From positions 372,001-436,000 of the forward strand of contig NZ_CP054493.1 in assembly GCF_015265475.1 (NCBI RefSeq): a stretch of DNA of 64,000 bases, in the 5' to 3' direction. Below are positions 1-64,000 of the stretch, piece after piece; the stretch's first letter is position 1, and each line of letters begins with the position of its first letter. The notes under the pieces were generated by a model. The model was not told the origin of the DNA, ran no database searches, and saw only the letters and a program-made list of their open reading frames with translations. The translations under genes were made by a program, and so were the position numbers. The DNA comes from Candidatus Sulfurimonas marisnigri. GTDB taxonomy: Bacteria; Campylobacterota; Campylobacteria; Campylobacterales; Sulfurimonadaceae.

Positions 1-242
1 TTCCTGCAGAGATAATAGTAGACAATGTTCACCATGAAGAGATAGAAAAATATACTCATATCTCTTACGCTGGTGTTAGTATGGTTGATGAGAAGCTTTA
101 TGCCGATGGAGGAAGAGTCCTGGTTTGTGTTGGGATTGGAGATAGTATTAGAGAGGCAAGAGACAGAGCATATTTAAGATGTGGTCAAGTCCATTTTGCA
201 GGTAAAAAAATAAGAACAGACATAGCTTATCAAGCTCTTTAG
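1..242 (+). CDS. purD: Phosphoribosylamine-glycine ligase, C-terminal part (cut by window edge)
   Basis: This is the last 80 codons of GARS, the purine-pathway enzyme that joins glycine to phosphoribosylamine using ATP. Reading starts at base 3 and the upstream part lies outside the window. The visible end matches the PurD C-terminal domain: a GRVL segment, a [12 protein letters not shown] helix and an [10 protein letters not shown] segment just before the stop. The RDD-family gene begins 12 bases downstream on the same strand, so the two are probably cotranscribed. Identification rests on this C-terminal domain only; the ATP-grasp core is not visible. Confidence 0.85.
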
Positions 243-254
243 GAAGTATAAAAA

Positions 255-704
255 GTGAACGACGATATTCAGGATATACTTCATCGAGAAAATATAACAC
301 TTGCATCAATTAAAAAGAGAAGCTTAGCTTTTTTAATAGATGAGATGCTACTCTCTTTTTTACTTATTATAGCTCTTGGAGACTCTTTCTTTGAGGCTAA
401 AACAATGGAAGAGATGATAATATTAACAAATACATTTGTTTTAGAATATATGGCTATGAAGGTTTTTTATCAAGCTTTTTTTATTACTCAGTATGGAGCA
501 ACTCTTGGTAAAATTGCTATGAAAATAAGAGTTGTAGATATAAAAACACTTCAAACGCCAAATGTAATAATCGCTCTTAATCGTGCCATAGTTAGAGTAA
601 TTAGTGAAATGTTTTTTTACCTTGGATTTGTTTGGGGTATGATGGACTCTTCACGTCAAACATGGCACGATAAAACTGCTAAGACTTTGGTTGTAAATGC
701 TTAA
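255..704 (+). CDS. RDD family membrane protein
   Basis: This is a 149-residue inner-membrane protein of the RDD family, whose role is mostly unknown (some members have been linked to ion transport). The family signature is visible: an Arg in KKRSLAFLID near residue 22, an acidic residue in the first helix, and the GKIAMKIRVVD loop near residue 85. Hydrophobic segments lie at about 25-45, 52-75 and 113-128. The start is a GTG at 255. The stop overlaps the lptD start by 8 bases, which implies translational coupling. The family call is good; no substrate can be inferred. Confidence 0.8.
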   Translation: MNDDIQDILHRENITLASIKKRSLAFLIDEMLLSFLLIIALGDSFFEAKTMEEMIILTNTFVLEYMAMKVFYQAFFITQYGATLGKIAMKIRVVDIKTLQTPNVIIALNRAIVRVISEMFFYLGFVWGMMDSSRQTWHDKTAKTLVVNA

Positions 705-2859
705 AGTCCTCGTTTTATTTATACTTTTTATTCCTTACCTTAGCGGTGATGATAAAGTTGAAGTATATGCTACTAAAATGGATACTAAAGATAATGTTGT
801 AAAAGCTTACGGAGAGGTTATAGTAGTTTATAAAGAGTCTCATTTAAGTGCCCAAAGGGCAGTCTATGACAGAAATAGTGGTGAGTTGGAACTCTTTGGA
901 AATATTCGTGCAACACAAGGTAGTGACATAAAGCTGCTTGGAGATTATGCGAAGTTAAATATAGCAAATAAAGAGAGAACATTTAAGCCGTTTTATATGT
1001 CTGAGCAAACATCAAATGTATGGTTGAGCGGATCTAAAAGTTATGCAAAAGATGATAATATAGAGATTACTTCTGGTGTGATGAGTGGTTGTAATCCCAG
1101 CAATCCACTTTGGAAAATGGAATTTACATCATCTGAGTACAACACAAATACAATGTGGCTTAGTCTTTATAATGCAAGATTGTATATCTATGATATACCA
1201 GTTTTTTATACTCCTTACTTTGGATATTCATTAGATACAACCAGAAGAACTGGGGTTTTACCACCTATATTTGGATATTCCAACAATGAGGGCTTTTACT
1301 ATGAACAGTCACTCTTTATTGCTGAACAAAATTGGTGGGATTTAGAGCTAAAACCTCAGATTAGAAATCAGCGTGGTTCAGGGATATATTCTACATTTAG
1401 ATTTGTAGACAGCAAAGTCTCAAAAGGAAGTTTGGTAACTGGTTATTTTAAAGAAAAAGAGAACTATTTTCTAGAAAACAATTTGGCAAACGAAACTCAT
1501 TACGGATTTAATTTTAATTATGACAACAGTGACTTTATAAATGAGTGGTTCTCAGCTAAGTTAAAAGGTCAGTCGGGTATATACGTAGATATAAATGATA
1601 TGAATGATGTTGAATATATAAATTTATCAACAAGCGATACTACACTAACTTCAACGGCGACACAGGTGATTTCAAGAATTAATATTTTTTATAACAATGA
1701 CACAGACTACTTTGGTGCATATTTCAAATACTACAAAGATTTAACACAAGAGAGCAATGAAAAAACTATTCAAAATCTTCCATCATTTCAGTATCACAGT
1801 TACTTAAGCACACTTCTTAAGGAGCATCTTTTATACAATTTAGATGTGAAAACAAATAATTATTCAAGATCAGTCGGTAAAAGTGCTATTCAGACAGATA
1901 TAAATATACCTATAACATTGCAAGCATCACTTTTTGATGAGTATATAAATATCTCATATAAATCATATCTGTATGCTCAACATACAGGATTTAAAGGTGA
2001 AGAGGAGATACCAACAAGCGATGAGTATAATAATGGTTTATATGCAAGAAATTCACATTCACTATCTGTTTCTTCTCAGCTTACACGAGCTTATGATAAA
2101 TTTACTCACGTAGTAGATTTTGGTTCTCAGTATATTGTTGGTGGAACCGAGACAAGAGATGGTTATTATGAAGATCAAAAAGATTACTGTTCTCAAAATA
2201 TTCATAAAAGTGAAGATATTTGTGAATTCTATAATATTTCTGATATAGAAGAAAATTTAAACCTGTTTTTTTCACAGTATGTCTATTCAGATGATGGACA
2301 ACAGATTATTTATCATAGATTATCACAAAACATCTCGTATGAAGATGCAAATGGCGGAGTTGGAGAGCTTGAAAATGAACTAGAATATAAGATTACTGAT
2401 AGCATTAATTTTTATAATAATATGTTTTATAACTATAACGAGAGAGATGTGTCTAAAAACTTCAATAAAATGTCTTTTCATGGCTATGGTTTCAATATAG
2501 CGTTATCACACATGTACAAAAATAGTTTTTTGCCAGGAGCTACTAAGACAAACTATATGACTTCTAGTTTGAAATATGATTATAATAAGCACTACTCTTA
2601 TAATTTTAGATATGATTACGACTTGCAAGAAGATTATAAAAAGAGTATGGAGATTGGTTTCTTATACAAGAAAAGATGTTGGGATTTCGGACTTAGATAT
2701 GTTGAAAACAACAGACCTATACTTGATCAAAATGGAGTATCAGATTCAATATATGATAGATACATATACTTAACAATAGCACTTAAGCCAATAATGTCAT
2801 CAGATAATAGATCATCTGATTTCGTTTATAGAATACCAGATAGTTCAGAGGGGAATTGA
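697..2859 (+). CDS. lptD: LPS-assembly protein LptD (OstA/Imp)
   Basis: LptD is the outer-membrane beta-barrel that inserts lipopolysaccharide into the outer leaflet, together with the lipoprotein LptE. The 720-residue product starts with a short signal peptide (about residues 1-17, ending near LSG). An LptA-like beta-jellyroll domain follows at about 20-130 (the VEVYATKMDTKDNVVKAYGEV region), and then a long barrel rich in aromatic, alternating strands ends near the C terminus. The length fits Campylobacterota LptD. Cysteines occur near residues 131, 497 and 507, so a disulfide is possible but not established. The gene overlaps the RDD gene and is followed 4 bases later by a phosphoribosyltransferase. 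Two other envelope LPS genes, waaA and lptG, are elsewhere in the window. Confidence 0.88.
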   Translation: MLKVLVLFILFIPYLSGDDKVEVYATKMDTKDNVVKAYGEVIVVYKESHLSAQRAVYDRNSGELELFGNIRATQGSDIKLLGDYAKLNIANKERTFKPFYMSEQTSNVWLSGSKSYAKDDNIEITSGVMSGCNPSNPLWKMEFTSSEYNTNTMWLSLYNARLYIYDIPVFYTPYFGYSLDTTRRTGVLPPIFGYSNNEGFYYEQSLFIAEQNWWDLELKPQIRNQRGSGIYSTFRFVDSKVSKGSLVTGYFKEKENYFLENNLANETHYGFNFNYDNSDFINEWFSAKLKGQSGIYVDINDMNDVEYINLSTSDTTLTSTATQVISRINIFYNNDTDYFGAYFKYYKDLTQESNEKTIQNLPSFQYHSYLSTLLKEHLLYNLDVKTNNYSRSVGKSAIQTDINIPITLQASLFDEYINISYKSYLYAQHTGFKGEEEIPTSDEYNNGLYARNSHSLSVSSQLTRAYDKFTHVVDFGSQYIVGGTETRDGYYEDQKDYCSQNIHKSEDICEFYNISDIEENLNLFFSQYVYSDDGQQIIYHRLSQNISYEDANGGVGELENELEYKITDSINFYNNMFYNYNERDVSKNFNKMSFHGYGFNIALSHMYKNSFLPGATKTNYMTSSLKYDYNKHYSYNFRYDYDLQEDYKKSMEIGFLYKKRCWDFGLRYVENNRPILDQNGVSDSIYDRYIYLTIALKPIMSSDNRSSDFVYRIPDSSEGN

Positions 2860-2863
2860 TTAT

Positions 2864-3526
2864 ATGAAAAAATATAAACATATACTTAAAAATCGTGAAG
2901 ATGCTGCACATAAACTAACTGATGTTATCCCAATGCAAAGATTTAAAGATGAAAAATGGAAATTGGTTGCTGTTTCAAGAGGTGGCTTGGAACTTGCACA
3001 CTATTTAAGAAAAAAATATTCTAACAGTATTGATTTTCTATTTTCAGAAGCTATCATGGCACCAAATAACGATGAGTGTGAAATAGCAAGAGTAAGTGAA
3101 AGAGAAGAGATAGTGATTAATGAAAAACTTGTCTCTGCCTTTGAGGTACAGTACGATTATATATATGGTGAAGCTCAAAGAAAACATGAAGAGAAAATAT
3201 TGAGTTATATATACCAGTACAGAAAAGGAAAACACTTCTCATCGATGCAAGATCAAATAGTTTTATTGGTAGATGAGGGAAGTGAAACTGGGCTAAAATT
3301 TATGACAGCACTAAAAACAGTTCTTGCTCAAAAGCCAAAAGCCGTTTATATAGCGGTTCCAGTTATACCAAGTGATGTGCTAGAGCTATTGGAACCATTT
3401 GCGGATGATATATATTTTCTACATAATATAGATGATTATGTTGAAACATCACTCTACTATGAAGATTTAGAGAAGATAGATGAAGAAAAAATTGAAAAAT
3501 TATTAGGAGAAAAGAATGAAGTATGA
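2864..3526 (+). CDS. Phosphoribosyltransferase-like protein with divergent PRPP loop
   Basis: This is a 220-residue protein with the type I phosphoribosyltransferase fold. An N-terminal VAVSRGGLELAHYL segment (residues about 37-50) resembles the first beta-alpha unit, and the hydrophobic strand before VDEGSETGLKF (about residues 133-147) occupies the PRPP-binding loop. The usual loop is acidic-acidic-G-x-x-T-G; here it reads D-E-G-S-E-T-G, which keeps the acidic pair and T-G but adds an unusual Glu. The substrate is unknown. It sits between lptD and pnp and overlaps the pnp start by 11 bases. It may be a nucleobase phosphoribosyltransferase or a regulatory relative. Confidence 0.7.
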   Translation: MKKYKHILKNREDAAHKLTDVIPMQRFKDEKWKLVAVSRGGLELAHYLRKKYSNSIDFLFSEAIMAPNNDECEIARVSEREEIVINEKLVSAFEVQYDYIYGEAQRKHEEKILSYIYQYRKGKHFSSMQDQIVLLVDEGSETGLKFMTALKTVLAQKPKAVYIAVPVIPSDVLELLEPFADDIYFLHNIDDYVETSLYYEDLEKIDEEKIEKLLGEKNEV

Positions 3527-5681
3527 TGTAAAAGTAGAGCTTTTAAATGCAGAGCAAGAGTATAATTTTAGTGATATAGCAAAGCAGGCAAATGGCTCTG
3601 CATGGGTAAAAAGTGGTGATAGTGTAATACTTGCTACAGTTGTTATTGATGAGACAGAGATTGTAAAAGATGATTTTTTGCCACTAACTGTTCAGTATAT
3701 AGAAAAAACATATGCAGCTGGTAAAATTCCTGGTGGATTTTTTAAACGTGAGACTAAACCGAGTGATTTTGAAACACTTACTTCTCGTATAGTTGATCGC
3801 TCACTCCGTCCACTATTCCCAAAAGGCTTTGGACACCCAACGCAGATAACTATTTTAGTATTAAGTGCTGATAAAGAGTGTGATTTACAGGTTCTAGCAC
3901 TTAATGCTGCGTCAGCTGCACTATATATTAGTGACATAGATATAAATACTTCTGTATCTGCAGTTCGTGCTGCTAAAGTTGATGGAGAAATAGTTTTAAG
4001 TCCAACTCTGCAACAGCTAAAAAATTCTACTCTAGATCTATATCTATCTGGGACTAAAGAAGATATTCTTATGATTGAGATGAGATCTATTGGTTCAGAG
4101 AAATTTGATAACACTTTGGTTGTTGACCCACTAATGGATCCAACGATGAGCGCTCCTATATTATCAACTCGTACTTCAAATGCTATAAGTGAAGATGAAC
4201 TTATAAAGGTTTTTGAGCAAACTCAGAGGGTACTTTTTGAGAATAATACTAAGCTTGAAGACTCTTTTAAACCTTTTAAAAAAGACACATTAGCAATTGA
4301 GTACAAAGCACATGTAATCAATGAAGAGATGGTTTCATTTGTAAAAGATAATCACATGTCAGATATTAAAGATGCTATGAATCAAATGGCAAAATCAGAA
4401 CGCTCAACAGCTCTAAGACAACTTAGAAAAAGAATAATAAAGAACAATATTGAGTGGGAAGAGATAGAGCTAAAAGATGCAATAGAAAAAGTAAAAAAAG
4501 AGCAAGTTAGAGCTCAAATTTTAAATGATAGAACTCGTGCAGATGGAAGATCTTTAACTGAAGTAAGACCTATCTCTATTAGTACAAATGTACTCCCTTC
4601 TGCTCACTCATCATGTCTGTTTACACGTGGACAAACGCAAGCATTAGTTGTTCTCACAATGGGCGGACCTAAAGATGCACAGATGTTTGAGGCCTTGACA
4701 GATGAGGGAACACAAAATGAAAACTTTATGGTTCACTATAATTTTCCTGGTTTTAGTGTTGGTGAAGCATCTCCTATTATGGGAACAAAAAGAAGAGAAC
4801 TAGGGCATGGAAATTTAGCTAAAAGAGCACTTGAGCCTATTATAAATCTCGATGGACAAACAGTTCGTTTAGTTTCTGAAATACTGGAATCAAATGGTTC
4901 ATCTTCAATGGCAACAGTTTGTGGAGGGTATATGGCACTTCGCGCTGCGGATGTTGAGACTAGTGATGTAGTAGCTGGAATTGCTATGGGTATGGTTTCC
5001 AAAGGTGAAAAATATGCCATTCTTTCTGACATTATGGGCTTAGAAGATCATGATGGTGATATGGACTTTAAGGTTACTGGTTCAAAAGATGGAATTACTG
5101 CAATGCAGATGGATATTAAACTCGGCGGGATTAGTTTAGATGTTTTAAAAGAAGCACTTTACCAAGCCAAAGAGGGTAGAAGTCATATTATAGACATAAT
5201 GATAGACGCTGAAGAAAAAATAGAATTTAATGACGGGGTTCTTCCTAGTACAGACTTCTTTCACATAGACCCTAGCTTTATAGGCGAGATTATTGGTCAA
5301 GCAGGTAAAACTATTCGTGAAATGATAGAGAAGTTTGAAGTGGCGATTGATATCGATAAAAAAGATGGAAAAGTTAAAATAACAGGCAAAAATAAAACGG
5401 GAGTTGCTGGAGCTAGAGAACATATAAATGGCATAGTAAATGCACCAAAGGTTGAAAAAGTTAAATATGAAGTTGGCGAAAAATATGAAGGAACTGTAAA
5501 AAAGATAGTTGATTTTGGAGCCTTTATAGAACTTCCAGATGGAACAGACGGACTTTTACATATCTCAAAAGTCTCAGACCAAAGAGTGGAGAAAGTATCG
5601 GATGTATTAAGTGAAGGTGAAAAAATAACAGTTGAGATATTGGAATTTAAAGGAAATAAAATTTCTTTAGGCCGCGCGTAA
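3516..5681 (+). CDS. pnp: Polyribonucleotide nucleotidyltransferase (PNPase)
   Basis: PNPase degrades RNA 3' to 5' with phosphate and works as a trimer in RNA turnover. The 721-residue product has the full domain order: RNase PH domain 1 (about 10-140, with FFKRETKPSD), the helical linker, RNase PH domain 2 (about 330-540, with FPGFSVGEASP), a KH domain (about 560-615, loop IGQAGK) and an S1 domain (about 640-715, with GTDGLLHIS). The KH GxxG loop has Gln-Ala where Lys-Gly or Asn-Gly is common. The start overlaps the upstream phosphoribosyltransferase. A strong palindrome follows the stop. Confidence 0.96.
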   Translation: MKYDVKVELLNAEQEYNFSDIAKQANGSAWVKSGDSVILATVVIDETEIVKDDFLPLTVQYIEKTYAAGKIPGGFFKRETKPSDFETLTSRIVDRSLRPLFPKGFGHPTQITILVLSADKECDLQVLALNAASAALYISDIDINTSVSAVRAAKVDGEIVLSPTLQQLKNSTLDLYLSGTKEDILMIEMRSIGSEKFDNTLVVDPLMDPTMSAPILSTRTSNAISEDELIKVFEQTQRVLFENNTKLEDSFKPFKKDTLAIEYKAHVINEEMVSFVKDNHMSDIKDAMNQMAKSERSTALRQLRKRIIKNNIEWEEIELKDAIEKVKKEQVRAQILNDRTRADGRSLTEVRPISISTNVLPSAHSSCLFTRGQTQALVVLTMGGPKDAQMFEALTDEGTQNENFMVHYNFPGFSVGEASPIMGTKRRELGHGNLAKRALEPIINLDGQTVRLVSEILESNGSSSMATVCGGYMALRAADVETSDVVAGIAMGMVSKGEKYAILSDIMGLEDHDGDMDFKVTGSKDGITAMQMDIKLGGISLDVLKEALYQAKEGRSHIIDIMIDAEEKIEFNDGVLPSTDFFHIDPSFIGEIIGQAGKTIREMIEKFEVAIDIDKKDGKVKITGKNKTGVAGAREHINGIVNAPKVEKVKYEVGEKYEGTVKKIVDFGAFIELPDGTDGLLHISKVSDQRVEKVSDVLSEGEKITVEILEFKGNKISLGRA

Positions 5682-5701
5682 ACTACTATCTGCATATTTA
5701 C

Positions 5702-5725
5702 AACAACTCTACATGTAGAGTTGTT
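5702..5725 (+). terminator. 24-bp perfect palindrome after pnp
   Basis: AACAACTCTACA is followed directly by its exact reverse complement TGTAGAGTTGTT, giving a strong hairpin 20 bases after the pnp stop. A short T-containing stretch follows but no long U run. A terminator or 3'-end stabiliser for the pnp mRNA is likely. Its centre is the ACATGT word that recurs across the window. Confidence 0.65.
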
Positions 5726-5773
5726 TACATACAATATTTTAAAATATTAAACTACCTTTTAGCACTTTTTATG

Positions 5774-5779
5774 TATAAT
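5774..5779 (+). promoter_or_regulatory. -10 box for atpE
   Basis: TATAAT preceded directly by TG forms a good -10 element 117 bases upstream of the atpE start. No clear -35 is visible, as is usual for the main sigma factor in Campylobacterota. It implies an untranslated leader of roughly 105 bases. Confidence 0.5.
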
Positions 5780-5890
5780 CGCCCATCAAATTTTAGTAGG
5801 GAAATCTTTGCATTTATGTTTGGATTGCTGTATTCTTTAGAATATGGTTACGCTAGCCGAAAATTTTTGTAAAACATATTGGAGAAATAC

Positions 5891-6205
5891 ATGAAAAAAG
5901 TTCTATTTTTAATGGTAGCATTAGCTACTGCTGCATTCGCTGCTGATGGAGATGTTGCAAATCAAACTCTTAAAGCTTACTCAATGATCGCTGCTGGTCT
6001 TGGTCTTGGTCTTGCTGCTCTTGGTGGAGCTATCGGTATGGGTCATACTGCTGCTGCAACAATCGCTGGTACTGCACGTAACCCAGGTTTAGGTGCTAAA
6101 CTAATGACTACAATGTTCATCGCTCTTGCAATGATCGAAGCACAAGTTATCTATGCACTTGTAATCGCACTTATCGCTTTATATGCGAACCCATATTTAG
6201 GTTAA
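5891..6205 (+). CDS. atpE: ATP synthase F0 subunit c
   Basis: Subunit c forms the proton-carrying ring of the F0 motor. The 104-residue product begins with a leader-like segment (MKKVLFLMVALATAAFA, then AADG), as in Helicobacter and Campylobacter. Two membrane helices follow, at about 30-55 (glycine-rich) and 77-100. The ion-binding Glu is in AMIEAQ near residue 83, and the polar loop holds ARNPG. I chose ATG 5891, which has GGAGA 5-10 bases upstream, over an in-frame TTG 12 bases earlier. The gene stands alone, away from any other ATP synthase gene, as is usual in this group. Confidence 0.95.
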   Translation: MKKVLFLMVALATAAFAADGDVANQTLKAYSMIAAGLGLGLAALGGAIGMGHTAAATIAGTARNPGLGAKLMTTMFIALAMIEAQVIYALVIALIALYANPYLG

Positions 6206-6224
6206 TCAACTTAAATATACCTCC

Positions 6225-6240
6225 GTTGGCTTCGGCCAAC
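6225..6240 (+). terminator. UUCG hairpin after atpE
   Basis: GTTGGC and GCCAAC enclose a TTCG tetraloop 20 bases after the atpE stop and are followed by a T-rich stretch (CTATTTTTAT). This looks like an intrinsic terminator placed just ahead of the tRNA-Leu gene. Confidence 0.7.
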
Positions 6241-6255
6241 ACTCTATTTTTATAT

Positions 6256-6339
6256 GCGATTGTGGTGGAACGGTAGACACGCAGGCTTGAGGGGCTTGTG
6301 CCGCAAGGTGTGAGGGTTCAAATCCCTCCAATCGCACCA
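6256..6339 (+). tRNA. tRNA-Leu (anticodon GAG)
   Basis: The 84-nt sequence folds as a class II tRNA. The acceptor arms GCGATTG and CAATCGC are followed by an encoded CCA. The anticodon stem CAGGC/GCTTG holds the loop TTGAGGG, giving anticodon GAG, and a long variable arm TGCC-GCAA-GGTG and a GGTTCAAAT T-loop are present. It reads CUU/CUC leucine codons. Confidence 0.95.
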
Positions 6340-6496
6340 CAAACAAATCCATTATCAAATAATAAAACAACCTTCTCTAAAATAATCAATACTATATTTA
6401 CTATATAAAACATCATATGAAGTTTTTTATGTTAAAATTAACAAAAAAATTAAGTACTATTAAGGCTATCGCAATGCATGATGTAAGAGAAAATCA

Positions 6497-8260
6497 ATGA
6501 GTATAAAAAATAAAATCCTTCTATTTATAACTTTTATTCTTTCAATATTTTCTTTTGCTCTGTTAACTATTATCGAGGTGCAACAAGAAGAAGATATGAA
6601 AATACTTCAAACAGAGTATTTAAAAAATACAAAAAATTTATATGAAAAAATTAATAAAAAATACGAAAATTTTTACTCTGATAAAATTTTATTTAACTCC
6701 AACTTTTTTTATGTGAAAGAAGCAATTAAAAGTAGAGATAAACAGCTTTTATATAAACTTTCATCTGACACATTCATAAGACTTCAAAAAGAGAATCCAA
6801 ATCTAGTTATTATGAATTTTCACCTTCCGGACAATACTTTGTTGTTGAAAATGAATCAACCTCATGAGACATATATGTACAAAAATAGAAGTCTTTTGGA
6901 AAAAGTACATAAAAGTAAAGAGGCGGCTGCAGGATTTTACAAAGATGAAGATTATTTGGCATATAGAATTATGCAACCTATATTTTATTCTGAAGAGTAT
7001 ATTGGAGTTTTGGAATTGGGTATTAATATAGATTATGTTTTAAAAGATATGAAACATTATTCAAATATAGAAGGTGTTATGTTTATTGAAAATAAGTTAA
7101 CATATAAAACTATTGAAAACATTGAAATACTTGATAATATATTTGAGTTTAGTGATATCATAAAAACAAGAAGCAGTGTCTATTTAAGCTACTTTTTTAG
7201 TATAAAAAACAGTGAAAATATATCTGTAGCAAATATTCATTTTTTCAAAAATATAACAAAAGAGGCAAATAAGTTTAAAAAAGATGAACAAATTATATCT
7301 ACGCTTTTAGCTGGAATGGTTTTTTTAACATTGCTTGTTGTCAGTTTTGGACTTAAAAGAAGCCTGAAAAATCTGCAAGATAGCTACGATGATTTTAGTG
7401 AACATAAAGATATGGTGGATGATAACATAATTATTGTCGAGACCTCGTCAGATGGTACTATTGTAGGAGTTAGTAACAGATTCTGTGAAATAAGTGGATA
7501 TAAAGAGAAGGAATTGATTAGTAAACCATTTGAGATGATAATGGATTCTGAGATAGCAGAACAAACAAACAAGAGTATTAAAGAAAGCTTACAAAAAGAT
7601 GGAGAGTGGAGCGGTGATTTAAAAAACAGAACTAAAGATGGAAAAATATATTGGCTTAGTAGCAAAACAGAGTCAAAAATAAAAGATAAAAAATTAATAT
7701 GTTTCAATCATATTATGCATGATGTCACATATAAAAAAATAAATGAAGATCTTCTTCTTGGTGATGAACTAACCAACATGTACAACAGAAGATATTTTAA
7801 TGATCTTTTTCCAAGAACAGCTAAGGGTATAAAAAGAAATGGTGGTTGTTTTAATCTTATAGTTTTAGACATAGATGATTTTAAAAATTATAACGATATT
7901 TATGGGCATGATAATGGTGATAAGGCTATTGTAGATATATCAAATGTTATAATAAAGTCTTTTAGACGTCCTGATGATTTCTGCTTTAGGCTTGGCGGAG
8001 CAGAATTCGGTATTATATTTAAATCAGCTAATGAGGACGAGGGGTATTTATATACGCAAGTTCTCAGAAAAAATATAGAGATGATCCGTATTAAACATGA
8101 GGGAAATGTTATATATAAAGTTTTAACCGCATCATTTGGTCTAGTTTCTGTTATGAGTGATAATATAGGTGATGAAAAAGAGATTTATAAATTAGCGTAT
8201 GAACATCTTTACAGAGCAAAAGAAGATGGTAGAAACAAAGTTATTCGTAAACTTGCATAG
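6497..8260 (+). CDS. Membrane PAS-GGDEF protein with degenerate GGAEF site
   Basis: This is a 587-residue signalling protein related to diguanylate cyclases. It has a first membrane helix at about 7-27, a periplasmic sensor region at about 30-262 (Cache-like), a second helix at about 268-285, a PAS domain at about 305-415 and a GGDEF domain at about 420-585. The substrate and metal motifs around LTNMYNRRYF and DIDDFKNYND are intact. The signature reads GGAEF at 500-504, so the catalytic Asp/Glu is Ala, while the inhibitory RxxD site (R491, D494) is kept. It may therefore bind c-di-GMP rather than make it. It is followed 19 bases later by cysK. Confidence 0.85.
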   Translation: MSIKNKILLFITFILSIFSFALLTIIEVQQEEDMKILQTEYLKNTKNLYEKINKKYENFYSDKILFNSNFFYVKEAIKSRDKQLLYKLSSDTFIRLQKENPNLVIMNFHLPDNTLLLKMNQPHETYMYKNRSLLEKVHKSKEAAAGFYKDEDYLAYRIMQPIFYSEEYIGVLELGINIDYVLKDMKHYSNIEGVMFIENKLTYKTIENIEILDNIFEFSDIIKTRSSVYLSYFFSIKNSENISVANIHFFKNITKEANKFKKDEQIISTLLAGMVFLTLLVVSFGLKRSLKNLQDSYDDFSEHKDMVDDNIIIVETSSDGTIVGVSNRFCEISGYKEKELISKPFEMIMDSEIAEQTNKSIKESLQKDGEWSGDLKNRTKDGKIYWLSSKTESKIKDKKLICFNHIMHDVTYKKINEDLLLGDELTNMYNRRYFNDLFPRTAKGIKRNGGCFNLIVLDIDDFKNYNDIYGHDNGDKAIVDISNVIIKSFRRPDDFCFRLGGAEFGIIFKSANEDEGYLYTQVLRKNIEMIRIKHEGNVIYKVLTASFGLVSVMSDNIGDEKEIYKLAYEHLYRAKEDGRNKVIRKLA

Positions 8261-8279
8261 ATAAATTAAAGGATATTTA

Positions 8280-9203
8280 ATGAAAATCGCAAAAAACATT
8301 ACAGAACTTATTGGTAATACCCCAATGATTGTATTAAATACACCATCAAGATTAACTGATGCAACTATTATTGGAAAGTGTGAGTTTATGAATCCTACCA
8401 GCTCTGTGAAAGATAGAATAGGCTTTAATATGATTAGACGAGCACAAGAAGCTGGTAAAATAATCAAGGGTACAACAATCATTGAGCCAACAAGCGGAAA
8501 CACGGGGATAGCATTGGCAGCAAATTGTGCATCGCAAAAAATAAAACTAATTTTGACAATGCCTGAATCTATGAGTTTGGAAAGAAGAAGCCTTTTAAGA
8601 TCTTTAGGTGCAGAGCTTGTTTTAACACCCGCTTCGGAGGGTATGAATGGTGCAATCAATAAAGCAGATCAGTTACACAAAGAGATTCCAAACTCTATAG
8701 TTCTGCAACAGTTTGAAAATTCGGCAAATCCTGAAATTCACATGTTAACAACAGCTAATGAAATTTTAAATGATACTGGTGGCAATATTGATGCCTTTGT
8801 TGCAGCAGTTGGCACAGGTGGAACTTTGAGTGGTACGTCAAAAGTTTTAAAACAACATGTAAAAAATATAGCGATATTTGCGGTAGAACCAAATGATTCA
8901 GCAGTATTATCTGGAAATAAAGCAGGTCCACATGCTATTCAAGGTATTGGTGCCGGTTTTATACCTAAAACATTAGATATAACTGTTTATGAAGAAGTTA
9001 TAAGAGTTAGTAATGAAGATGCTATAAATACAGCAAAAATGTTAGCAAAAGAGGAAGGGTTGCTTGTTGGAATATCTGCTGGCGCAAATGTATATGCAAC
9101 AATGCAAATTGCTTCTAGAGAAGAGTTTAAAGGTAAGACATTGGTAACAATTCTTTGTGATACGGGAGAGAGATATCTAAGTACGGCACTTTTTAGTGAA
9201 TAA
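8280..9203 (+). CDS. cysK: Cysteine synthase (O-acetylserine sulfhydrylase)
   Basis: This PLP enzyme makes cysteine from O-acetylserine and sulfide. The 307-residue product carries the PLP lysine in NPTSSVKDRIG (K44), the substrate loop PTSGNTGIALA near 70-80 and the phosphate-binding GTGGTLSG loop near 180. An AAAGGA ribosome-binding site lies just before the ATG. The next gene starts 8 bases inside its 3' end, so cysK and pabC are coupled. It could be called cysM by some tools; the CysK assignment fits the length and the SSVKDR motif. Confidence 0.92.
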   Translation: MKIAKNITELIGNTPMIVLNTPSRLTDATIIGKCEFMNPTSSVKDRIGFNMIRRAQEAGKIIKGTTIIEPTSGNTGIALAANCASQKIKLILTMPESMSLERRSLLRSLGAELVLTPASEGMNGAINKADQLHKEIPNSIVLQQFENSANPEIHMLTTANEILNDTGGNIDAFVAAVGTGGTLSGTSKVLKQHVKNIAIFAVEPNDSAVLSGNKAGPHAIQGIGAGFIPKTLDITVYEEVIRVSNEDAINTAKMLAKEEGLLVGISAGANVYATMQIASREEFKGKTLVTILCDTGERYLSTALFSE

Positions 9204-9789
9204 GATTTTTTTAGAAACTATTAGGGCAGTTGATGGTGAGATTTTAAATATTTCATATCATCAAAAAAGATATGAAAGTGTTTTAGAATCTTTTGGTATT
9301 AGTGAGTATATGAATTTAGAAGCTCTTTTAAACCCTCCAAAAATAAGTACATGTAGATGTCGTTTAACATATGATATATCTAAGATACCACATCTAATAG
9401 ATATTACATATCATGAGTATAAACAAAGAGATATTAACTCTTTAAAAGTTGTTTTTAGTAATGATATTGAATACGCAATAAAATCTGTCAGTAGAGATGA
9501 AATCAATGCTTTATATAATAAAAGAGATGATGGTGATGATATACTTATTATAAAAAACTTGCTTGTTAGCGATACAAGTATTGCTAATATTGCTTTTTTT
9601 AGTAAAGGAGAGTGGATTACTCCAAAAAGCCCACTTTTAAAAGGGACAACAAGAGCTAGACTTCTAGATGAAGGAAAGATAGTAGAAGCTGATATAAAAG
9701 TTCAGGATCTTAGAAGTTTTTCAAAAGTAGCACTTTTAAATGCAATGATTGATTTTTATGTGTTAGATAGATGTGAGTTTTTGATATAA
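9196..9789 (+). CDS. pabC: Aminodeoxychorismate lyase-like class IV aminotransferase
   Basis: This 197-residue protein resembles the class IV aminotransferase family. PabC converts 4-amino-4-deoxychorismate to 4-aminobenzoate plus pyruvate for folate synthesis. Visible motifs are the probable PLP lysine K109 in LYNKRDDGDD, the strand DILIIKNLLVSDTSIANI and a PLLKGTTR segment near 150. It is short for the family (usually 240-280), as is common in Campylobacterota. The start is a GTG that overlaps cysK. A pabB-like gene is in the window at 41592; no pabA is visible. Confidence 0.75.
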   Translation: MNKIFLETIRAVDGEILNISYHQKRYESVLESFGISEYMNLEALLNPPKISTCRCRLTYDISKIPHLIDITYHEYKQRDINSLKVVFSNDIEYAIKSVSRDEINALYNKRDDGDDILIIKNLLVSDTSIANIAFFSKGEWITPKSPLLKGTTRARLLDEGKIVEADIKVQDLRSFSKVALLNAMIDFYVLDRCEFLI

Positions 9790-9790
9790 T
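9785..9790 (+). promoter_or_regulatory. -10 box before the 9810 gene
   Basis: TATAAT overlaps the pabC stop codon and sits 20 bases before the TTG start at 9810. It could drive the next gene separately with a very short leader. Only the -10 can be seen. Confidence 0.35.
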
Positions 9791-9809
9791 TTCGAAAAAA
9801 GGATAATAC

Positions 9810-10265
9810 TTGCTAGAAAATGTAATAGAAAATAAAGATTTTGCAGATTTAATGAAAACAAATATACATAACTTGATAATCCACCTATTTGAAAAAGAAC
9901 AAAATTTCGGAATTCTTTGCAAGATAGCTGACGTTTCTTTTGAGCCTCCTCTTCCAGAAGAAATAAATAAAGAGTTTAGAGAGATGACACTCTTTTTCTT
10001 GGCAGGTTATACATTTGAAACAGCAATAATAATAGGTGATAATTTAGTTTTTGAAGCAGGATTTGGAGCAGATAATTTTGGAAGTTTGGTCAGTGCCCCA
10101 CTTTTGAGTATTATACAAGTTATAGTAGATGAAACACCATTACTTATAAACTTGGCTAGTTACAACAAAAAGATTAAGGTCGATAAAAAAGTAGATAGTG
10201 GTGGCGTTGAGAATTCAATGGCTTCATTTTTGTCTAACCCTGAAAATTCTAAGTTTTTAAAATAA
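9810..10265 (+). CDS. Conserved-looking protein of unknown function
   Basis: I do not recognise this 151-residue protein. It starts at a TTG with AAAAAAGGA about 8 bases upstream. It is mostly soluble and acidic, with a hydrophobic stretch around residues 50-65 (TLFFLAGYTFETAIIIG) and another around 95-115. The C-terminal 25 residues are polar and probably flexible. There are no cysteine clusters, signal peptide or catalytic motif. It follows pabC and converges with the LysR-type gene on the other strand; 47 bases separate the two stops. Confidence 0.7.
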   Translation: MLENVIENKDFADLMKTNIHNLIIHLFEKEQNFGILCKIADVSFEPPLPEEINKEFREMTLFFLAGYTFETAIIIGDNLVFEAGFGADNFGSLVSAPLLSIIQVIVDETPLLINLASYNKKIKVDKKVDSGGVENSMASFLSNPENSKFLK

Positions 10266-10312
10266 ATTTTAAAACTTAGAAAAACCATCTTTTTAAAATT
10301 TCTAAATATAGT

Positions 10313-11215
10313 TTATGATATATTCAAAGATAATAAATAGTTTACTACATTATCAACAAAAGCATCATGCTTTCTCTCTTTAAGGTAAGCAATATAAAAA
10401 TTTCTCTCAATTTTATAATTTTTAAGTCTAGCCTCAAAAAGTCTACCATCTTTTAACTCTTGAGCTATTACATGACGAGACATGACAGATACGACAGGTC
10501 GCTCAGAGTTTTTATCTGCATGTAGGATAGACTCTTTAATAGCAGTTGGGCTTCCAAGAACACCAAGAACACTGAAGTTATTACACTGAACACCAATCTC
10601 TTCAAAAACTTCAGAAGTTAACTTTCTGGTGTGAGAATGTTCATCTCTGCAGATCCAATCAAAGGCCATCATATCTTCTACAGTTAAGTGTTTTTTTATA
10701 GGTTGATTTGAAAATACAACTAGTTCATCTAAAACCCATTCCCTATATACAATACCATCTCTAAAAACAGGAGATTCAATAAGCGCAACATCTATTTTTT
10801 TGTCCTGTAGTTGGTCAATTATATCAATTGAAAGAGCAACATTCATATAAACATTGTTATCAATTCTTTTTTTGATATCACAAAGGTAGTTTGGTAAGAT
10901 ATAGTTTCCAATTGCGTTGGATGAACCCATAACAAAAGTAAAGTCTTTGTTGATAATTTTCAAAAGTTCTTTTTCACTTCCTGCTATTGCTTTTTCAAGT
11001 CTTGAAGCAATTCTGTAAAGGTCTTCACCCTCTTTTGTTAGCAAAATCCCATTCTTCTTTCTATCAACAATCTTCGTATCTAGGTAGTCTTCAATAAATT
11101 TTATTTGCTGAGTAACAGCAGGTTGTGAGATTCCAAGTTTTGCAGATGCTTTTGAAAAACTTCTCTCTTTTATAACCATCAAGAAGGTTTGTAATTTCGC
11201 AAAATCTTTTAACAT
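10313..11215 (-). CDS. LysR-family transcriptional regulator
   Basis: This is a 300-residue regulator with an N-terminal winged helix-turn-helix (about 5-65; SFSKASAKLGISQPAVTQQIK is the recognition region) and a LysR substrate-binding domain (about 90-295). LysR proteins are tetramers that respond to small metabolites and often control a divergent or nearby gene. Here the divergent gene is a UvrD-type helicase 127 bases away, an unlikely target, so autoregulation or a distant target is more plausible. The effector is unknown. An AT palindrome in the divergent region is a candidate binding site. Confidence 0.9.
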   Translation of the reverse strand: MLKDFAKLQTFLMVIKERSFSKASAKLGISQPAVTQQIKFIEDYLDTKIVDRKKNGILLTKEGEDLYRIASRLEKAIAGSEKELLKIINKDFTFVMGSSNAIGNYILPNYLCDIKKRIDNNVYMNVALSIDIIDQLQDKKIDVALIESPVFRDGIVYREWVLDELVVFSNQPIKKHLTVEDMMAFDWICRDEHSHTRKLTSEVFEEIGVQCNNFSVLGVLGSPTAIKESILHADKNSERPVVSVMSRHVIAQELKDGRLFEARLKNYKIERNFYIAYLKERKHDAFVDNVVNYLLSLNIS

Positions 11216-11247
11216 AATAATTCCTATAAGCTTAAATAATAGTCAAA

Positions 11248-11268
11248 ATTATAACTCAAAATTATAAT
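11248..11268. promoter_or_regulatory. Candidate LysR operator
   Basis: ATTATAA, seven spacer bases, then TTATAAT form a perfect inverted repeat 33 bases upstream of the LysR start codon. The size and place suit a LysR-type regulator binding its own promoter. The AT-rich background lowers confidence. Confidence 0.35.
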
Positions 11269-11306
11269 TAATGCAATAGGTTTGTAATAATTTATTTCTT
11301 TTTAGC

Positions 11307-11312
11307 TATAAT
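11307..11312 (+). promoter_or_regulatory. -10 box for the UvrD-type helicase gene
   Basis: TATAAT lies 31 bases upstream of the helicase start in the divergent intergenic region. TTGTAA at 11282-11287 could serve as a weak -35 with 19-base spacing. Confidence 0.45.
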
Positions 11313-11342
11313 AATTTAACAAATACAACATAGTGGCAATAA

Positions 11343-13391
11343 ATGAAAAAAATATTTGACAAACTAAATGATTCACAAACAAAAGCTGTAAAGCAATCGG
11401 AGGGTCCGGTTCTTATTTTAGCTGGAGCAGGGAGTGGAAAAACGACTACCATAGTTTCTCGTCTTGCCTACCTGGTTGAAGAGTTGGGTATTCCAGCATC
11501 AAATACTTTAACGCTTACCTTTACTAACAAAGCGGCAAAAGAGATGAAAGGGCGTGCATCAGATATGATGGAGAATGCCGCTTATCCTCCACTTTTATGC
11601 ACCTTTCATAAGTTTGGATTACTGTTTTTAAAGTTTAATATTCATCTCTTAAGCAGACAAAATAACTTTGTAGTTATAGATACTGATGATAAAAAACGAA
11701 TTATTAAAAAAATTAATGCAGAGATACCAACACAGTTGATTGCAAGTGAAATATCAAGATACAAAAACTCACTGCTAACCCCTGATGATGCATATAAGCA
11801 GGCTGAACTTTTCAACTATCAGCAGATAGCAAAGGTTTATGAAGAGTATGAAACATATTTGCTAGAGAATAATCTAGTTGATTTTGATGACCTAATTGCT
11901 CTTACTTTTAGACTTTTAAATGAAAATGAAGAACTTGCACGTGTAACATCTGAGAAGTATCGCTATATTATGGTTGATGAGTACCAAGATACAAATGAAC
12001 TGCAGTTAAAGCTTCTTGAGAAACTTTGCTGTACACATAATAACCTTTGTGTTGTTGGTGATGATGATCAGAGTATTTATGGTTGGCGTGGAGCACATAT
12101 ACGCAATATTATGGAGTTTGACCAAGACTTTGTCGGTACTTCTGTTTTTAAACTTGAAGAGAATTACCGATCTCGTGAGCCAATTTTAAAGGTTGCAAAC
12201 TCATTAATTGAACATAATCGCTCAAGACTTGGAAAAAAACTAATACCTACTCGCGGAAGTGGTGAAGATGTCAATATTTTAAACTCCAATGATGAAAACG
12301 AGGAGTCAAGAAAGATTGCGTTAAAGATTGGAAAACTTTTAGAATCTGGAGTAAAAGCAGAAGATATAGCTGTGCTGTACAGGGTAAATGTTTTGAGCCG
12401 CTCAATCGAGGAGGGTTTAAACCGTTCGGGTATTAACTATAGACTGGTTGGTGGATTGAGGTTTTATGACCGAGCAGAGATAAAAGACCTTATAAGCTAC
12501 ATTAGAGTTATTACAAATTTTCATGACGATTTCTCATTCAAACGCATAGTAAATAAACCAAAGAGAGGTTTAGGAAAAGCAAGTGTAGATAAAATAGAAT
12601 TAGCTGCACATGCTAATGATACATCAATATTTGAGTATATTAAAAAAGTGCCAGTTGCAGATTTAGAGTCGCTGGTTAGAACTAAAAATGCCAAGACACT
12701 TAAGAGGTTTATTAAAGACATTCAAAACGTTGCAAAGGTTGTGAGTGAGTCTACATATAATTTTATAGATGTATTGGAAGAGACTTTTCATTTAAAGGAT
12801 ATCTATAAAGGGATGCAGGATGAAGCGGACAGAGTTCTTAATATGGATGAATTTTATGGACTATTTCGTGATTTTGTAAAAAATACTCCAGAGGCTTCGT
12901 TAGATGAGTTTTTAAATGAACTAACTCTTCAGAGTGAACAAGACCAAGTAGAGGGTGAGTCTATTTATATGATGAGTATTCATGCCTCAAAAGGCTTAGA
13001 ATTTGACCATATTTTTGTTATTGGACTTGAAGAGGGATTTTTACCACTTGTCGGTGATGGAAGCGACCTTGAAGAGGAGAGACGTCTTGGATATGTCTCT
13101 TTTACAAGAGCAAAAGAGACCTTAACACTTTCACATGCTTCTAGCAGATTTTATAAAGGTAGAAGAAGTGATTTGCAAAAAAGTAGGTTCTTTAATGAGG
13201 CTGGATTGTGTGAGGGTTCACTGATTGTTGAGAAAAACACTGCTTTTAAAAAAGGTGATTTGGTCCGTCATAAAATTTTTGGGACAGGAAGGGTAAATGG
13301 AGTAAGTAAATCTGGAAGAGAGTTTAAACTCAGTATAAACTTTGCCGGTACAAAAAGGGATATTTTAGCTTCGTTCGTAGAGAGACTATGA
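11343..13391 (+). CDS. uvrD: UvrD/PcrA/Rep-type superfamily 1 DNA helicase
   Basis: This is a 682-residue ATP-driven 3'-5' DNA helicase used in repair or replication restart. The ordered motifs are visible: Q-motif LNDSQTKAV, Walker A GAGSGKTT (28-35), motif Ia TFTNKAAKEM, motif II DEYQDTNE near 212, motif III GDDDQSIYGWRGA, motif IV ENYRS, motif V MSIHASKGLEF and motif VI VSFTRAKE. A small C-terminal beta-rich tail (KKGDLVRHKIFGTGRV) matches the UvrD/PcrA RNA-polymerase-binding module. The 3' end overlaps truB by 4 bases. It may equally be annotated rep or pcrA. Confidence 0.93.
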   Translation: MKKIFDKLNDSQTKAVKQSEGPVLILAGAGSGKTTTIVSRLAYLVEELGIPASNTLTLTFTNKAAKEMKGRASDMMENAAYPPLLCTFHKFGLLFLKFNIHLLSRQNNFVVIDTDDKKRIIKKINAEIPTQLIASEISRYKNSLLTPDDAYKQAELFNYQQIAKVYEEYETYLLENNLVDFDDLIALTFRLLNENEELARVTSEKYRYIMVDEYQDTNELQLKLLEKLCCTHNNLCVVGDDDQSIYGWRGAHIRNIMEFDQDFVGTSVFKLEENYRSREPILKVANSLIEHNRSRLGKKLIPTRGSGEDVNILNSNDENEESRKIALKIGKLLESGVKAEDIAVLYRVNVLSRSIEEGLNRSGINYRLVGGLRFYDRAEIKDLISYIRVITNFHDDFSFKRIVNKPKRGLGKASVDKIELAAHANDTSIFEYIKKVPVADLESLVRTKNAKTLKRFIKDIQNVAKVVSESTYNFIDVLEETFHLKDIYKGMQDEADRVLNMDEFYGLFRDFVKNTPEASLDEFLNELTLQSEQDQVEGESIYMMSIHASKGLEFDHIFVIGLEEGFLPLVGDGSDLEEERRLGYVSFTRAKETLTLSHASSRFYKGRRSDLQKSRFFNEAGLCEGSLIVEKNTAFKKGDLVRHKIFGTGRVNGVSKSGREFKLSINFAGTKRDILASFVERL

Positions 13392-14209
13392 ATAAGCTCT
13401 TTGTAGCATATAAACCAACAGGCATCAGCTCAAACTTTTTTCTAACAAAGTTAAAAAGAAAATATAACACTAAAAAAGCTGGATTTTCAGGAACACTGGA
13501 CCCATTTGCAAAAGGTGTTTTAATTATTGGGATGGGTTCATATACTAAGCTTTTTCGCTTTTTAAACAAAGCTCCAAAAACTTATAGAGCAACTTTGTGG
13601 CTCGGTGCACAATCTGACAGTTTGGATACAGAATTGATTCAACATGTAGAAATTTTAAAAGAGCAAAGTGAAATAGATGTTTTAGAGGTTATAAAATCTT
13701 TAGAAGGCGAGTTGGAGTACGAACCGCCAATATTTAGTGCAAAGCAGATAAACGGACAAAGAGCTTATGACTTGGCTCGAGCTGGTAAAGAGTTTACCCT
13801 TAACAAAATCAACTCATCTATATATGAGACAAAACTTATAAACTATTCCCACCCTTTTGTAACATTTGAAGCTACAGTTTCCGAGGGAACATACATACGC
13901 TCTCTTGGTCTTATAATCGCAAATGGATTAGGAGTAGAGTTTGGAAGTCTTAGCGCTTTAGAGAGATTAAGTGAGGGGCAGTTTCGGTATAATGATGAAA
14001 AGCTCTTGGATATTAAAAACTCTTTGAATATGGAGAAGAATTTTTATAATGGCGATAGTGATAATCTAAAATATGGAAGAGTTCTTGCTTTAGATGATTT
14101 AAAGATTAAAAAAGACGGCTATTACTGGCTTGATAGTGGTGAGTTTATCTCTATTATAAATGTGGTTAAAGCAGAAGTAAAATATGAACTAGGCAGGATT
14201 GAATGTTAG
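13388..14209 (+). CDS. truB: tRNA pseudouridine(55) synthase
   Basis: TruB makes pseudouridine 55 in the T-loop of tRNAs. The 273-residue product has motif I KPTGISS at 9-15 and the catalytic aspartate D38 in GFSGTLDPFAKG, with motif II near residue 170 (VSEGTYIRSL). It is shorter than the E. coli protein (about 314), so the C-terminal PUA-like region is reduced. The start overlaps the helicase stop by 4 bases and its own end overlaps csrA by 7, so this is a tightly coupled operon. Confidence 0.93.
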   Translation: MNKLFVAYKPTGISSNFFLTKLKRKYNTKKAGFSGTLDPFAKGVLIIGMGSYTKLFRFLNKAPKTYRATLWLGAQSDSLDTELIQHVEILKEQSEIDVLEVIKSLEGELEYEPPIFSAKQINGQRAYDLARAGKEFTLNKINSSIYETKLINYSHPFVTFEATVSEGTYIRSLGLIIANGLGVEFGSLSALERLSEGQFRYNDEKLLDIKNSLNMEKNFYNGDSDNLKYGRVLALDDLKIKKDGYYWLDSGEFISIINVVKAEVKYELGRIEC

Positions 14210-14433
14210 TACTAGCTAGAAAATTAAATGAGTCAATTGTCATAGGTGATGATATAGTAGTAAAAGTAATATCTATTGACAAGGGAGTAGTAAAGCTAGG
14301 GATTGATGCTCCTAAAAGTATCTCTATAATGAGAAATGAACTTCTTGAAGATGTTAAAGATTCAAATATCGCTTCCTCAAAAGAGGTAAGTCTGGATGAT
14401 GTTAGTTTACTTAGATCACTGATAAAAAAATAA
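14203..14433 (+). CDS. csrA: Carbon storage regulator CsrA
   Basis: CsrA is a small dimeric protein that binds GGA motifs near ribosome-binding sites and blocks or stabilises mRNAs. In Campylobacterota it controls flagellin translation and is countered by FliW. The 76-residue product has the typical MLVLARKLNESIVIG start, a central GVVKLGIDAPKSI and the RNA-binding arginine in IMRNEL near residue 45. The tail of about 15 residues beyond the core is polar. It overlaps truB and precedes ispE by 10 bases. Confidence 0.95.
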   Translation: MLVLARKLNESIVIGDDIVVKVISIDKGVVKLGIDAPKSISIMRNELLEDVKDSNIASSKEVSLDDVSLLRSLIKK

Positions 14434-14443
14434 GAGATAATCT

Positions 14444-15232
14444 ATGAAGATATACAAAGCTTATGCAAAAGTAAATATCTTTTTAAAAATAACTGGTATT
14501 AGAGCTAATTATCATGAGATAATTTCTAGGTTTATGAGAGTTGACTCTCTGTATGATGAACTATCTTTTGTATCCAAAGAGAGCGAAGAGTTTAAAATCA
14601 TCGGTGACTTCTCTTGTACTACAGAGCAAAATACAATATACAAAGCATATATATATCTTTTAGATTCTTTGGATGAAGCATTATCTGTCTCATTGCAAAA
14701 TTTAATGCAAAAATATGCTGTACATGTAAAGAAAAATATTCCAGCTTTTGCGGGGCTTGGCGGTGGAAGTAGTGATGCAGCTACATTTTTAAAAATGTGC
14801 AATGAGGTTTTACATTTAGGACTTTCTCAAAACGAACTAGCAATAGTAGGTCTAAAAGTAGGAGCAGACGTTCCATTTTTTGTTTATGGATTTGACAGCG
14901 CAAATGTTGGCGGGATAGGTGAAGTTGTAGAGGAGTTTAGAGAGCCTCTTTTAGATTTTGAAGTGTTCACTCCAAAAATAGAGATAAGTACACCAAAAGT
15001 TTATGCTGTTTATAGAGAAAACTTTTTTGCTCCAATAGATGGATTTAAAACAAACGAGTTGAAAACAACAACATCGTATGATATACTTAAAAAAATGAGT
15101 ATTGATGAGGCAAACGATCTTTTCAAGCCAGCACTTCAAGAGTATAGAGAATTGAAAAATTATTATAAACAAGGATATTACTTCAGCGGTAGCGGAAGTA
15201 GTTTTTTTAAAGTTAAAGAGAAGGAAAAATAA
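14444..15232 (+). CDS. ispE: 4-diphosphocytidyl-2-C-methyl-D-erythritol kinase
   Basis: IspE phosphorylates CDP-methylerythritol in the MEP isoprenoid pathway; dxs, the first enzyme of the same pathway, is also in this window. The 262-residue GHMP kinase shows the N-terminal AKVNIFLKI motif (8-16), the ATP loop AGLGGGSSDAA (103-113), GADVPFF near 142 and a C-terminal GSGSSFF loop near 250. It lies 10 bases after csrA and 3 bases before smpB. Confidence 0.92.
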   Translation: MKIYKAYAKVNIFLKITGIRANYHEIISRFMRVDSLYDELSFVSKESEEFKIIGDFSCTTEQNTIYKAYIYLLDSLDEALSVSLQNLMQKYAVHVKKNIPAFAGLGGGSSDAATFLKMCNEVLHLGLSQNELAIVGLKVGADVPFFVYGFDSANVGGIGEVVEEFREPLLDFEVFTPKIEISTPKVYAVYRENFFAPIDGFKTNELKTTTSYDILKKMSIDEANDLFKPALQEYRELKNYYKQGYYFSGSGSSFFKVKEKEK

Positions 15233-15235
15233 CTA

Positions 15236-15688
15236 ATGGGCGAGACAATAGCAAAAAATAAAAAAGCCTATTTTGATTACTATTTAGAAGAAAAATTTGA
15301 AGCGGGAATGGTTCTTGCCGGTAGTGAAGTAAAAGGTGTAAGAGCAAGCAGAGTAAATATAAAAGATAGTTTTATCCGTTTTGTGCAAGGTGAAGCATTT
15401 TTATTTAATGCTCATATTGGAAGATTAGAAACCACACACCATTACTATTCACACGAAGAGAGAGGGAGCAGAAAACTTCTTCTTCATAAAAAAGAGATTC
15501 TTAAGTTGATAAAAGCAGTTGAGAGAGACGGTTACACGATTGTGCCTCTGCAGTTATACTTCAATGCCAGAAATATTGTAAAGATTCAGATTGCTATTGC
15601 AAAAGGAAAACAACTTCACGATAAAAGACATGACCTTAAAGAAAAAGATATGAAGCGGGATATTGATAGAGCGATGAAAGATTTATGA
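15236..15688 (+). CDS. smpB: SsrA-binding protein SmpB
   Basis: SmpB binds tmRNA and brings it to stalled ribosomes for trans-translation. The 150-residue protein has the usual start [23 protein letters not shown], the [17 protein letters not shown] segment, the [10 protein letters not shown] strand and the basic flexible tail ([19 protein letters not shown]). The length is typical. The tmRNA gene itself is not visible here. The stop overlaps the start of the M23 peptidase gene. Confidence 0.95.
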
Positions 15689-16548
15689 TGAGGTTACTTG
15701 TTTTTTCACTTTTTTTTACATGTAGCGTTTTTGCTTTAAATATCAATATCTCAAATACTACTATTGCTAATGGGAAAACAGCACTTATGGAGTTTAAAAA
15801 AGAAAAAAATATTTACTATGAAAAAATAGTTGTTGATAAAAAAACATATAAAATATTTGATAACCCGATAAATAGCAAAAAATCTTATGTTTTGCTCCCT
15901 ATTAGCTACTATGAAAAGCCAAGTGAAAAAAAAGTAGAGCTTTTTTACAAAGAAGCAAAAAAAGAAAAAACTAAAGTTCTGTTTTTCAATGTCGAAGATG
16001 GAAAGTATAAAAAAGAGAAAATAAAAGTAGATGGCTCAAAAGTTAGCCTTAGTAAAGAAGATACTAAAAGAGCTGCAAAAGAGTATGCCGAGGCAATGCA
16101 AATATATAAAACAACTAATGAAAAAATCTATATGTCAAAAAGTTTTATAGTACCACTAAGCACAAAAATAACAAGTGATTTTGGAAAAGCAAGAGTGTAT
16201 AATGATTCACTGAAGGGTTACCACAGCGGAACAGACTTTAGAGCAAAGATAGGCACTCCTTTAGTTGCATGTAATGATGGTTTGGTAGTTCTAGCAAAAG
16301 ATAGATTTTACTCTGGCGGTTCTGTTATAATTGACCATGGACAGGGTATTTACTCTTGCTATTACCATATGAGTAAGTTTGATGTTAAAAAAGGTAGTTT
16401 AGTTAAAAAAGGCGAATTATTAGGCCTATCTGGAGATACCGGAAGAGTAACTGGTCCTCATCTTCATTTTAGTTTTAGAGTCGGCGGCGAACAAGTTGAC
16501 CCCCTTCAGTTAATTGAGTTAATAAACAACAATCTATTAAATAAATGA
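15685..16548 (+). CDS. Periplasmic M23 peptidase (LytM-type)
   Basis: This is a 287-residue zinc peptidase expected to cut peptidoglycan cross-links. It has a signal peptide (about 1-17, cut after CSVFA), a beta-rich N-terminal domain (20-130), a linker helix rich in Lys/Glu and an M23 domain (about 155-280). The metal and active-site residues are all present: H180 and D184 in GYHSGTDF, H228 in YYHMS, and H259 and H261 in GPHLHF. It is therefore probably active, unlike the degenerate LytM activators. Campylobacterota use several such enzymes for cell shape, but I cannot match it to a named one. Confidence 0.87.
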
Positions 16549-16562
16549 TAAAATTGCATTTA

Positions 16563-16620
16563 CCGTTATAAAAATATGGAGGATTTCCTTCATTTTGTGA
16601 AACAAAATTAAGGGATAGAT
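16563..16620 (+). promoter_or_regulatory. Leader element, copy 1 (switch-like hairpins)
   Basis: This 58-nt stretch ends just before the TPR gene and is a close match to the one at 19892-19948. Hairpin A pairs GGAGG (16578-16582) with CCTTC (16587-16591). Hairpin B pairs CCTT (16587-16590) plus ATTTTGT (16592-16598) with ACAAAAT (16602-16608) plus AAGG (16610-16613) across a GAA loop, with one mismatch. Hairpin B buries the ribosome-binding site AAGGGA; A and B share the CCTTC strand and cannot form together. A TATAAA at 16567-16572 may be the -10. Confidence 0.55.
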
Positions 16621-16623
16621 ATA

Positions 16624-17220
16624 ATGACAACTTTTCAACTACTGATGCTAGGAGCCTCTGCTTTTTTCGCATTTAAAATTTATGAGCATATTCAAACGCT
16701 TCAAGACCCTGAACCTGCAGATAATAAAGAAACTCCTGAAGAAACAAGAAGTGCCGATGCTTTTTCTGTTTTTTCACCAGAATCGTTAATTCTTAGAGCA
16801 GATGAATCTTTTGAAGAGGGTGATATGCAAAAAGCATTAGCACTGCTTACCGAGGCTAATGCAAAAGCCAAAAGCAATCCAGATGTTCTTTTTAAAATAG
16901 GGTATATTCTTCAACAACTAAATGACAACGATGAAGCATTAAAGTATTACAAAGAAGCTTTAGAATTAGATAAGAAGAATGATTATATTCATAACTCTGT
17001 TGCAAGTATATATAGAGCAAATGGTGAGTTCATATCGGCTAAAATGCACCTAAATGAGTCTTTAGCTATAGATTCTCAAAATGCAATAACGTACTACAAT
17101 TACGGAAATCTTTTAGTAGATATGAATCATCCAGACGAAGCAATAGAGATGTATAAAAGGGCAATAGAGATAAATCCAGATTTTGATGAAGCAAAAGAAG
17201 AGTTGCAAAAACTCTCTTAG
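16624..17220 (+). CDS. Membrane-anchored TPR protein
   Basis: This is a 198-residue protein with an N-terminal membrane anchor (about 3-20) and a short acidic linker. At least three tetratricopeptide repeats follow from about 80 to 198, seen as NPDVLFKIGYILQQLNDNDEALKYYKEAL, a second unit with IYRANGEFISAKMHL and a third with YNYGNLLVDMNHPDEAIEMYKRAIEINP. TPR arrays bind partner proteins; no enzyme function is implied. The start codon sits 8 bases after AAGGGA inside the preceding switch-like leader. NIF3 follows after 9 bases. Confidence 0.85.
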   Translation: MTTFQLLMLGASAFFAFKIYEHIQTLQDPEPADNKETPEETRSADAFSVFSPESLILRADESFEEGDMQKALALLTEANAKAKSNPDVLFKIGYILQQLNDNDEALKYYKEALELDKKNDYIHNSVASIYRANGEFISAKMHLNESLAIDSQNAITYYNYGNLLVDMNHPDEAIEMYKRAIEINPDFDEAKEELQKLS

Positions 17221-17229
17221 GAGAAATAG

Positions 17230-17952
17230 ATGAAAATATCAGAAATATATAACTTACTGGACAACTTATCCCCTTTCGAGATTCAGGAGACTTGGGATAA
17301 TTCAGGCCTTTTAATAGGAGATTTTTCACAAGAGATAAAACAAATTGTTTTAAGTATAGATGTTGATGAAGCTTTGATAGACTCTATGGAAAATAATGCT
17401 CTTTTAATAACACACCATCCTCTTATTTTTGGTGGATTAAAACAGTTGGAATTCAGTAAATATCCAGCGAACCTTATTCAAAAAATGATAAAGAAAAATA
17501 TCTCAAATATAGCGATGCATACAAATTTCGACCAGACCCATCTAAATGAATATGTAGCAACTGAAGTTTTAGGTTATAAAGTTTCTCATAAAGATGGTTT
17601 TGTTGCTTATTTGGATGTAAATGAAGATTTTGATAAATTTGCTACAAAAGTTTCCTCTGCTTTTGGACTTCCACACGCAAAATGTGTAAAAGGAGCAAAC
17701 TTTGTAAGAAGAGCAGCATTAACCACAGGTTCAGGATGCTCTTTAATTAAGTCTATAGACGCTGATTGCTTCTTAACAGGAGATGTGAAATACCATGATG
17801 CTATGGAGGCACAAAGTATAAATTTGTCACTAATTGACATAGGGCATTACGAAAGTGAGCACTTTTTCGCAGAGATTTTACTTAAACATTTGAAAATTTT
17901 AGGTTTAGAAGCTATAATTGCATCATCAAAAAATCCTTTTACTTATATTTAA
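17230..17952 (+). CDS. NIF3-like metal protein (GTP cyclohydrolase 1 type 2 homolog)
   Basis: This is a 240-residue protein of the NIF3/DUF34 family, dinuclear-metal toroids of uncertain function. The metal ligands are visible: HHP in LLITHHPLIFGG near 60, the D in HTNFDQ near 100, and the C-terminal GHYESEHF near 205-212. The N-terminal FEIQETWDNSGLLIG is also typical. In H. pylori and C. jejuni, as I recall, the same gene precedes the FlgZ/HP0958-like zinc ribbon gene and waaA, as it does here. Confidence 0.9.
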   Translation: MKISEIYNLLDNLSPFEIQETWDNSGLLIGDFSQEIKQIVLSIDVDEALIDSMENNALLITHHPLIFGGLKQLEFSKYPANLIQKMIKKNISNIAMHTNFDQTHLNEYVATEVLGYKVSHKDGFVAYLDVNEDFDKFATKVSSAFGLPHAKCVKGANFVRRAALTTGSGCSLIKSIDADCFLTGDVKYHDAMEAQSINLSLIDIGHYESEHFFAEILLKHLKILGLEAIIASSKNPFTYI

Positions 17953-17987
17953 GCAATTGGTACTACTACTTAATCCAAAGGAGATTA

Positions 17988-18701
17988 ATGAACTCACACC
18001 TTAAACAACTGATTGACCTATCACATGTAGATAAAGCTATAGATGCTTTTGAGCCTCAAATTGAAGAGGCTAACTATAAGTTTGAAGCAGCGTTAGCAAA
18101 AAAACAGAGTATTGATTCTGATATTGAAAACCTAACTAATGAGATTCAAGAAGAGCAAGTTAAAAAGCATAAAAATGAACTTCACCTAGCAGAACTTTCT
18201 CAAAAATTAGAGAGTAATTCTAAAAAAAGTGCTGAAATCAAGACAGAACGTGAGATGAAGTCTCTTCAACTAGAAGAAGAGATTGCAAAAGAGCAGGTAA
18301 CTTTTGCAAATGAAGAGATTGCAAGACTTGAAAAAATCATTGAGCTAAAAACTGAGCAGGTAGAAGCTGCAAAAGAGTCTCTATCAGAGCTTGATGCAAG
18401 CTTAGTATCAGTAAAAAAAGAGGTTGATGAGAAGCTTGAGATTATCAATAAATCTCGTCAAGAGGTATTTGTTAAAAAAGAGAAACTCCTTTCTGAAGTT
18501 AATCAAAAAGGTTTAACTTTTTATCAAAAAATCCGCAGATGGGCTAAAAACACTACTGTAGTAACTGTTGAAGAGCAGGCTTGTATGGGTTGTAATATGC
18601 TAATTAATGACAAAATTTACGCAGATGTTATTAAAGCTGAAGAGATTACTACATGTCCACACTGTGGTCGTATTCTTTATATGGGCAATACTGAAGAGTA
18701 G
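17988..18701 (+). CDS. flgZ: FlgZ/HP0958-like coiled-coil zinc ribbon protein
   Basis: This 237-residue protein has a long antiparallel coiled coil (about 20-180, nearly all Glu/Lys/Leu heptads) and a C-terminal C4 zinc ribbon with C199/C202 (CMGC) and C223/C226 (CPHC). It matches the family of H. pylori HP0958, reported to bind sigma-54 (RpoN) and flaA mRNA and to be needed for flagellar assembly. The neighbours NIF3 and waaA support orthology. The gene has a strong AAAGGAGA ribosome-binding site. Flagellar genes fliFGH lie about 35 kb away. Confidence 0.85.
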   Translation: MNSHLKQLIDLSHVDKAIDAFEPQIEEANYKFEAALAKKQSIDSDIENLTNEIQEEQVKKHKNELHLAELSQKLESNSKKSAEIKTEREMKSLQLEEEIAKEQVTFANEEIARLEKIIELKTEQVEAAKESLSELDASLVSVKKEVDEKLEIINKSRQEVFVKKEKLLSEVNQKGLTFYQKIRRWAKNTTVVTVEEQACMGCNMLINDKIYADVIKAEEITTCPHCGRILYMGNTEE

Positions 18702-18703
18702 GC

Positions 18704-19870
18704 TTGAAGCCGTTTACACTTTTATACTTTATCTTAAGTGTGCTGCTCTACGTAGCAGCACTACCACTTTTGGTGTACCTCTCATTTAAACAAAAATACA
18801 AAGAGTCAATTCCCTCTCGTTTTTTTCTTTTCAACAACTCAAGATTTAATAGCAGTGACGGAATTTGGTTCCATGTATGTTCTCTTGGTGAAGCTAGAGC
18901 TCTAAAGCCAATTTTAGAGCTGTTAGATGATAGTGATATAAAAATAACTACCATAACACATACAGGACACTCTGAGGCTAAAAAATATGGTGTAGAAGTC
19001 AGATACTTGCCTTATGAGATGTTTTTGCCTTTTTGGGCTAAGAAACAGAAGGTCTTAGTAGTATTGGAAGCTGAATTTTGGTTTATGCTTTTTACAGTCT
19101 TAAAAGCAAAAGGTGCAAAAATTGTACTTTTAAATGCTCGAATTTCTGAAAAGAGTGCTAAAAAATATTTACAGATGGCTTGGTTTTACAAAAAACTACT
19201 TTCACATGTAGAAATTGTTTATGCTCAAAGTGAAGCTGATAAAAATCGTTTTATTGCTATTGGTGCAAAAAATATTGAAGTTATCGGCAATATTAAACTA
19301 GCTGGTGAGATAATTAAAACAAAAGAGTATAAAAAGCCAAACTGCGAAGTTTTAGTAGCTGGAAGCACACATGACGGTGAAGAGGAGATGGTTCTTAAAT
19401 CATTCGTAGAGTATATAAAGCAGGGCGAAGCAAAACTTATTGTTGTTCCAAGGCACCCTGAGCGATTTGATAGTGTTTATGAGCTTATGAAAGTTTATGC
19501 AAATAGATATGACTTATCCCTTGATCGCTTCTCAAATAACCAAGAGTTTAAAGCTGATATGATATTAGTTGATGCAATGGGCGAGCTAAATAATATTTAT
19601 GCGATAAGTGATATTGCTATTTTAGGTGGGGCATTTAAAGATGATGTAGGTGGACACAATCCGCTAGAGCCAGCTCATTTTGGATGTAAAATAATTACTG
19701 GAAAGAACTTCTTTCATCAAAAGGAGCTTTTTAAGTATGTACATCATGTTCAGTATGTTGAACCAGATGAGATACATAGGGCACTATTGACAAGTAGAGT
19801 ATTACCACCAAGTATGCTTGAGCAAGAGATAAACTTAAGGCCAGTAATAAAGAAAATATTAGAAGTGTAG
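18704..19870 (+). CDS. waaA: 3-deoxy-D-manno-octulosonic acid (Kdo) transferase
   Basis: WaaA (KdtA) adds Kdo to lipid A precursors at the inner membrane. The 388-residue product has an N-terminal membrane anchor (about 5-25) and two Rossmann-like glycosyltransferase halves. Family marks are IWFHVCSLGEARA near 52-64, EAEFWF near 122, GSTHDGEEE near 221 and the donor-site GHNPLEPAHFG near 325. It starts at TTG 18704, two bases after the upstream stop. A perfect palindrome follows the stop. Confidence 0.92.
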   Translation: MKPFTLLYFILSVLLYVAALPLLVYLSFKQKYKESIPSRFFLFNNSRFNSSDGIWFHVCSLGEARALKPILELLDDSDIKITTITHTGHSEAKKYGVEVRYLPYEMFLPFWAKKQKVLVVLEAEFWFMLFTVLKAKGAKIVLLNARISEKSAKKYLQMAWFYKKLLSHVEIVYAQSEADKNRFIAIGAKNIEVIGNIKLAGEIIKTKEYKKPNCEVLVAGSTHDGEEEMVLKSFVEYIKQGEAKLIVVPRHPERFDSVYELMKVYANRYDLSLDRFSNNQEFKADMILVDAMGELNNIYAISDIAILGGAFKDDVGGHNPLEPAHFGCKIITGKNFFHQKELFKYVHHVQYVEPDEIHRALLTSRVLPPSMLEQEINLRPVIKKILEV

Positions 19871-19892
19871 GCAGAGGAACTAGTTCCTCTGC
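19871..19892. terminator. 22-bp perfect palindrome after waaA
   Basis: GCAGAGGAACT is followed directly by its reverse complement AGTTCCTCTGC, starting one base after the waaA stop. The hairpin is GC-richer than its surroundings but has no long U run after it. It probably ends the waaA transcript, leaving the next gene to the leader element that starts immediately afterwards. Confidence 0.6.
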
Positions 19893-19948
19893 CGTTAATA
19901 AATTAATGAAGGCTATCCTTCATTTTATGAAATAAAATTAAGGAGTCA
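19892..19948 (+). promoter_or_regulatory. Leader element, copy 2 (switch-like hairpins)
   Basis: This 57-nt stretch matches copy 1 (16563-16620) from CCGTTA to the start codon. Hairpin A pairs GAAGG (19908-19912) with CCTTC (19917-19921). Hairpin B pairs CCTT plus ATTTTAT (19922-19928) with ATAAAAT (19932-19938) plus AAGG (19940-19943) across the same GAA loop. Relative to copy 1, a G-C pair in stem B is A-T here, and a G-T pair in stem A is A-T, so both helices are kept by paired changes. AAGGAG is the ribosome-binding site 6 bases before the ATG at 19952. Confidence 0.55.
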
Positions 19949-19951
19949 CTT

Positions 19952-20686
19952 ATGGCTACAGAAAAAGCGTATAAAATTTTATCAATTCAAACGGGTATTT
20001 CAAACTCGCAAGCTAAGTCAATGATTGACCGTGGCTTAGTGTATGTTGGGAACAAGAAGGTAATGATAGCTCGTGGAGAGATTGATGAAAAAACTATATT
20101 TAGAGTTGAGAAGATAGAGAAGACAAAACCTATATTTGAAAATAATGACCTTATTGTGGTAGATAAACCAGCACACGTTAATTCAGATGAGATAGAGAGA
20201 CAGTTTAAAGGTGCAAGACTTTTACATAGACTTGATCGTGAAACGAGTGGTGTTTTAATGCTTGTTAAGAATGAAGAGTTTCGTGAAAAAGCAATTCAAG
20301 AGTTTAAAAAAGACAGAGTTTACAAAGAGTATATTGCATGGGTTGAGGGGATTGTAACAGAGCCTATAGTCATAGATAAACCAATCCTTACTCAAAAGAA
20401 AAACAATAAAGCTTATTCAAATGTATCAAGCAAAGGAAAGCCTGCAATAACAGAGATAACACCTGATATAGTAAGTGGAAATAAAACAAAAATTCAGTGT
20501 ATTATTCATCATGGAAGAACACATCAAATTAGAACTCATATGAGATATATAGAACACCCAATAGTTGGTGATGAGCAGTATGGTGGAAGACGAGCAAAAC
20601 GAGTGATGCTTCATGCCTATAAAGTAAAACTTCTAGGAATGGAATTTGTATCACCTGAACCAAAGACATTCATCAACTTTGAGTAG
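19952..20686 (+). CDS. RluA-family RNA pseudouridine synthase
   Basis: This 244-residue enzyme isomerises uridine to pseudouridine in rRNA or tRNA. It has an N-terminal S4 RNA-binding domain (about 1-50) and the catalytic domain with D95 in LLHRLDRETSGVLML, the HHGRTHQIRTHM motif near 190 and DEQYGGRR near 210. Its exact target base is unknown. Translation is probably controlled by the switch-like leader directly upstream. The next gene probably starts at a TTG overlapping its last codons. Confidence 0.88.
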   Translation: MATEKAYKILSIQTGISNSQAKSMIDRGLVYVGNKKVMIARGEIDEKTIFRVEKIEKTKPIFENNDLIVVDKPAHVNSDEIERQFKGARLLHRLDRETSGVLMLVKNEEFREKAIQEFKKDRVYKEYIAWVEGIVTEPIVIDKPILTQKKNNKAYSNVSSKGKPAITEITPDIVSGNKTKIQCIIHHGRTHQIRTHMRYIEHPIVGDEQYGGRRAKRVMLHAYKVKLLGMEFVSPEPKTFINFE

Positions 20687-20936
20687 CTCCAACAGTTCAT
20701 GGTTTATCTACATGTTAAGATGTAGTGATGGTACTCTTTATACCGGCATTACGACAGATTTATGTAGAAGAGTTCATGAACATAACGATTCACCAAAAGG
20801 TGCAAAATATACCCGTGTTAGAAGACCTGTAGAACTAATCTACTCTGAAAATTGTGAAAATAAAAGCAGCGCTTCTAAGAGAGAATATGAGATTAAACAA
20901 CTCTCCAGAAATCAAAAGTTAGAGCTAATAAAATGA
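20679..20936 (+). CDS. GIY-YIG nuclease-like protein (UPF0213/YhbQ type)
   Basis: This small protein of 85 residues from the TTG start carries the single-domain GIY-YIG nuclease fold: WFIYMLRCSDGTLYTGIT is the GIY-YIG strand pair, RRVHEHN carries the catalytic Arg, and an EYEIKQLSR helix bears the metal-binding Glu. Related YhbQ/YazA proteins are proposed in DNA repair, without firm proof. I chose TTG 20679, which overlaps the upstream stop by 8 bases, rather than the upstream ATG at 20646 that would overlap by 41. The 3' end overlaps the next gene by 4 bases. Confidence 0.82.
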   Translation: MSSSNSSWFIYMLRCSDGTLYTGITTDLCRRVHEHNDSPKGAKYTRVRRPVELIYSENCENKSSASKREYEIKQLSRNQKLELIK

Positions 20937-21382
20937 TACGAATTTTTGTTGATGGTGATGCTTTTCCAAACCTGCTTAAACCAATAATATTTCGCTCAAT
21001 AGAGAGATTAAAACTGGAAACTTTTGTTGTCTCAAATAAACCTATAACTATTGGAAAATCTGAATTAATTACCTACCTTATTGTTGAACAAGGTGCTGAC
21101 GAAGCAGATAACCATATAGTTGAGTTAGTTAAAGAGGGTGATTTAGTAATAACGGCAGATATCCCACTTGCAGACAGAGTTGTAAGCAAAAATGCACATG
21201 CAATTGATCATAGAGGTGAACTTTACACTGTTGATAATATTAAGCAGTATCTTGCAATAAGAAATCTAATGGAAAAAATTCGTGAAAGCGGAGAGATGAC
21301 AAAAGGTCCAAAGGCGTTTGATCAAAAAGATACACATCAGTTTGCAAATCAACTGCATAAGTTTTTAACTAAGTATTGCTAA
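20933..21382 (+). CDS. YaiI/YqxD family protein (DUF188, UPF0178)
   Basis: This is a 149-residue protein of the DUF188 family, which has a PIN-like fold and no proven function. The family start IRIFVDGDAFPNLLKPII, the central VITADIPLADRVV and the DHRGELYT segment are clear. Acidic residues D8, D10 and the one in TADIPLAD would sit at the putative metal site. It is coupled to the GIY-YIG gene by a 4-base overlap, so both may belong to nucleic acid processing, but that is only inferred from position. Confidence 0.85.
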   Translation: MIRIFVDGDAFPNLLKPIIFRSIERLKLETFVVSNKPITIGKSELITYLIVEQGADEADNHIVELVKEGDLVITADIPLADRVVSKNAHAIDHRGELYTVDNIKQYLAIRNLMEKIRESGEMTKGPKAFDQKDTHQFANQLHKFLTKYC

Positions 21383-21412
21383 TTTTAAAGCAAACTTAAA
21401 GTAAATTCCCGC

Positions 21413-21418
21413 TACAAT
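21413..21418 (+). promoter_or_regulatory. Possible -10 box for ffh
   Basis: TACAAT lies 44 bases upstream of the ffh ATG, in the only gap before this gene. The start codon follows a strong GAGGAGG ribosome-binding site at 21452-21458. Confidence 0.35.
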
Positions 21419-21461
21419 TCGCCACTTTTTACATCCAATATAATTTAAAAGAGGAGGGCTT

Positions 21462-22808
21462 ATGTTTGATACATTAACAGATTCGTTTACAAATGCAATA
21501 AAGAAAATTCGTTTTCATGACGATGAAAAAGCCCTCACTAAAGCTCTTGTTGAGCTTAAAAAATCTCTTTTAAAAGCTGATGTAAACCATAAAGTTGTTA
21601 AAGAATTAATTGAAAAAGTTCAAATAGAGACTAAAGCAAAAGGGATTGGTAAAGATCAATTTTTAGATGCTCTTAGAGCGACTCTTTATGAACTTTTAGA
21701 GATTGGTGGGAATAGAGGTTTTACTTTTGCTCCAAATCCTCCAACAGTTATTCTTATGACAGGACTTCAAGGTTCTGGAAAAACAACGACTACTGGAAAA
21801 CTAGCAAATTACTTAAAAAATAAACAGAAAAAAGTTTTAGTTGTTGCAGCCGATTTACAGCGTTTAGCAGCAGTTGAGCAACTTCGTCAAATTACTACTC
21901 AAATAGAAGTGGAATTATATGAAGATGAAAGCACTAAAAGCCCTGTAGAAGTAGTAAAAGCAGCATTAAAAAAAGCGAATGATGGTATTTATGATGTAGT
22001 TCTAATAGATACAGCAGGTCGCTTAGCAATTGATGATGAGTTAATGAACGAACTTGAAGATGTGAAAAAAGCAGCTAACCCTGATGAGATTTTTTATGTA
22101 GCTGATTCAATGACTGGGCAAGATGCTATTAAAACTGCTTTATCTTTTAAAGAGAAAATAGGTATTGATGGTGTAATTTTAAGTAAATACGATGGTGACT
22201 CTAAGGGTGGAGTAGCATTAGGACTTTCAAGTCAAGTTAGGGTTCCACTTCGCTTTATCGGTAGTGGCGAAAAAATGGAAGACTTGGAAGTTTTCCTGCC
22301 TGATCGAATTGTAAATCGTCTTATGGGCTTTGGAGATATTGAAGGACTTGCTGAAAAAACTGCATCTGTTATAGATGAAAAGCAGGCAAAAAGACTTACA
22401 TCAAAAATCAAAAAGGGTCAGTTTAACTATAATGACTTTTTAGAACAGATGGAAAGTATGAAAAAGATGGGAAGCATGAAGTCATTAATGGGTATGATTC
22501 CTGGTATGGGCAACATGTCAAAAGCTCTTAAAGATTTCGATATGGAAAATTCAAGTGAGCTTAAAAACATTAAGTCAATGGTTTCATCAATGACTATGAA
22601 GGAACGTGAAAATCCAGATTTACTAAACAACTCACGTAAGTCAAGAATCGCAAAAGGCTGTGGGTTAGAAATAGTAGAAATAAATCGTATGATTAAACAG
22701 TTTAAAAATGCTGGCAAAATGGCTAAGAAATTTTCAGGTAAAAATGGGATGAAAGACCTTCAGGCAATGATGGGTCAAATGGGTGGAGCTGGAGCAATTC
22801 CAAGATAA
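21462..22808 (+). CDS. ffh: Signal recognition particle protein Ffh
   Basis: Ffh is the GTPase that binds signal sequences and 4.5S RNA and delivers ribosomes to FtsY at the membrane. The 448-residue product has the N domain (1-90), the G domain with P-loop GLQGSGKTTTT (101-111), DTAGR near 187 and the SKYDGDSKGG segment near 245, and a methionine-rich M domain (about 325-448, with the SRKSRIAKGCG RNA-binding loop). It has its own likely promoter and is followed by two hairpins before rpsP. Confidence 0.96.
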   Translation: MFDTLTDSFTNAIKKIRFHDDEKALTKALVELKKSLLKADVNHKVVKELIEKVQIETKAKGIGKDQFLDALRATLYELLEIGGNRGFTFAPNPPTVILMTGLQGSGKTTTTGKLANYLKNKQKKVLVVAADLQRLAAVEQLRQITTQIEVELYEDESTKSPVEVVKAALKKANDGIYDVVLIDTAGRLAIDDELMNELEDVKKAANPDEIFYVADSMTGQDAIKTALSFKEKIGIDGVILSKYDGDSKGGVALGLSSQVRVPLRFIGSGEKMEDLEVFLPDRIVNRLMGFGDIEGLAEKTASVIDEKQAKRLTSKIKKGQFNYNDFLEQMESMKKMGSMKSLMGMIPGMGNMSKALKDFDMENSSELKNIKSMVSSMTMKERENPDLLNNSRKSRIAKGCGLEIVEINRMIKQFKNAGKMAKKFSGKNGMKDLQAMMGQMGGAGAIPR

Positions 22809-22824
22809 GCAAAATTAATGTAAA

Positions 22825-22866
22825 TCTATAAACTTTTAGAAGCTTATAGACTTGCATTTTATGCAA
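22825..22866 (+). terminator. Tandem hairpins between ffh and rpsP
   Basis: The first hairpin pairs TCTATAA plus CTT with AAG plus TTATAGA (22825-22850) around TTAG, with one mismatch. The second pairs TTGCAT with ATGCAA around TTT (22852-22866) and is followed by an A-rich stretch. They probably end or attenuate the ffh transcript. Confidence 0.45.
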
Positions 22867-22884
22867 AAAATTTAATATATTCAG

Positions 22885-22903
22885 CTAGTTGAAATATGAC
22901 TAG
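22885..22903 (+). promoter_or_regulatory. Inverted repeat in the rpsP leader
   Basis: CTAGT and ACTAG flank nine bases, ending 18 bases before the rpsP ATG and 6 bases before its AAGGA site. It may be a small leader hairpin or an operator; chance is possible in this AT-rich gap. Confidence 0.25.
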
Positions 22904-22921
22904 TGCAGAGAAGGACAAAAC

Positions 22922-23152
22922 ATGGCAACAGTAATTCGCCTAACTAGAATGGGAAGAAAAAAACAACCTTTTTACCGTATCGCGGTAACAGATTCACGTA
23001 AACGTAGAGATGGAGGTTGGATTGAGCTAATTGGTCATCACAACCCTATGGTTGCTGAGAAAACTACAGTTGTAGACAATGAAAGACTAGATTACTGGTT
23101 GAGTGTTGGTGCTCAAATGAGTAGTCGTGTTAAAAAGATAACTGGTCGCTAA
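22922..23152 (+). CDS. rpsP: 30S ribosomal protein S16
   Basis: S16 is needed for 30S assembly. The 76-residue product begins [20 protein letters not shown] and carries the ADS-like [10 protein letters not shown] segment and a LGHHNP-like IGHHNPM, all standard. It heads the rpsP-khpA-rimM-trmD-rplS cluster, one of the most conserved bacterial operons, with gaps of 1 base or overlaps between the first genes. An AAGGA ribosome-binding site precedes the ATG. Confidence 0.97.
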
Positions 23153-23153
23153 G

Positions 23154-23390
23154 ATGATAGCTGACTTTGTCGCACAATTTGCAAAACTTATAGCATCTAA
23201 TCCTGATGATGTAAGAGTTGAAGTAAAAGAGGGCGACGAAATTACTGAAATTCTACTCTATGCTAATCAAGCTGACATTGGTAAGCTTATTGGTAAAGAG
23301 GGCAAGATGATTGGTGCGATTAAAACTGTAATCTCTGGTTGTAAAGCTAAAGATGGCGTAAGCTACCGTATCAATGTCGAAGCAGTTTAA
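23154..23390 (+). CDS. khpA: KH-domain RNA-binding protein KhpA
   Basis: This 78-residue single KH-domain protein sits between rpsP and rimM, the classic khpA position. The GxxG loop is in GKLIGKEGKMIGAIK (about 44-58). KhpA usually pairs with KhpB (Jag) and binds many RNAs, affecting cell length and translation. It starts one base after the rpsP stop, and rimM begins 17 bases before its end. Confidence 0.92.
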   Translation: MIADFVAQFAKLIASNPDDVRVEVKEGDEITEILLYANQADIGKLIGKEGKMIGAIKTVISGCKAKDGVSYRINVEAV

Positions 23391-23916
23391 AGAACAACTC
23401 CTTCATATCGCTACTATCGGCAAAACTGTCGGTATACATGGTGATATGAAACTCCACATAAATACTGATTTCCCAGAACAATTTCAAAATGGTGCAACTT
23501 TTTTTACTAATAAAAAAATAGATATCACGCTAAGTGATCTAAACCTTGAGAGAGGTACTACTAAAATAGCAGGGATAAATTCTATTGAAGATGCTAAAAA
23601 ATACACTAATGCAAAACTATTTACCACAAGAGAAGATACAAGAAAAAACTGTCATCTAGAAGATGGAGAATATTTTTGGTTCGACCTTGAAGATTGTGAA
23701 GTCTATGAAGATGGTAAAATCTTAGGAACAGTTAATGAAGTAGAAAGAATTACTATAAGTAATTACCTTAATGTAAAGACTGATGATAGTCTGGTGAAAA
23801 CAGGTAGTGCAAAAAGTTTTTTAATCCCATTTCAAGAGCCATTTAAAGTTAGTGTTGATATAGATAAAAAAATCATCACCGTTACAGGTGCTATGGATAT
23901 TTTAGAAGCTTCTTAA
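23374..23916 (+). CDS. rimM: Ribosome maturation factor RimM
   Basis: RimM helps mature the 30S head around S19. The 180-residue product has an N-terminal beta-barrel domain (about 8-90, starting [17 protein letters not shown]) and a C-terminal PRC-barrel (about 98-178, with [13 protein letters not shown] and a [13 protein letters not shown] segment). Its start overlaps khpA by 17 bases and the stop overlaps the trmD start by one base. The identification follows from both motifs and the gene order. Confidence 0.92.
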
Positions 23917-24620
23917 TGAAATTTACTTTTGTTACTCTATTTCAAAATATAGTAGAGGGATATTTCCAAGATTCTATACTTAAACGTGCAATACAAAAAG
24001 ATATTCTACATGTAGGGTATATTAATCCTAGAGATTTTAGTGACTCCAAGCATAATAAAGTAGATGACACTGCAGTAGGTGGAGGGGCTGGTATGGTTAT
24101 GTACCCGCAACCACTCTATGATACATTAGATGCTTTAAAATCTGAAGATGAAGATGTACATGTAGTTTTTTTAACCCCAGTAGCAAAGCCTTTTAAGCAA
24201 AACGATGCAAAAAGATTAGCAAAAAAATCCCATATAGCTTTTGTGAGTGGAAGATATGAGGGAATTGATGAAAGAGTTATTGAAAAGTATGCTGATGAAG
24301 TTTTTTCAATAGGAGATTACATTTTAACTGGCGGAGAGTTGGCATCTCTTGTTATGTGTGATGCAATAGCTAGAAATGTGAATGGCGTGCTTGGAAACAG
24401 TGACTCTTTGACCACAGAGAGCTTTGAAACACCTTTATTGGAAGCACCATCTTTCTCTAAACCAAAAGATTATCAAGAAAATTGTGTCCCATCAGAATAT
24501 TTAAAGGGAAATCATAGTAGAATTCGCTCACTAAAATTAGTTCTGTCTGAGTGTAAAACAAAATTCTTCAGACCAGAGCAGCTTTTAAAGCATAGAACAA
24601 GGAAATCTTATGAGAAATAA
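23916..24620 (+). CDS. trmD: tRNA (guanine-N1)-methyltransferase
   Basis: TrmD methylates G37 next to the anticodon and prevents frameshifting. The 234-residue product shows the SPOUT knot motifs: VGGGAGMVM near 50, [13 protein letters not shown] near 108-120 and [13 protein letters not shown] near 128-140. The C-terminal [11 protein letters not shown] segment is also standard. It overlaps rimM by 1 base and rplS by 11 bases. Confidence 0.96.
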
Positions 24621-24969
24621 GTATATAGAAAACTTTGAAAAAGCACAAACAACTGAGAAAACTATTCCAGAATTTCGTGCTGGTGATACTCTTCGTTTAG
24701 CGGTAACAATTAAAGAAGGTGACAAGACTCGTGTACAAAATTACGAGGGTGTTTGTATAGCAAAAAGAGGTCAAGGTACTGGTCAAACTATTACAGTTCG
24801 TAAAATCGGAGCTAATAGTATTGGTATTGAGAGAATATTCCCACTTTATAGTGACTCAATTAATGAGATAATGGTTGTTCGTAGAGGACGTGTACGTCGT
24901 GCTAAACTATTTTATCTTCGTGATCTTGCAGGTAAAAAAGCTCGTATTAAAGAACTTAGAAGAAAATAA
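24610..24969 (+). CDS. rplS: 50S ribosomal protein L19
   Basis: L19 sits at the 30S-50S interface. The 119-residue product has the usual [13 protein letters not shown] start region, the [16 protein letters not shown]-like stretch, [10 protein letters not shown] and the basic [11 protein letters not shown] end. It closes the rpsP cluster. A hairpin overlapping its stop codon probably terminates the operon. Confidence 0.96.
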
Positions 24970-24978
24970 TCTTCTAAG
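24955..24978 (+). terminator. Hairpin spanning the rplS stop codon
   Basis: CTTAGAAGA (24955-24963) pairs perfectly with TCTTCTAAG (24970-24978). The six-base loop contains the TAA stop of rplS. A pyrimidine-rich stretch follows. It probably ends the rpsP operon transcript. Confidence 0.6.
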
Positions 24979-25051
24979 TCCCTTTCTTCCTCCTCGTAAT
25001 ATTTTCGTCACATAACTCCAGTACTATTCCAAAACTTTAATTTAATGATTG

Positions 25052-25057
25052 TATAAT
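25052..25057 (+). promoter_or_regulatory. -10 box for the M20/ATP-grasp/M14 operon
   Basis: TATAAT preceded by TG lies 40 bases before the ATG at 25097. It supports that ATG as the start of the M20 reading frame, because an in-frame ATG at 25049 would overlap the promoter. Confidence 0.55.
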
Positions 25058-25096
25058 TATCACTATATTGCTGTAATATTAAAATATGGAACTTAT

Positions 25097-26200
25097 ATGA
25101 ACTATCTTGATGACCTTAGAACTATTATTCAAATAAACTCATACACCCAAAATAAGTCTGGTGTAGATAAAGTTGGTGAAATTTTCGATATTTGGTTTAG
25201 AGAACTTGGATTTAATATAGAAATATATCAAAGAGAACTTATAGGCTCTCACTGACATTACACTTCTAAACACAAGACAAATTCCAAAAAACTACTGCTC
25301 CTTGGTCACATAGATACAGTCTTTCCACCTGATAAATTTGAAAACTATAGCGAAGATAATGAGTGGGTCTATGGCCCTGGAGTTTGTGACATGAAGGGTG
25401 GAAACATTGTAGCACTTCAGGCATTAAGAGAATTAAAACAAGAAAATATAGAAATTCAAAACATTGATGTTTTGTTAGTTAGTGATGAAGAGACAGGGAG
25501 TGATGACTCAAAACTACTTACAGCAAAGTTAGCTAAAGAGTATGACTACTGTTTTGTGTATGAAGCAGCGGGAGAAAACTTAGAACTTGTAACTGGGCGA
25601 AAAGGTGTTGGAACTTATTTTATTGAGATTCTAGGAAAAGCAGCACATGCAGGAAATAGCTATACCCAGGGATATGATGCTAATCTAGAGGCTTCATATA
25701 AACTTCAAGAGCTTGTTAGACTTACAGATTTGCAAAAGGGTACAACAGTAAATGTTGGCAAAATCGAGGGAGGTATAGGTGCAAACACTATTTCCCCTCA
25801 TGCAAAGTTGACTTTTGAACTTAGGTATAAAGTCGCAGATGAGAGAGATAGAGTTTTAAACTCTATTGATACTATAGTTAATAACTCATATGTAAAAGGA
25901 ACCGTCTCAAAACTTAGTGGCGCAATACAAAGAGATGTTATGCAAACAACTGAAAACTCATTAATATTAGTTAGAAGTATAGAGAATATTACTTCAACTT
26001 CAATAAAAACAGAGGAGAGAGGCGGAGTGAGCGATGCAAATATTGTTAGTTCAGTTGGAGTTGTAACATTAGATGGATTTGGGCCATTTGGTTATGGTGA
26101 TCATACAATACATGAGAGAGCAAGCAAAGAGAGTTTTAAAAGCAGAATAGATCTAAGCAAGAAACTTTTTAGCCATTTTATAAAAAATTTTAATTTTTAG
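25097..26200 (+). pseudogene. M20-family metallopeptidase with an in-frame TGA
   Basis: The reading frame encodes a 367-residue M20 (ArgE/LysK/CPG2-type) zinc peptidase but codon 53 is TGA (25253-25255). Frame and similarity continue cleanly on both sides. Downstream are all catalytic marks: H71 and D73 in LGHIDTVFP, the bridging Asp in GVCDMKGG, EE in VSDEETGSD, and a late GYGDHTIHERA histidine. A restart at ATG 25391 would lose H71 and D73. So the gene is broken by a point mutation, read through, or the base is a sequencing error. M20 enzymes remove C-terminal or acyl-linked amino acids; the ligases downstream suggest it once released products of the same pathway. Confidence 0.75.
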
Positions 26201-26209
26201 GGGGGGGGG
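26200..26209 (+). repeat. Run of ten G between the M20 and ATP-grasp genes
   Basis: Ten consecutive G begin at the last base of the M20 stop codon and end 8 bases before the ATP-grasp ATG, directly joined to the GAAGAG ribosome-binding site. No other G or C run of this length is visible in the window. Long G runs in Campylobacter and Helicobacter change length by slippage and switch genes. Confidence 0.85.
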
Positions 26210-26217
26210 AAGAGTAA

Positions 26218-27123
26218 ATGTCAAAGAGAACGATTGGTATGTGGATGTATAGCAATAGCGGCGGTGCTAAGATACAGGAGAAAATTATATCTAAGTTGAG
26301 AGAAAGAGATATAGAAGTTATTTCAGAATTGGATCTTCGTTTTGCAAGAGGTTCAAAGGCTGGGATAACATGTAATGCTACGAATGTACTAGATTTGGAT
26401 CTCTTTTTTTCATATAATGCGGGTGAACAAACGGTTGCGCAGGTCTACATGTATGAAACTATTAATAAATATATACCAACCATAAACAGTTATAAGGCAT
26501 TTGCACTCTCAGAAGATAAATTTAGAACTAATCTTGCACTCAGTTATGCAGGAGTAAATACATCAGACTTCTTTTTATGTCATAAAGAAACATCAGAATA
26601 TATGGTTGAGAAGTTTAAAGAGTGGGAAAAATTAGTTTTTAAGCCAGTTGATGGGTGGGGCGGAAACGGAATGGCTTTACTTGAGTCACGACAAAGTCTT
26701 AATACATTGATGCCGTTTTTAAATAAATCTGACATAAGGCATATATATCTAGAGAAGTTTATAGAAAATGATTTTACAGATTTTCGAATTGATATTGTAG
26801 ATGGTGAATTTGTATCTTGTTATGGGCGCAGAGCAAATGACAGAGAATGGAGAACAAACATAACAAGCGGTGGAAGCATAATACTTCGTGAAGCAAATGA
26901 TGAAATCGTTGGTATTGCAAAAAAAGCAACAAAAGCTTTAGGGATGGATATCGCAGGCGTAGATATTCTATATGATAAAAAAGAAGAAAAATATGTTGTT
27001 TTGGAAGTAAATGGTATTCCAGCCTTTGCGACGCCAGAACAAGAGAAGATGGGTCTTGATTTTAATGATAAAAAAATAGACCTTTTAGTCAACTTAATAG
27101 ATAGAAAAACAAAACTAGGATAA
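26218..27123 (+). CDS. ATP-grasp ligase, RimK/glutathione-synthase type
   Basis: This 301-residue ATP-grasp enzyme should join a carboxylate to an amine through an acylphosphate. It has an N-terminal pre-ATP domain (1-95), then KAFALSEDKFRTNLAL near 93-108, the ATP-binding K142 with the loop DGWGGNGM (145-152), and the metal ligands D249, E263 and N265 in GVDIL and LEVNG, all intact. It resembles RimK and LysX ligases, but I cannot name a substrate. It starts 8 bases after the G10 run and is followed 6 bases later by a second ATP-grasp gene. Linkage to peptidases suggests peptide or protein-tail chemistry. Confidence 0.82.
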   Translation: MSKRTIGMWMYSNSGGAKIQEKIISKLRERDIEVISELDLRFARGSKAGITCNATNVLDLDLFFSYNAGEQTVAQVYMYETINKYIPTINSYKAFALSEDKFRTNLALSYAGVNTSDFFLCHKETSEYMVEKFKEWEKLVFKPVDGWGGNGMALLESRQSLNTLMPFLNKSDIRHIYLEKFIENDFTDFRIDIVDGEFVSCYGRRANDREWRTNITSGGSIILREANDEIVGIAKKATKALGMDIAGVDILYDKKEEKYVVLEVNGIPAFATPEQEKMGLDFNDKKIDLLVNLIDRKTKLG

Positions 27124-27129
27124 AAAGAA

Positions 27130-28455
27130 ATGACAAAAGAGCAAAAACTTCCAAAATTAGGATTTTTATATTTAGATTATGTATTGAGATTTTTTGATTA
27201 CAGCAACTTTAGAGGTTGGCCAGATAAAATTGAGGAAGTCACATATCATTGGAAAAATGATAAAACAAGATTTATAAATGAAGTAAAGCGTAAAAAAATT
27301 GATGTATTGGTTGGGAATATCCCAGCAACTGCTTATGAAACTTTCAAAGAAATTGCGGATGCCCTTCCACATGTAAGATTTATACCATCTATTGAAACAC
27401 AGTTTTCAAACAAATCTAAAGAGAATGTAACGCTATTTTGTGAGAAATATAATATTGCTGCTCCAAAAACAATAATTACTTATGATGATGAAAAAGCTGA
27501 TAAACATTTTAAAAACTGCTCTTATCCTCAAATAGTAAAAAGAAGTTATGGTGCATCTAACTATGGTGGATACTTTGTTCATAAAGTTGATAATTACAAA
27601 GAGGCAAAAGCATTATTTGCAGAAAAAAAATATAAGCCAGTATACTCACAAGATGCAATTCCACTTAAAGATAGTGGAGATATTCGTGTTATGCTTATTG
27701 GGCATAAGCCGGTTTGCGCATTTTGGAGATATTCAGGTGCCGGTCAGTGGATAACAAACACGTCTCAAGGTGGAGATATGTCTTATGATAATGTCCCTAT
27801 GGCTGCACTTGAACTTGCAGTAAAAGCTTCAAAAGCGGCAAAAGCAGAGTATTGGGCATGTGATATTGGTATTGATGAAAATACAAATAAAGCCTATATT
27901 ATTGAGTGTGCAACAGCATTCGCAGCATTCCCTTATATAAGAGATTGGATTGCTCAGTATATAATGTGGGATTTAAGTGGTGGTAAATTTAGACTTCCAC
28001 ATGTACCTTTGTTCTCTTGGGAAGAGCTTGGAAAAATGGACCCTTCAGTTTTAAGAACATTAAGACATCTCTATTTTTCAAAATATGAGCCATCGGCTGA
28101 TGGAGCATACTGGTTGGCTGACAAAGGTAATTTTGATATGCAGTTAACAGATGAGGCAAAAGCATCAGATGTACCAGAGTCTATCAAACCACCATTAAAA
28201 GAAGAGGAACTTCCTACATTTCTTAAAGAGGGTGAGGAAAAAATACTCTCAAAAATAGGTGAAGAAAAGTTGTACAATGTAGTTGATGTTTCTTTAACTG
28301 AACTGATGACACTTCAGGGAATGGAAGAAGATGTAGCAATAAACATTAAAGAGTTAGTTCAAGATAAAGAGATTACAACATTTGAAAAGCTGGCTGAATA
28401 TTTTATAACTTCAAAAGAACAGATTCAGCAGTGGTCTAAATTTTTTAAAATATAA
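27130..28455 (+). CDS. Second ATP-grasp protein with C-terminal helix-hairpin-helix-like tail
   Basis: This is a 441-residue protein. Residues about 95-290 look like an ATP-grasp core: K137 in YPQIVKRSYGASNYGG, D245 in ACDIGID and E259 in YIIECATAF. The usual metal-binding Asn two residues after the Glu is A261, so the metal site is altered. Residues 340-375 form an acidic, proline-containing linker. The tail (about 386-438, ELMTLQGMEEDVAINIKELV) resembles a ComEA-type helix-hairpin-helix, often a DNA- or protein-binding unit. Spacing of 6 and 14 bases to its neighbours puts it in the same operon. The function is unknown. Confidence 0.7.
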   Translation: MTKEQKLPKLGFLYLDYVLRFFDYSNFRGWPDKIEEVTYHWKNDKTRFINEVKRKKIDVLVGNIPATAYETFKEIADALPHVRFIPSIETQFSNKSKENVTLFCEKYNIAAPKTIITYDDEKADKHFKNCSYPQIVKRSYGASNYGGYFVHKVDNYKEAKALFAEKKYKPVYSQDAIPLKDSGDIRVMLIGHKPVCAFWRYSGAGQWITNTSQGGDMSYDNVPMAALELAVKASKAAKAEYWACDIGIDENTNKAYIIECATAFAAFPYIRDWIAQYIMWDLSGGKFRLPHVPLFSWEELGKMDPSVLRTLRHLYFSKYEPSADGAYWLADKGNFDMQLTDEAKASDVPESIKPPLKEEELPTFLKEGEEKILSKIGEEKLYNVVDVSLTELMTLQGMEEDVAINIKELVQDKEITTFEKLAEYFITSKEQIQQWSKFFKI

Positions 28456-28469
28456 TATAAGGTGAACAA

Positions 28470-31070
28470 TTGAGACAACAGTATAGTTCGTATGGTGAAT
28501 GTATAGAATTTTTTGAATCTGCACAAAAAAGTAATCCAAATCTTTTCAAGGTAGAGTCAATAGGTAAAACTTGGGAAAACAGGGATATTATTGCTGTAAG
28601 CATTACAAAAGACATAAATACTCATTTAGATAAACCAGCACTTTTTTATACAGGTACTATTCATGCAAGGGAGTGGGTCGGGATAGAACTCTCTCTGCGC
28701 TTTGCAAAATATATATTGGACCATATAGATTATGATCCTCAGCTTAATGATATTTTAAACAGAGCAACCCTATATATGATCCCATGTGCAAATCCAGATG
28801 GATTTGAATATTCTAGAAACCATTTCTCTTTTTGGAGAAAAAATAGAAGAAAAAATGTAGATGGAAGTTTTGGTGTTGATTTAAACAGAAACTTTAGTGT
28901 AGGTTTTACTACAAATAATGAAACAACATCAAATGTATATTCTGGACCAAGTGCTTTTAGTGAGCCAGAAACTGTAGCAATTAGAGACTTTGTACTCTCT
29001 CATAAAAATATAACAATTGCTTTAGATTATCACTCTCAAGGAAATGTATTTTTCCCTGCTCATAATTTTATACATGAAGATGCTGTAGATGCTGTAGATT
29101 TAAACCTATTGGCAGGAAATATGGCTGAAGAGATTAGAAAAGAGTCTGGTCGTGAATATGGCATTCATATGGGTAAACCGCCAGTGCACCTTATATCAGG
29201 AAGTGGGCGAGAGTTTTACTACTCCCAAGGTGCTCTTTCTATTGTTGCTGAAGTTGGTACTAGAAATATTAGTGACTACATAGAGCACATGTCTGAAAAC
29301 CTTGATGAAAATATACCAGCATTAATATTTGCACTCTCAGAGGTTAATAACTACAATAAAAATGATCTAGCTCCCAGAGTCGAGAACTTTATAGCTGTTG
29401 ATGTTAGTTCAAAAGAGGTCGAATTGTCCTGGGACTACGTCGATGACGAAACAGTTTATTTTGAGATATATCGTTCAAAAAAGATAAAAGGGTTTACTCA
29501 AGCTTCAAATAGAATTGGTCTGACAAAGCTAAAGACATATATTGATAAAAATTTAATATCTTCAACAAATTATTATTACTATATTCGAGCAGTATGTAAA
29601 GACAGAAATGTAAAGTCAGCATTTGCTCAGATTCTTGGAGTCAGAACTAAGCCTGCATATAATATGTTTTCTAAAATACTTTATCCGCTAGCAGAAAGCA
29701 TAGGATATGTTGGTGAAAAGACAAAGAAAAATGCAGAGCACTTTGGAAATAACTCTCTATTTGTTGGAATAAGTGAGGGGAAAGGGGAGTGTTTTGGTAT
29801 TTGTGGGTTCTCTTTAAAAACGGTGCCTCAAAATGCAATTATAACTAGCGCTTCAATTTCCTTTTATCCTATGAATAGAGTTTCTGTCCAAGTTGAGAGT
29901 TACGGTGAGTGGCGTCTTTCACAAATAGATGAGAGAACGATTACAAGTATAAGTAGTTATGAAGAAGTTAAAAAGGCAGATGTTCTAAGTTATATAGATA
30001 GACCTATTGGCTCCGCACAACTATCACAAGGTGTATGGAAAACATATAATTTTGCAAAACAAGAATTAGACGTATTGCAAGAGTCACTAAAAAGAGAAGA
30101 AGCATATTTTAAAATGCAAGGTCCTTCTATGCTTCCGTTAGACCGAGCATCACAGCTAATGCAGTGGGATATTGGATATGGAAAATTTAGTGGTGGACTT
30201 TCATATAGGCCTAAGCTTGATATATCATATACAATAAGTGAAACTAAAATAGAGCTTAGATCAGCATATGAGTACACTGCATACAAAGATAAACTAGTTG
30301 AAAATAAATTAGTTGTAGGCTTTGATGAAGATGGCAATAAAAAATATGCTTGTTTTGAGTTTGATCTTTCTAAATTACCAGAGATGGATAATACTGTTAT
30401 TTCAACTTCTTACATAGAATTAGATGTTCAAAGTATAAACTCAAATAACAATCTTCGTTTTCATATAGAAATGATTACCCCATATGAAGGTAAAAAAAGT
30501 TATAACAAGATTAAGTATAGAAAAATTATTGAAAGAATAGGCTACGATGTTAGCGTAACTGATATAAAAAAAGAGTCTAAGCAACGATTTGTTTTTGATA
30601 CTCATGCTATTAATGAAATGGTAGAGAATGCAAAAGAAACAGAAAAAAATTCTAAAGCTGTTTTTATTATCTCAGCATCAACTCAAAAATTATTTTCAAA
30701 AGCACAAAATGTAGATTGGTGTGATGAGAAAAGAGTTAACAGACCATCTTTAGTAATAAATTATATTAAAAAACGAAGATTCGCGCCAGATAAGGTTGAT
30801 AATTTAAGACACTCTATTGAAAACAATATGATAAGACTAGATTGGGATGCACCAAAGGATGAAGGCTATAAAGGAGTTATAGTTGTTAAAAATCCTTTTA
30901 AAGTTCCATGCTCACCATATGATGGGCAAAAACTTTATGGTGGATCAGATAGTTATACATATGATAATTTTGGAGATATGAATGTGCATAAGTATTATGC
31001 AGTATTTTCATATGATGATGTTCCAAACTTTTCTCAACCCGTATTTATCAAAATAAACATAGAAAAATAG
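28470..31070 (+). CDS. Large M14 zinc carboxypeptidase with Fn3 and beta-sandwich repeats
   Basis: This is an 866-residue protein starting at a TTG (AAGGTG upstream). The M14 domain fills residues 1-295 with every active-site residue: H65 and E68 (HAREW), N139-R140 for the substrate carboxylate, H188, and the catalytic E261. An Fn3 domain follows (about 300-390). Two beta-sandwich units of about 190 residues resemble DNRLRE/CBM-like modules and each end in RPxLxIxY (near 588 and 767), and a second Fn3-like module ends the protein (about 775-866). There is no signal peptide, although such modules usually occur outside the cell. M14 enzymes trim C-terminal residues; with two ligases upstream it may undo or process their products. 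Confidence 0.82.
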   Translation: MRQQYSSYGECIEFFESAQKSNPNLFKVESIGKTWENRDIIAVSITKDINTHLDKPALFYTGTIHAREWVGIELSLRFAKYILDHIDYDPQLNDILNRATLYMIPCANPDGFEYSRNHFSFWRKNRRKNVDGSFGVDLNRNFSVGFTTNNETTSNVYSGPSAFSEPETVAIRDFVLSHKNITIALDYHSQGNVFFPAHNFIHEDAVDAVDLNLLAGNMAEEIRKESGREYGIHMGKPPVHLISGSGREFYYSQGALSIVAEVGTRNISDYIEHMSENLDENIPALIFALSEVNNYNKNDLAPRVENFIAVDVSSKEVELSWDYVDDETVYFEIYRSKKIKGFTQASNRIGLTKLKTYIDKNLISSTNYYYYIRAVCKDRNVKSAFAQILGVRTKPAYNMFSKILYPLAESIGYVGEKTKKNAEHFGNNSLFVGISEGKGECFGICGFSLKTVPQNAIITSASISFYPMNRVSVQVESYGEWRLSQIDERTITSISSYEEVKKADVLSYIDRPIGSAQLSQGVWKTYNFAKQELDVLQESLKREEAYFKMQGPSMLPLDRASQLMQWDIGYGKFSGGLSYRPKLDISYTISETKIELRSAYEYTAYKDKLVENKLVVGFDEDGNKKYACFEFDLSKLPEMDNTVISTSYIELDVQSINSNNNLRFHIEMITPYEGKKSYNKIKYRKIIERIGYDVSVTDIKKESKQRFVFDTHAINEMVENAKETEKNSKAVFIISASTQKLFSKAQNVDWCDEKRVNRPSLVINYIKKRRFAPDKVDNLRHSIENNMIRLDWDAPKDEGYKGVIVVKNPFKVPCSPYDGQKLYGGSDSYTYDNFGDMNVHKYYAVFSYDDVPNFSQPVFIKINIEK

Positions 31071-31091
31071 GTACTAAAACAACCTATTTTT
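31063..31091 (+). terminator. Hairpin terminator overlapping the M14 stop codon
   Basis: AAAAATAGGT (31063-31072) pairs perfectly with ACCTATTTTT (31082-31091) around a nine-base loop. The left arm includes the stop codon and the right arm ends in a T run. This is a convincing end for the operon. Confidence 0.75.
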
Positions 31092-31544
31092 CTCTTCTAG
31101 ATTTTTTTCTACATAACTTTCAAAGATTAAGAAACAACTAAGCATTAGTTGCCTATAATTCCCATCCACAAACAATGAGACCTTAAGTTAAGGCCTAGAG
31201 AGACTTCGAGTAGAAGCTTTTGAATATGTTTGAGATCATTGAAAACTAAGCAAGTAAATAGACGAGATAACTAATAACAAATTAGTTAATTAGTCACTAT
31301 AAGTTTACTTAGAAATAACTAATATAACAACAACCGTCTATTCTATTTGGTCTATAGCAATATAGATACCCAAGTAGTAATAGATACTATACAAAACTAG
31401 GGGAACCGATTTTATCGCAAGATAAAAAGTTTCTTTAGAAAAAAGTCCACTAACTATTTATAGATAGTGGCAACAAAGCCAATGAATTTTAATTCTTGGG
31501 CAATGATCAGTAATTTCACAGCAATGTGATCTTTACATAATTTA
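31092..31544 (+). promoter_or_regulatory. rRNA operon promoter and 5' leader
   Basis: This gap of about 450 bases holds no gene. A TATAAT at 31154-31159 is the best -10 for the rRNA operon, about 385 bases before 16S. The leader contains the left strand of the 16S processing stem (31228-31260) and a hairpin at 31447-31470 (CCACTA-A-CTAT with ATAG-A-TAGTGG, one mismatch). A TGATCTTTACA at 31527-31537 faintly resembles boxA. Confidence 0.6.
31240..31254 (+). other. 16S processing stem, left strand
   Basis: TGAAAACTAAGCAAG is the exact reverse complement of CTTGCTTAGTTTTCA at 33142-33156, on the far side of 16S. Weaker pairing extends on both sides. The long stem should be the RNase III site that releases the 16S precursor. 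Confidence 0.75.
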
Positions 31545-33062
<1,518 letters not shown>

Positions 33063-33141
33063 AGAGTAAAGTCAATCATTCATTTGAATTGACATACAAA
33101 GAAAATCTCACGAGAGATGTTGTTAGTTATTAGTTTGTTTG

Positions 33142-33156
33142 CTTGCTTAGTTTTCA
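33142..33156 (+). other. 16S processing stem, right strand
   Basis: CTTGCTTAGTTTTCA pairs exactly with 31240-31254. It lies in the 16S-tRNA spacer, 80 bases after 16S, and closes the loop around the whole 16S gene. Confidence 0.75.
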
Positions 33157-33194
33157 GTGATTTGAGTTCATTTGAATTTAACAACACACTTTAG

Positions 33195-33270
33195 GGCCTA
33201 TAGCTCAGCTGGTTAGAGTGCACCCCTGATAAGGGTGAGGTCCCTGGTTCAAGTCCAGGTAGGCCCACCA
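33195..33270 (+). tRNA. tRNA-Ile (anticodon GAU)
   Basis: The 76-nt tRNA has acceptor strands GGGCCTA and TAGGCCC, encoded CCA, a D-loop AGCTGGTTAGAG, anticodon loop CTGATAA and T-loop GTTCAAGTC. It is the only tRNA in the 16S-23S spacer; no tRNA-Ala follows, although many bacteria carry both. Confidence 0.97.
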
Positions 33271-33467
33271 TTTTAAAACAAATTTTCAAGTTTAATAAAA
33301 GAACTAAGTATTAGTTTTTCTATTAGACTTCAAAGTCTATCGTTCATTAAATTATTATTGTCAAAGTCAACATATATAAAAGATAAAAGAATTTATTCAA
33401 TTATTAATTATATTAACTAAATAACTACAATCAACAGTACACTGACTTACTTAAAGTAGAGATACAT

Positions 33468-33485
33468 TAAGTAAGGTAGTGAACG
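33468..33485 (+). other. 23S processing stem, left strand
   Basis: TAAGTAAGGTAGTGAACG is the exact reverse complement of 36414-36431 downstream of 23S. Further complementary blocks lie upstream (AAGTCAACATA near 33367, CAGTACAC near 33435) with partners after 23S. Together they form the long 23S processing helix. Confidence 0.8.
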
Positions 33486-33492
33486 CAAATTA

Positions 33493-36388
<2,896 letters not shown>

Positions 36389-36413
36389 CAGTTCTTTGAA
36401 TAGAACACAACTT

Positions 36414-36431
36414 CGTTCACTACCTTACTTA
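36414..36431 (+). other. 23S processing stem, right strand
   Basis: CGTTCACTACCTTACTTA pairs exactly with 33468-33485. More complementary blocks follow (GTGTACTG near 36457, TATGTTGACTT near 36483), so the helix continues into the 23S-5S spacer. Confidence 0.8.
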
Positions 36432-36585
36432 GTGTAAACACACTATTTAATGAACCGTGTACTGATACAGTTATTTAGAAATTATGTTGACTTAAACAAT
36501 AATGTATACTAGAAATAGTATAAACACTCACTCAATTGACTCTAACAGTCAAATGTAAGAACATTTAGATGTCTTTACACTTGAT

Positions 36586-36706
36586 TGTCTAGGTGGCTAT
36601 AGAGAGAGGGAAACGCCTGGTCCCATTCCGAACCCAGAAGCTAAGCCTCTCATCGCTGATAATACTGCATCTTTCAGGTGTGGAAATGTAGGTCGCTGCC
36701 TAGTTG
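36586..36706 (+). rRNA. 5S ribosomal RNA
   Basis: The roughly 120-nt sequence has terminal strands CTAGGTGGC and GCTGCCTAG, the central CGCCTGGTCCCATTCCGAACC and the AGAAGCTAAGCC loop, all typical of 5S rRNA. It closes the operon. No strong terminator hairpin is visible between it and the convergent aat gene. Confidence 0.95.
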
Positions 36707-36760
36707 ATCAATTTACTTCTCAATAATCAAATTTACTTCAATATATTAAACTTTTTTACT

Positions 36761-37453
36761 TTAATTATCTAATAAAGAATTTTCTATATCCCAATTGTGG
36801 CCTATATTATCCATATTTACTCTATAAAGTCTATCTAAAAAGTATTCTCTTTTGACTTCTTTTGCACCTAAACTTTTAAGATGATCTGTTGGTACTTGAC
36901 AGTCAATAAAGTCATATCCCCAGTGCTTTAGATGCTTCACTAAAATGGCATAAGCAGACTTGGAAGCATCATTTTCAATAGAGAACATTGACTCTCCACA
37001 AAACACTTTTCCAATTGCAACTCCGTATAGTCCACCAACTAATTTATTATCTAAATAACTACCAATACTATGAGCTATACCCATACTATTTAATACACTA
37101 TATGCTTCTATTATATCATCGCTTATCCAAGTTCCATTTTGATTGTTTCTTGTAACTGAACTACAATTTTTCATAACATCTATAAAGTTTGTATCAAATC
37201 TATATTCAAATTTTTTAATACTTTTTCTTAGTGAACGAGTAATTTTAAAATCATCTAGTTCCATTATTAAACGTGGATTAGTAGACCACCATATAATTGG
37301 ATCATCTTTGCTATACCATGGGAATATTCCTGCTTGATATGCACGTATAAGTCTTGATGGGTTTAAATCACCACCCCAAGCAACAATGCCATCTTTATTA
37401 GCATCGTTAGGGTGTGGAAAAATAAGTTCATATTTTTCTATCTTTGGAATCAT
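36761..37453 (-). CDS. aat: Leucyl/phenylalanyl-tRNA-protein transferase
   Basis: Aat adds Leu or Phe to proteins starting with Arg or Lys, making them targets of the N-degron pathway. The 230-residue product shows WGGDLNPSRLIRAYQAGIFPWY (about 26-47), GTWISDDIIEAY near 107, and LYGVAIGKVFCGESMFS near 142-158. It lies immediately downstream of clpA and clpS on the same strand, so all three steps (tagging, recognition by ClpS, unfolding by ClpA) are encoded together. Confidence 0.95.
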   Translation of the reverse strand: MIPKIEKYELIFPHPNDANKDGIVAWGGDLNPSRLIRAYQAGIFPWYSKDDPIIWWSTNPRLIMELDDFKITRSLRKSIKKFEYRFDTNFIDVMKNCSSVTRNNQNGTWISDDIIEAYSVLNSMGIAHSIGSYLDNKLVGGLYGVAIGKVFCGESMFSIENDASKSAYAILVKHLKHWGYDFIDCQVPTDHLKSLGAKEVKREYFLDRLYRVNMDNIGHNWDIENSLLDN

Positions 37454-37501
37454 GCTACTGCATTGTTTTATATAAATTTAGAAAGTTTAAATTATAAGTA
37501 G

Positions 37502-39688
37502 TCATTCTAATTCCTTAAACTTTAATATGAGTTTTTTATTGAATGATACTTGTACATTACCACCATTTTTTAATTTTCCAAATAGTATTTCATCACTCAA
37601 TTTATTTGTAATGTTATCTTGTATAAATCTTTTCAATGGTCTTGCTCCCATCTCTGCCGAATAGGAGCTATCAGCTATAAAATCAATCGCTCTTTGAGAT
37701 GCCAAAACTGTAATTTTCTTCTTCTTTAGTTCGTTATTTAACTCATTGATGAATTTGCTAACTATTCCTTTAACAGTTTGCATACTCAGTTGTTCAAATT
37801 CTACTATCGCATCTAGTCTGTTTCTGAATTCTGGCGTAAAGAAAGACTTTAGCTCTTCACCTTGAGAGAGTGAGCTGTCTTTATTGAAGCCCATTACATT
37901 TCTAGCAGTTGCACCTATATTTGATGTCATAATTAGAATTACATTTTGAAAATCTGCTTTATATCCATTATTATCAGTGAGAGTAGCGCTATCCATTATT
38001 TGAAGCAGTATATTTACTAAATCTGGATGTGCTTTTTCTATCTCATCTAATAGTAAAACTGTGTAAGGATGTTTTTTAATAGCTTCTGTTAAGAGACCGC
38101 CTTGTTCATATCCTACATATCCAGGTGGAGCACCAACTAATCTGCTTAGTGAGTGTTTTTCCATATACTCACTCATATCGAATCTCTCAAAATTTATTCC
38201 AAGTGTCTTGCTCAGAGAAATAGCAAGTTCTGTTTTTCCAACACCTGTAGGTCCTGAGAAAAGAAAAGACGCTATTGGCTTACTTTGCGGAGTCAGTCCA
38301 GCTTTTGATATCTTAATTGCTTTAACAACCTCTTCAACTGCTATATCTTGTCCTATAACAGATGTTTTTAAATCTGATTCTAGGTTTAATAATGAAACTG
38401 TCTCATCTTTTGTAAATTTTGAGCTTGATATGCCTACTATTTTAGAAATTGTTTTTTCAATATCGTAAGCTTGAACTGTATTTTTTTTATTTTTTTTAAG
38501 ATGAAATGATGCAGCAGTCTCATCTATAAGGTCAATCGCTATATCTGGTAAAAATCTGTCCGTAATATATCTTTTGGATAGCTCCACTGCAGCTTTAAGC
38601 GCCTTATCTGTGTAAGTTACATTATGGTGTGCTTCGTACTTACTTTTTAAACCTTTTAAGATTTTATAACTAGTCTTAATAGATGGTTCATTTACGTCAA
38701 CTTTTGCAAATCTTCTACTTAGCGCTTTGTCTTTTTCAAAACCATTTCTATACTCTGCAAATGTTGTAGCTCCCATGCATCTTAACTCACCAGAAGCAAG
38801 AGCAGGTTTGAGCTGGTTTGCTGCATCCATTGTCCCGCTTGTAGCTCCTGCACCTATAATAGTGTGAATTTCATCAATAAAAAGAATTGCTTCTGGAATT
38901 GCTTTTAACTCATCCATTATGCCTTTTAGTCTTTTTTCAAAGTCACCTCTATATTTTGTCCCAGCTAACATTGCTCCCAAATCTAATGCATAGAGTTTTG
39001 AGTTTTGTATAATAATTGGAACATTTTTAGCGACTATGTTAAGTGCAAGTCCTTCAGCTATTGCCGTTTTCCCGACGCCAGCTTCTCCAACTAAAATAGG
39101 GTTATTTTTCTTTCTTCTGCATAGAATTTGAGTAACTCTGTGTATCTCCTCTTCTCGCCCTATAACCGGATCTATTTTTCCATCTTTTGCTTTTTGAAGT
39201 AGGTCAATTGAGTATTTGTCCAAATATGACTCTGTCTCATTCTCATTGGCGGAAGTCTCTTTAGAATTATTATGAGAAATAACCTCTAAGATATCTAATC
39301 TAGAAATTTTGTAATGATTAAGAAGCATATATGTAAATGTATTTTCTTCATCGAAAAGAGCTGCCAATAGGTCTCCTATATCAGCAGCGCCTTGCTGAGA
39401 TGCTTGAGTATGCTTTATCATTCTGTCTATCAAGCGTGAAAGAGCAACACTTTCAAAAGGCTCTTTGTGAACATTTGGGGGAAGTTTATCAATATTTGTA
39501 TAGATATAGTTTTTTATTAGCTCTTTCATTTTGTCTACATCTCCGCCACAGTTAAAAATGAGTTTCGCACCATTGGAAGATATAAGAAGTTGATAGAATA
39601 CATGCTCTATAGTTAAATACTCATGTTTTAACTCTTGTGCATAAAGGATTGATTTTTGAAAAACTTCATTTAAAGATGGACTTATCAT
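37502..39688 (-). CDS. clpA: ATP-dependent Clp protease ATP-binding subunit ClpA
   Basis: ClpA is the AAA+ unfoldase that feeds substrates to ClpP. The 728-residue product has an N-terminal repeat domain (1-145) for ClpS binding, AAA module 1 with GEAGVGKTA near 203 and the VDEIH-type Walker B, and AAA module 2 with GPTGVGKTE near 480, [11 protein letters not shown] and the R-finger region. No middle coiled-coil domain is present, which separates it from ClpB. Its start shares one base with the clpS stop. Confidence 0.95.
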
Positions 39689-39987
39689 TACTCTTCCTCC
39701 ATCTCTGCTCTAAGTGGAAAACCACTGTCTCTAGCTTGTTTATGAACCTGCATTATTTTTGTTTCTGCAATTTCATTTGTGTAAACTCCACATACACCTT
39801 TATCTTTTTTGTGTACTTCGAGCATAACCTGTTCAGCTTCTTGATAGCTTTTATGAAATATTGTCATTAATACATCTATGACAAAATCCATGGAAGTATA
39901 GTCATCATTTAGAATTAAAACTTTATATTTTTTAGGGTATTTAATGAGAGTCTCTTCTGTGAGCTCTAGTTCTGTATTTGTTGCCAT
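39688..39987 (-). CDS. clpS: ClpS adaptor protein
   Basis: ClpS binds N-terminal Leu, Phe, Tyr or Trp and hands the protein to ClpA. The 99-residue product has the flexible N-terminal arm (1-20), the NDDYTSMDFVIDVLMTIF pocket (about 28-45) and the C-terminal HKKDKGVCGVYTNEIAETK region. The TAATG overlap with clpA implies coupled translation. A short divergent region separates it from bioD. Confidence 0.96.
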   Translation of the reverse strand: MATNTELELTEETLIKYPKKYKVLILNDDYTSMDFVIDVLMTIFHKSYQEAEQVMLEVHKKDKGVCGVYTNEIAETKIMQVHKQARDSGFPLRAEMEEE

Positions 39988-40041
39988 AATTTTCCTATAA
40001 TAATTACATATTTCGAAAATTATAACAAAATAGAGATAACT

Positions 40042-40695
40042 ATGACCAAAAGAATTTTTGTTACTGCTACAAATACAGATATCGGTAAGACATACACGAC
40101 TAAGCTTCTGCTAAAAGAGTTTGCTTCACGTAACTTAAGAGTCGGTGTGATAAAACCAATAGAAACCGGTGTTAAAATAAAAGCCGTTGACGGCCAAGAG
40201 CTTTTGAGATGTGTACAAGAGGTAAATAAAGAATTTTCAAATCTACATGTGGAAGATATCGTTCCAATTACTTATGAGCTTCCTGCAGCTCCATTTGTTG
40301 CATCAAACTGTAAAAAATTAAATTTACAAAAGATAGATAAAGCAATTGAAAAAATAGAAAAATTGTGTGATGTATTGATTATTGAGGGTGCTGGTGGTTT
40401 ATATGTGCCTATTGATGATGAATATATGATAATCGATTTAATAGCATACTTTAAAGCTTCTGCAATCTTAGTTACTCACTGTTCCCTTGGTTGCATAAAC
40501 GATACGTTGTTAAGTAAAAAAGCTTTGGAAGATAAAAAAATTCCATATGTTATTGCATTTAATTGTCGAGAAGATAATGATAGTTTTTCCGTTGTCTCTG
40601 AGCCTTATTTTTTAAAAACAGGCTTTGAGGTGTTAAAAGTTGATGAAAATATTGACACGATTTGCGATGTCTTGTATAATCTACAAATTATTTAA
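40042..40695 (+). CDS. bioD: Dethiobiotin synthetase
   Basis: BioD closes the ureido ring of dethiobiotin from DAPA, CO2 and ATP. The 217-residue product has the P-loop TNTDIGKTYTTK (9-20), the VIKPIETG substrate loop near 38-45 and IEGAGGLYVPI near 114-124. No other biotin genes are nearby. It is followed by pyrB 21 bases later, probably in one transcript. Confidence 0.93.
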   Translation: MTKRIFVTATNTDIGKTYTTKLLLKEFASRNLRVGVIKPIETGVKIKAVDGQELLRCVQEVNKEFSNLHVEDIVPITYELPAAPFVASNCKKLNLQKIDKAIEKIEKLCDVLIIEGAGGLYVPIDDEYMIIDLIAYFKASAILVTHCSLGCINDTLLSKKALEDKKIPYVIAFNCREDNDSFSVVSEPYFLKTGFEVLKVDENIDTICDVLYNLQII

Positions 40696-40716
40696 TAAAG
40701 ATAAAAAAGAAGTATC

Positions 40717-41592
40717 ATGCAACACTTAATTCGTACAGATGATTTCACTCTTTTAGAGATAGAAGAGATTTTAGAAGATGCTAAAAAGTTTAGCGATGGA
40801 AGATTCGATAGGATACTTCAAGATAAAATAATTATCACGCTGTTCTTTGAAAATTCTACGAGAACAAAAAGCTCTTTTGAAATTGCCGCAAAGAGATTAG
40901 GTGCTGAGATTGTCCATTTGGATGTGGCTCAAAGCTCTACAAAAAAAGGTGAAACCTTAGTTGATACTGCAATGAGTCTAGATGCAATGCACCCTGACGC
41001 AATAATAGTTAGACACCAAAACTCAGGTGTTCCAAAAATGCTCTCAAACAATACAAAAGCCTCTATAATAAATGCTGGAGATGGAGCACATGCACATCCA
41101 ACACAAGCACTTTTGGACCTCTTTACATTAAAAGAACATTTTGGTGATTTGAGAGGCAAAAAAATTGCAATAGTAGGGGATATAAAAAATTCACGTGTAG
41201 CAAACTCAAATATTGAACTTTTAAGTAGGTTTGGTATGGAGGTAATACTTGTTGCTCCACCACATTTTTTGCCAAAGACAGAGCTAAGAACTACACACTT
41301 CTTAACGAGTATAGTTAATGAGCTGGATGCAATTATGAGTTTAAGGACTCAAACAGAAAGGCATTCATCTCAAAGTTATGCTTCACTTAAAGATTATGCA
41401 AGTGATTTTTGCATCACGACTGAGTTAATAGGAGATAAAGATATAGTTATTCTTCACCCTGGTCCTGTGCATAGAAATATAGACATTTGCGACGCGCTTC
41501 TAGCAGATAAAAGATGCAAAGTTTTAAAACAGGTCTCAAACGGAGTCTCTATAAGAATGGCTGTTCTTAAAAAGTTGATTACGCAAAGTTAA
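40717..41592 (+). CDS. pyrB: Aspartate carbamoyltransferase, catalytic subunit
   Basis: PyrB makes carbamoyl-aspartate in pyrimidine synthesis. The 291-residue product has the carbamoyl-phosphate loop [13 protein letters not shown] (about 48-60), [13 protein letters not shown] near 80, the [12 protein letters not shown] motif near 128 and [11 protein letters not shown] near 250. The regulatory chain gene pyrI is not seen, as is usual in this group. It shares one base with the pabB start. Confidence 0.95.
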
Positions 41593-42539
41593 TGACATTT
41601 GACGACTTAAACTCTTTAGGAATACAAAGAGAGCCATTCTTATTTATTTGTGACTTTAAAGCAGAAAATTTAAAAGTTATTCGTTTGGATGAACTTGATA
41701 AATATGATGTTGAGTTTTGCATAGAAGAAAACTACGATATAAAACAATATAATAATACAATACAAAAGTATCCTATAGGGTTTGCTGAGTACAAAAGGCA
41801 GTTTGATTATGTACAAGAGAGAATAAAATCTGGTAATACTTATCTTCTTAATTTAACTGCTTCAACGCCAATAAAAACAAATTTGAGCCTAAAAGAGATT
41901 TTTCAAAATGCCAATGCTCACTATAAGTTAAGATATGAGGACAAAGAAAATAAATTTGTCTGCTTCTCTCCTGAAAAATTTATTCAGATAAAAGATGGCA
42001 CAATTCACACGTACCCAATGAAGGGGACTATTGATGCTTCAGTTATAGGTGCTAAGCAAAAGATATTAGATAACAAAAAAGAGATGGCAGAACATGTTAT
42101 GGTAGTTGATTTACTTAGAAATGATCTCTCAATAGTTGCTGAAGATGTACATGTAAAAAAGTTTAGATATGTAAAAGCTATAGAAGCTGGAGATAAAAAA
42201 CTTCTACATGTAAGCTCTCATATAAGTGGAATGGTTAGTGAAAATTGGCATGAAAAAATAGGTGATATTTTAAAATCACTCTTGCCGGCGGGAAGCATAA
42301 GCGGCGCTCCTAAAAAGAGTACTTTAGAAATTATTAAACAGGTTGAAAATTATGAACGTGGGTATTTTAGCGGAGTATTTGGTGTTTATGACGGAGAATC
42401 ACTTGATAGTGGAGTAATGATTAGATTTATACAAAAGACTAAAGATGGCTATATCTATAAGAGTGGTGGTGGAATTACGTTAGATAGTAATGCTAAAAGT
42501 GAATATAAGGAACTTTTAGATAAAGTTTATTTACCATAA
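41592..42539 (+). CDS. pabB: Aminodeoxychorismate synthase component I
   Basis: PabB converts chorismate and ammonia to aminodeoxychorismate for folate. The 315-residue product covers the chorismate-binding domain but lacks most of the N-terminal region of larger homologs, as in other Campylobacterota. The MKGTI motif (residue about 141-145) has the Lys that separates PabB from anthranilate synthase (PIAGT). Also visible are LRNDLS near 176, PAGSISGAPK near 232 and a GGGI segment near 295. The partner pabA is not in the window; a pabC-like gene is at 9196. Confidence 0.88.
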   Translation: MTFDDLNSLGIQREPFLFICDFKAENLKVIRLDELDKYDVEFCIEENYDIKQYNNTIQKYPIGFAEYKRQFDYVQERIKSGNTYLLNLTASTPIKTNLSLKEIFQNANAHYKLRYEDKENKFVCFSPEKFIQIKDGTIHTYPMKGTIDASVIGAKQKILDNKKEMAEHVMVVDLLRNDLSIVAEDVHVKKFRYVKAIEAGDKKLLHVSSHISGMVSENWHEKIGDILKSLLPAGSISGAPKKSTLEIIKQVENYERGYFSGVFGVYDGESLDSGVMIRFIQKTKDGYIYKSGGGITLDSNAKSEYKELLDKVYLP

Positions 42540-42557
42540 ATTATTAATGAGGAAAAT

Positions 42558-43958
42558 ATGAAATATAATATAAAGAATTTTTTTACTAGCGGACATAAAT
42601 TTAGTGAATTTGAACTTAATTTGAAATACAGGTACCAAATTATAAATATAGGACTTATTATCTCAGCTGTTATATTTATTTATGCAATCATTGTAAATAT
42701 TATAAGAGATATCAAAGTTTTTATTCCCATTGAGGGAGGAATGCTTTTTATTGTCTTTATATTAATGTTTTTATTGAGAAAATATCGTTTTATGATTAAG
42801 TATGTTGCTGTAATTATGACTGCTCAATTTTTATTTTTGTTTTTATACCTTATTTATTATGGATATCCAGATGACTTAAAACATATATGGGTTATTGTGT
42901 TTCCAGCCATTTTATTATATTTTCAACCTTCAAAAAGAATATTTTGTTGGTTGTTTGCAATGATTTTCTTAATTCTTATGGCACCTTTGCAGACAATAAT
43001 AGAAGTGCAGTATAGTATGTATCAGGTTTCATATATAGTTTTTGTTTTGGTTATTGAAAGTGTATTGATTCATTTTTACCAACTTAAAATGGATGAATCA
43101 CAAAAACTTATTTTAGAGCAACAAAAGATGCTTTTGGATTTTAACTCTGAACTTGAGAAGCAGGTGAAAGAAAAAACCTCTGAATTAACAGAACTCAATG
43201 AATCACTTGAGAAAAAAGTTGCACACAAACTAGAAGAGTTAACAAAAAAAGATAAAATTTTAGAGACACAGTCCAAACAGGCAGTTATGGGTGAAATGAT
43301 AAGTATGATAGCTCATCAATGGAGACAGCCGCTCTCAACAATTACTCTTCAAATAGCAAATTTACAGCTTGATAAATTATTAGGAAAAGAGGTAAGTAGT
43401 GAAGATACTGACGGAGCTTTAAGTAACATTAGTGACACAATAGTATATTTGTCAGAAACAATAGACGATTTTTTAACATATTTTAATAATGATAAAGAGT
43501 TGGTTGAGGTGGAAGTCCATGAACTACTTCAAAAAGCACTTAATTTTGCTATGCCTAGAGTTAAAGGTAAAGGTATTGAAATAGTTATAGACAAAAAAGC
43601 TGATATATATATAAAAACATATATAAATGAGTTTATTCAAGTTGTGTTAAATATTTTAAACAATGCTATTGATGCTGTTGATGAATCTAAAAATGACAAG
43701 CCATATATTAATATCAGCATTAAGAGTAAGGACGATTTTATTTTACTTGATATCTCAGATAATGCAGGTGGTATCAGTAGTGAAAATATACCAAATCTCT
43801 TTGAACCGTATTTTAGCACTAAAGGGAAGAACGGAACAGGTCTGGGCTTATATATGAGTCAGATGATTGTACAAAAGCAGTTTAACGGTAACATAGATGT
43901 GATAAGTTCTGAAAACGGTTCTACTTTTACTATAAAGGTTCCAAAAGATATATCTTAG
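42558..43958 (+). CDS. Orphan membrane sensor histidine kinase
   Basis: This is a 466-residue sensor kinase with about five membrane helices between residues 28 and 175, a long coiled coil (180-240), a phosphoacceptor region MISMIAHQWRQPLS with H253 and a HATPase domain (about 345-466) with N-box NAIDAVD, G1 DNAGGIS and GTGLGLYM. The HQWRQPL form of the H-box is common in Campylobacterota. No response regulator is adjacent; the next gene is a small membrane protein starting 2 bases after its stop. The short loops suggest a signal sensed within or at the membrane. Confidence 0.88.
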   Translation: MKYNIKNFFTSGHKFSEFELNLKYRYQIINIGLIISAVIFIYAIIVNIIRDIKVFIPIEGGMLFIVFILMFLLRKYRFMIKYVAVIMTAQFLFLFLYLIYYGYPDDLKHIWVIVFPAILLYFQPSKRIFCWLFAMIFLILMAPLQTIIEVQYSMYQVSYIVFVLVIESVLIHFYQLKMDESQKLILEQQKMLLDFNSELEKQVKEKTSELTELNESLEKKVAHKLEELTKKDKILETQSKQAVMGEMISMIAHQWRQPLSTITLQIANLQLDKLLGKEVSSEDTDGALSNISDTIVYLSETIDDFLTYFNNDKELVEVEVHELLQKALNFAMPRVKGKGIEIVIDKKADIYIKTYINEFIQVVLNILNNAIDAVDESKNDKPYINISIKSKDDFILLDISDNAGGISSENIPNLFEPYFSTKGKNGTGLGLYMSQMIVQKQFNGNIDVISSENGSTFTIKVPKDIS

Positions 43959-43959
43959 T

Positions 43960-44343
43960 ATGAAACTTTTGAAAAATCTGCTATTTTTTATCTATTCATT
44001 GGCTCTACATGTAGAGTTGATGTTTGTTTTTTCATTAAATTTTTATCTCTTGTACTTTATCAATCTTTTTATTGTTATGTATTTGCTAAATTTTAAATTT
44101 AGTGACTTTTCGTCAGAATTGTTTTGGCTATACTCATACACAATTTTACTACTAATTAATCAAGATTTATATGATGAGAATACTTTTGATTTTTATCTTT
44201 GGCTTGATATTGTAGATAAAGTACCTTTTATAAGTAGCGAAGTGATGTATTCTTTAATTATAGTTCATTTATTACTTTTCACTAATTTAAAAAAGTTTGA
44301 GAATGTTTGGGATATAATAGATAAAAAATTATTTAGGATTTGA
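43960..44343 (+). CDS. Small multi-pass membrane protein of unknown function
   Basis: This 127-residue protein is very hydrophobic, with about four membrane segments (about 5-25, 27-46, 52-70 and 90-112) and a short basic tail. I recognise no family. It starts 2 bases after the histidine kinase stop and ends 3 bases before the transaldolase start, so it is in the same transcript and could be an accessory to the kinase. The composition is like the local genes, with no sign of transfer. Confidence 0.7.
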   Translation: MKLLKNLLFFIYSLALHVELMFVFSLNFYLLYFINLFIVMYLLNFKFSDFSSELFWLYSYTILLLINQDLYDENTFDFYLWLDIVDKVPFISSEVMYSLIIVHLLLFTNLKKFENVWDIIDKKLFRI

Positions 44344-44346
44344 GAT

Positions 44347-45327
44347 ATGTATATAGAAGATTTAAAGTTTTCGCTCTGGGCTGATTTTATAGAGAGAGAT
44401 TATTTAGATAATGAATTTAAAGATTTAATAAATAGCGGAACTATCAATGGTGCAACTTCTAATCCTGCAATATTTAAAAATGCTATTTTAAATTCACCTG
44501 CATATAAAGAGCAGTTGTCAACTCTAACCTCTTTAACTCCAAAAGAGAAGTATGAAGCAGTAGCAATATATGATATACAAAAAGCAGCAGATATCCTTAA
44601 GCCTCTTTATGATGTTGGAGATGATGGCTATGTAAGTATAGAAGTTGACCCTTTTCTTTGTGATGATTCAGATGCAACAATTAAAGAAGGAAAGCGCCTT
44701 TTTGCAGAGATAAATCGTAAAAATGTGATGATTAAAGTGCCTGCTACTGAGGCAGGCTACCCCGCCATGCAAGAGCTTACATCTTGTGGTATTCCAGTTA
44801 ACGCAACTCTTATATTTAAAAAAGAACAAGCTATATCTTGTGCAAAGGCTTTTGAAGCAGGAGTTGCAAATAATGGAAATAAAGTTGACACTGTTATAAG
44901 TGTTTTTGTAAGTCGCGTGGATAGAGCATTGGATGAAGAGCTTGCAAAAAATGGCGTTGAAGTTGCACTTAGTGGAATATATAACAGTGCTGATATTTAT
45001 ACAGAGGTTCAGAGTATGAATGTTAGTGGATGCAGAACACTCTTTGCAAGCACAGGGGTAAAAGATGATTCACTACCAGCTCATTACTATATAGAAAAGC
45101 TTTTAGCACACAACAGTGTTAATACAGCGCCTATCGACACCATAAAAGCATTTGCAGAAAATGGCGGTAGTAAAAGTGCTCTTCCACTTTCACCTGTGAT
45201 TATAAATGAGCATTTTAAAAATATAGAGAGTTTAGGAATTGACTTTAATGGAGTTTTAGATAAACAGATAGCTGATGGATTAGAGCAATTTAAAGATGCA
45301 TTTAAAGAGATATTGGAGTCATTATGA
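44347..45327 (+). CDS. tal: Transaldolase
   Basis: Transaldolase moves a dihydroxyacetone unit between sugar phosphates in the non-oxidative pentose phosphate pathway. The 326-residue product shows LWADFIERDYLDN at the N terminus, GATSNPAIFKNAI near 33-46, VSIEVDP near 97 and the Schiff-base lysine in MIKVPATEAG near 130. The form is the longer type seen in Campylobacterota. The stop overlaps the pilT start by 4 bases. Confidence 0.93.
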   Translation: MYIEDLKFSLWADFIERDYLDNEFKDLINSGTINGATSNPAIFKNAILNSPAYKEQLSTLTSLTPKEKYEAVAIYDIQKAADILKPLYDVGDDGYVSIEVDPFLCDDSDATIKEGKRLFAEINRKNVMIKVPATEAGYPAMQELTSCGIPVNATLIFKKEQAISCAKAFEAGVANNGNKVDTVISVFVSRVDRALDEELAKNGVEVALSGIYNSADIYTEVQSMNVSGCRTLFASTGVKDDSLPAHYYIEKLLAHNSVNTAPIDTIKAFAENGGSKSALPLSPVIINEHFKNIESLGIDFNGVLDKQIADGLEQFKDAFKEILESL

Positions 45328-46514
45328 GTGAAAATAAAAATGAAGTAGATATTAGTCAATTAACGTTTGAACAGTTAAAAAAGATAAGAGCTTATCTTAA
45401 AAAGCTTATTGATAATGGTGGAAGTGATTTACATGTAAAGGCCAATGGAGTTATTCGCGCAAGAATTAATGGAAAGATTGTCCAGTTCTCTGGAAGTATA
45501 TTTACATACGAAGAGGCTATGACGCTTGCTAAAGAGATTCTAAGAGGCAGATATGCAGAATTTGTTGAGAACAAAGAGGTGGATTTAGTATATCAATTTG
45601 ATGAGCATAATCGTTTTCGTGTAAATATTTTCTTTCAGATGGATGGACCATCAGCGGTCTTCCGTGTTATTCCAATGAAAATACCTAACTTTGATGATAT
45701 GGGTTATCCAGAAATTGTAAGAACTCTTACCGATGAGGGAAGAGGGATGGTTTTGGTTACCGGAGCAACAGGTAGTGGAAAATCAACAACTCTCGCAGCG
45801 ATGATAAATGAGATTAACACTAAAGAGCAGCAACATATTATAACTATTGAAGACCCTATTGAATTTGTCCATAAAGATAGGGGGTGTATAATTAATCAGC
45901 GCTCTGTAGGTCAAGACACTCTCTCTTTCGATAGAGCACTAAGAGCTGCTCTTCGTGAAGACCCTGATATTATTCTTGTTGGGGAGATGCGTGACCGTGA
46001 GACTGTGGAGCTTGCTCTTCATGCTGCTGATACAGGTCACCTAGTGTTCTCAACACTACACACAATTGATGCAAAAGAGACTATTAACCGTATTATTGCA
46101 ATGTTTCCAACTGACGAACAAAATCGTGTTAGGCTCTCTTTATCAGGAGTTCTAAAAGGTATTGTATCACAAAGGCTAATTCCAACTATAGACAATAAGC
46201 GAGTCGCTGCTATGGAAATTTTAGTTAAAACTCCGATGATAGAAAAACTAATAGTTGAAAACCGTGATTATGAGATAAAAGATGCAATAGAAAAAGGTCG
46301 TGAACATTATGGGTCACAAAGTTTTGATCAGCATATTTTAGATATATATAATGAAGGAATAATTACAAAAGAAAAAGCGAAAGATTATGCAACAAGCGCA
46401 TCTGATTTAGAACTTAGAATGAGTGGGCTAAATAGTGGAAAAGCTACTGGAACTAATCCTAATGATGAAGGAAAAGCAAGAGCTTATAACGAAGATATAT
46501 TTGATTTAAAATAA
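45324..46514 (+). CDS. pilT: PilT-type twitching motility ATPase
   Basis: This 396-residue secretion ATPase of the PilT branch normally pulls type IV pili back. It has the N-terminal PAS-like half (GGSDLHVKANGVIRARINGK near 34-53), Walker A GATGSGKSTT near 148-157, the Asp box TIEDPIEFVH, Walker B ILVGEMRD and the HTIDAKETINRII His box. No other pilus genes are in the window, so its partner machinery is elsewhere; it may serve a type II-like system instead. The last 25 residues are polar and probably disordered. Confidence 0.88.
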   Translation: MSENKNEVDISQLTFEQLKKIRAYLKKLIDNGGSDLHVKANGVIRARINGKIVQFSGSIFTYEEAMTLAKEILRGRYAEFVENKEVDLVYQFDEHNRFRVNIFFQMDGPSAVFRVIPMKIPNFDDMGYPEIVRTLTDEGRGMVLVTGATGSGKSTTLAAMINEINTKEQQHIITIEDPIEFVHKDRGCIINQRSVGQDTLSFDRALRAALREDPDIILVGEMRDRETVELALHAADTGHLVFSTLHTIDAKETINRIIAMFPTDEQNRVRLSLSGVLKGIVSQRLIPTIDNKRVAAMEILVKTPMIEKLIVENRDYEIKDAIEKGREHYGSQSFDQHILDIYNEGIITKEKAKDYATSASDLELRMSGLNSGKATGTNPNDEGKARAYNEDIFDLK

Positions 46515-46541
46515 TTTAACAGAATCTAAAGTTTAAAGAGG

Positions 46542-46547
46542 TATAAT
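46542..46547 (+). promoter_or_regulatory. -10 box for rplY
   Basis: TATAAT lies 28 bases upstream of the rplY ATG, in the 60-base gap after pilT, with TTAAGGA as ribosome-binding site. It marks the likely start of the rplY-pth transcript. Confidence 0.5.
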
Positions 46548-46574
46548 TCCAAATATTTTTATTAAGGATTTGAT

Positions 46575-47111
46575 ATGTTAGAAGGCACTATTAGAGAGAG
46601 TATTGGCAAAAAAGGCACGAAAGCGCTTCGCCGCGATGGATATCTAATTGCAAACATTTACGGAAAAGGGCTTGAAAATATTCACGCTGCATTCAAAATG
46701 AATGAATATGTCCGTACAGTTCGCAACAAAGAGACTTTAGCATTTCCAGTGAGTATAGATGGAAAAGAGATAAATGTTGTAGTACAATCGTACGAAGCAC
46801 ATCCATTAACATCTTTACTTTTACACGTAGATTTAATGGTGGCACAGCCAGGTGTTGTAACTCACTACCACGTACCAGTTGTACCACAAGGTGAAGCGTT
46901 TGGTCTTAAAAACAAAGGTCTTGTTAATGTTTCAAAACCTCGTTTAAGAGTTAAAGCTGCAATCGAGAATGTTCCAAACAGCATTACTGTTGATGTGACT
47001 CCAATGGATGTTGGCGATTCTAGACTTATTCGTGATTTAGCTATAATTGATAACGTTAAATTTACTGATTCAGATCGCGTAGCTGTAGTAAGTATAATTA
47101 AAGCTAAGTAA
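46575..47111 (+). CDS. rplY: 50S ribosomal protein L25/general stress protein Ctc
   Basis: This 178-residue protein binds 5S rRNA. It has the L25 domain (about 1-90: LEGTIRESIGKKGTKALRRDGYLIANIYGKG) and the C-terminal Ctc beta domain (about 95-178), so it is the long Ctc form. It starts the conserved rplY-pth-lptG-lysA block. The next gene, pth, begins one base after its stop. Confidence 0.94.
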   Translation: MLEGTIRESIGKKGTKALRRDGYLIANIYGKGLENIHAAFKMNEYVRTVRNKETLAFPVSIDGKEINVVVQSYEAHPLTSLLLHVDLMVAQPGVVTHYHVPVVPQGEAFGLKNKGLVNVSKPRLRVKAAIENVPNSITVDVTPMDVGDSRLIRDLAIIDNVKFTDSDRVAVVSIIKAK

Positions 47112-47112
47112 A

Positions 47113-47673
47113 ATGCTTATAGTCGGACTGGGTAATCCTGGCCCGAACTATGAACAAACTCGCCATAATATTGGGTTTATGGTTATTGATGAACTAGTCT
47201 CTCGCATGAATGCAAATAAATTCTCCAGCAACACTTCATTTAACGGTGAACTTTTCAAATTTTCAAATCATTTTTTATTAAAACCACTTACTTTTATGAA
47301 TCTCTCCGGTAACTCCATAGCTGCAGTTAAAAAATTTTATAAAATTGAAGATGTTGTTGTAATACATGATGATTTAGATTTACCATTTGGTACAATAAGA
47401 TTTAAAAAAGGTGGCGGGCATGGTGGACATAATGGACTCAAGTCTACCGACGAGAAAATATCTCGTGAATATATTAGAGTTAGAATGGGTATAGGAAAAC
47501 CAGAGCATAAAGGTGAAGTTTCCTCTTATGTTTTAAGTGATTTTAATTCAAAAGAGAAGGATCATATTAGTGAATGGATCTCTTTTGCATGCGAGGCAGT
47601 TGAATGTTTACTGCAAAATTCACTTGAAGATGTTAGCTCTAAATATACAATTAAAAAATTTCAGCTAAAATAA
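47113..47673 (+). CDS. pth: Peptidyl-tRNA hydrolase
   Basis: Pth recycles tRNAs from dropped-off peptidyl-tRNA. The 186-residue product begins MLIVGLGNPGPNYEQTRHNIGF, with catalytic H19, N-binding KPLTFMNLSG near 57-66, HDDLDLPFG near 90 and GGGHGGHNGLKS near 105. It is coupled to rplY. Two small hairpins separate it from lptG. Confidence 0.96.
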   Translation: MLIVGLGNPGPNYEQTRHNIGFMVIDELVSRMNANKFSSNTSFNGELFKFSNHFLLKPLTFMNLSGNSIAAVKKFYKIEDVVVIHDDLDLPFGTIRFKKGGGHGGHNGLKSTDEKISREYIRVRMGIGKPEHKGEVSSYVLSDFNSKEKDHISEWISFACEAVECLLQNSLEDVSSKYTIKKFQLK

Positions 47674-47690
47674 CAATAAAATAAGTTTCT

Positions 47691-47727
47691 CGCCAATAGG
47701 CGTAGCTTTAGTAAGTGAATACAAGCT
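47691..47727 (+). promoter_or_regulatory. Two hairpins in the lptG leader
   Basis: CGCC-AATA-GGCG (47691-47702) and AGCTT paired with AAGCT (47704-47708 with 47723-47727) sit in the 87-base gap between pth and lptG. They could end the pth transcript or shape the lptG leader. Both stems are short. Confidence 0.35.
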
Positions 47728-47760
47728 GGACTTTGTTCAGATGATATGAGAAGGATAAGT

Positions 47761-48831
47761 ATGTTAGCTTTTAAATATATATCTTTTCATTACATAAAAT
47801 ATTTTGCAATTATTTTATTAGCGCTTATACTGTTTTTAGTTGGATTTGATTATATGGGCAGTGTGGATAAGTTAAATATATCTGCAAACTTACTCCTTAT
47901 TTATTTAGTGTATAAGGCTTTTTATGCCATAGATTTACTTCTTCCTCTTTCACTTATATTTGCCATGATATCTACAAAAATGTTATTAATTCGCTCAAAT
48001 TCATTGGTGTCTTTTTATTCTCTAGGTTACTCAAGAATTGATATTCTAAAACCTTTTGTTGTTGTCTCAACATTAATTATAGTAGCTTTTATCTCTATTC
48101 ACGCTGTTTCAAATTTCGCAAGAGCAAATGAATTTGCAAATAATATTCGTAAAAATGCACAATATTTGAGTCCTACGAGAGATCTGTTTTTTACATATAA
48201 AGATAAATTTATATATTTTTCAAAGATGCTACCACTGCAAGAAAGTGCCGAAGGTATAAGAGTTTTTAGTTTTAATAACAACTCTTTAAAAGAGGTTCTA
48301 GTTGCTTCAAAGGCTATGTATAGAGATAAATTTTGGAATATCGATAAAGCAGATGTTATTACAAAGCCTGACAATGTAAACTTTGATTCACTAGGCATTA
48401 AAGTGACAGAGAGTGAAAATTTAAAAATCCTTAAAGGGTTCCGCCCTAAAATGTTAGACCAAGTTTATGAAGGCAAGGTTAACTTTACAATAAAAGACGC
48501 TATTGATGCATATATGCTCTTGAGGAGTCAAAATATCAATACTGATGTTATCAAAAGCGTGATTTATAAAATTTTTATTTATCCATTTTTTGTACCTTGT
48601 TTAATTGTAATAATTTTCTTTTTTGTTCCAATAAGTGTAAGGTTTTTAAATGTATCAATATTTAGTTTTGCAGCAATAATAGCATCACTTATGGTATGGG
48701 CAATTCTTTTTACGCTAAGTGAATTATCAAACCATAAAACTATTCCAGGTGAAATTGGTATAATTGCCCCTATTGTTATTCTCTTTTTTGTATCTATGCG
48801 GCAGTGGAAAAAGTACAGTTTATCTACATAG
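47761..48831 (+). CDS. lptG: LPS export permease LptG/LptF family
   Basis: This inner-membrane permease works with LptB and LptC to extract LPS and send it towards LptD, which is also in this window. The 356-residue product has three N-terminal membrane helices (about 12-33, 45-75 and 95-115), a periplasmic beta-jellyroll (about 130-260) and three C-terminal helices (about 270-350). I start it at ATG 47761 with AGAAGG upstream rather than an ATG 15 bases earlier. LptF and LptG are hard to separate by eye. Confidence 0.85.
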   Translation: MLAFKYISFHYIKYFAIILLALILFLVGFDYMGSVDKLNISANLLLIYLVYKAFYAIDLLLPLSLIFAMISTKMLLIRSNSLVSFYSLGYSRIDILKPFVVVSTLIIVAFISIHAVSNFARANEFANNIRKNAQYLSPTRDLFFTYKDKFIYFSKMLPLQESAEGIRVFSFNNNSLKEVLVASKAMYRDKFWNIDKADVITKPDNVNFDSLGIKVTESENLKILKGFRPKMLDQVYEGKVNFTIKDAIDAYMLLRSQNINTDVIKSVIYKIFIYPFFVPCLIVIIFFFVPISVRFLNVSIFSFAAIIASLMVWAILFTLSELSNHKTIPGEIGIIAPIVILFFVSMRQWKKYSLST

Positions 48832-48889
48832 ATAACAAAATTATAAGTAGTTTTTAGATAAAATAACTTAAAAATTTTTTGGGACTTTC

Positions 48890-50098
48890 ATGATAAATTT
48901 TAAAGAGTTAGCAAACGAGCATAAGACACCACTTTATATATATGATTTAGACTATATGACTAAGCAGTATGGGGATTTAAAAGACGCTTTTAAGGGTAGA
49001 AAATCAATTATGGCATATGCTGTAAAATCAAACTCAAACCTTAGTATAGTTAAGCACTTCGCAGATTTAGGAAGTGGAGCAGATTGTGTATCCATTGGTG
49101 AAGTTCGCCGTGCATTTCTAGCCGGAGTACCTGCTTATAAAATTATTTTTTCTGGTGTTGGAAAGAGCGATGATGAGATTCGTGAAGCTATAGAAAAAGA
49201 CATTCTTTATATAAATGTTGAGAGTGAAGCTGAACTTGGCCGTGTAGAACTTATTGCAAAAGAGTTAAACTCTACATCTAGAATCAGCATAAGAGTAAAC
49301 CCTAATATTGACCCGCAAACTCACCCATATATATCAACAGGACTGCATGATAACAAGTTTGGTGTTGAGCTTGACACAGCAAAAAGAATGTATATTCGTG
49401 CAAACAACTCTCAATATCTAGACCCTGTTGGGATTCATTTTCACATAGGATCTCAGCTTACAGAACTTAAACCAATTTATGAGTCTGCTGAAATTGTAGC
49501 TGATTTAGTTCGTTCTTTGTCAAATATAAAAATTGAGTTAAAGTTTTTTGATATTGGTGGAGGACTTGGCGTAAAATATGATGATGAAATTACAATAGCT
49601 CCTTATGACTATGCGCAAGCAATATTAGGAACATTAAAAGGCTTGGATTTAACAGTAATCTGTGAACCAGGTAGATTTTTAACAGCAAATGCTGGATACT
49701 TTTTAACCAAAGTTTTATATGAAAAACAAAATGGAGCAAAAAGATTTGTTGTAGTTGATGGTGCTATGAATGACCTTCTTCGTCCAAGTCTTTATAATGC
49801 TTACCACAAAATAGAAGTGATTACGGATAGTGAATCAGAGCTAAGTAAGGCCGATGTTGTCGGCCCAGTTTGTGAGAGCGGTGACTTCTTCGCAAAAGAT
49901 TATCAGCTACCAGTTTTAGAGCATAATGATCTATTGGTTGTTCATAGCGCTGGGGCTTACGGCTTTGGCATGGGCAGTAACTATAACACAAGAGGCAGAA
50001 GTGCTGAGGTTGCATTAGAAGACGGTAAAGCAAGACTCATACGTAAACGTGAAAACTTTGAAGATTTAATAGCTTTAGAGAAAGATCTTTTGGTTTAA
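48890..50098 (+). CDS. lysA: Diaminopimelate decarboxylase
   Basis: LysA makes lysine from meso-diaminopimelate. The 402-residue product has the PLP lysine in MAYAVKSNSNL (about 42-52), the HIGSQ loop near 185, the phosphate-binding GGGLGVKY near 223, the CEPGR motif near 260, and GPVCESGDFFAKD near 325, whose Cys and Asp reach the partner active site. It is followed by an 82-base gap with two hairpins before the HAD gene. Confidence 0.96.
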   Translation: MINFKELANEHKTPLYIYDLDYMTKQYGDLKDAFKGRKSIMAYAVKSNSNLSIVKHFADLGSGADCVSIGEVRRAFLAGVPAYKIIFSGVGKSDDEIREAIEKDILYINVESEAELGRVELIAKELNSTSRISIRVNPNIDPQTHPYISTGLHDNKFGVELDTAKRMYIRANNSQYLDPVGIHFHIGSQLTELKPIYESAEIVADLVRSLSNIKIELKFFDIGGGLGVKYDDEITIAPYDYAQAILGTLKGLDLTVICEPGRFLTANAGYFLTKVLYEKQNGAKRFVVVDGAMNDLLRPSLYNAYHKIEVITDSESELSKADVVGPVCESGDFFAKDYQLPVLEHNDLLVVHSAGAYGFGMGSNYNTRGRSAEVALEDGKARLIRKRENFEDLIALEKDLLV

Positions 50099-50116
50099 GT
50101 ATAAGAATGATATATC

Positions 50117-50163
50117 TTGCCAGCGGCAAAGCTGAATATAATATGGACGGCTTCATATTATAT
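50117..50163 (+). promoter_or_regulatory. Two hairpins in the leader of the HAD gene
   Basis: TTGCC-AGC-GGCAA (50117-50129) is followed by ATATAATATG paired perfectly with CATATTATAT (50136-50145 with 50154-50163). The second ends 5 bases before the AAGGGGA ribosome-binding site of the TTG start at 50181. The left arm also contains a TATAAT, so this may be a promoter inside an operator palindrome or a terminator for lysA. Confidence 0.4.
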
Positions 50164-50180
50164 GAGATAAGGGGACAGAT

Positions 50181-50972
50181 TTGTATTTTATAGATGTTCA
50201 GGGAACTTTGATTAGTGATACAGATAAATCTCCAATACGCGGAAGTATAGAGTTTATAGAGATGTTAAATAAAAAAAAAATTCCATACATGATTCTTACA
50301 AATAATACAAAAAAAGATTCTAGAGATTTTTATGCGTTTTTACAATCAATAGGTTTTAGTTTTGAGTTTTCTAAGTACATTGATCCATTAATGCTTTTAG
50401 ATGCCCGTGTAAAAAGGGAAGCCGTTGCTGCTTATGGGACAAAGGAATTTTTAGAGACATTGGCTATAAAGGGGTATTCACTTAATTATGAAAATCCAAA
50501 GACTGTTTTACTCTCAATAAAAGATGATTTCACAGCTGATGAGTATGCACAGATTATAGATTTTTTATTAAGTGGAGCCTCTTTGGTCGGAATGCATGAA
50601 ACGTCAATATATGCTAAGAACAACAAAAGGTATCCAGGTGTTGGAGCTATTTTAAAGATGCTTGAGTTTGCTACATCGGTAAGTTATGAGGTTGTTGGAA
50701 AACCAAGTGAGTCTTTTTATAAAGAGGCTTTAAAAATGATGCATATACAAGATGATAGTGCTGAATTTGGTGACATAACTATCATCAGCGATGATGTTAA
50801 AGGTGATCTTGGTGGAGCTAAAGAGATGGGAATGAAAACTATATTTGTTACAAGTGGAAAATATAAAACAGCAGATGAAATAATTCCATTTTTAGAGCCA
50901 GCACTAAGGCCAGACTCTGTTTATGCTGATATGCAAGAAATTTTGGAACACAAGAATATGGAGATAGTATGA
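50181..50972 (+). CDS. HAD-superfamily protein with DxQ motif
   Basis: This 263-residue protein resembles HAD-IIA (NagD-type) phosphatases. The start is TTG with AAGGGGA upstream. Motif I reads D5-V-Q7-G-T, so the nucleophile Asp is kept but the general acid/base Asp two residues on is Gln. Motif II (LTNNT near 38-42), the cap domain, the motif III region (GKPSESFYKEAL near 174) and motif IV (IISDDVKGDLGGA near 196-208) are present. It lies between lysA and pheA, as I recall its Campylobacter counterpart does, and overlaps pheA by 4 bases. The substrate is unknown; it may be a slow phosphatase or a phosphate-binding protein. Confidence 0.8.
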   Translation: MYFIDVQGTLISDTDKSPIRGSIEFIEMLNKKKIPYMILTNNTKKDSRDFYAFLQSIGFSFEFSKYIDPLMLLDARVKREAVAAYGTKEFLETLAIKGYSLNYENPKTVLLSIKDDFTADEYAQIIDFLLSGASLVGMHETSIYAKNNKRYPGVGAILKMLEFATSVSYEVVGKPSESFYKEALKMMHIQDDSAEFGDITIISDDVKGDLGGAKEMGMKTIFVTSGKYKTADEIIPFLEPALRPDSVYADMQEILEHKNMEIV

Positions 50973-52060
50973 AAACTTTAGATGAATGTCGGGTTGTTAT
51001 TGATTCTATTGATGATGAGATATTAGAACTTCTTAACAAAAGAATGAAAGTTGTTGAGCGTGTAGGTGAGATAAAAAATGATACAGGCGGAGCTATTTAC
51101 AGACCTGAACGTGAAAAGGCAATTATTGAGAGATTGTCAGAAAAAAGTGTCAAGAGCGGAGGGCTTTTAAACAAGAATGCAATTGAAGCAATATTTTTAG
51201 AAGTTTTTGCAGTTTCTAGAAATTTAGAACTTCCGGAGAGAATTGCATATTTGGGACCAGAAGGAAGTTTTACTCACCAAGCAGCGGAGAGCCGATTCGG
51301 TGCTATGAGTGACTACCTCTCTCTAGGCTCTATTTATTCAGTATTTAAGACACTTGAATCAAAGAGAGCTAAGTTTGGTGTTGTGCCTATTGAAAATTCA
51401 AGAGATGGAATAGTTGGTGAGACACTAGACTTGCTTGCAAAAAGTTCTGTAAAAATTGTATCCGAGCTGTATATGCCAATTCATATGTCATTTGCAACAA
51501 AAGCGAGAAGCCTTGAGGATATCAAAAAAATATACTCAAAAGATAAGGGTTTTGGGCAGTGTAGAGAATTTCTTCAAGAGCATGGCTTTGCGAATATAGA
51601 GCTTATTCCAGTTGAATCAACAGCTAAGGCAGCAATACTCGCAGCAGAAGATGAAAACTCTGCTGCAATATGCAGTCATATTGCAGCAAAACTATATGGT
51701 GTTCCAACAATGTTTGATGATATTGAGGATGACATAGGCTCGCAAACAAGATTTGTAATACTCAGTGACTTTAAAAATGCAATAAGCTCTGAGGACAAGA
51801 CTTCAATCTTAGTTAGACTAAAAGATGGTATAAAAGCTGGTTCACTTGTACATTTTTTACAAGATTTTGATGAAAAAAATATAAATCTATCTAAAATTGA
51901 GTCTAGACCATCGAAGGATGAAGGTGGCTTTGGTTATTGGTTTTTTATAGATTTTTATGGGCATATTGATGATGATGATATTCAGAGTGTATTGCAAAAA
52001 CACGATGGAGAAGTGACTTGGTTAGGTAGTTATACAAAAGGTGATGGCATTGAAATTTAA
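50969..52060 (+). CDS. pheA: Bifunctional chorismate mutase/prephenate dehydratase
   Basis: PheA makes phenylpyruvate from chorismate. The 363-residue product has an AroQ chorismate mutase domain (1-88, with [22 protein letters not shown]), a prephenate dehydratase domain (about 92-270, starting [13 protein letters not shown], with [17 protein letters not shown]) and a regulatory ACT domain (about 280-360) with the ESRPSKDEG motif that binds phenylalanine, so feedback inhibition is likely. It overlaps both neighbours slightly. Confidence 0.95.
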
Positions 52061-53144
52061 TAAAAATCTAGAAAGCATAAGAACATATGAGGCTGGAAAG
52101 CCGATAGAGTTGGTAGTTCGCGAGTTTGGAATAGAAGCTAAAGACGTTGTTAAACTTGCTTCTAATGAGAATCCTTATGGGTGTTCAACTAAAGTACAAA
52201 AGGCCGTAGGTGACATATTGTCAAATATGGCTCTTTATCCTGATGATTCAATGACAAAATTAAAGAATGCAATAAGTTCAAGATTTGATGTTGAAGTCAG
52301 TAATGTGATTATAGGCTCAGGGAGCGATCAGGTAATAGAGTTTTTGATGCATGCAAAAGCAAATTCAAGCTCTAAAATCTTAGTCAACAGTGTAACTTTT
52401 GCAATGTATGAAATATATGCAAAACATGTTGGTGCTAAGATAATAAAAACAGCTTCTCAAAAACATGATTTGAATGAGTTTTATGATATTTATAAAGAAC
52501 AAAAACCAGAAATTATATTTTTGTGTACACCAAATAATCCAACTGGCGATGCGATTGACAGAGATGAACTGTTTAAGTTTATTGCAAAAATAGATAGTGA
52601 TACATTAGTTGTAGTTGATGGTGCTTATATGGAGTATGCTATTGCTAAGGATAGTTCAAAAGAAATTGTAGTAAAAGAGCTTATTGAGCAGTTCAGTAAT
52701 GTGATATACCTTGGTACTTTCTCTAAGGCTTATGGTCTTGGCGGAATGAGAGTTGGTTACGGGATAGCAGACGCAAAAATAATAGAAGAGTTGTATAAAC
52801 TCAGACCACCATTTAATATTACAACCCTCTCCCTTGAAGCTGCTAGCGTAGCACTTATTGATGAAGAGTTTGTGCAAAAAAGTATAACTCTTAATTTTGA
52901 GCAGATGAAACGCTATGAAGAGTTTGCTTTAGAGCAAAAAATAGATATAATAAACAGTTATACAAATTTTGTAACTTTATGTCTAAATAATAATCAAAAC
53001 TCCACAGAAATATCAAACTCTCTTTTACAAAAAGGGATGATAGTTAGAAATTTAAGTGGTTACGGGATGAATGCAATAAGAGTTACTGTTGGAACTGCAG
53101 ATCAAAATAGTCGTTTTTTTGAATTGCTAAAACAGTGTCTATAA
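52050..53144 (+). CDS. hisC: Histidinol-phosphate aminotransferase
   Basis: This is a PLP aminotransferase for histidine synthesis; in this group it may also serve phenylalanine or tyrosine, which fits its place after pheA. The product is 364 residues from TTG 52050, chosen because AAAAGG is 8 bases upstream and the [17 protein letters not shown] start matches the family; ATG 52044 is only 2 bases from that site. Visible are SNENPYG near 37, the TPNNPTGD segment near 165, DGAYMEY near 193 and the PLP lysine in [14 protein letters not shown] near 225. It ends just ahead of fliF. Confidence 0.92.
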
Positions 53145-53163
53145 TTTTTAAAATGGGAAGTTG

Positions 53164-54864
53164 ATGGATTTTAAAGTACTTTTTTCACAGTTGGTTGTTC
53201 TTTATGCTAAGCTGACTAACCAGCAAAAGATTATCATTGCTTCTGCTATTATAGGGATAGTTTCATTTTTGATTTTTATGGTTGTTTATACAGCTAAAAA
53301 AGATGAAAACAATAAATATGAAGTTCTTTTTGATTCTTTAAGTTCAGAAGAAGCAGCTAAAGTTGTTGAACAGTTAGAAAAAGACAATATACCTTACCAG
53401 CTATTAGATAAAAATGTTATCAAAGTTCCTAAAAATGTAGTCTACAAAGAGCGAATTGCAATTGCTTCGCTTGGAATACCCAAAAATACCGGAGTTGGTT
53501 TTGAACTTTTTGATACTCAGGAATTTGGTGCAACTTCATTTGATCAAAATATTAAATTTCTCCGCGCAATTGAGGGGGAGCTATCTAGAACAATCAATGC
53601 ACTAGCTCCTATTGAATCTGCAAGTGTTAGTTTAGCTTTACCAAAAGAGACACTTTTTGTATCTAAGCAGGTAGAGCCTACTGCCTCGATAATGATTAGT
53701 ATGGTCGAAGGACGCAGATTGTCTTCTAAACAAATAAGAGGAATAAAAAATCTAGTAGCTGCCGCTGTACCTAAGTTGACTCCTGCAAATGTAATGCTAA
53801 TAGATAACGAGGGTGAAACCTTGGGGGATGAGGATGAGATGGCTCAGATGGGTGAACTCTCAGCGACTCAACAAAAATATAAAGCAAAAGAAGAGAAAAA
53901 AAATCAGAATAAAATAATAGATGTTATATCTCCTTTTGTGGGTGGAAATAAAAAAGTTGTAGCACAAGTAACAATTGAGTTTGATTTTTCAATACAAAGT
54001 TCTACTTCTGAGGTTTATGATCCAGAAAATGTTGTAAGAAGTGAACAAGTCAGTGAAGAAAAGAGGGAAGGGGCAACTCCAGCAGAAGTTGGGGGTGTTC
54101 CAGGAACTGTCAGCAATATAGGCCCAGTAGAGGGACTAAAAAGTAACAGAACTAATGAAAAATATGAGAAAAACTCAGGTACAACAAATTATGAAGTAGG
54201 AAAAACTGTTTCAACAACAAAGAGTCAGTTTGCTCGTATAAAAAGAATTACAGCAGCTGTTATGGTTGATGGAAAGTATAAGTTTAAAGCTGATGAAAAC
54301 GGCAAACAAACAGAAGAATTGGAATATGAGGCACTCTCTGAGAGCGATTTGCAGGCACTTACTTCACTGGTGAGTCGCTCAATTGGAGTTGATGAAGACA
54401 GAGGCGATCAAATAACTGTAAAAAATTTACAATTCAAAAGAACTGCAGGAATAGTTGGGGAAGATGGAGTGAGTAAAGCTATGAAATTCTCTCAAACATA
54501 CTTAACACCTTTTTCTGGAGTATTCAAGTATATGTTTGTACTGTTGATACTTTTAGTTGTATACAAAAAAGTTATTAGTCCGTTTGCAGGGAGAATGTTA
54601 GAGATTTCCAAAGAAGAGGATGATCATATTAAGCCTTTCTTGGATATTGATGATAGCGACGGTGAAGATTTAGTTGAAAAAGTTCAATCTATGCGTAAAA
54701 AAGTTGAAGATCAACTTGGTATAGGGGAGGGCTTTAGTGAGGATGCCCTAAAATATGAAGTTCTTCTTGATAAAATTAAATCAATGACTGAAGACTCGCC
54801 TGAACAGATAGCAATGCTCTTGCAGGCTCTTTTAACAGAAGAAGCTGACGGTATAGTTAGATAA
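53164..54864 (+). CDS. fliF: Flagellar MS-ring protein FliF
   Basis: FliF forms the membrane ring that seats the flagellar motor. The product is 566 residues from ATG 53164. It has an N-terminal membrane helix (about 22-44), periplasmic ring-building domains (about 50-440, including LGIPKNTGVGFELFD and a disordered KREGATPAEVGGVPGT stretch), a second helix (about 448-468) and a cytoplasmic tail (about 520-566) that binds FliG. The export apparatus and hook genes are not here. Confidence 0.95.
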   Translation: MDFKVLFSQLVVLYAKLTNQQKIIIASAIIGIVSFLIFMVVYTAKKDENNKYEVLFDSLSSEEAAKVVEQLEKDNIPYQLLDKNVIKVPKNVVYKERIAIASLGIPKNTGVGFELFDTQEFGATSFDQNIKFLRAIEGELSRTINALAPIESASVSLALPKETLFVSKQVEPTASIMISMVEGRRLSSKQIRGIKNLVAAAVPKLTPANVMLIDNEGETLGDEDEMAQMGELSATQQKYKAKEEKKNQNKIIDVISPFVGGNKKVVAQVTIEFDFSIQSSTSEVYDPENVVRSEQVSEEKREGATPAEVGGVPGTVSNIGPVEGLKSNRTNEKYEKNSGTTNYEVGKTVSTTKSQFARIKRITAAVMVDGKYKFKADENGKQTEELEYEALSESDLQALTSLVSRSIGVDEDRGDQITVKNLQFKRTAGIVGEDGVSKAMKFSQTYLTPFSGVFKYMFVLLILLVVYKKVISPFAGRMLEISKEEDDHIKPFLDIDDSDGEDLVEKVQSMRKKVEDQLGIGEGFSEDALKYEVLLDKIKSMTEDSPEQIAMLLQALLTEEADGIVR

Positions 54865-54880
54865 ATAAATAGGGGGTCGC

Positions 54881-55906
54881 ATGAACTTAAGTCCATTACA
54901 GCAAGCAGCATTTGATGAGATGAGCATGGGAGAAAAAGCAGCTATTCTTTTAATGCAACTCGGAGAAGATTTAACAGCATCATTATTTGCACTTATGAAC
55001 GTAGAATCGATAACAGAGATATCTAAGCATATCGCGGGTAATAGGACGGTTGACAAAGCTGTTGCAGCCGCAGTCCTCGAAGAGTTTCACGCGATAATAC
55101 AGTCGGGTCAATTTATCACATCTGGCGGTATGGAATATGCTAGAGAACTTCTGTACAGGACTTTGGGTCCAGATGAGGCAAAAATAATTTTAGATAAGTT
55201 GTCAAAAAGCATGCAAGAGACCCAAAATTTCTCATATCTATCAAAAATTAAGCCTCAGCAACTTTCAGACTTTATCATAAATGAGCACCCGCAAACGATA
55301 GCCCTTATATTGGCTCATATGGATGCAACGCAAGCTGCTGACACTATTCAGTATTTTCCAGATGATTTACGTTCTGAAGTTGCTATGAGAATGGCAAAAC
55401 TTGGAGACATATCCCCTTCTGTTATTAAAAGAGTCTCAGCAGTTCTTGAGTCTAAACTTGAATCACTTGCTTCTTACAAAGTAGAGGTTGGTGGACCTCG
55501 TGCTGTTGCAGATATCTTTAATCGTCTTGGTGCAAAAGCTTCTAAAGACACTCTCTCTAAAATTGAAGAGAGAGATGAAGAGATGTCAACACTTATTAAA
55601 GAGATGATGTTTACATTTGAAGATATAGTTACGCTTGATAAAAATGCTATTGTAGAGACACTTAAAACTATTGAAAAACCTGATTTAATGCTTGCTCTTA
55701 AAAGTGCTCCTGAAGATTTAAAAGAGAAATTCTTCTCTGCTATGAGTGAAAGAGCTAAGGCTGCATTTGATGAAGAGATGCAGTTTATGGGCTCAGTAAA
55801 GATGAAAGATGTTGAAGCAGCTCAGAGAAAAATTGTTGAGGTTGTTAACGGTTTAGCGGAAGCTGGAGCAATACAAATGGGCTCAAGTGAAGAGATGGTG
55901 GAATAG
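54881..55906 (+). CDS. fliG: Flagellar motor switch protein FliG
   Basis: FliG couples stator force to the rotor and sets direction. The 341-residue product has the N domain (about 8-105), middle domain with the EHPQTIALIL motif near 133-142, and C domain (about 200-335) with the charged torque helix ALKSAPEDLKEKFFSAMSERAKA. The conserved Arg and Asp residues of that helix are present. It follows fliF by 16 bases with a GGGGG-rich ribosome-binding site. Confidence 0.96.
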   Translation: MNLSPLQQAAFDEMSMGEKAAILLMQLGEDLTASLFALMNVESITEISKHIAGNRTVDKAVAAAVLEEFHAIIQSGQFITSGGMEYARELLYRTLGPDEAKIILDKLSKSMQETQNFSYLSKIKPQQLSDFIINEHPQTIALILAHMDATQAADTIQYFPDDLRSEVAMRMAKLGDISPSVIKRVSAVLESKLESLASYKVEVGGPRAVADIFNRLGAKASKDTLSKIEERDEEMSTLIKEMMFTFEDIVTLDKNAIVETLKTIEKPDLMLALKSAPEDLKEKFFSAMSERAKAAFDEEMQFMGSVKMKDVEAAQRKIVEVVNGLAEAGAIQMGSSEEMVE

Positions 55907-55908
55907 TT

Positions 55909-56715
55909 TTGGCACCGGTAATTAGTAATGAAAACAGAGGAAATCACACTGTTAGCAAGTATAGCTTTAAGGTACTGGCAGTTGGCTCGCATGAACCTCT
56001 AGATGATATATTTGAGTCTAGCTTAATACATGAAAAAAAAGATGAGTACACACACGAGGTGCACCCTGATAGAAGAGAGAGTGATATTGACGCTAGTGCT
56101 ATGAGTCAAAGTTCTAAAGATTCATTAATTGAGTCACTAATGAAAAAAACTGATGAGATGTCATCTAACTTTATTAAACTTCAAATGAAGCTGGAAGATA
56201 TGACTGATGAGCATAAAAAAGAGCTTATTAAAGTTGAAGAGGACTCTTTTGCTAATGGTGTAGAAGCTGGTAAAAAACTATCTTTAGAAGAGGGTGATAA
56301 TAATATAACAGAGGCAATAAAGCAGTTTTCATCTTCTGTAGCCACTCTGGAGAGTACAGCAAAAGAGTTTGACTCTGCCTTAGAAGGAATAAAAAAAGAG
56401 CTGATAAGTGCAGCAATAGACATATCTAAAGAAGTTATAAATATAGAACTAAGTGAAAATTCAAACCATATAGCAACTGTACTATCAAACGAATTAATTA
56501 AAGAGTTGCAGAGTGCCTCAAAAATAAAGTTAAAAGTAAATCCAAAAGACCATGGTGCTTTATCGGAGAATCTTGGTTCAATGCAGCATGTAGAAATTGT
56601 ATCCGACAGTGCTGTTAGTCAAGGTGGCGTAATAGCTATTAGTGACGCTGGCAATATTGATGCCGAGATATCAAAAAGATTTGAGCGTGTTAAAAGAGCT
56701 GCATTAAGTGAGTAA
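55909..56715 (+). CDS. fliH: Flagellar export regulator FliH
   Basis: FliH holds the export ATPase FliI at the flagellar base. The 268-residue product starts at TTG 55909, two bases after fliG. It has a variable N-terminal half (1-90), a central helix with glycine-spaced repeats, and a C-terminal FliH/V-ATPase E-like domain (about 150-268; LISAAIDISKEVINIEL and KVNPKDHG). Identification rests on gene order and that C-terminal domain. Confidence 0.88.
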   Translation: MAPVISNENRGNHTVSKYSFKVLAVGSHEPLDDIFESSLIHEKKDEYTHEVHPDRRESDIDASAMSQSSKDSLIESLMKKTDEMSSNFIKLQMKLEDMTDEHKKELIKVEEDSFANGVEAGKKLSLEEGDNNITEAIKQFSSSVATLESTAKEFDSALEGIKKELISAAIDISKEVINIELSENSNHIATVLSNELIKELQSASKIKLKVNPKDHGALSENLGSMQHVEIVSDSAVSQGGVIAISDAGNIDAEISKRFERVKRAALSE

Positions 56716-56724
56716 AGTAATAAA

Positions 56725-58545
56725 ATGAATATAAAAGATAAAAGTATAATAGAGTTAGATAATATCTGTAAAGATATCAGGTCAGAGATTTTAAGAGTAG
56801 TAAGCAAAAATGGTGGGCATCTAAGTTCAACATTAGGTGCAACAGAGTTAATAGTAGCAATGCATAAAGTATTTGATTCAAAAAAAGATCCTTTTATTTT
56901 TGATGTCTCTCATCAATCATACGCACATAAACTTTTAACACAGAGATGGGAGGAGTTTGATACTCTTCGTCAGTTTAATGGATTATGCGGGTATACTAAA
57001 CCAAGTGAGAGTGATGATGACTACTTTGTGGCTGGGCACAGCTCTACTTCAATATCTTTAGGGGTTGGAGCAGCCAAAGCCATCGCTCTAAAAGGTGAGC
57101 AAGACTCAAGGATTCCAGTTGTTATGATTGGTGATGGTTCTATGACGGCGGGTATGGTTTATGAGGCACTAAATGAGCTTGGTGATAGGAAATATCCAAT
57201 GGTTATTATACTTAATGACAATGAGATGAGCATCGCTAAGCCTATAGGTGCAATAAGCAGAATGCTTAGTTCAGCAATGGCAAGCCCTTTTTATCAAAAG
57301 TTTAAGAAACATACTGAGAACTTTGTTGATAATTTTGGTGAGGCTGCTCACTATATGGCGAAGAAAGCAGAAGAATCTCTTAAGCTTATTACACCAGGTA
57401 TAATGTTTGAAGAGATGGGAATTAATTATATAGGTCCGGTAGACGGGCATAATTTAACCCAACTAATAGAGATATTTGAAAAAGCTAAAGAGTTGAAAAG
57501 ACCTGTAATTATTCATGCTCAAACTGTAAAAGGTAAGGGGTATGATATTGCAGAAGGACAAGAAGAGAAGTGGCACGGTGTCGGTCCTTTTGATTTAGAT
57601 AGTGGAAATTCATCTAAAAAAAGTGGTGCAAAAAGTGCAACTCAAATCTATACAGAAGCTTTGCTTCATCTTGCAAAACACAATGATAAAATAGTAGGTG
57701 CAACTGCTGCAATGCCTAGTGGAACAGGTTTGAGCGAACTTATGGAGACTTACCCAGATAGATTTTGGGATGTAGCAATTGCAGAGCAGCATGCCGTAAC
57801 AAGTATGGCTGCACTCGCAAAAGAGGGCTTTAAACCATTTTGTACAATTTACTCAACATTTTTACAACGTGGGTATGATCAGGTAATTCACGATACATGT
57901 CTAATGGACTTACCGGTTGTCTTCGCCCTTGATCGTGCTGGAATTGTTGGTGAAGACGGGGAGACACATCAGGGTGTTTTTGATATTAGTTTTTTAAGAG
58001 CTGTTCCGAATATGACACTTTTTGCCCCAAGAGATGAGAAGTCTATGCATCAGGCACTTGCTTTTGCTTCAGAGTATAATCACCCCTGTTCTGTGCGCTA
58101 CCCAAGAGGTTCTTTTACTGAGACAGGTTTAGCTGAATCAATACCTTTTGAATTGGCAAAATCCCAACTTCTTCGCTCAAATAGTAGTGACATACTTTTT
58201 ATCGGTTATGGAAACGGCGTTGGACGTGCTTATGAGACAGCTGAATTCTTAGAAAGTGATGTTGGTATTTTGGACTTGCGTTTTGTAAAACCGCTAGATG
58301 AAGAGATGCTTAGCGATATGTCCAAAAAACATAAAAAGTGGTTTGTGTTTAGCGATAGTGCCAAAATGGGTGGAGTCGGTTCTGCAATTTTAGAGTTTTT
58401 AGCTAAAGAGAAGATTCTACATGTAGAGGTTGAAAGCTTCGAATATGAAGACAATTTCATCACCCATGGAAATACAAAGTTAGTAGAAGAGTCTTTAGGA
58501 CTATTGCCGAAGCAGTTAGCTAAGAGAGTTGAAGAGTTACTTTAG
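56725..58545 (+). CDS. dxs: 1-deoxy-D-xylulose-5-phosphate synthase
   Basis: Dxs joins pyruvate and glyceraldehyde 3-phosphate with thiamine diphosphate, the first MEP-pathway step; ispE is also in the window. The 606-residue product has the catalytic His in DVSHQSYAHK near 57, the ThDP motif GDGSMTAGMVYEALN near 138-152 and the Glu in AEQHAVTSMA near 352, then the C-terminal transketolase domain. It is the last gene of the fliFGH-dxs run and overlaps the convergent pgeF by 9 bases. Confidence 0.96.
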   Translation: MNIKDKSIIELDNICKDIRSEILRVVSKNGGHLSSTLGATELIVAMHKVFDSKKDPFIFDVSHQSYAHKLLTQRWEEFDTLRQFNGLCGYTKPSESDDDYFVAGHSSTSISLGVGAAKAIALKGEQDSRIPVVMIGDGSMTAGMVYEALNELGDRKYPMVIILNDNEMSIAKPIGAISRMLSSAMASPFYQKFKKHTENFVDNFGEAAHYMAKKAEESLKLITPGIMFEEMGINYIGPVDGHNLTQLIEIFEKAKELKRPVIIHAQTVKGKGYDIAEGQEEKWHGVGPFDLDSGNSSKKSGAKSATQIYTEALLHLAKHNDKIVGATAAMPSGTGLSELMETYPDRFWDVAIAEQHAVTSMAALAKEGFKPFCTIYSTFLQRGYDQVIHDTCLMDLPVVFALDRAGIVGEDGETHQGVFDISFLRAVPNMTLFAPRDEKSMHQALAFASEYNHPCSVRYPRGSFTETGLAESIPFELAKSQLLRSNSSDILFIGYGNGVGRAYETAEFLESDVGILDLRFVKPLDEEMLSDMSKKHKKWFVFSDSAKMGGVGSAILEFLAKEKILHVEVESFEYEDNFITHGNTKLVEESLGLLPKQLAKRVEELL

Positions 58546-59262
58546 TTCAATGACACCGGCAAATCTTCCAGTATTAGAATCAGCTCTGTAAGAAAAATAT
58601 TTATCTGAGTTGCATTTTGTGCACTCTGTAGAAATTTCAATATTTTCTTTTTTAATCCCACATGCCAAAAATTGTTTTTTTAAAATTTTGCTTATATCAA
58701 GATAAAAACTGTTATCTTTTCTCTCAATTGCATACTCTAAGTTAAGCTTTTTGGCTTCATAATAAACTTCAGTGCCAACTTCATAGCAACAAGAGCCTAT
58801 GCTGGCTCCAACACTTACATGTATATTTGTTACTTCACTTTTAAACTCATCTGTAAATGAGTAAATCACATTTTTAACTATATTTTTAAAAGCTCCGGCA
58901 CGTCCAGCATGTGCTACTGCTATCACTCTTTGTTTGTCATCATAAAAAAGAATGGGGCTGCAATCTGCTACCATAACCATAAGAGGAGTGCTTAATCTGT
59001 CGGTTATTATGGCATCACATGTAGGGGGATTTATAAAGTTATCATTTTCATTTACTATATGTACAATATCAGAGTGAATTTGTTTCATATGAATAAGTGA
59101 GTTTAGACTGTAGCTTAACTCTTTTGCTAAAATATCATGATTTGCTCTTACATGTAGAATATTATCATTCACATGAAAGGCTAAATTCCCACTCTCTCTT
59201 AATGTAAAAACGTGAGTAATATTTGAAAAGTTATTTAATAAGTTACTTTGATAAAATTGCAT
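58537..59262 (-). CDS. pgeF: YfiH/PgeF multicopper-oxidase-like protein
   Basis: This 241-residue protein belongs to the Cu-oxidase_4 (YfiH/DUF152) family. E. coli PgeF edits faulty peptidoglycan precursors, and other members act on purine nucleosides. Conserved marks are the MKQIHSDIV His near 58, MVADCSPILFYD near 95, AVAHAGRAGAFKN near 115 and GASIGSCCYEVG near 150-162, which hold the zinc-binding His-Cys-His set. The start codon lies at a probable -10 region shared with the divergent ovoA gene, so its mRNA may have almost no leader. Confidence 0.88.
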   Translation of the reverse strand: MQFYQSNLLNNFSNITHVFTLRESGNLAFHVNDNILHVRANHDILAKELSYSLNSLIHMKQIHSDIVHIVNENDNFINPPTCDAIITDRLSTPLMVMVADCSPILFYDDKQRVIAVAHAGRAGAFKNIVKNVIYSFTDEFKSEVTNIHVSVGASIGSCCYEVGTEVYYEAKKLNLEYAIERKDNSFYLDISKILKKQFLACGIKKENIEISTECTKCNSDKYFSYRADSNTGRFAGVIELK

Positions 59263-59274
59263 ATAATAATTATA
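59262..59274. promoter_or_regulatory. Overlapping divergent -10 boxes for ovoA and pgeF
   Basis: On the + strand TATAAT (59262-59267) lies 28 bases before the TTG of ovoA. On the - strand TATAAT (59269-59274) lies only 6 bases before the pgeF ATG. Only 32 bases separate the two genes, so polymerases would compete for this site. Confidence 0.4.
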
Positions 59275-59294
59275 ACAAAATAAAAGGCTATTTT

Positions 59295-61397
59295 TTGAGC
59301 AAGTTTAGTTTATACCCAGTCACACTTAATGGAAGTGACATACAAAAAAAACGAGAAGAGATAAGAGAGTATTTTCATAATACAAATATGATATTTGAAA
59401 AAGTATTTGAGTTGTTGGAGAGTGATGAAGCGTTCTATATGAAGTCAGAAATAACTCGACACCCAATGATATTTTATTTCGGACACACGGCAACTTTTTA
59501 TATAAACAAACTGATAAATATGAAGATAATAGATGAAAGAATAAATCCAGATTTTGAGTCTATTTTTGCCATTGGTGTAGATGAGATGGATTGGGATGAC
59601 ACTGAGTCAAAAAACTACGCCTGGCCAAAAGTGCAAGATGTTAGGGAGTATAGAACAAAGGTAGGCGAGCTTATTGATAATTTAATTATGAATATACCTT
59701 TAACTCTTCCGATAACGCAAGAGTCTGATATGTGGATTATTCTTATGGGAATCGAGCATGAGAGAATCCATATAGAGACTTCTCTAGTCCTTCACAGGCA
59801 GATGCCTTTAGAGTATATAAAAGAGGTTAGTGGACTCACTCCTTGCTTGAAAGTTGCAGACGCACCTAAAAATGAGATGGTAACAATTTCTGCATGTGAA
59901 GTTAATTTAGGAAAAGATAGTTCTCATAATCTTTATGGCTGGGATAACGAGTATGGAAAAGAGTCTTTACATGTAGATGAGTTTCAAGCTTCAAAATATT
60001 TAGTATCAAATAGTGAATATATGTTATTTGTTGAAGAGGGCGGGTATGAAAATGAGGAGTATTGGGATGAAGAGGGGAAAAGGTTTTTAGATATTACATC
60101 TGCAAAACATCCTACCTTTTGGGTTTTAGAAAATGGTGAGTATAGGTATAGAACAATAAGCAAAATTATTGATATGCCAAGTAACTGGCCTGTTGATGTA
60201 AATGCCCTAGAAGCCGAAGCATTTTGCAGATATAAAACACAAAAAGATGGTGTTTCTTACTCATTGCCAAGTGAAGCGGAATATGGCGCGATTACTCTAC
60301 ATGTAAAACTTAAAGATATTCCAGAATTTGATGAGAATAGTGCAAACTTGAATTTAAATAACTTTAGTTCATGCCCAGTAGATAAGCATAACTTCGGCGG
60401 AATTTATGATGTAGTTGGAAATGTATGGCAGTGGAGTTCAACTCCGATACATGGCTTTGAGGGCTTCAAAGTACATGAGGCTTATGATGACTTCTCTGTT
60501 CCAACTTTTGATAATAAACATGCACTTATTTTAGGTTCTTCTTGGGCTAGTAGCGGAAACCTGATAATGAAACACTCTCGATATGCTTTTAGAAGACACT
60601 TCTACCAGAACGCTGGTTTCAGATATGTTGTCTCAACTCCACATGTAGAAGACGAAATAGACATATATGAGAGTGATGAGCTTGTTTCTCAGTATTGTGA
60701 ATTTCAATATGGAGATGAGAAATTTGGAGTTGAAAACTTCGCAATTGCATGTGCAAAACTAGCCTCTAAGTTTGCGACAAACAAAGGTAAAGCACTTGAT
60801 TTAGGGTGTGCAACAGGACGTGCAACATTCGAATTGGCAAAAACATTTGATGAGGTTGAGGGGCTAGACTTTTCTGTTCGTTTTGTCCAAGTTGGCTCAA
60901 AGTTAAAAAATGATGGTTATGTGGCTTTTCATACCTATGAAGAGGGTGAACTTTTCACAAATAAAAAGATTACACTCAAAGAACTTGGTTACGAAAATCT
61001 AAAAGAAAAAGTCTCTTTTTGGCAGGGAGATGCCTGTAACCTGAAGCCAAATTTTAACTCATACGATTTAGTTATAGCAACAAACCTAATAGACAGACTT
61101 TATAGCCCTAGACTCTTTTTGGACACTATAAGTGAGAAACTAAACCAAGATGGGATTTTGATTTTAACATCACCATATACCTGGCAAGAGAGCTCAACGA
61201 AAAAAGAGTTCTGGCTTGGAGGATACAGAGATAAAGAGGGAAGAGAGATTAAAACATTTGATGCACTAAAAACTGTTTTGGGTGATAAGTTTGAACTTAT
61301 TCATACTCAAGATATAGAGTTCGTTATTAAAGAGACAAGCAGAAAATACCAGCATACTGTCGCTCAGGCTACAGTTTGGAAAAAAATTGAGTTATGA
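59295..61397 (+). CDS. ovoA: 5-histidylcysteine sulfoxide synthase (OvoA), with methyltransferase domain
   Basis: OvoA links cysteine to the imidazole of histidine using iron and oxygen, the first step of ovothiol synthesis; its C-terminal domain later N-methylates the product. From TTG 59295 the protein is 700 residues: a DinB-like domain (about 15-165) with the iron motif H155-x3-H159-x-E161 (EHERIHIE), an FGE-sulfatase domain (about 175-450, GWDNEYGKE to GFRYV) and a SAM methyltransferase (about 490-690, LDLGCATGRATF). An upstream ATG at 59223 would overlap pgeF by 40 bases and precede the promoter. A PLP lyase gene overlaps its end by 11 bases. Confidence 0.9.
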   Translation: MSKFSLYPVTLNGSDIQKKREEIREYFHNTNMIFEKVFELLESDEAFYMKSEITRHPMIFYFGHTATFYINKLINMKIIDERINPDFESIFAIGVDEMDWDDTESKNYAWPKVQDVREYRTKVGELIDNLIMNIPLTLPITQESDMWIILMGIEHERIHIETSLVLHRQMPLEYIKEVSGLTPCLKVADAPKNEMVTISACEVNLGKDSSHNLYGWDNEYGKESLHVDEFQASKYLVSNSEYMLFVEEGGYENEEYWDEEGKRFLDITSAKHPTFWVLENGEYRYRTISKIIDMPSNWPVDVNALEAEAFCRYKTQKDGVSYSLPSEAEYGAITLHVKLKDIPEFDENSANLNLNNFSSCPVDKHNFGGIYDVVGNVWQWSSTPIHGFEGFKVHEAYDDFSVPTFDNKHALILGSSWASSGNLIMKHSRYAFRRHFYQNAGFRYVVSTPHVEDEIDIYESDELVSQYCEFQYGDEKFGVENFAIACAKLASKFATNKGKALDLGCATGRATFELAKTFDEVEGLDFSVRFVQVGSKLKNDGYVAFHTYEEGELFTNKKITLKELGYENLKEKVSFWQGDACNLKPNFNSYDLVIATNLIDRLYSPRLFLDTISEKLNQDGILILTSPYTWQESSTKKEFWLGGYRDKEGREIKTFDALKTVLGDKFELIHTQDIEFVIKETSRKYQHTVAQATVWKKIEL

Positions 61398-62577
61398 TTT
61401 TTCAGAGTCTGCATGTAGAAAAGATACAAATGCAGAAAAATATATACTAAGAGAGGAACTTTTTGGTACAGAAGATGTACAGCCTGTATGGGTAGCAGAT
61501 ATGGATATAAATACTCCAGACTTTGTTATAGAAGCTGTCAAAGAGAGGCTTGATCACCCAATATTTGGCTATGAAGATGTTCCAAAAAGTGCATTTCAGG
61601 CTCAGATAGAGTGGATGAAGAGAGAGCATAATATAGAGTTTTCGCTAGAAGATATGCTCTACTCCCACTCTGTTGTAGCATCTATGAGTGTAGCAATAGA
61701 TGCGTTTAGTGAGGTTGGTGACAAGGTTATTGTTCAAACACCTGTTTACCCTCCATTTTTTCATAGTGTAATAGGGCACGACAGAGAACTGCTAAAAAAT
61801 CCACTCAAGCAAAACAGTGATGGCAGGTATGTTTTTGACATAGAAGATTTAAAGTTAAAAATAGACAAAAAAACAAAGCTACTGCTTTTGTGCTCTCCTC
61901 ACAACCCTGTCGGCAGGGTATGGAAAAGAGAAGAACTTGAAGAAATTTTAAGCGTGTGCCTTGAGCATAATATTGTAGTATTTAGTGATGAAATTCACTC
62001 TGACTTGGCATATAAACCAAATGTACATATCCCTTTTGCCTCTTTAAATGATAAGGCAAGAGATATAACTATTACGGCAATCGGCGCAGGAAAAACATTT
62101 AATATGGCTGGTTTTGCTATGAGCAGCGTAGTCATTACAAACAATAATCTTCGTGATAAGTATTTAAAAGTTTATAAACGTGTTCATTTTGCTCAGGGCA
62201 GTGTGCTTTCACATGTAGCATATGAATCAGCATATAAAAATGGCAAAGAGTGGCTAGAGGAGTTGAAAGTTCATCTGCAAAAAAATTATAATATGTTAGA
62301 AGCAGTATGTTCTCGATACCCTTACATGATAAAAATAGTGCCTATAGAAGGGACATATCTGGCATGGCTTGACTGTCGGGGTATGAATATAAGTAACAAA
62401 GATTTACGAAACTTTTTCATCAAAGAGGCAAAATTAGGTTTAAATGCAGGTCTTAGTTTTGGCAGAGAAGGAAGTGGCTTTATGAGATTGAATTTTGCAC
62501 TCTCTTGTGCTAAAATGTCACAAGTTATTGATAAACTAGAATATGCATTGGAAAAAAAGGGAAATAGAGTTGATTGA
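61387..62577 (+). CDS. ovoB: MalY/PatB-type PLP C-S lyase, probable ovothiol lyase OvoB
   Basis: This 396-residue fold-type I PLP enzyme of the MalY/PatB group splits C-S bonds. The lysine is K236 in AIGAGKTFNMAG, with the cofactor motifs WVADMD (35-40), SPHNPVGRVW (170-179) and SDEIHSDL (200-207). In ovothiol synthesis OvoB cleaves the sulfoxide made by OvoA to give 5-thiohistidine. Its TTG start overlaps ovoA by 11 bases, which strongly favours that role over a generic cystathionine lyase. The assignment combines family and context. Confidence 0.82.
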   Translation: MSYDFSESACRKDTNAEKYILREELFGTEDVQPVWVADMDINTPDFVIEAVKERLDHPIFGYEDVPKSAFQAQIEWMKREHNIEFSLEDMLYSHSVVASMSVAIDAFSEVGDKVIVQTPVYPPFFHSVIGHDRELLKNPLKQNSDGRYVFDIEDLKLKIDKKTKLLLLCSPHNPVGRVWKREELEEILSVCLEHNIVVFSDEIHSDLAYKPNVHIPFASLNDKARDITITAIGAGKTFNMAGFAMSSVVITNNNLRDKYLKVYKRVHFAQGSVLSHVAYESAYKNGKEWLEELKVHLQKNYNMLEAVCSRYPYMIKIVPIEGTYLAWLDCRGMNISNKDLRNFFIKEAKLGLNAGLSFGREGSGFMRLNFALSCAKMSQVIDKLEYALEKKGNRVD

Positions 62578-62800
62578 TATAAATTGGGAAGAGTTTAAAA
62601 TTTTTAAACAGCACTCTGCAAAAAAAGAAAATAATTTTGAAACACTTTTGGATTTTTTAAAAAGTTATTACAGTATGACAAATCCTTCGGAGATATATGA
62701 AACAATGGCAAATGATGAGACAGCTAAACTAATGCTTAAAAAAAGAGACCTCAATAGTAATGCTGATTTAGAGAAGCATTTGTTTAAATGTTTTGAGTAG
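62570..62800 (+). CDS. Small helical protein of unknown function in the ovo operon
   Basis: This is a 76-residue charged, probably all-helical protein with no motif I recognise and no cysteine cluster (one Cys near the end). I start it at TTG 62570 with AAAAGGGA about 8 bases upstream; it overlaps the lyase stop by 8 bases. The next gene starts 8 bases before its own stop. The chain of overlaps puts it firmly in the ovoA operon, but its role is unknown. Confidence 0.65.
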   Translation: MIDINWEEFKIFKQHSAKKENNFETLLDFLKSYYSMTNPSEIYETMANDETAKLMLKKRDLNSNADLEKHLFKCFE

Positions 62801-63215
62801 TAGTAATCTAGATAAAATTGACTCTTTTTTACAAGAGCATCATGTTATGAGTTTGGCAACTATGAGTGGTAGTGAGCTTAGTGTATGTAACCTTTTTTAT
62901 GCTTTTGACAAAGATAAACTCTCTTTCGTTGTTGCTAGTAGCGATGACACAACTCATATTAAAAATATTTTAAAAAACCAATCTGTTGCGGGGAGCGTAG
63001 TTCTAGAGACAAAAAGTGTCGGTAAGATACAAGGAGTTCAGTTTAAAGGAGTCTTTTCAAGATTAGAAGATAGCTCTCTTAAAAGTCTATATTTTAAAAC
63101 CTTTCCTTATGCCCTTACTATGAATCCTAAGCTTTGGTCAATAAAAATTAAAGAGTTTAAAATGACAGATAATCGACTTGGTTTTGGTAAAAAAATTATT
63201 TGGACGCGTTCTTAA
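62793..63215 (+). CDS. Pyridoxamine 5'-phosphate oxidase-like flavin protein (YhbP type)
   Basis: This 140-residue protein has the split-barrel fold of the PNPOx-like family. Marks are FLQEHHVMSLATMS (about 12-25), LFYAFDKDKLSFVVAS (about 33-48), THIKNILKNQSVAGSV (about 54-69) and the GVQFKGV strand near 83. Members bind FMN or F420, or have no known cofactor. It starts at TTG 62793 inside the small upstream gene and is the last gene of the ovoA transcript. A link to ovothiol redox chemistry is possible but only from position. Confidence 0.78.
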   Translation: MSSSNLDKIDSFLQEHHVMSLATMSGSELSVCNLFYAFDKDKLSFVVASSDDTTHIKNILKNQSVAGSVVLETKSVGKIQGVQFKGVFSRLEDSSLKSLYFKTFPYALTMNPKLWSIKIKEFKMTDNRLGFGKKIIWTRS

Positions 63216-63369
63216 GATTAAACAATGTGCACTCAGTGCCGCTGCTTTGAAAAACCACAATTGATGGAAGTTGTGGAGATTTAAAGCCGTAAGCCTTACA
63301 CCCGTAAGGTTTGCTGGCTTCCCAAGTAACAAAAAAATATTCACATCTTCTACAATTAATTCTTTTCAT
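63196..63369 (-). CDS. 57-residue four-cysteine protein on the - strand
   Basis: A short reading frame runs from ATG at 63367-63369 to TAA at 63196-63198. The product has C6 and C9 in INCRRCEYF, then FVTWEASKPYGCKAYGF with C24, a PQLPSIVVFQSSGTEC segment with C47, and a short polar tail. The spacing suggests a small metal-binding fold. I recall near-identical short proteins in other Campylobacterota, often labelled uracil-DNA glycosylase in databases without support. It overlaps the convergent YhbP-like gene by 20 bases. Confidence 0.72.
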   Translation of the reverse strand: MKRINCRRCEYFFVTWEASKPYGCKAYGFKSPQLPSIVVFQSSGTECTLFNLKNASK

Positions 63370-63482
63370 AATACCTATATATCTTCTTTAAGTACGATAT
63401 TTTATCATATTTGGTACAATACGTAAATTAATTTCAAAAGATATATGCAGTAATTATTTGTGCAATAAACTAAAGGAAAACA

Positions 63483-64000
63483 GTGGATAAAATTTTATTA
63501 ATGCTACAACTTCAAGCGGGGCTAAATGAGGCTACAAACGGGGATAAGTGGACAGAAGGTATTACAAAAAATGGTAAAGTTATCAACTGGAAGAGATGCA
63601 TATATATGGAATGCGCTGAAATGATTGATAGTTTTACCTGGAAGCACTGGAAAAATATAGATGCCCAAGCTGATTGGGATAATCTTCAAATAGAGGTTAT
63701 AGATGTTTGGCATTTTATAATGAGTTTGGCAATCGAAGATTACTCACAAAACTTAAAAGGTGGTGTTGAAGATTTAGCAATAAATATATCTCAGTTAGAG
63801 AGTTTTAGCGATATAGACAAACAAAGTGAACAATTTTCACCTCAAGTTGATGTAATAGCTAAGATTGAAGATATTATGATTCATACACTCTCTAAAGATA
63901 CGTTAAATATTGAAGAACTAATAGCAGATTTTTTTGATTTAGTCTTAATGAGTGGGTTGGATTTGCAAAGCCTATATAAACTATATGTTGGAAAAAATAT
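63483..64000 (+). CDS. Dimeric dUTPase-like protein (cut by window edge)
   Basis: The visible 172 residues match the all-alpha dUTPase_2 family, which hydrolyses dUTP to dUMP and protects DNA from uracil. The metal-binding motifs are EC-A-E in MECAEMIDSFTWKHWK (near 41-55) and EVIDVWHF near 71-78, arranged as the two ExxE/ExxD helices. The start is GTG 63483 with AAAGGA 7 bases upstream. The C terminus lies outside the window. Campylobacterota use this dimeric type in place of the trimeric dUTPase. Confidence 0.88.
   Translation, partial: MDKILLMLQLQAGLNEATNGDKWTEGITKNGKVINWKRCIYMECAEMIDSFTWKHWKNIDAQADWDNLQIEVIDVWHFIMSLAIEDYSQNLKGGVEDLAINISQLESFSDIDKQSEQFSPQVDVIAKIEDIMIHTLSKDTLNIEELIADFFDLVLMSGLDLQSLYKLYVGKN

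Follow-up and report, generated by a model that had tools for sequence, protein, structure and literature searches.

The analysed DNA is a stretch of 64,000 nucleotides from the genome of Candidatus Sulfurimonas marisnigri (NZ_CP054493.1, positions 372,001 to 436,000), hereafter the window, in which all positions are counted. Downstream of rplS and directly upstream of a ribosomal RNA region, the latter read from sequence context, lie four genes that encode an M20 peptidase, two ATP-grasp ligases (AG1 and AG2) and an M14 carboxypeptidase. All four are on the forward strand with intergenic gaps of 17, 6 and 14 bases, and each has a Pfam match, in agreement with the linkage and family assignments of an earlier note on this DNA. 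The locus contains the following features:

25052..25057, + strand: TATAAT hexamer, candidate for a -10 element, roughly 40 bases 5' of the M20 ATG
25097..26200, + strand: gene for a carboxypeptidase G2-like M20 peptidase, disrupted by a TGA; PF01546 (8e-20) and PF07687 (7e-17) with the TGA read through
25253..25255, + strand: in-frame TGA, codon 53 of M20; R, Y, L or T at this position in relatives
26200..26209, + strand: ten-G run between the M20 stop and the AG1 start
26218..27123, + strand: AG1, RimK/ArgX-type ATP-grasp ligase, subfamily b in the tree; PF08443 (6e-21), nearest solved structures RimK (2e-18) and ArgX
27130..28455, + strand: AG2, LysX-like ATP-grasp ligase with an extra C-terminal region; PF08443 (5e-13), structure model, nearest sequence LysX
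28470..31070, + strand: M14 carboxypeptidase with a C-terminal extension of about 570 residues made up of beta domains (fn3, DNRLRE-like); PF00246 (7e-55), Arg at carboxypeptidase A (CPA) position 255
31061..31093, + strand: terminator-like hairpin directly after the last stop

The hairpin after the M14 gene has a 12-bp stem and a T-rich tail, with a folding energy of -12.2 kcal/mol (z -4.9), which confirms the terminator previously placed at the end of the set. The preceding gene rplS has a terminator-like hairpin of its own (24954-24979), which is consistent with a separate transcript for the four genes. The shared promoter proposed in the earlier note, with its -10 element at 25052, holds up only in part: TATAAT is present at that position, but a consensus scan of the region yielded 40 promoter-like sites compared to 42 expected from shuffled sequence. 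In the whole single-contig genome of 2.49 Mb, runs of at least nine G are confined to four sites, and one of them is the ten-G run preceding AG1, a possible slippage or phase-variation site that could alter the spacing to the AG1 start codon.

The four genes had been taken to be intact, and this has to be corrected for M20, as the TGA at codon 53 was missed. As sequenced, translation of M20 ends after 52 residues, before the zinc ligands, and the longest frame 3' of the TGA (25391-26200) starts just past the zinc ligand D98 and lacks H71; an active M20 is not producible in this genome as sequenced. Aligned M20 relatives have an open frame at the corresponding position. Beyond the TGA, 134 of 135 strongly conserved positions are intact, the single change being D333Y, so the lesion would have arisen very recently as a nonsense mutation or would be an error in the sequence. 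Decoding of the TGA as tryptophan or selenocysteine was considered and is unlikely, since the position is not conserved and is occupied by ordinary codons in relatives. Gradual decay of M20 was likewise rejected, as a relative-rate test revealed no acceleration.

The solved structure nearest to M20 is that of carboxypeptidase G2 (CPG2, 1.9e-37), an enzyme that removes glutamate and cleaves folate-glutamate. The five zinc-site residues H71, D98, E132, E156 and H336 match CPG2 and are invariant in the ten M20 sequences aligned, the window copy being cut by the TGA. The glutamate-binding Lys208 of CPG2 pairs, in a loop region of the alignment, with an invariant Glu163 of M20, so M20 may not act on glutamate. 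M20 belongs to the same family as LysK.

The M14 profile aligns with animal carboxypeptidases, with a fold match between model and structure at a Z of about 30. The zinc ligands, the substrate arginines and the catalytic glutamate are retained, with H65, E68, H188, R126, N139, R140 and E261 present in 61 of 61 sequences. The specificity position (255 in bovine CPA) corresponds to R247 and is occupied by Arg in 60 of the 61 sequences and by Lys in the remaining one. In animal carboxypeptidase O (CPO), Arg255 confers acidic specificity and Glu-Glu is cleaved (PMC9925722). Judged by its residues, M14 thus has the CPA/B/O-type set together with the CPO-like residue for an acidic preference, and it is predicted to remove acidic residues. 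The C-terminal part of M14 gives a weak match to NF033679 (DNRLRE) that stays below the cut-off. Fn3 and DNRLRE domains are more usual in secreted proteins; no signal peptide is visible in M14, and its relatives begin at the mature catalytic domain.

Both ligases pass the cut-off of the general Pfam RimK domain and remain below those of the narrower families, namely the RimK equivalog PRK10446 (cut-off 331 bits; AG1 61.3, AG2 16.9), the LysX equivalog TIGR02144 (275.6 bits; AG1 91.2, AG2 69.6) and the RimK-family subfamily TIGR00768 (143.4 bits; AG1 125.5, AG2 71.8). The best named family of AG1 is MptN, at 132 bits compared to a cut-off of 350; MptN adds glutamate to a pterin cofactor. The substrate pocket of AG1 carries the motif W-R-T-N-I/V..GG, comparable to W-R-A-N-V in ArgX and F-R-S-N-L in RimK, both of which are glutamate-adding enzymes (PMC10092738, PMC10433800). 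The corresponding AG2 motif, W-L/I-T-N-T..GG, is comparable to W-I-T-N-T of Thermus LysX. Thermus LysX adds aminoadipate. The best fits to the AG2 model are the ArgX-LysW complex, LysX and RimK (Z 20-21), with other ATP-grasps at 18.9 or less, which places the modelled AG2 fold closest to the ATP-grasp branch that tails C termini. The GSWGR motif, by which LysX and ArgX recognise their carrier (PMC10433800), is absent from both ligases, the loop reading Y-G-P-S-N-Y-G-G in AG2 and D-G-W-G-G-N-G in AG1.

AG1 falls into two well-supported subfamilies, of which only subfamily b is found in the window. At five loci (L070, L072, L073, L074 and L076) both occur in tandem, so that the set comprises five genes wherever AG2 is present as well. 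The differences that AG1 shows in the relative-rate test stem from the two subfamilies and do not reflect decay. A helix-hairpin-helix domain, usually a nucleic-acid-binding fold, was matched at the C terminus of 37 of the 71 AG2 sequences scanned and could dock the ligase to a nucleic-acid-bound target, such as the ribosome, a polymerase or the nucleoid. Homology of the C-terminal region of the window AG2 to this tail was not supported by profile comparison.

Among 298 near-complete Campylobacterota genomes, any of the four genes occurs in 34, all four together in 30 and only a part in 4 (P about 1e-37, uncorrected for phylogeny). Per gene, AG1 and AG2 are each present in 31 genomes, with one further, decayed fragment of AG2, whereas M14 and a close M20 are each present in 32. 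Pairwise hypergeometric P values, which ignore shared ancestry, are about 1e-36 or less. The partial carriers are one genome each with M14 alone (G356), M20 alone (G175), M14 and AG2 (G321), and AG1 and M20 (G219). The set is distributed patchily over eight families, which argues for its gain and loss as a unit. In two genomes (G001 and G053), AG2 lies at a distant place with the other three genes still present. The set M20-AG1-AG2-M14 is present in all 14 same-family loci with enough flanking sequence. In a phylum-wide list of 80 named genome loci, which are the best 80 of 324 relatives and share some contigs with the same-family list, M20 adjoins AG1 in 63 of the 64 loci with room (41 on the same strand, 22 divergent) and all four genes are found together in 32 of the 38 loci with enough flank; as the scan retained only these 80, the full spread is wider than counted. 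Furthermore, the gammaproteobacterium Photobacterium sp. DA100 carries a complete set with a divergent M20 on a 2.1 Mb replicon (NZ_CP119424.1; L195, 13718-20098), in which AG1, AG2 and M14 overlap by 4 bases each. The earlier note had made co-occurrence across Campylobacterota the test of its proposal beforehand, and the complete carriers, the intact loci and the Photobacterium set together bear it out very strongly. The four genes are inherited jointly as a strict set, which is found in many sulfur-oxidising Campylobacterota and in at least one marine Photobacterium. No relatives of the set were found in viral and phage collections, and none of the four genes matches a PADLOC model for anti-phage defence.

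A search for the acceptor covered linked genes and known targets of related ligases. Clustering of the neighbours of 116 loci yielded no linked fifth gene: besides the four, it returned a chromosomal context that is conserved in one family (ffh, rpsP, rimM, trmD and rplS), a single large cluster in which unrelated neighbours are mixed, and genes present in at most 19 loci. The LysW/ArgW carrier family PF21344 exceeds its cut-off in 0 of 16 set-carrying genomes and in 4 of 14 control genomes, which extends to whole genomes the earlier statement that a LysW-like carrier is missing nearby. Ribosomal protein S6 was rejected as a target, as its tails are acidic both with and without the set and end in A, K or V in some set carriers. 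Since there is no linked gene and no LysW, and S6 does not track the set, the target would be encoded elsewhere or be a small molecule.

Taken together, the reading that we favour, at a probability of roughly 0.45, is that the set is a cytosolic module for C-terminal peptide tailing, in which ligases and peptidases oppose each other. AG1 would use ATP to attach glutamate to the carboxylate at the C terminus of an acceptor, which would be encoded elsewhere and is probably a protein or a small peptide. AG2 would add another residue, either to this same chain or to the chain once lengthened, and its LysX-like pocket motif suggests that this residue is probably not plain glutamate. In the opposite direction, M14 would take off acidic residues at the C terminus. 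M20, a relative of carboxypeptidase G2 and LysK, would take off either the other residue or the final one. In the genome of the window, which encodes no active M20 as sequenced, only the two ligases and M14 would be at work. The data show the gene set and its joint inheritance, the enzyme families, the catalytic residues and the pocket motifs, from which we infer the residues added, the opposition of ligases and peptidases on a shared substrate, the cytosolic location and the nature of the acceptor. The folds, the pocket motifs and the acidic preference predicted for M14 support the earlier assignment of the ligases to bond formation and of the peptidases to cleavage at a C terminus, but M20 is broken in this genome as sequenced. 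A more far-reaching proposal is that two ligases and two carboxypeptidases, each pair differing in amino acid choice, build up and remove a mixed tail at the C terminus of a single protein, which would amount to an undescribed and horizontally spread tail code; we regard this as doubtful.

The alternatives differ mainly in what the ligases would modify. The set might synthesise and degrade a small molecule, for example the alpha-glutamyl tail of a folate-like cofactor or a short peptide solute, with no protein being modified. MptN as the best named family of AG1, the nearness of M20 to a folate-glutamate-cleaving enzyme and the lack of a linked protein acceptor all point in this direction; however, the best fits of AG2 are to enzymes that extend the C terminus of proteins, M14 is a carboxypeptidase of the kind that acts on peptides and bears large additional domains, and cofactor genes are not linked to the set. 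We consider this explanation possible, though somewhat improbable. The same comparison applies to the known MptN/CofF alpha-glutamate ligases and CPG2-type hydrolases, which resemble AG1 and M20, respectively, but from which the present set differs by scores far under the cut-offs and by the missing cofactor linkage.

A carrier pathway of the LysW type, in which an ATP-grasp enzyme loads an amino acid onto a scaffold for modification and subsequent release by M20 or M14, is unlikely. The LysX/LysW/LysK and ArgX/ArgW systems share with the present set the pairing of an ATP-grasp ligase with an M20 peptidase of the LysK family as well as the fold and pocket motif of AG2. They depend, however, on features that are lacking here, as LysW stays below the cut-off in all 16 set-carrying genomes, neither ligase has GSWGR, and modifying enzymes of the LysYZJ type are not linked; the M14 peptidase is an additional component. 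Least probable is a general scavenging role for the peptidases, with the ligases belonging to a separate pathway and the linkage being historical. The part sets, each confined to a single genome, fit such a history, but 30 of the 34 carriers are complete, even where AG2 lies at a distant place, and the set is kept across phyla.

The tailing module has two closer counterparts among systems that modify proteins. In RimABK, which tails ribosomal protein S6 through RimK and RimB, a RimK-family ligase shares its transcript with a protease by which the tail is limited or trimmed, and the ATP-grasp fold and the AG1 pocket motif are similar. In contrast, its protease is retropepsin-like instead of M14 or M20, it has one ligase instead of two, S6 tails do not track the present set, and AG1 scores far below the RimK cut-off. 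In the tubulin tail cycle, a TTL-type ligase and a CCP-type M14 peptidase act on tubulin. This cycle shares with the present set the logic of an ATP-grasp ligase working against an M14 deglutamylase, cytosolic in that case, and a basic residue at the position for acidic specificity, whereas the present set is bacterial, combines a CPA/CPO-type M14 with RimK-type ligases and has an extra M20. Tailing by ligases and peptidases is well known in eukaryotes, as for tubulin, and has few bacterial examples. The present set appears to be undescribed, as a literature search, which covered few subscription journals, yielded only the RimABK and LysX systems. A strict set of two ligases and two peptidases in about 10% of the sampled Campylobacterota and in a Photobacterium poses a defined, testable question: which molecule carries the tail and what does its addition or removal switch?

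Several minor observations concern individual genes. In five Sulfurimonas-type genomes (L055, 8103-10180; L058, L059, L060 and L061), efp is followed on its own strand, after 28-90 bases, by a solo AG2, and dnaE comes next in most of them. EF-P was considered as a target because of this arrangement and was rejected, as its C terminus (YLEKVK or YLEKIK) is not acidic and the neighbourhood is absent in most genomes; it is retained as a lead only. The decayed AG2 fragment, with several stops, lies at L068 (G039:C1:157086-157469) in a same-genus genome that otherwise lacks the set. In several genomes (L035, 5368-5697; L041, L047, L048, L049, L051 and L065), the gene directly 3' of M14 encodes a membrane protein that resembles UspB and has about 110 residues, and a protein of the same type follows a distant AG2-like gene at L064 (8185-8526).
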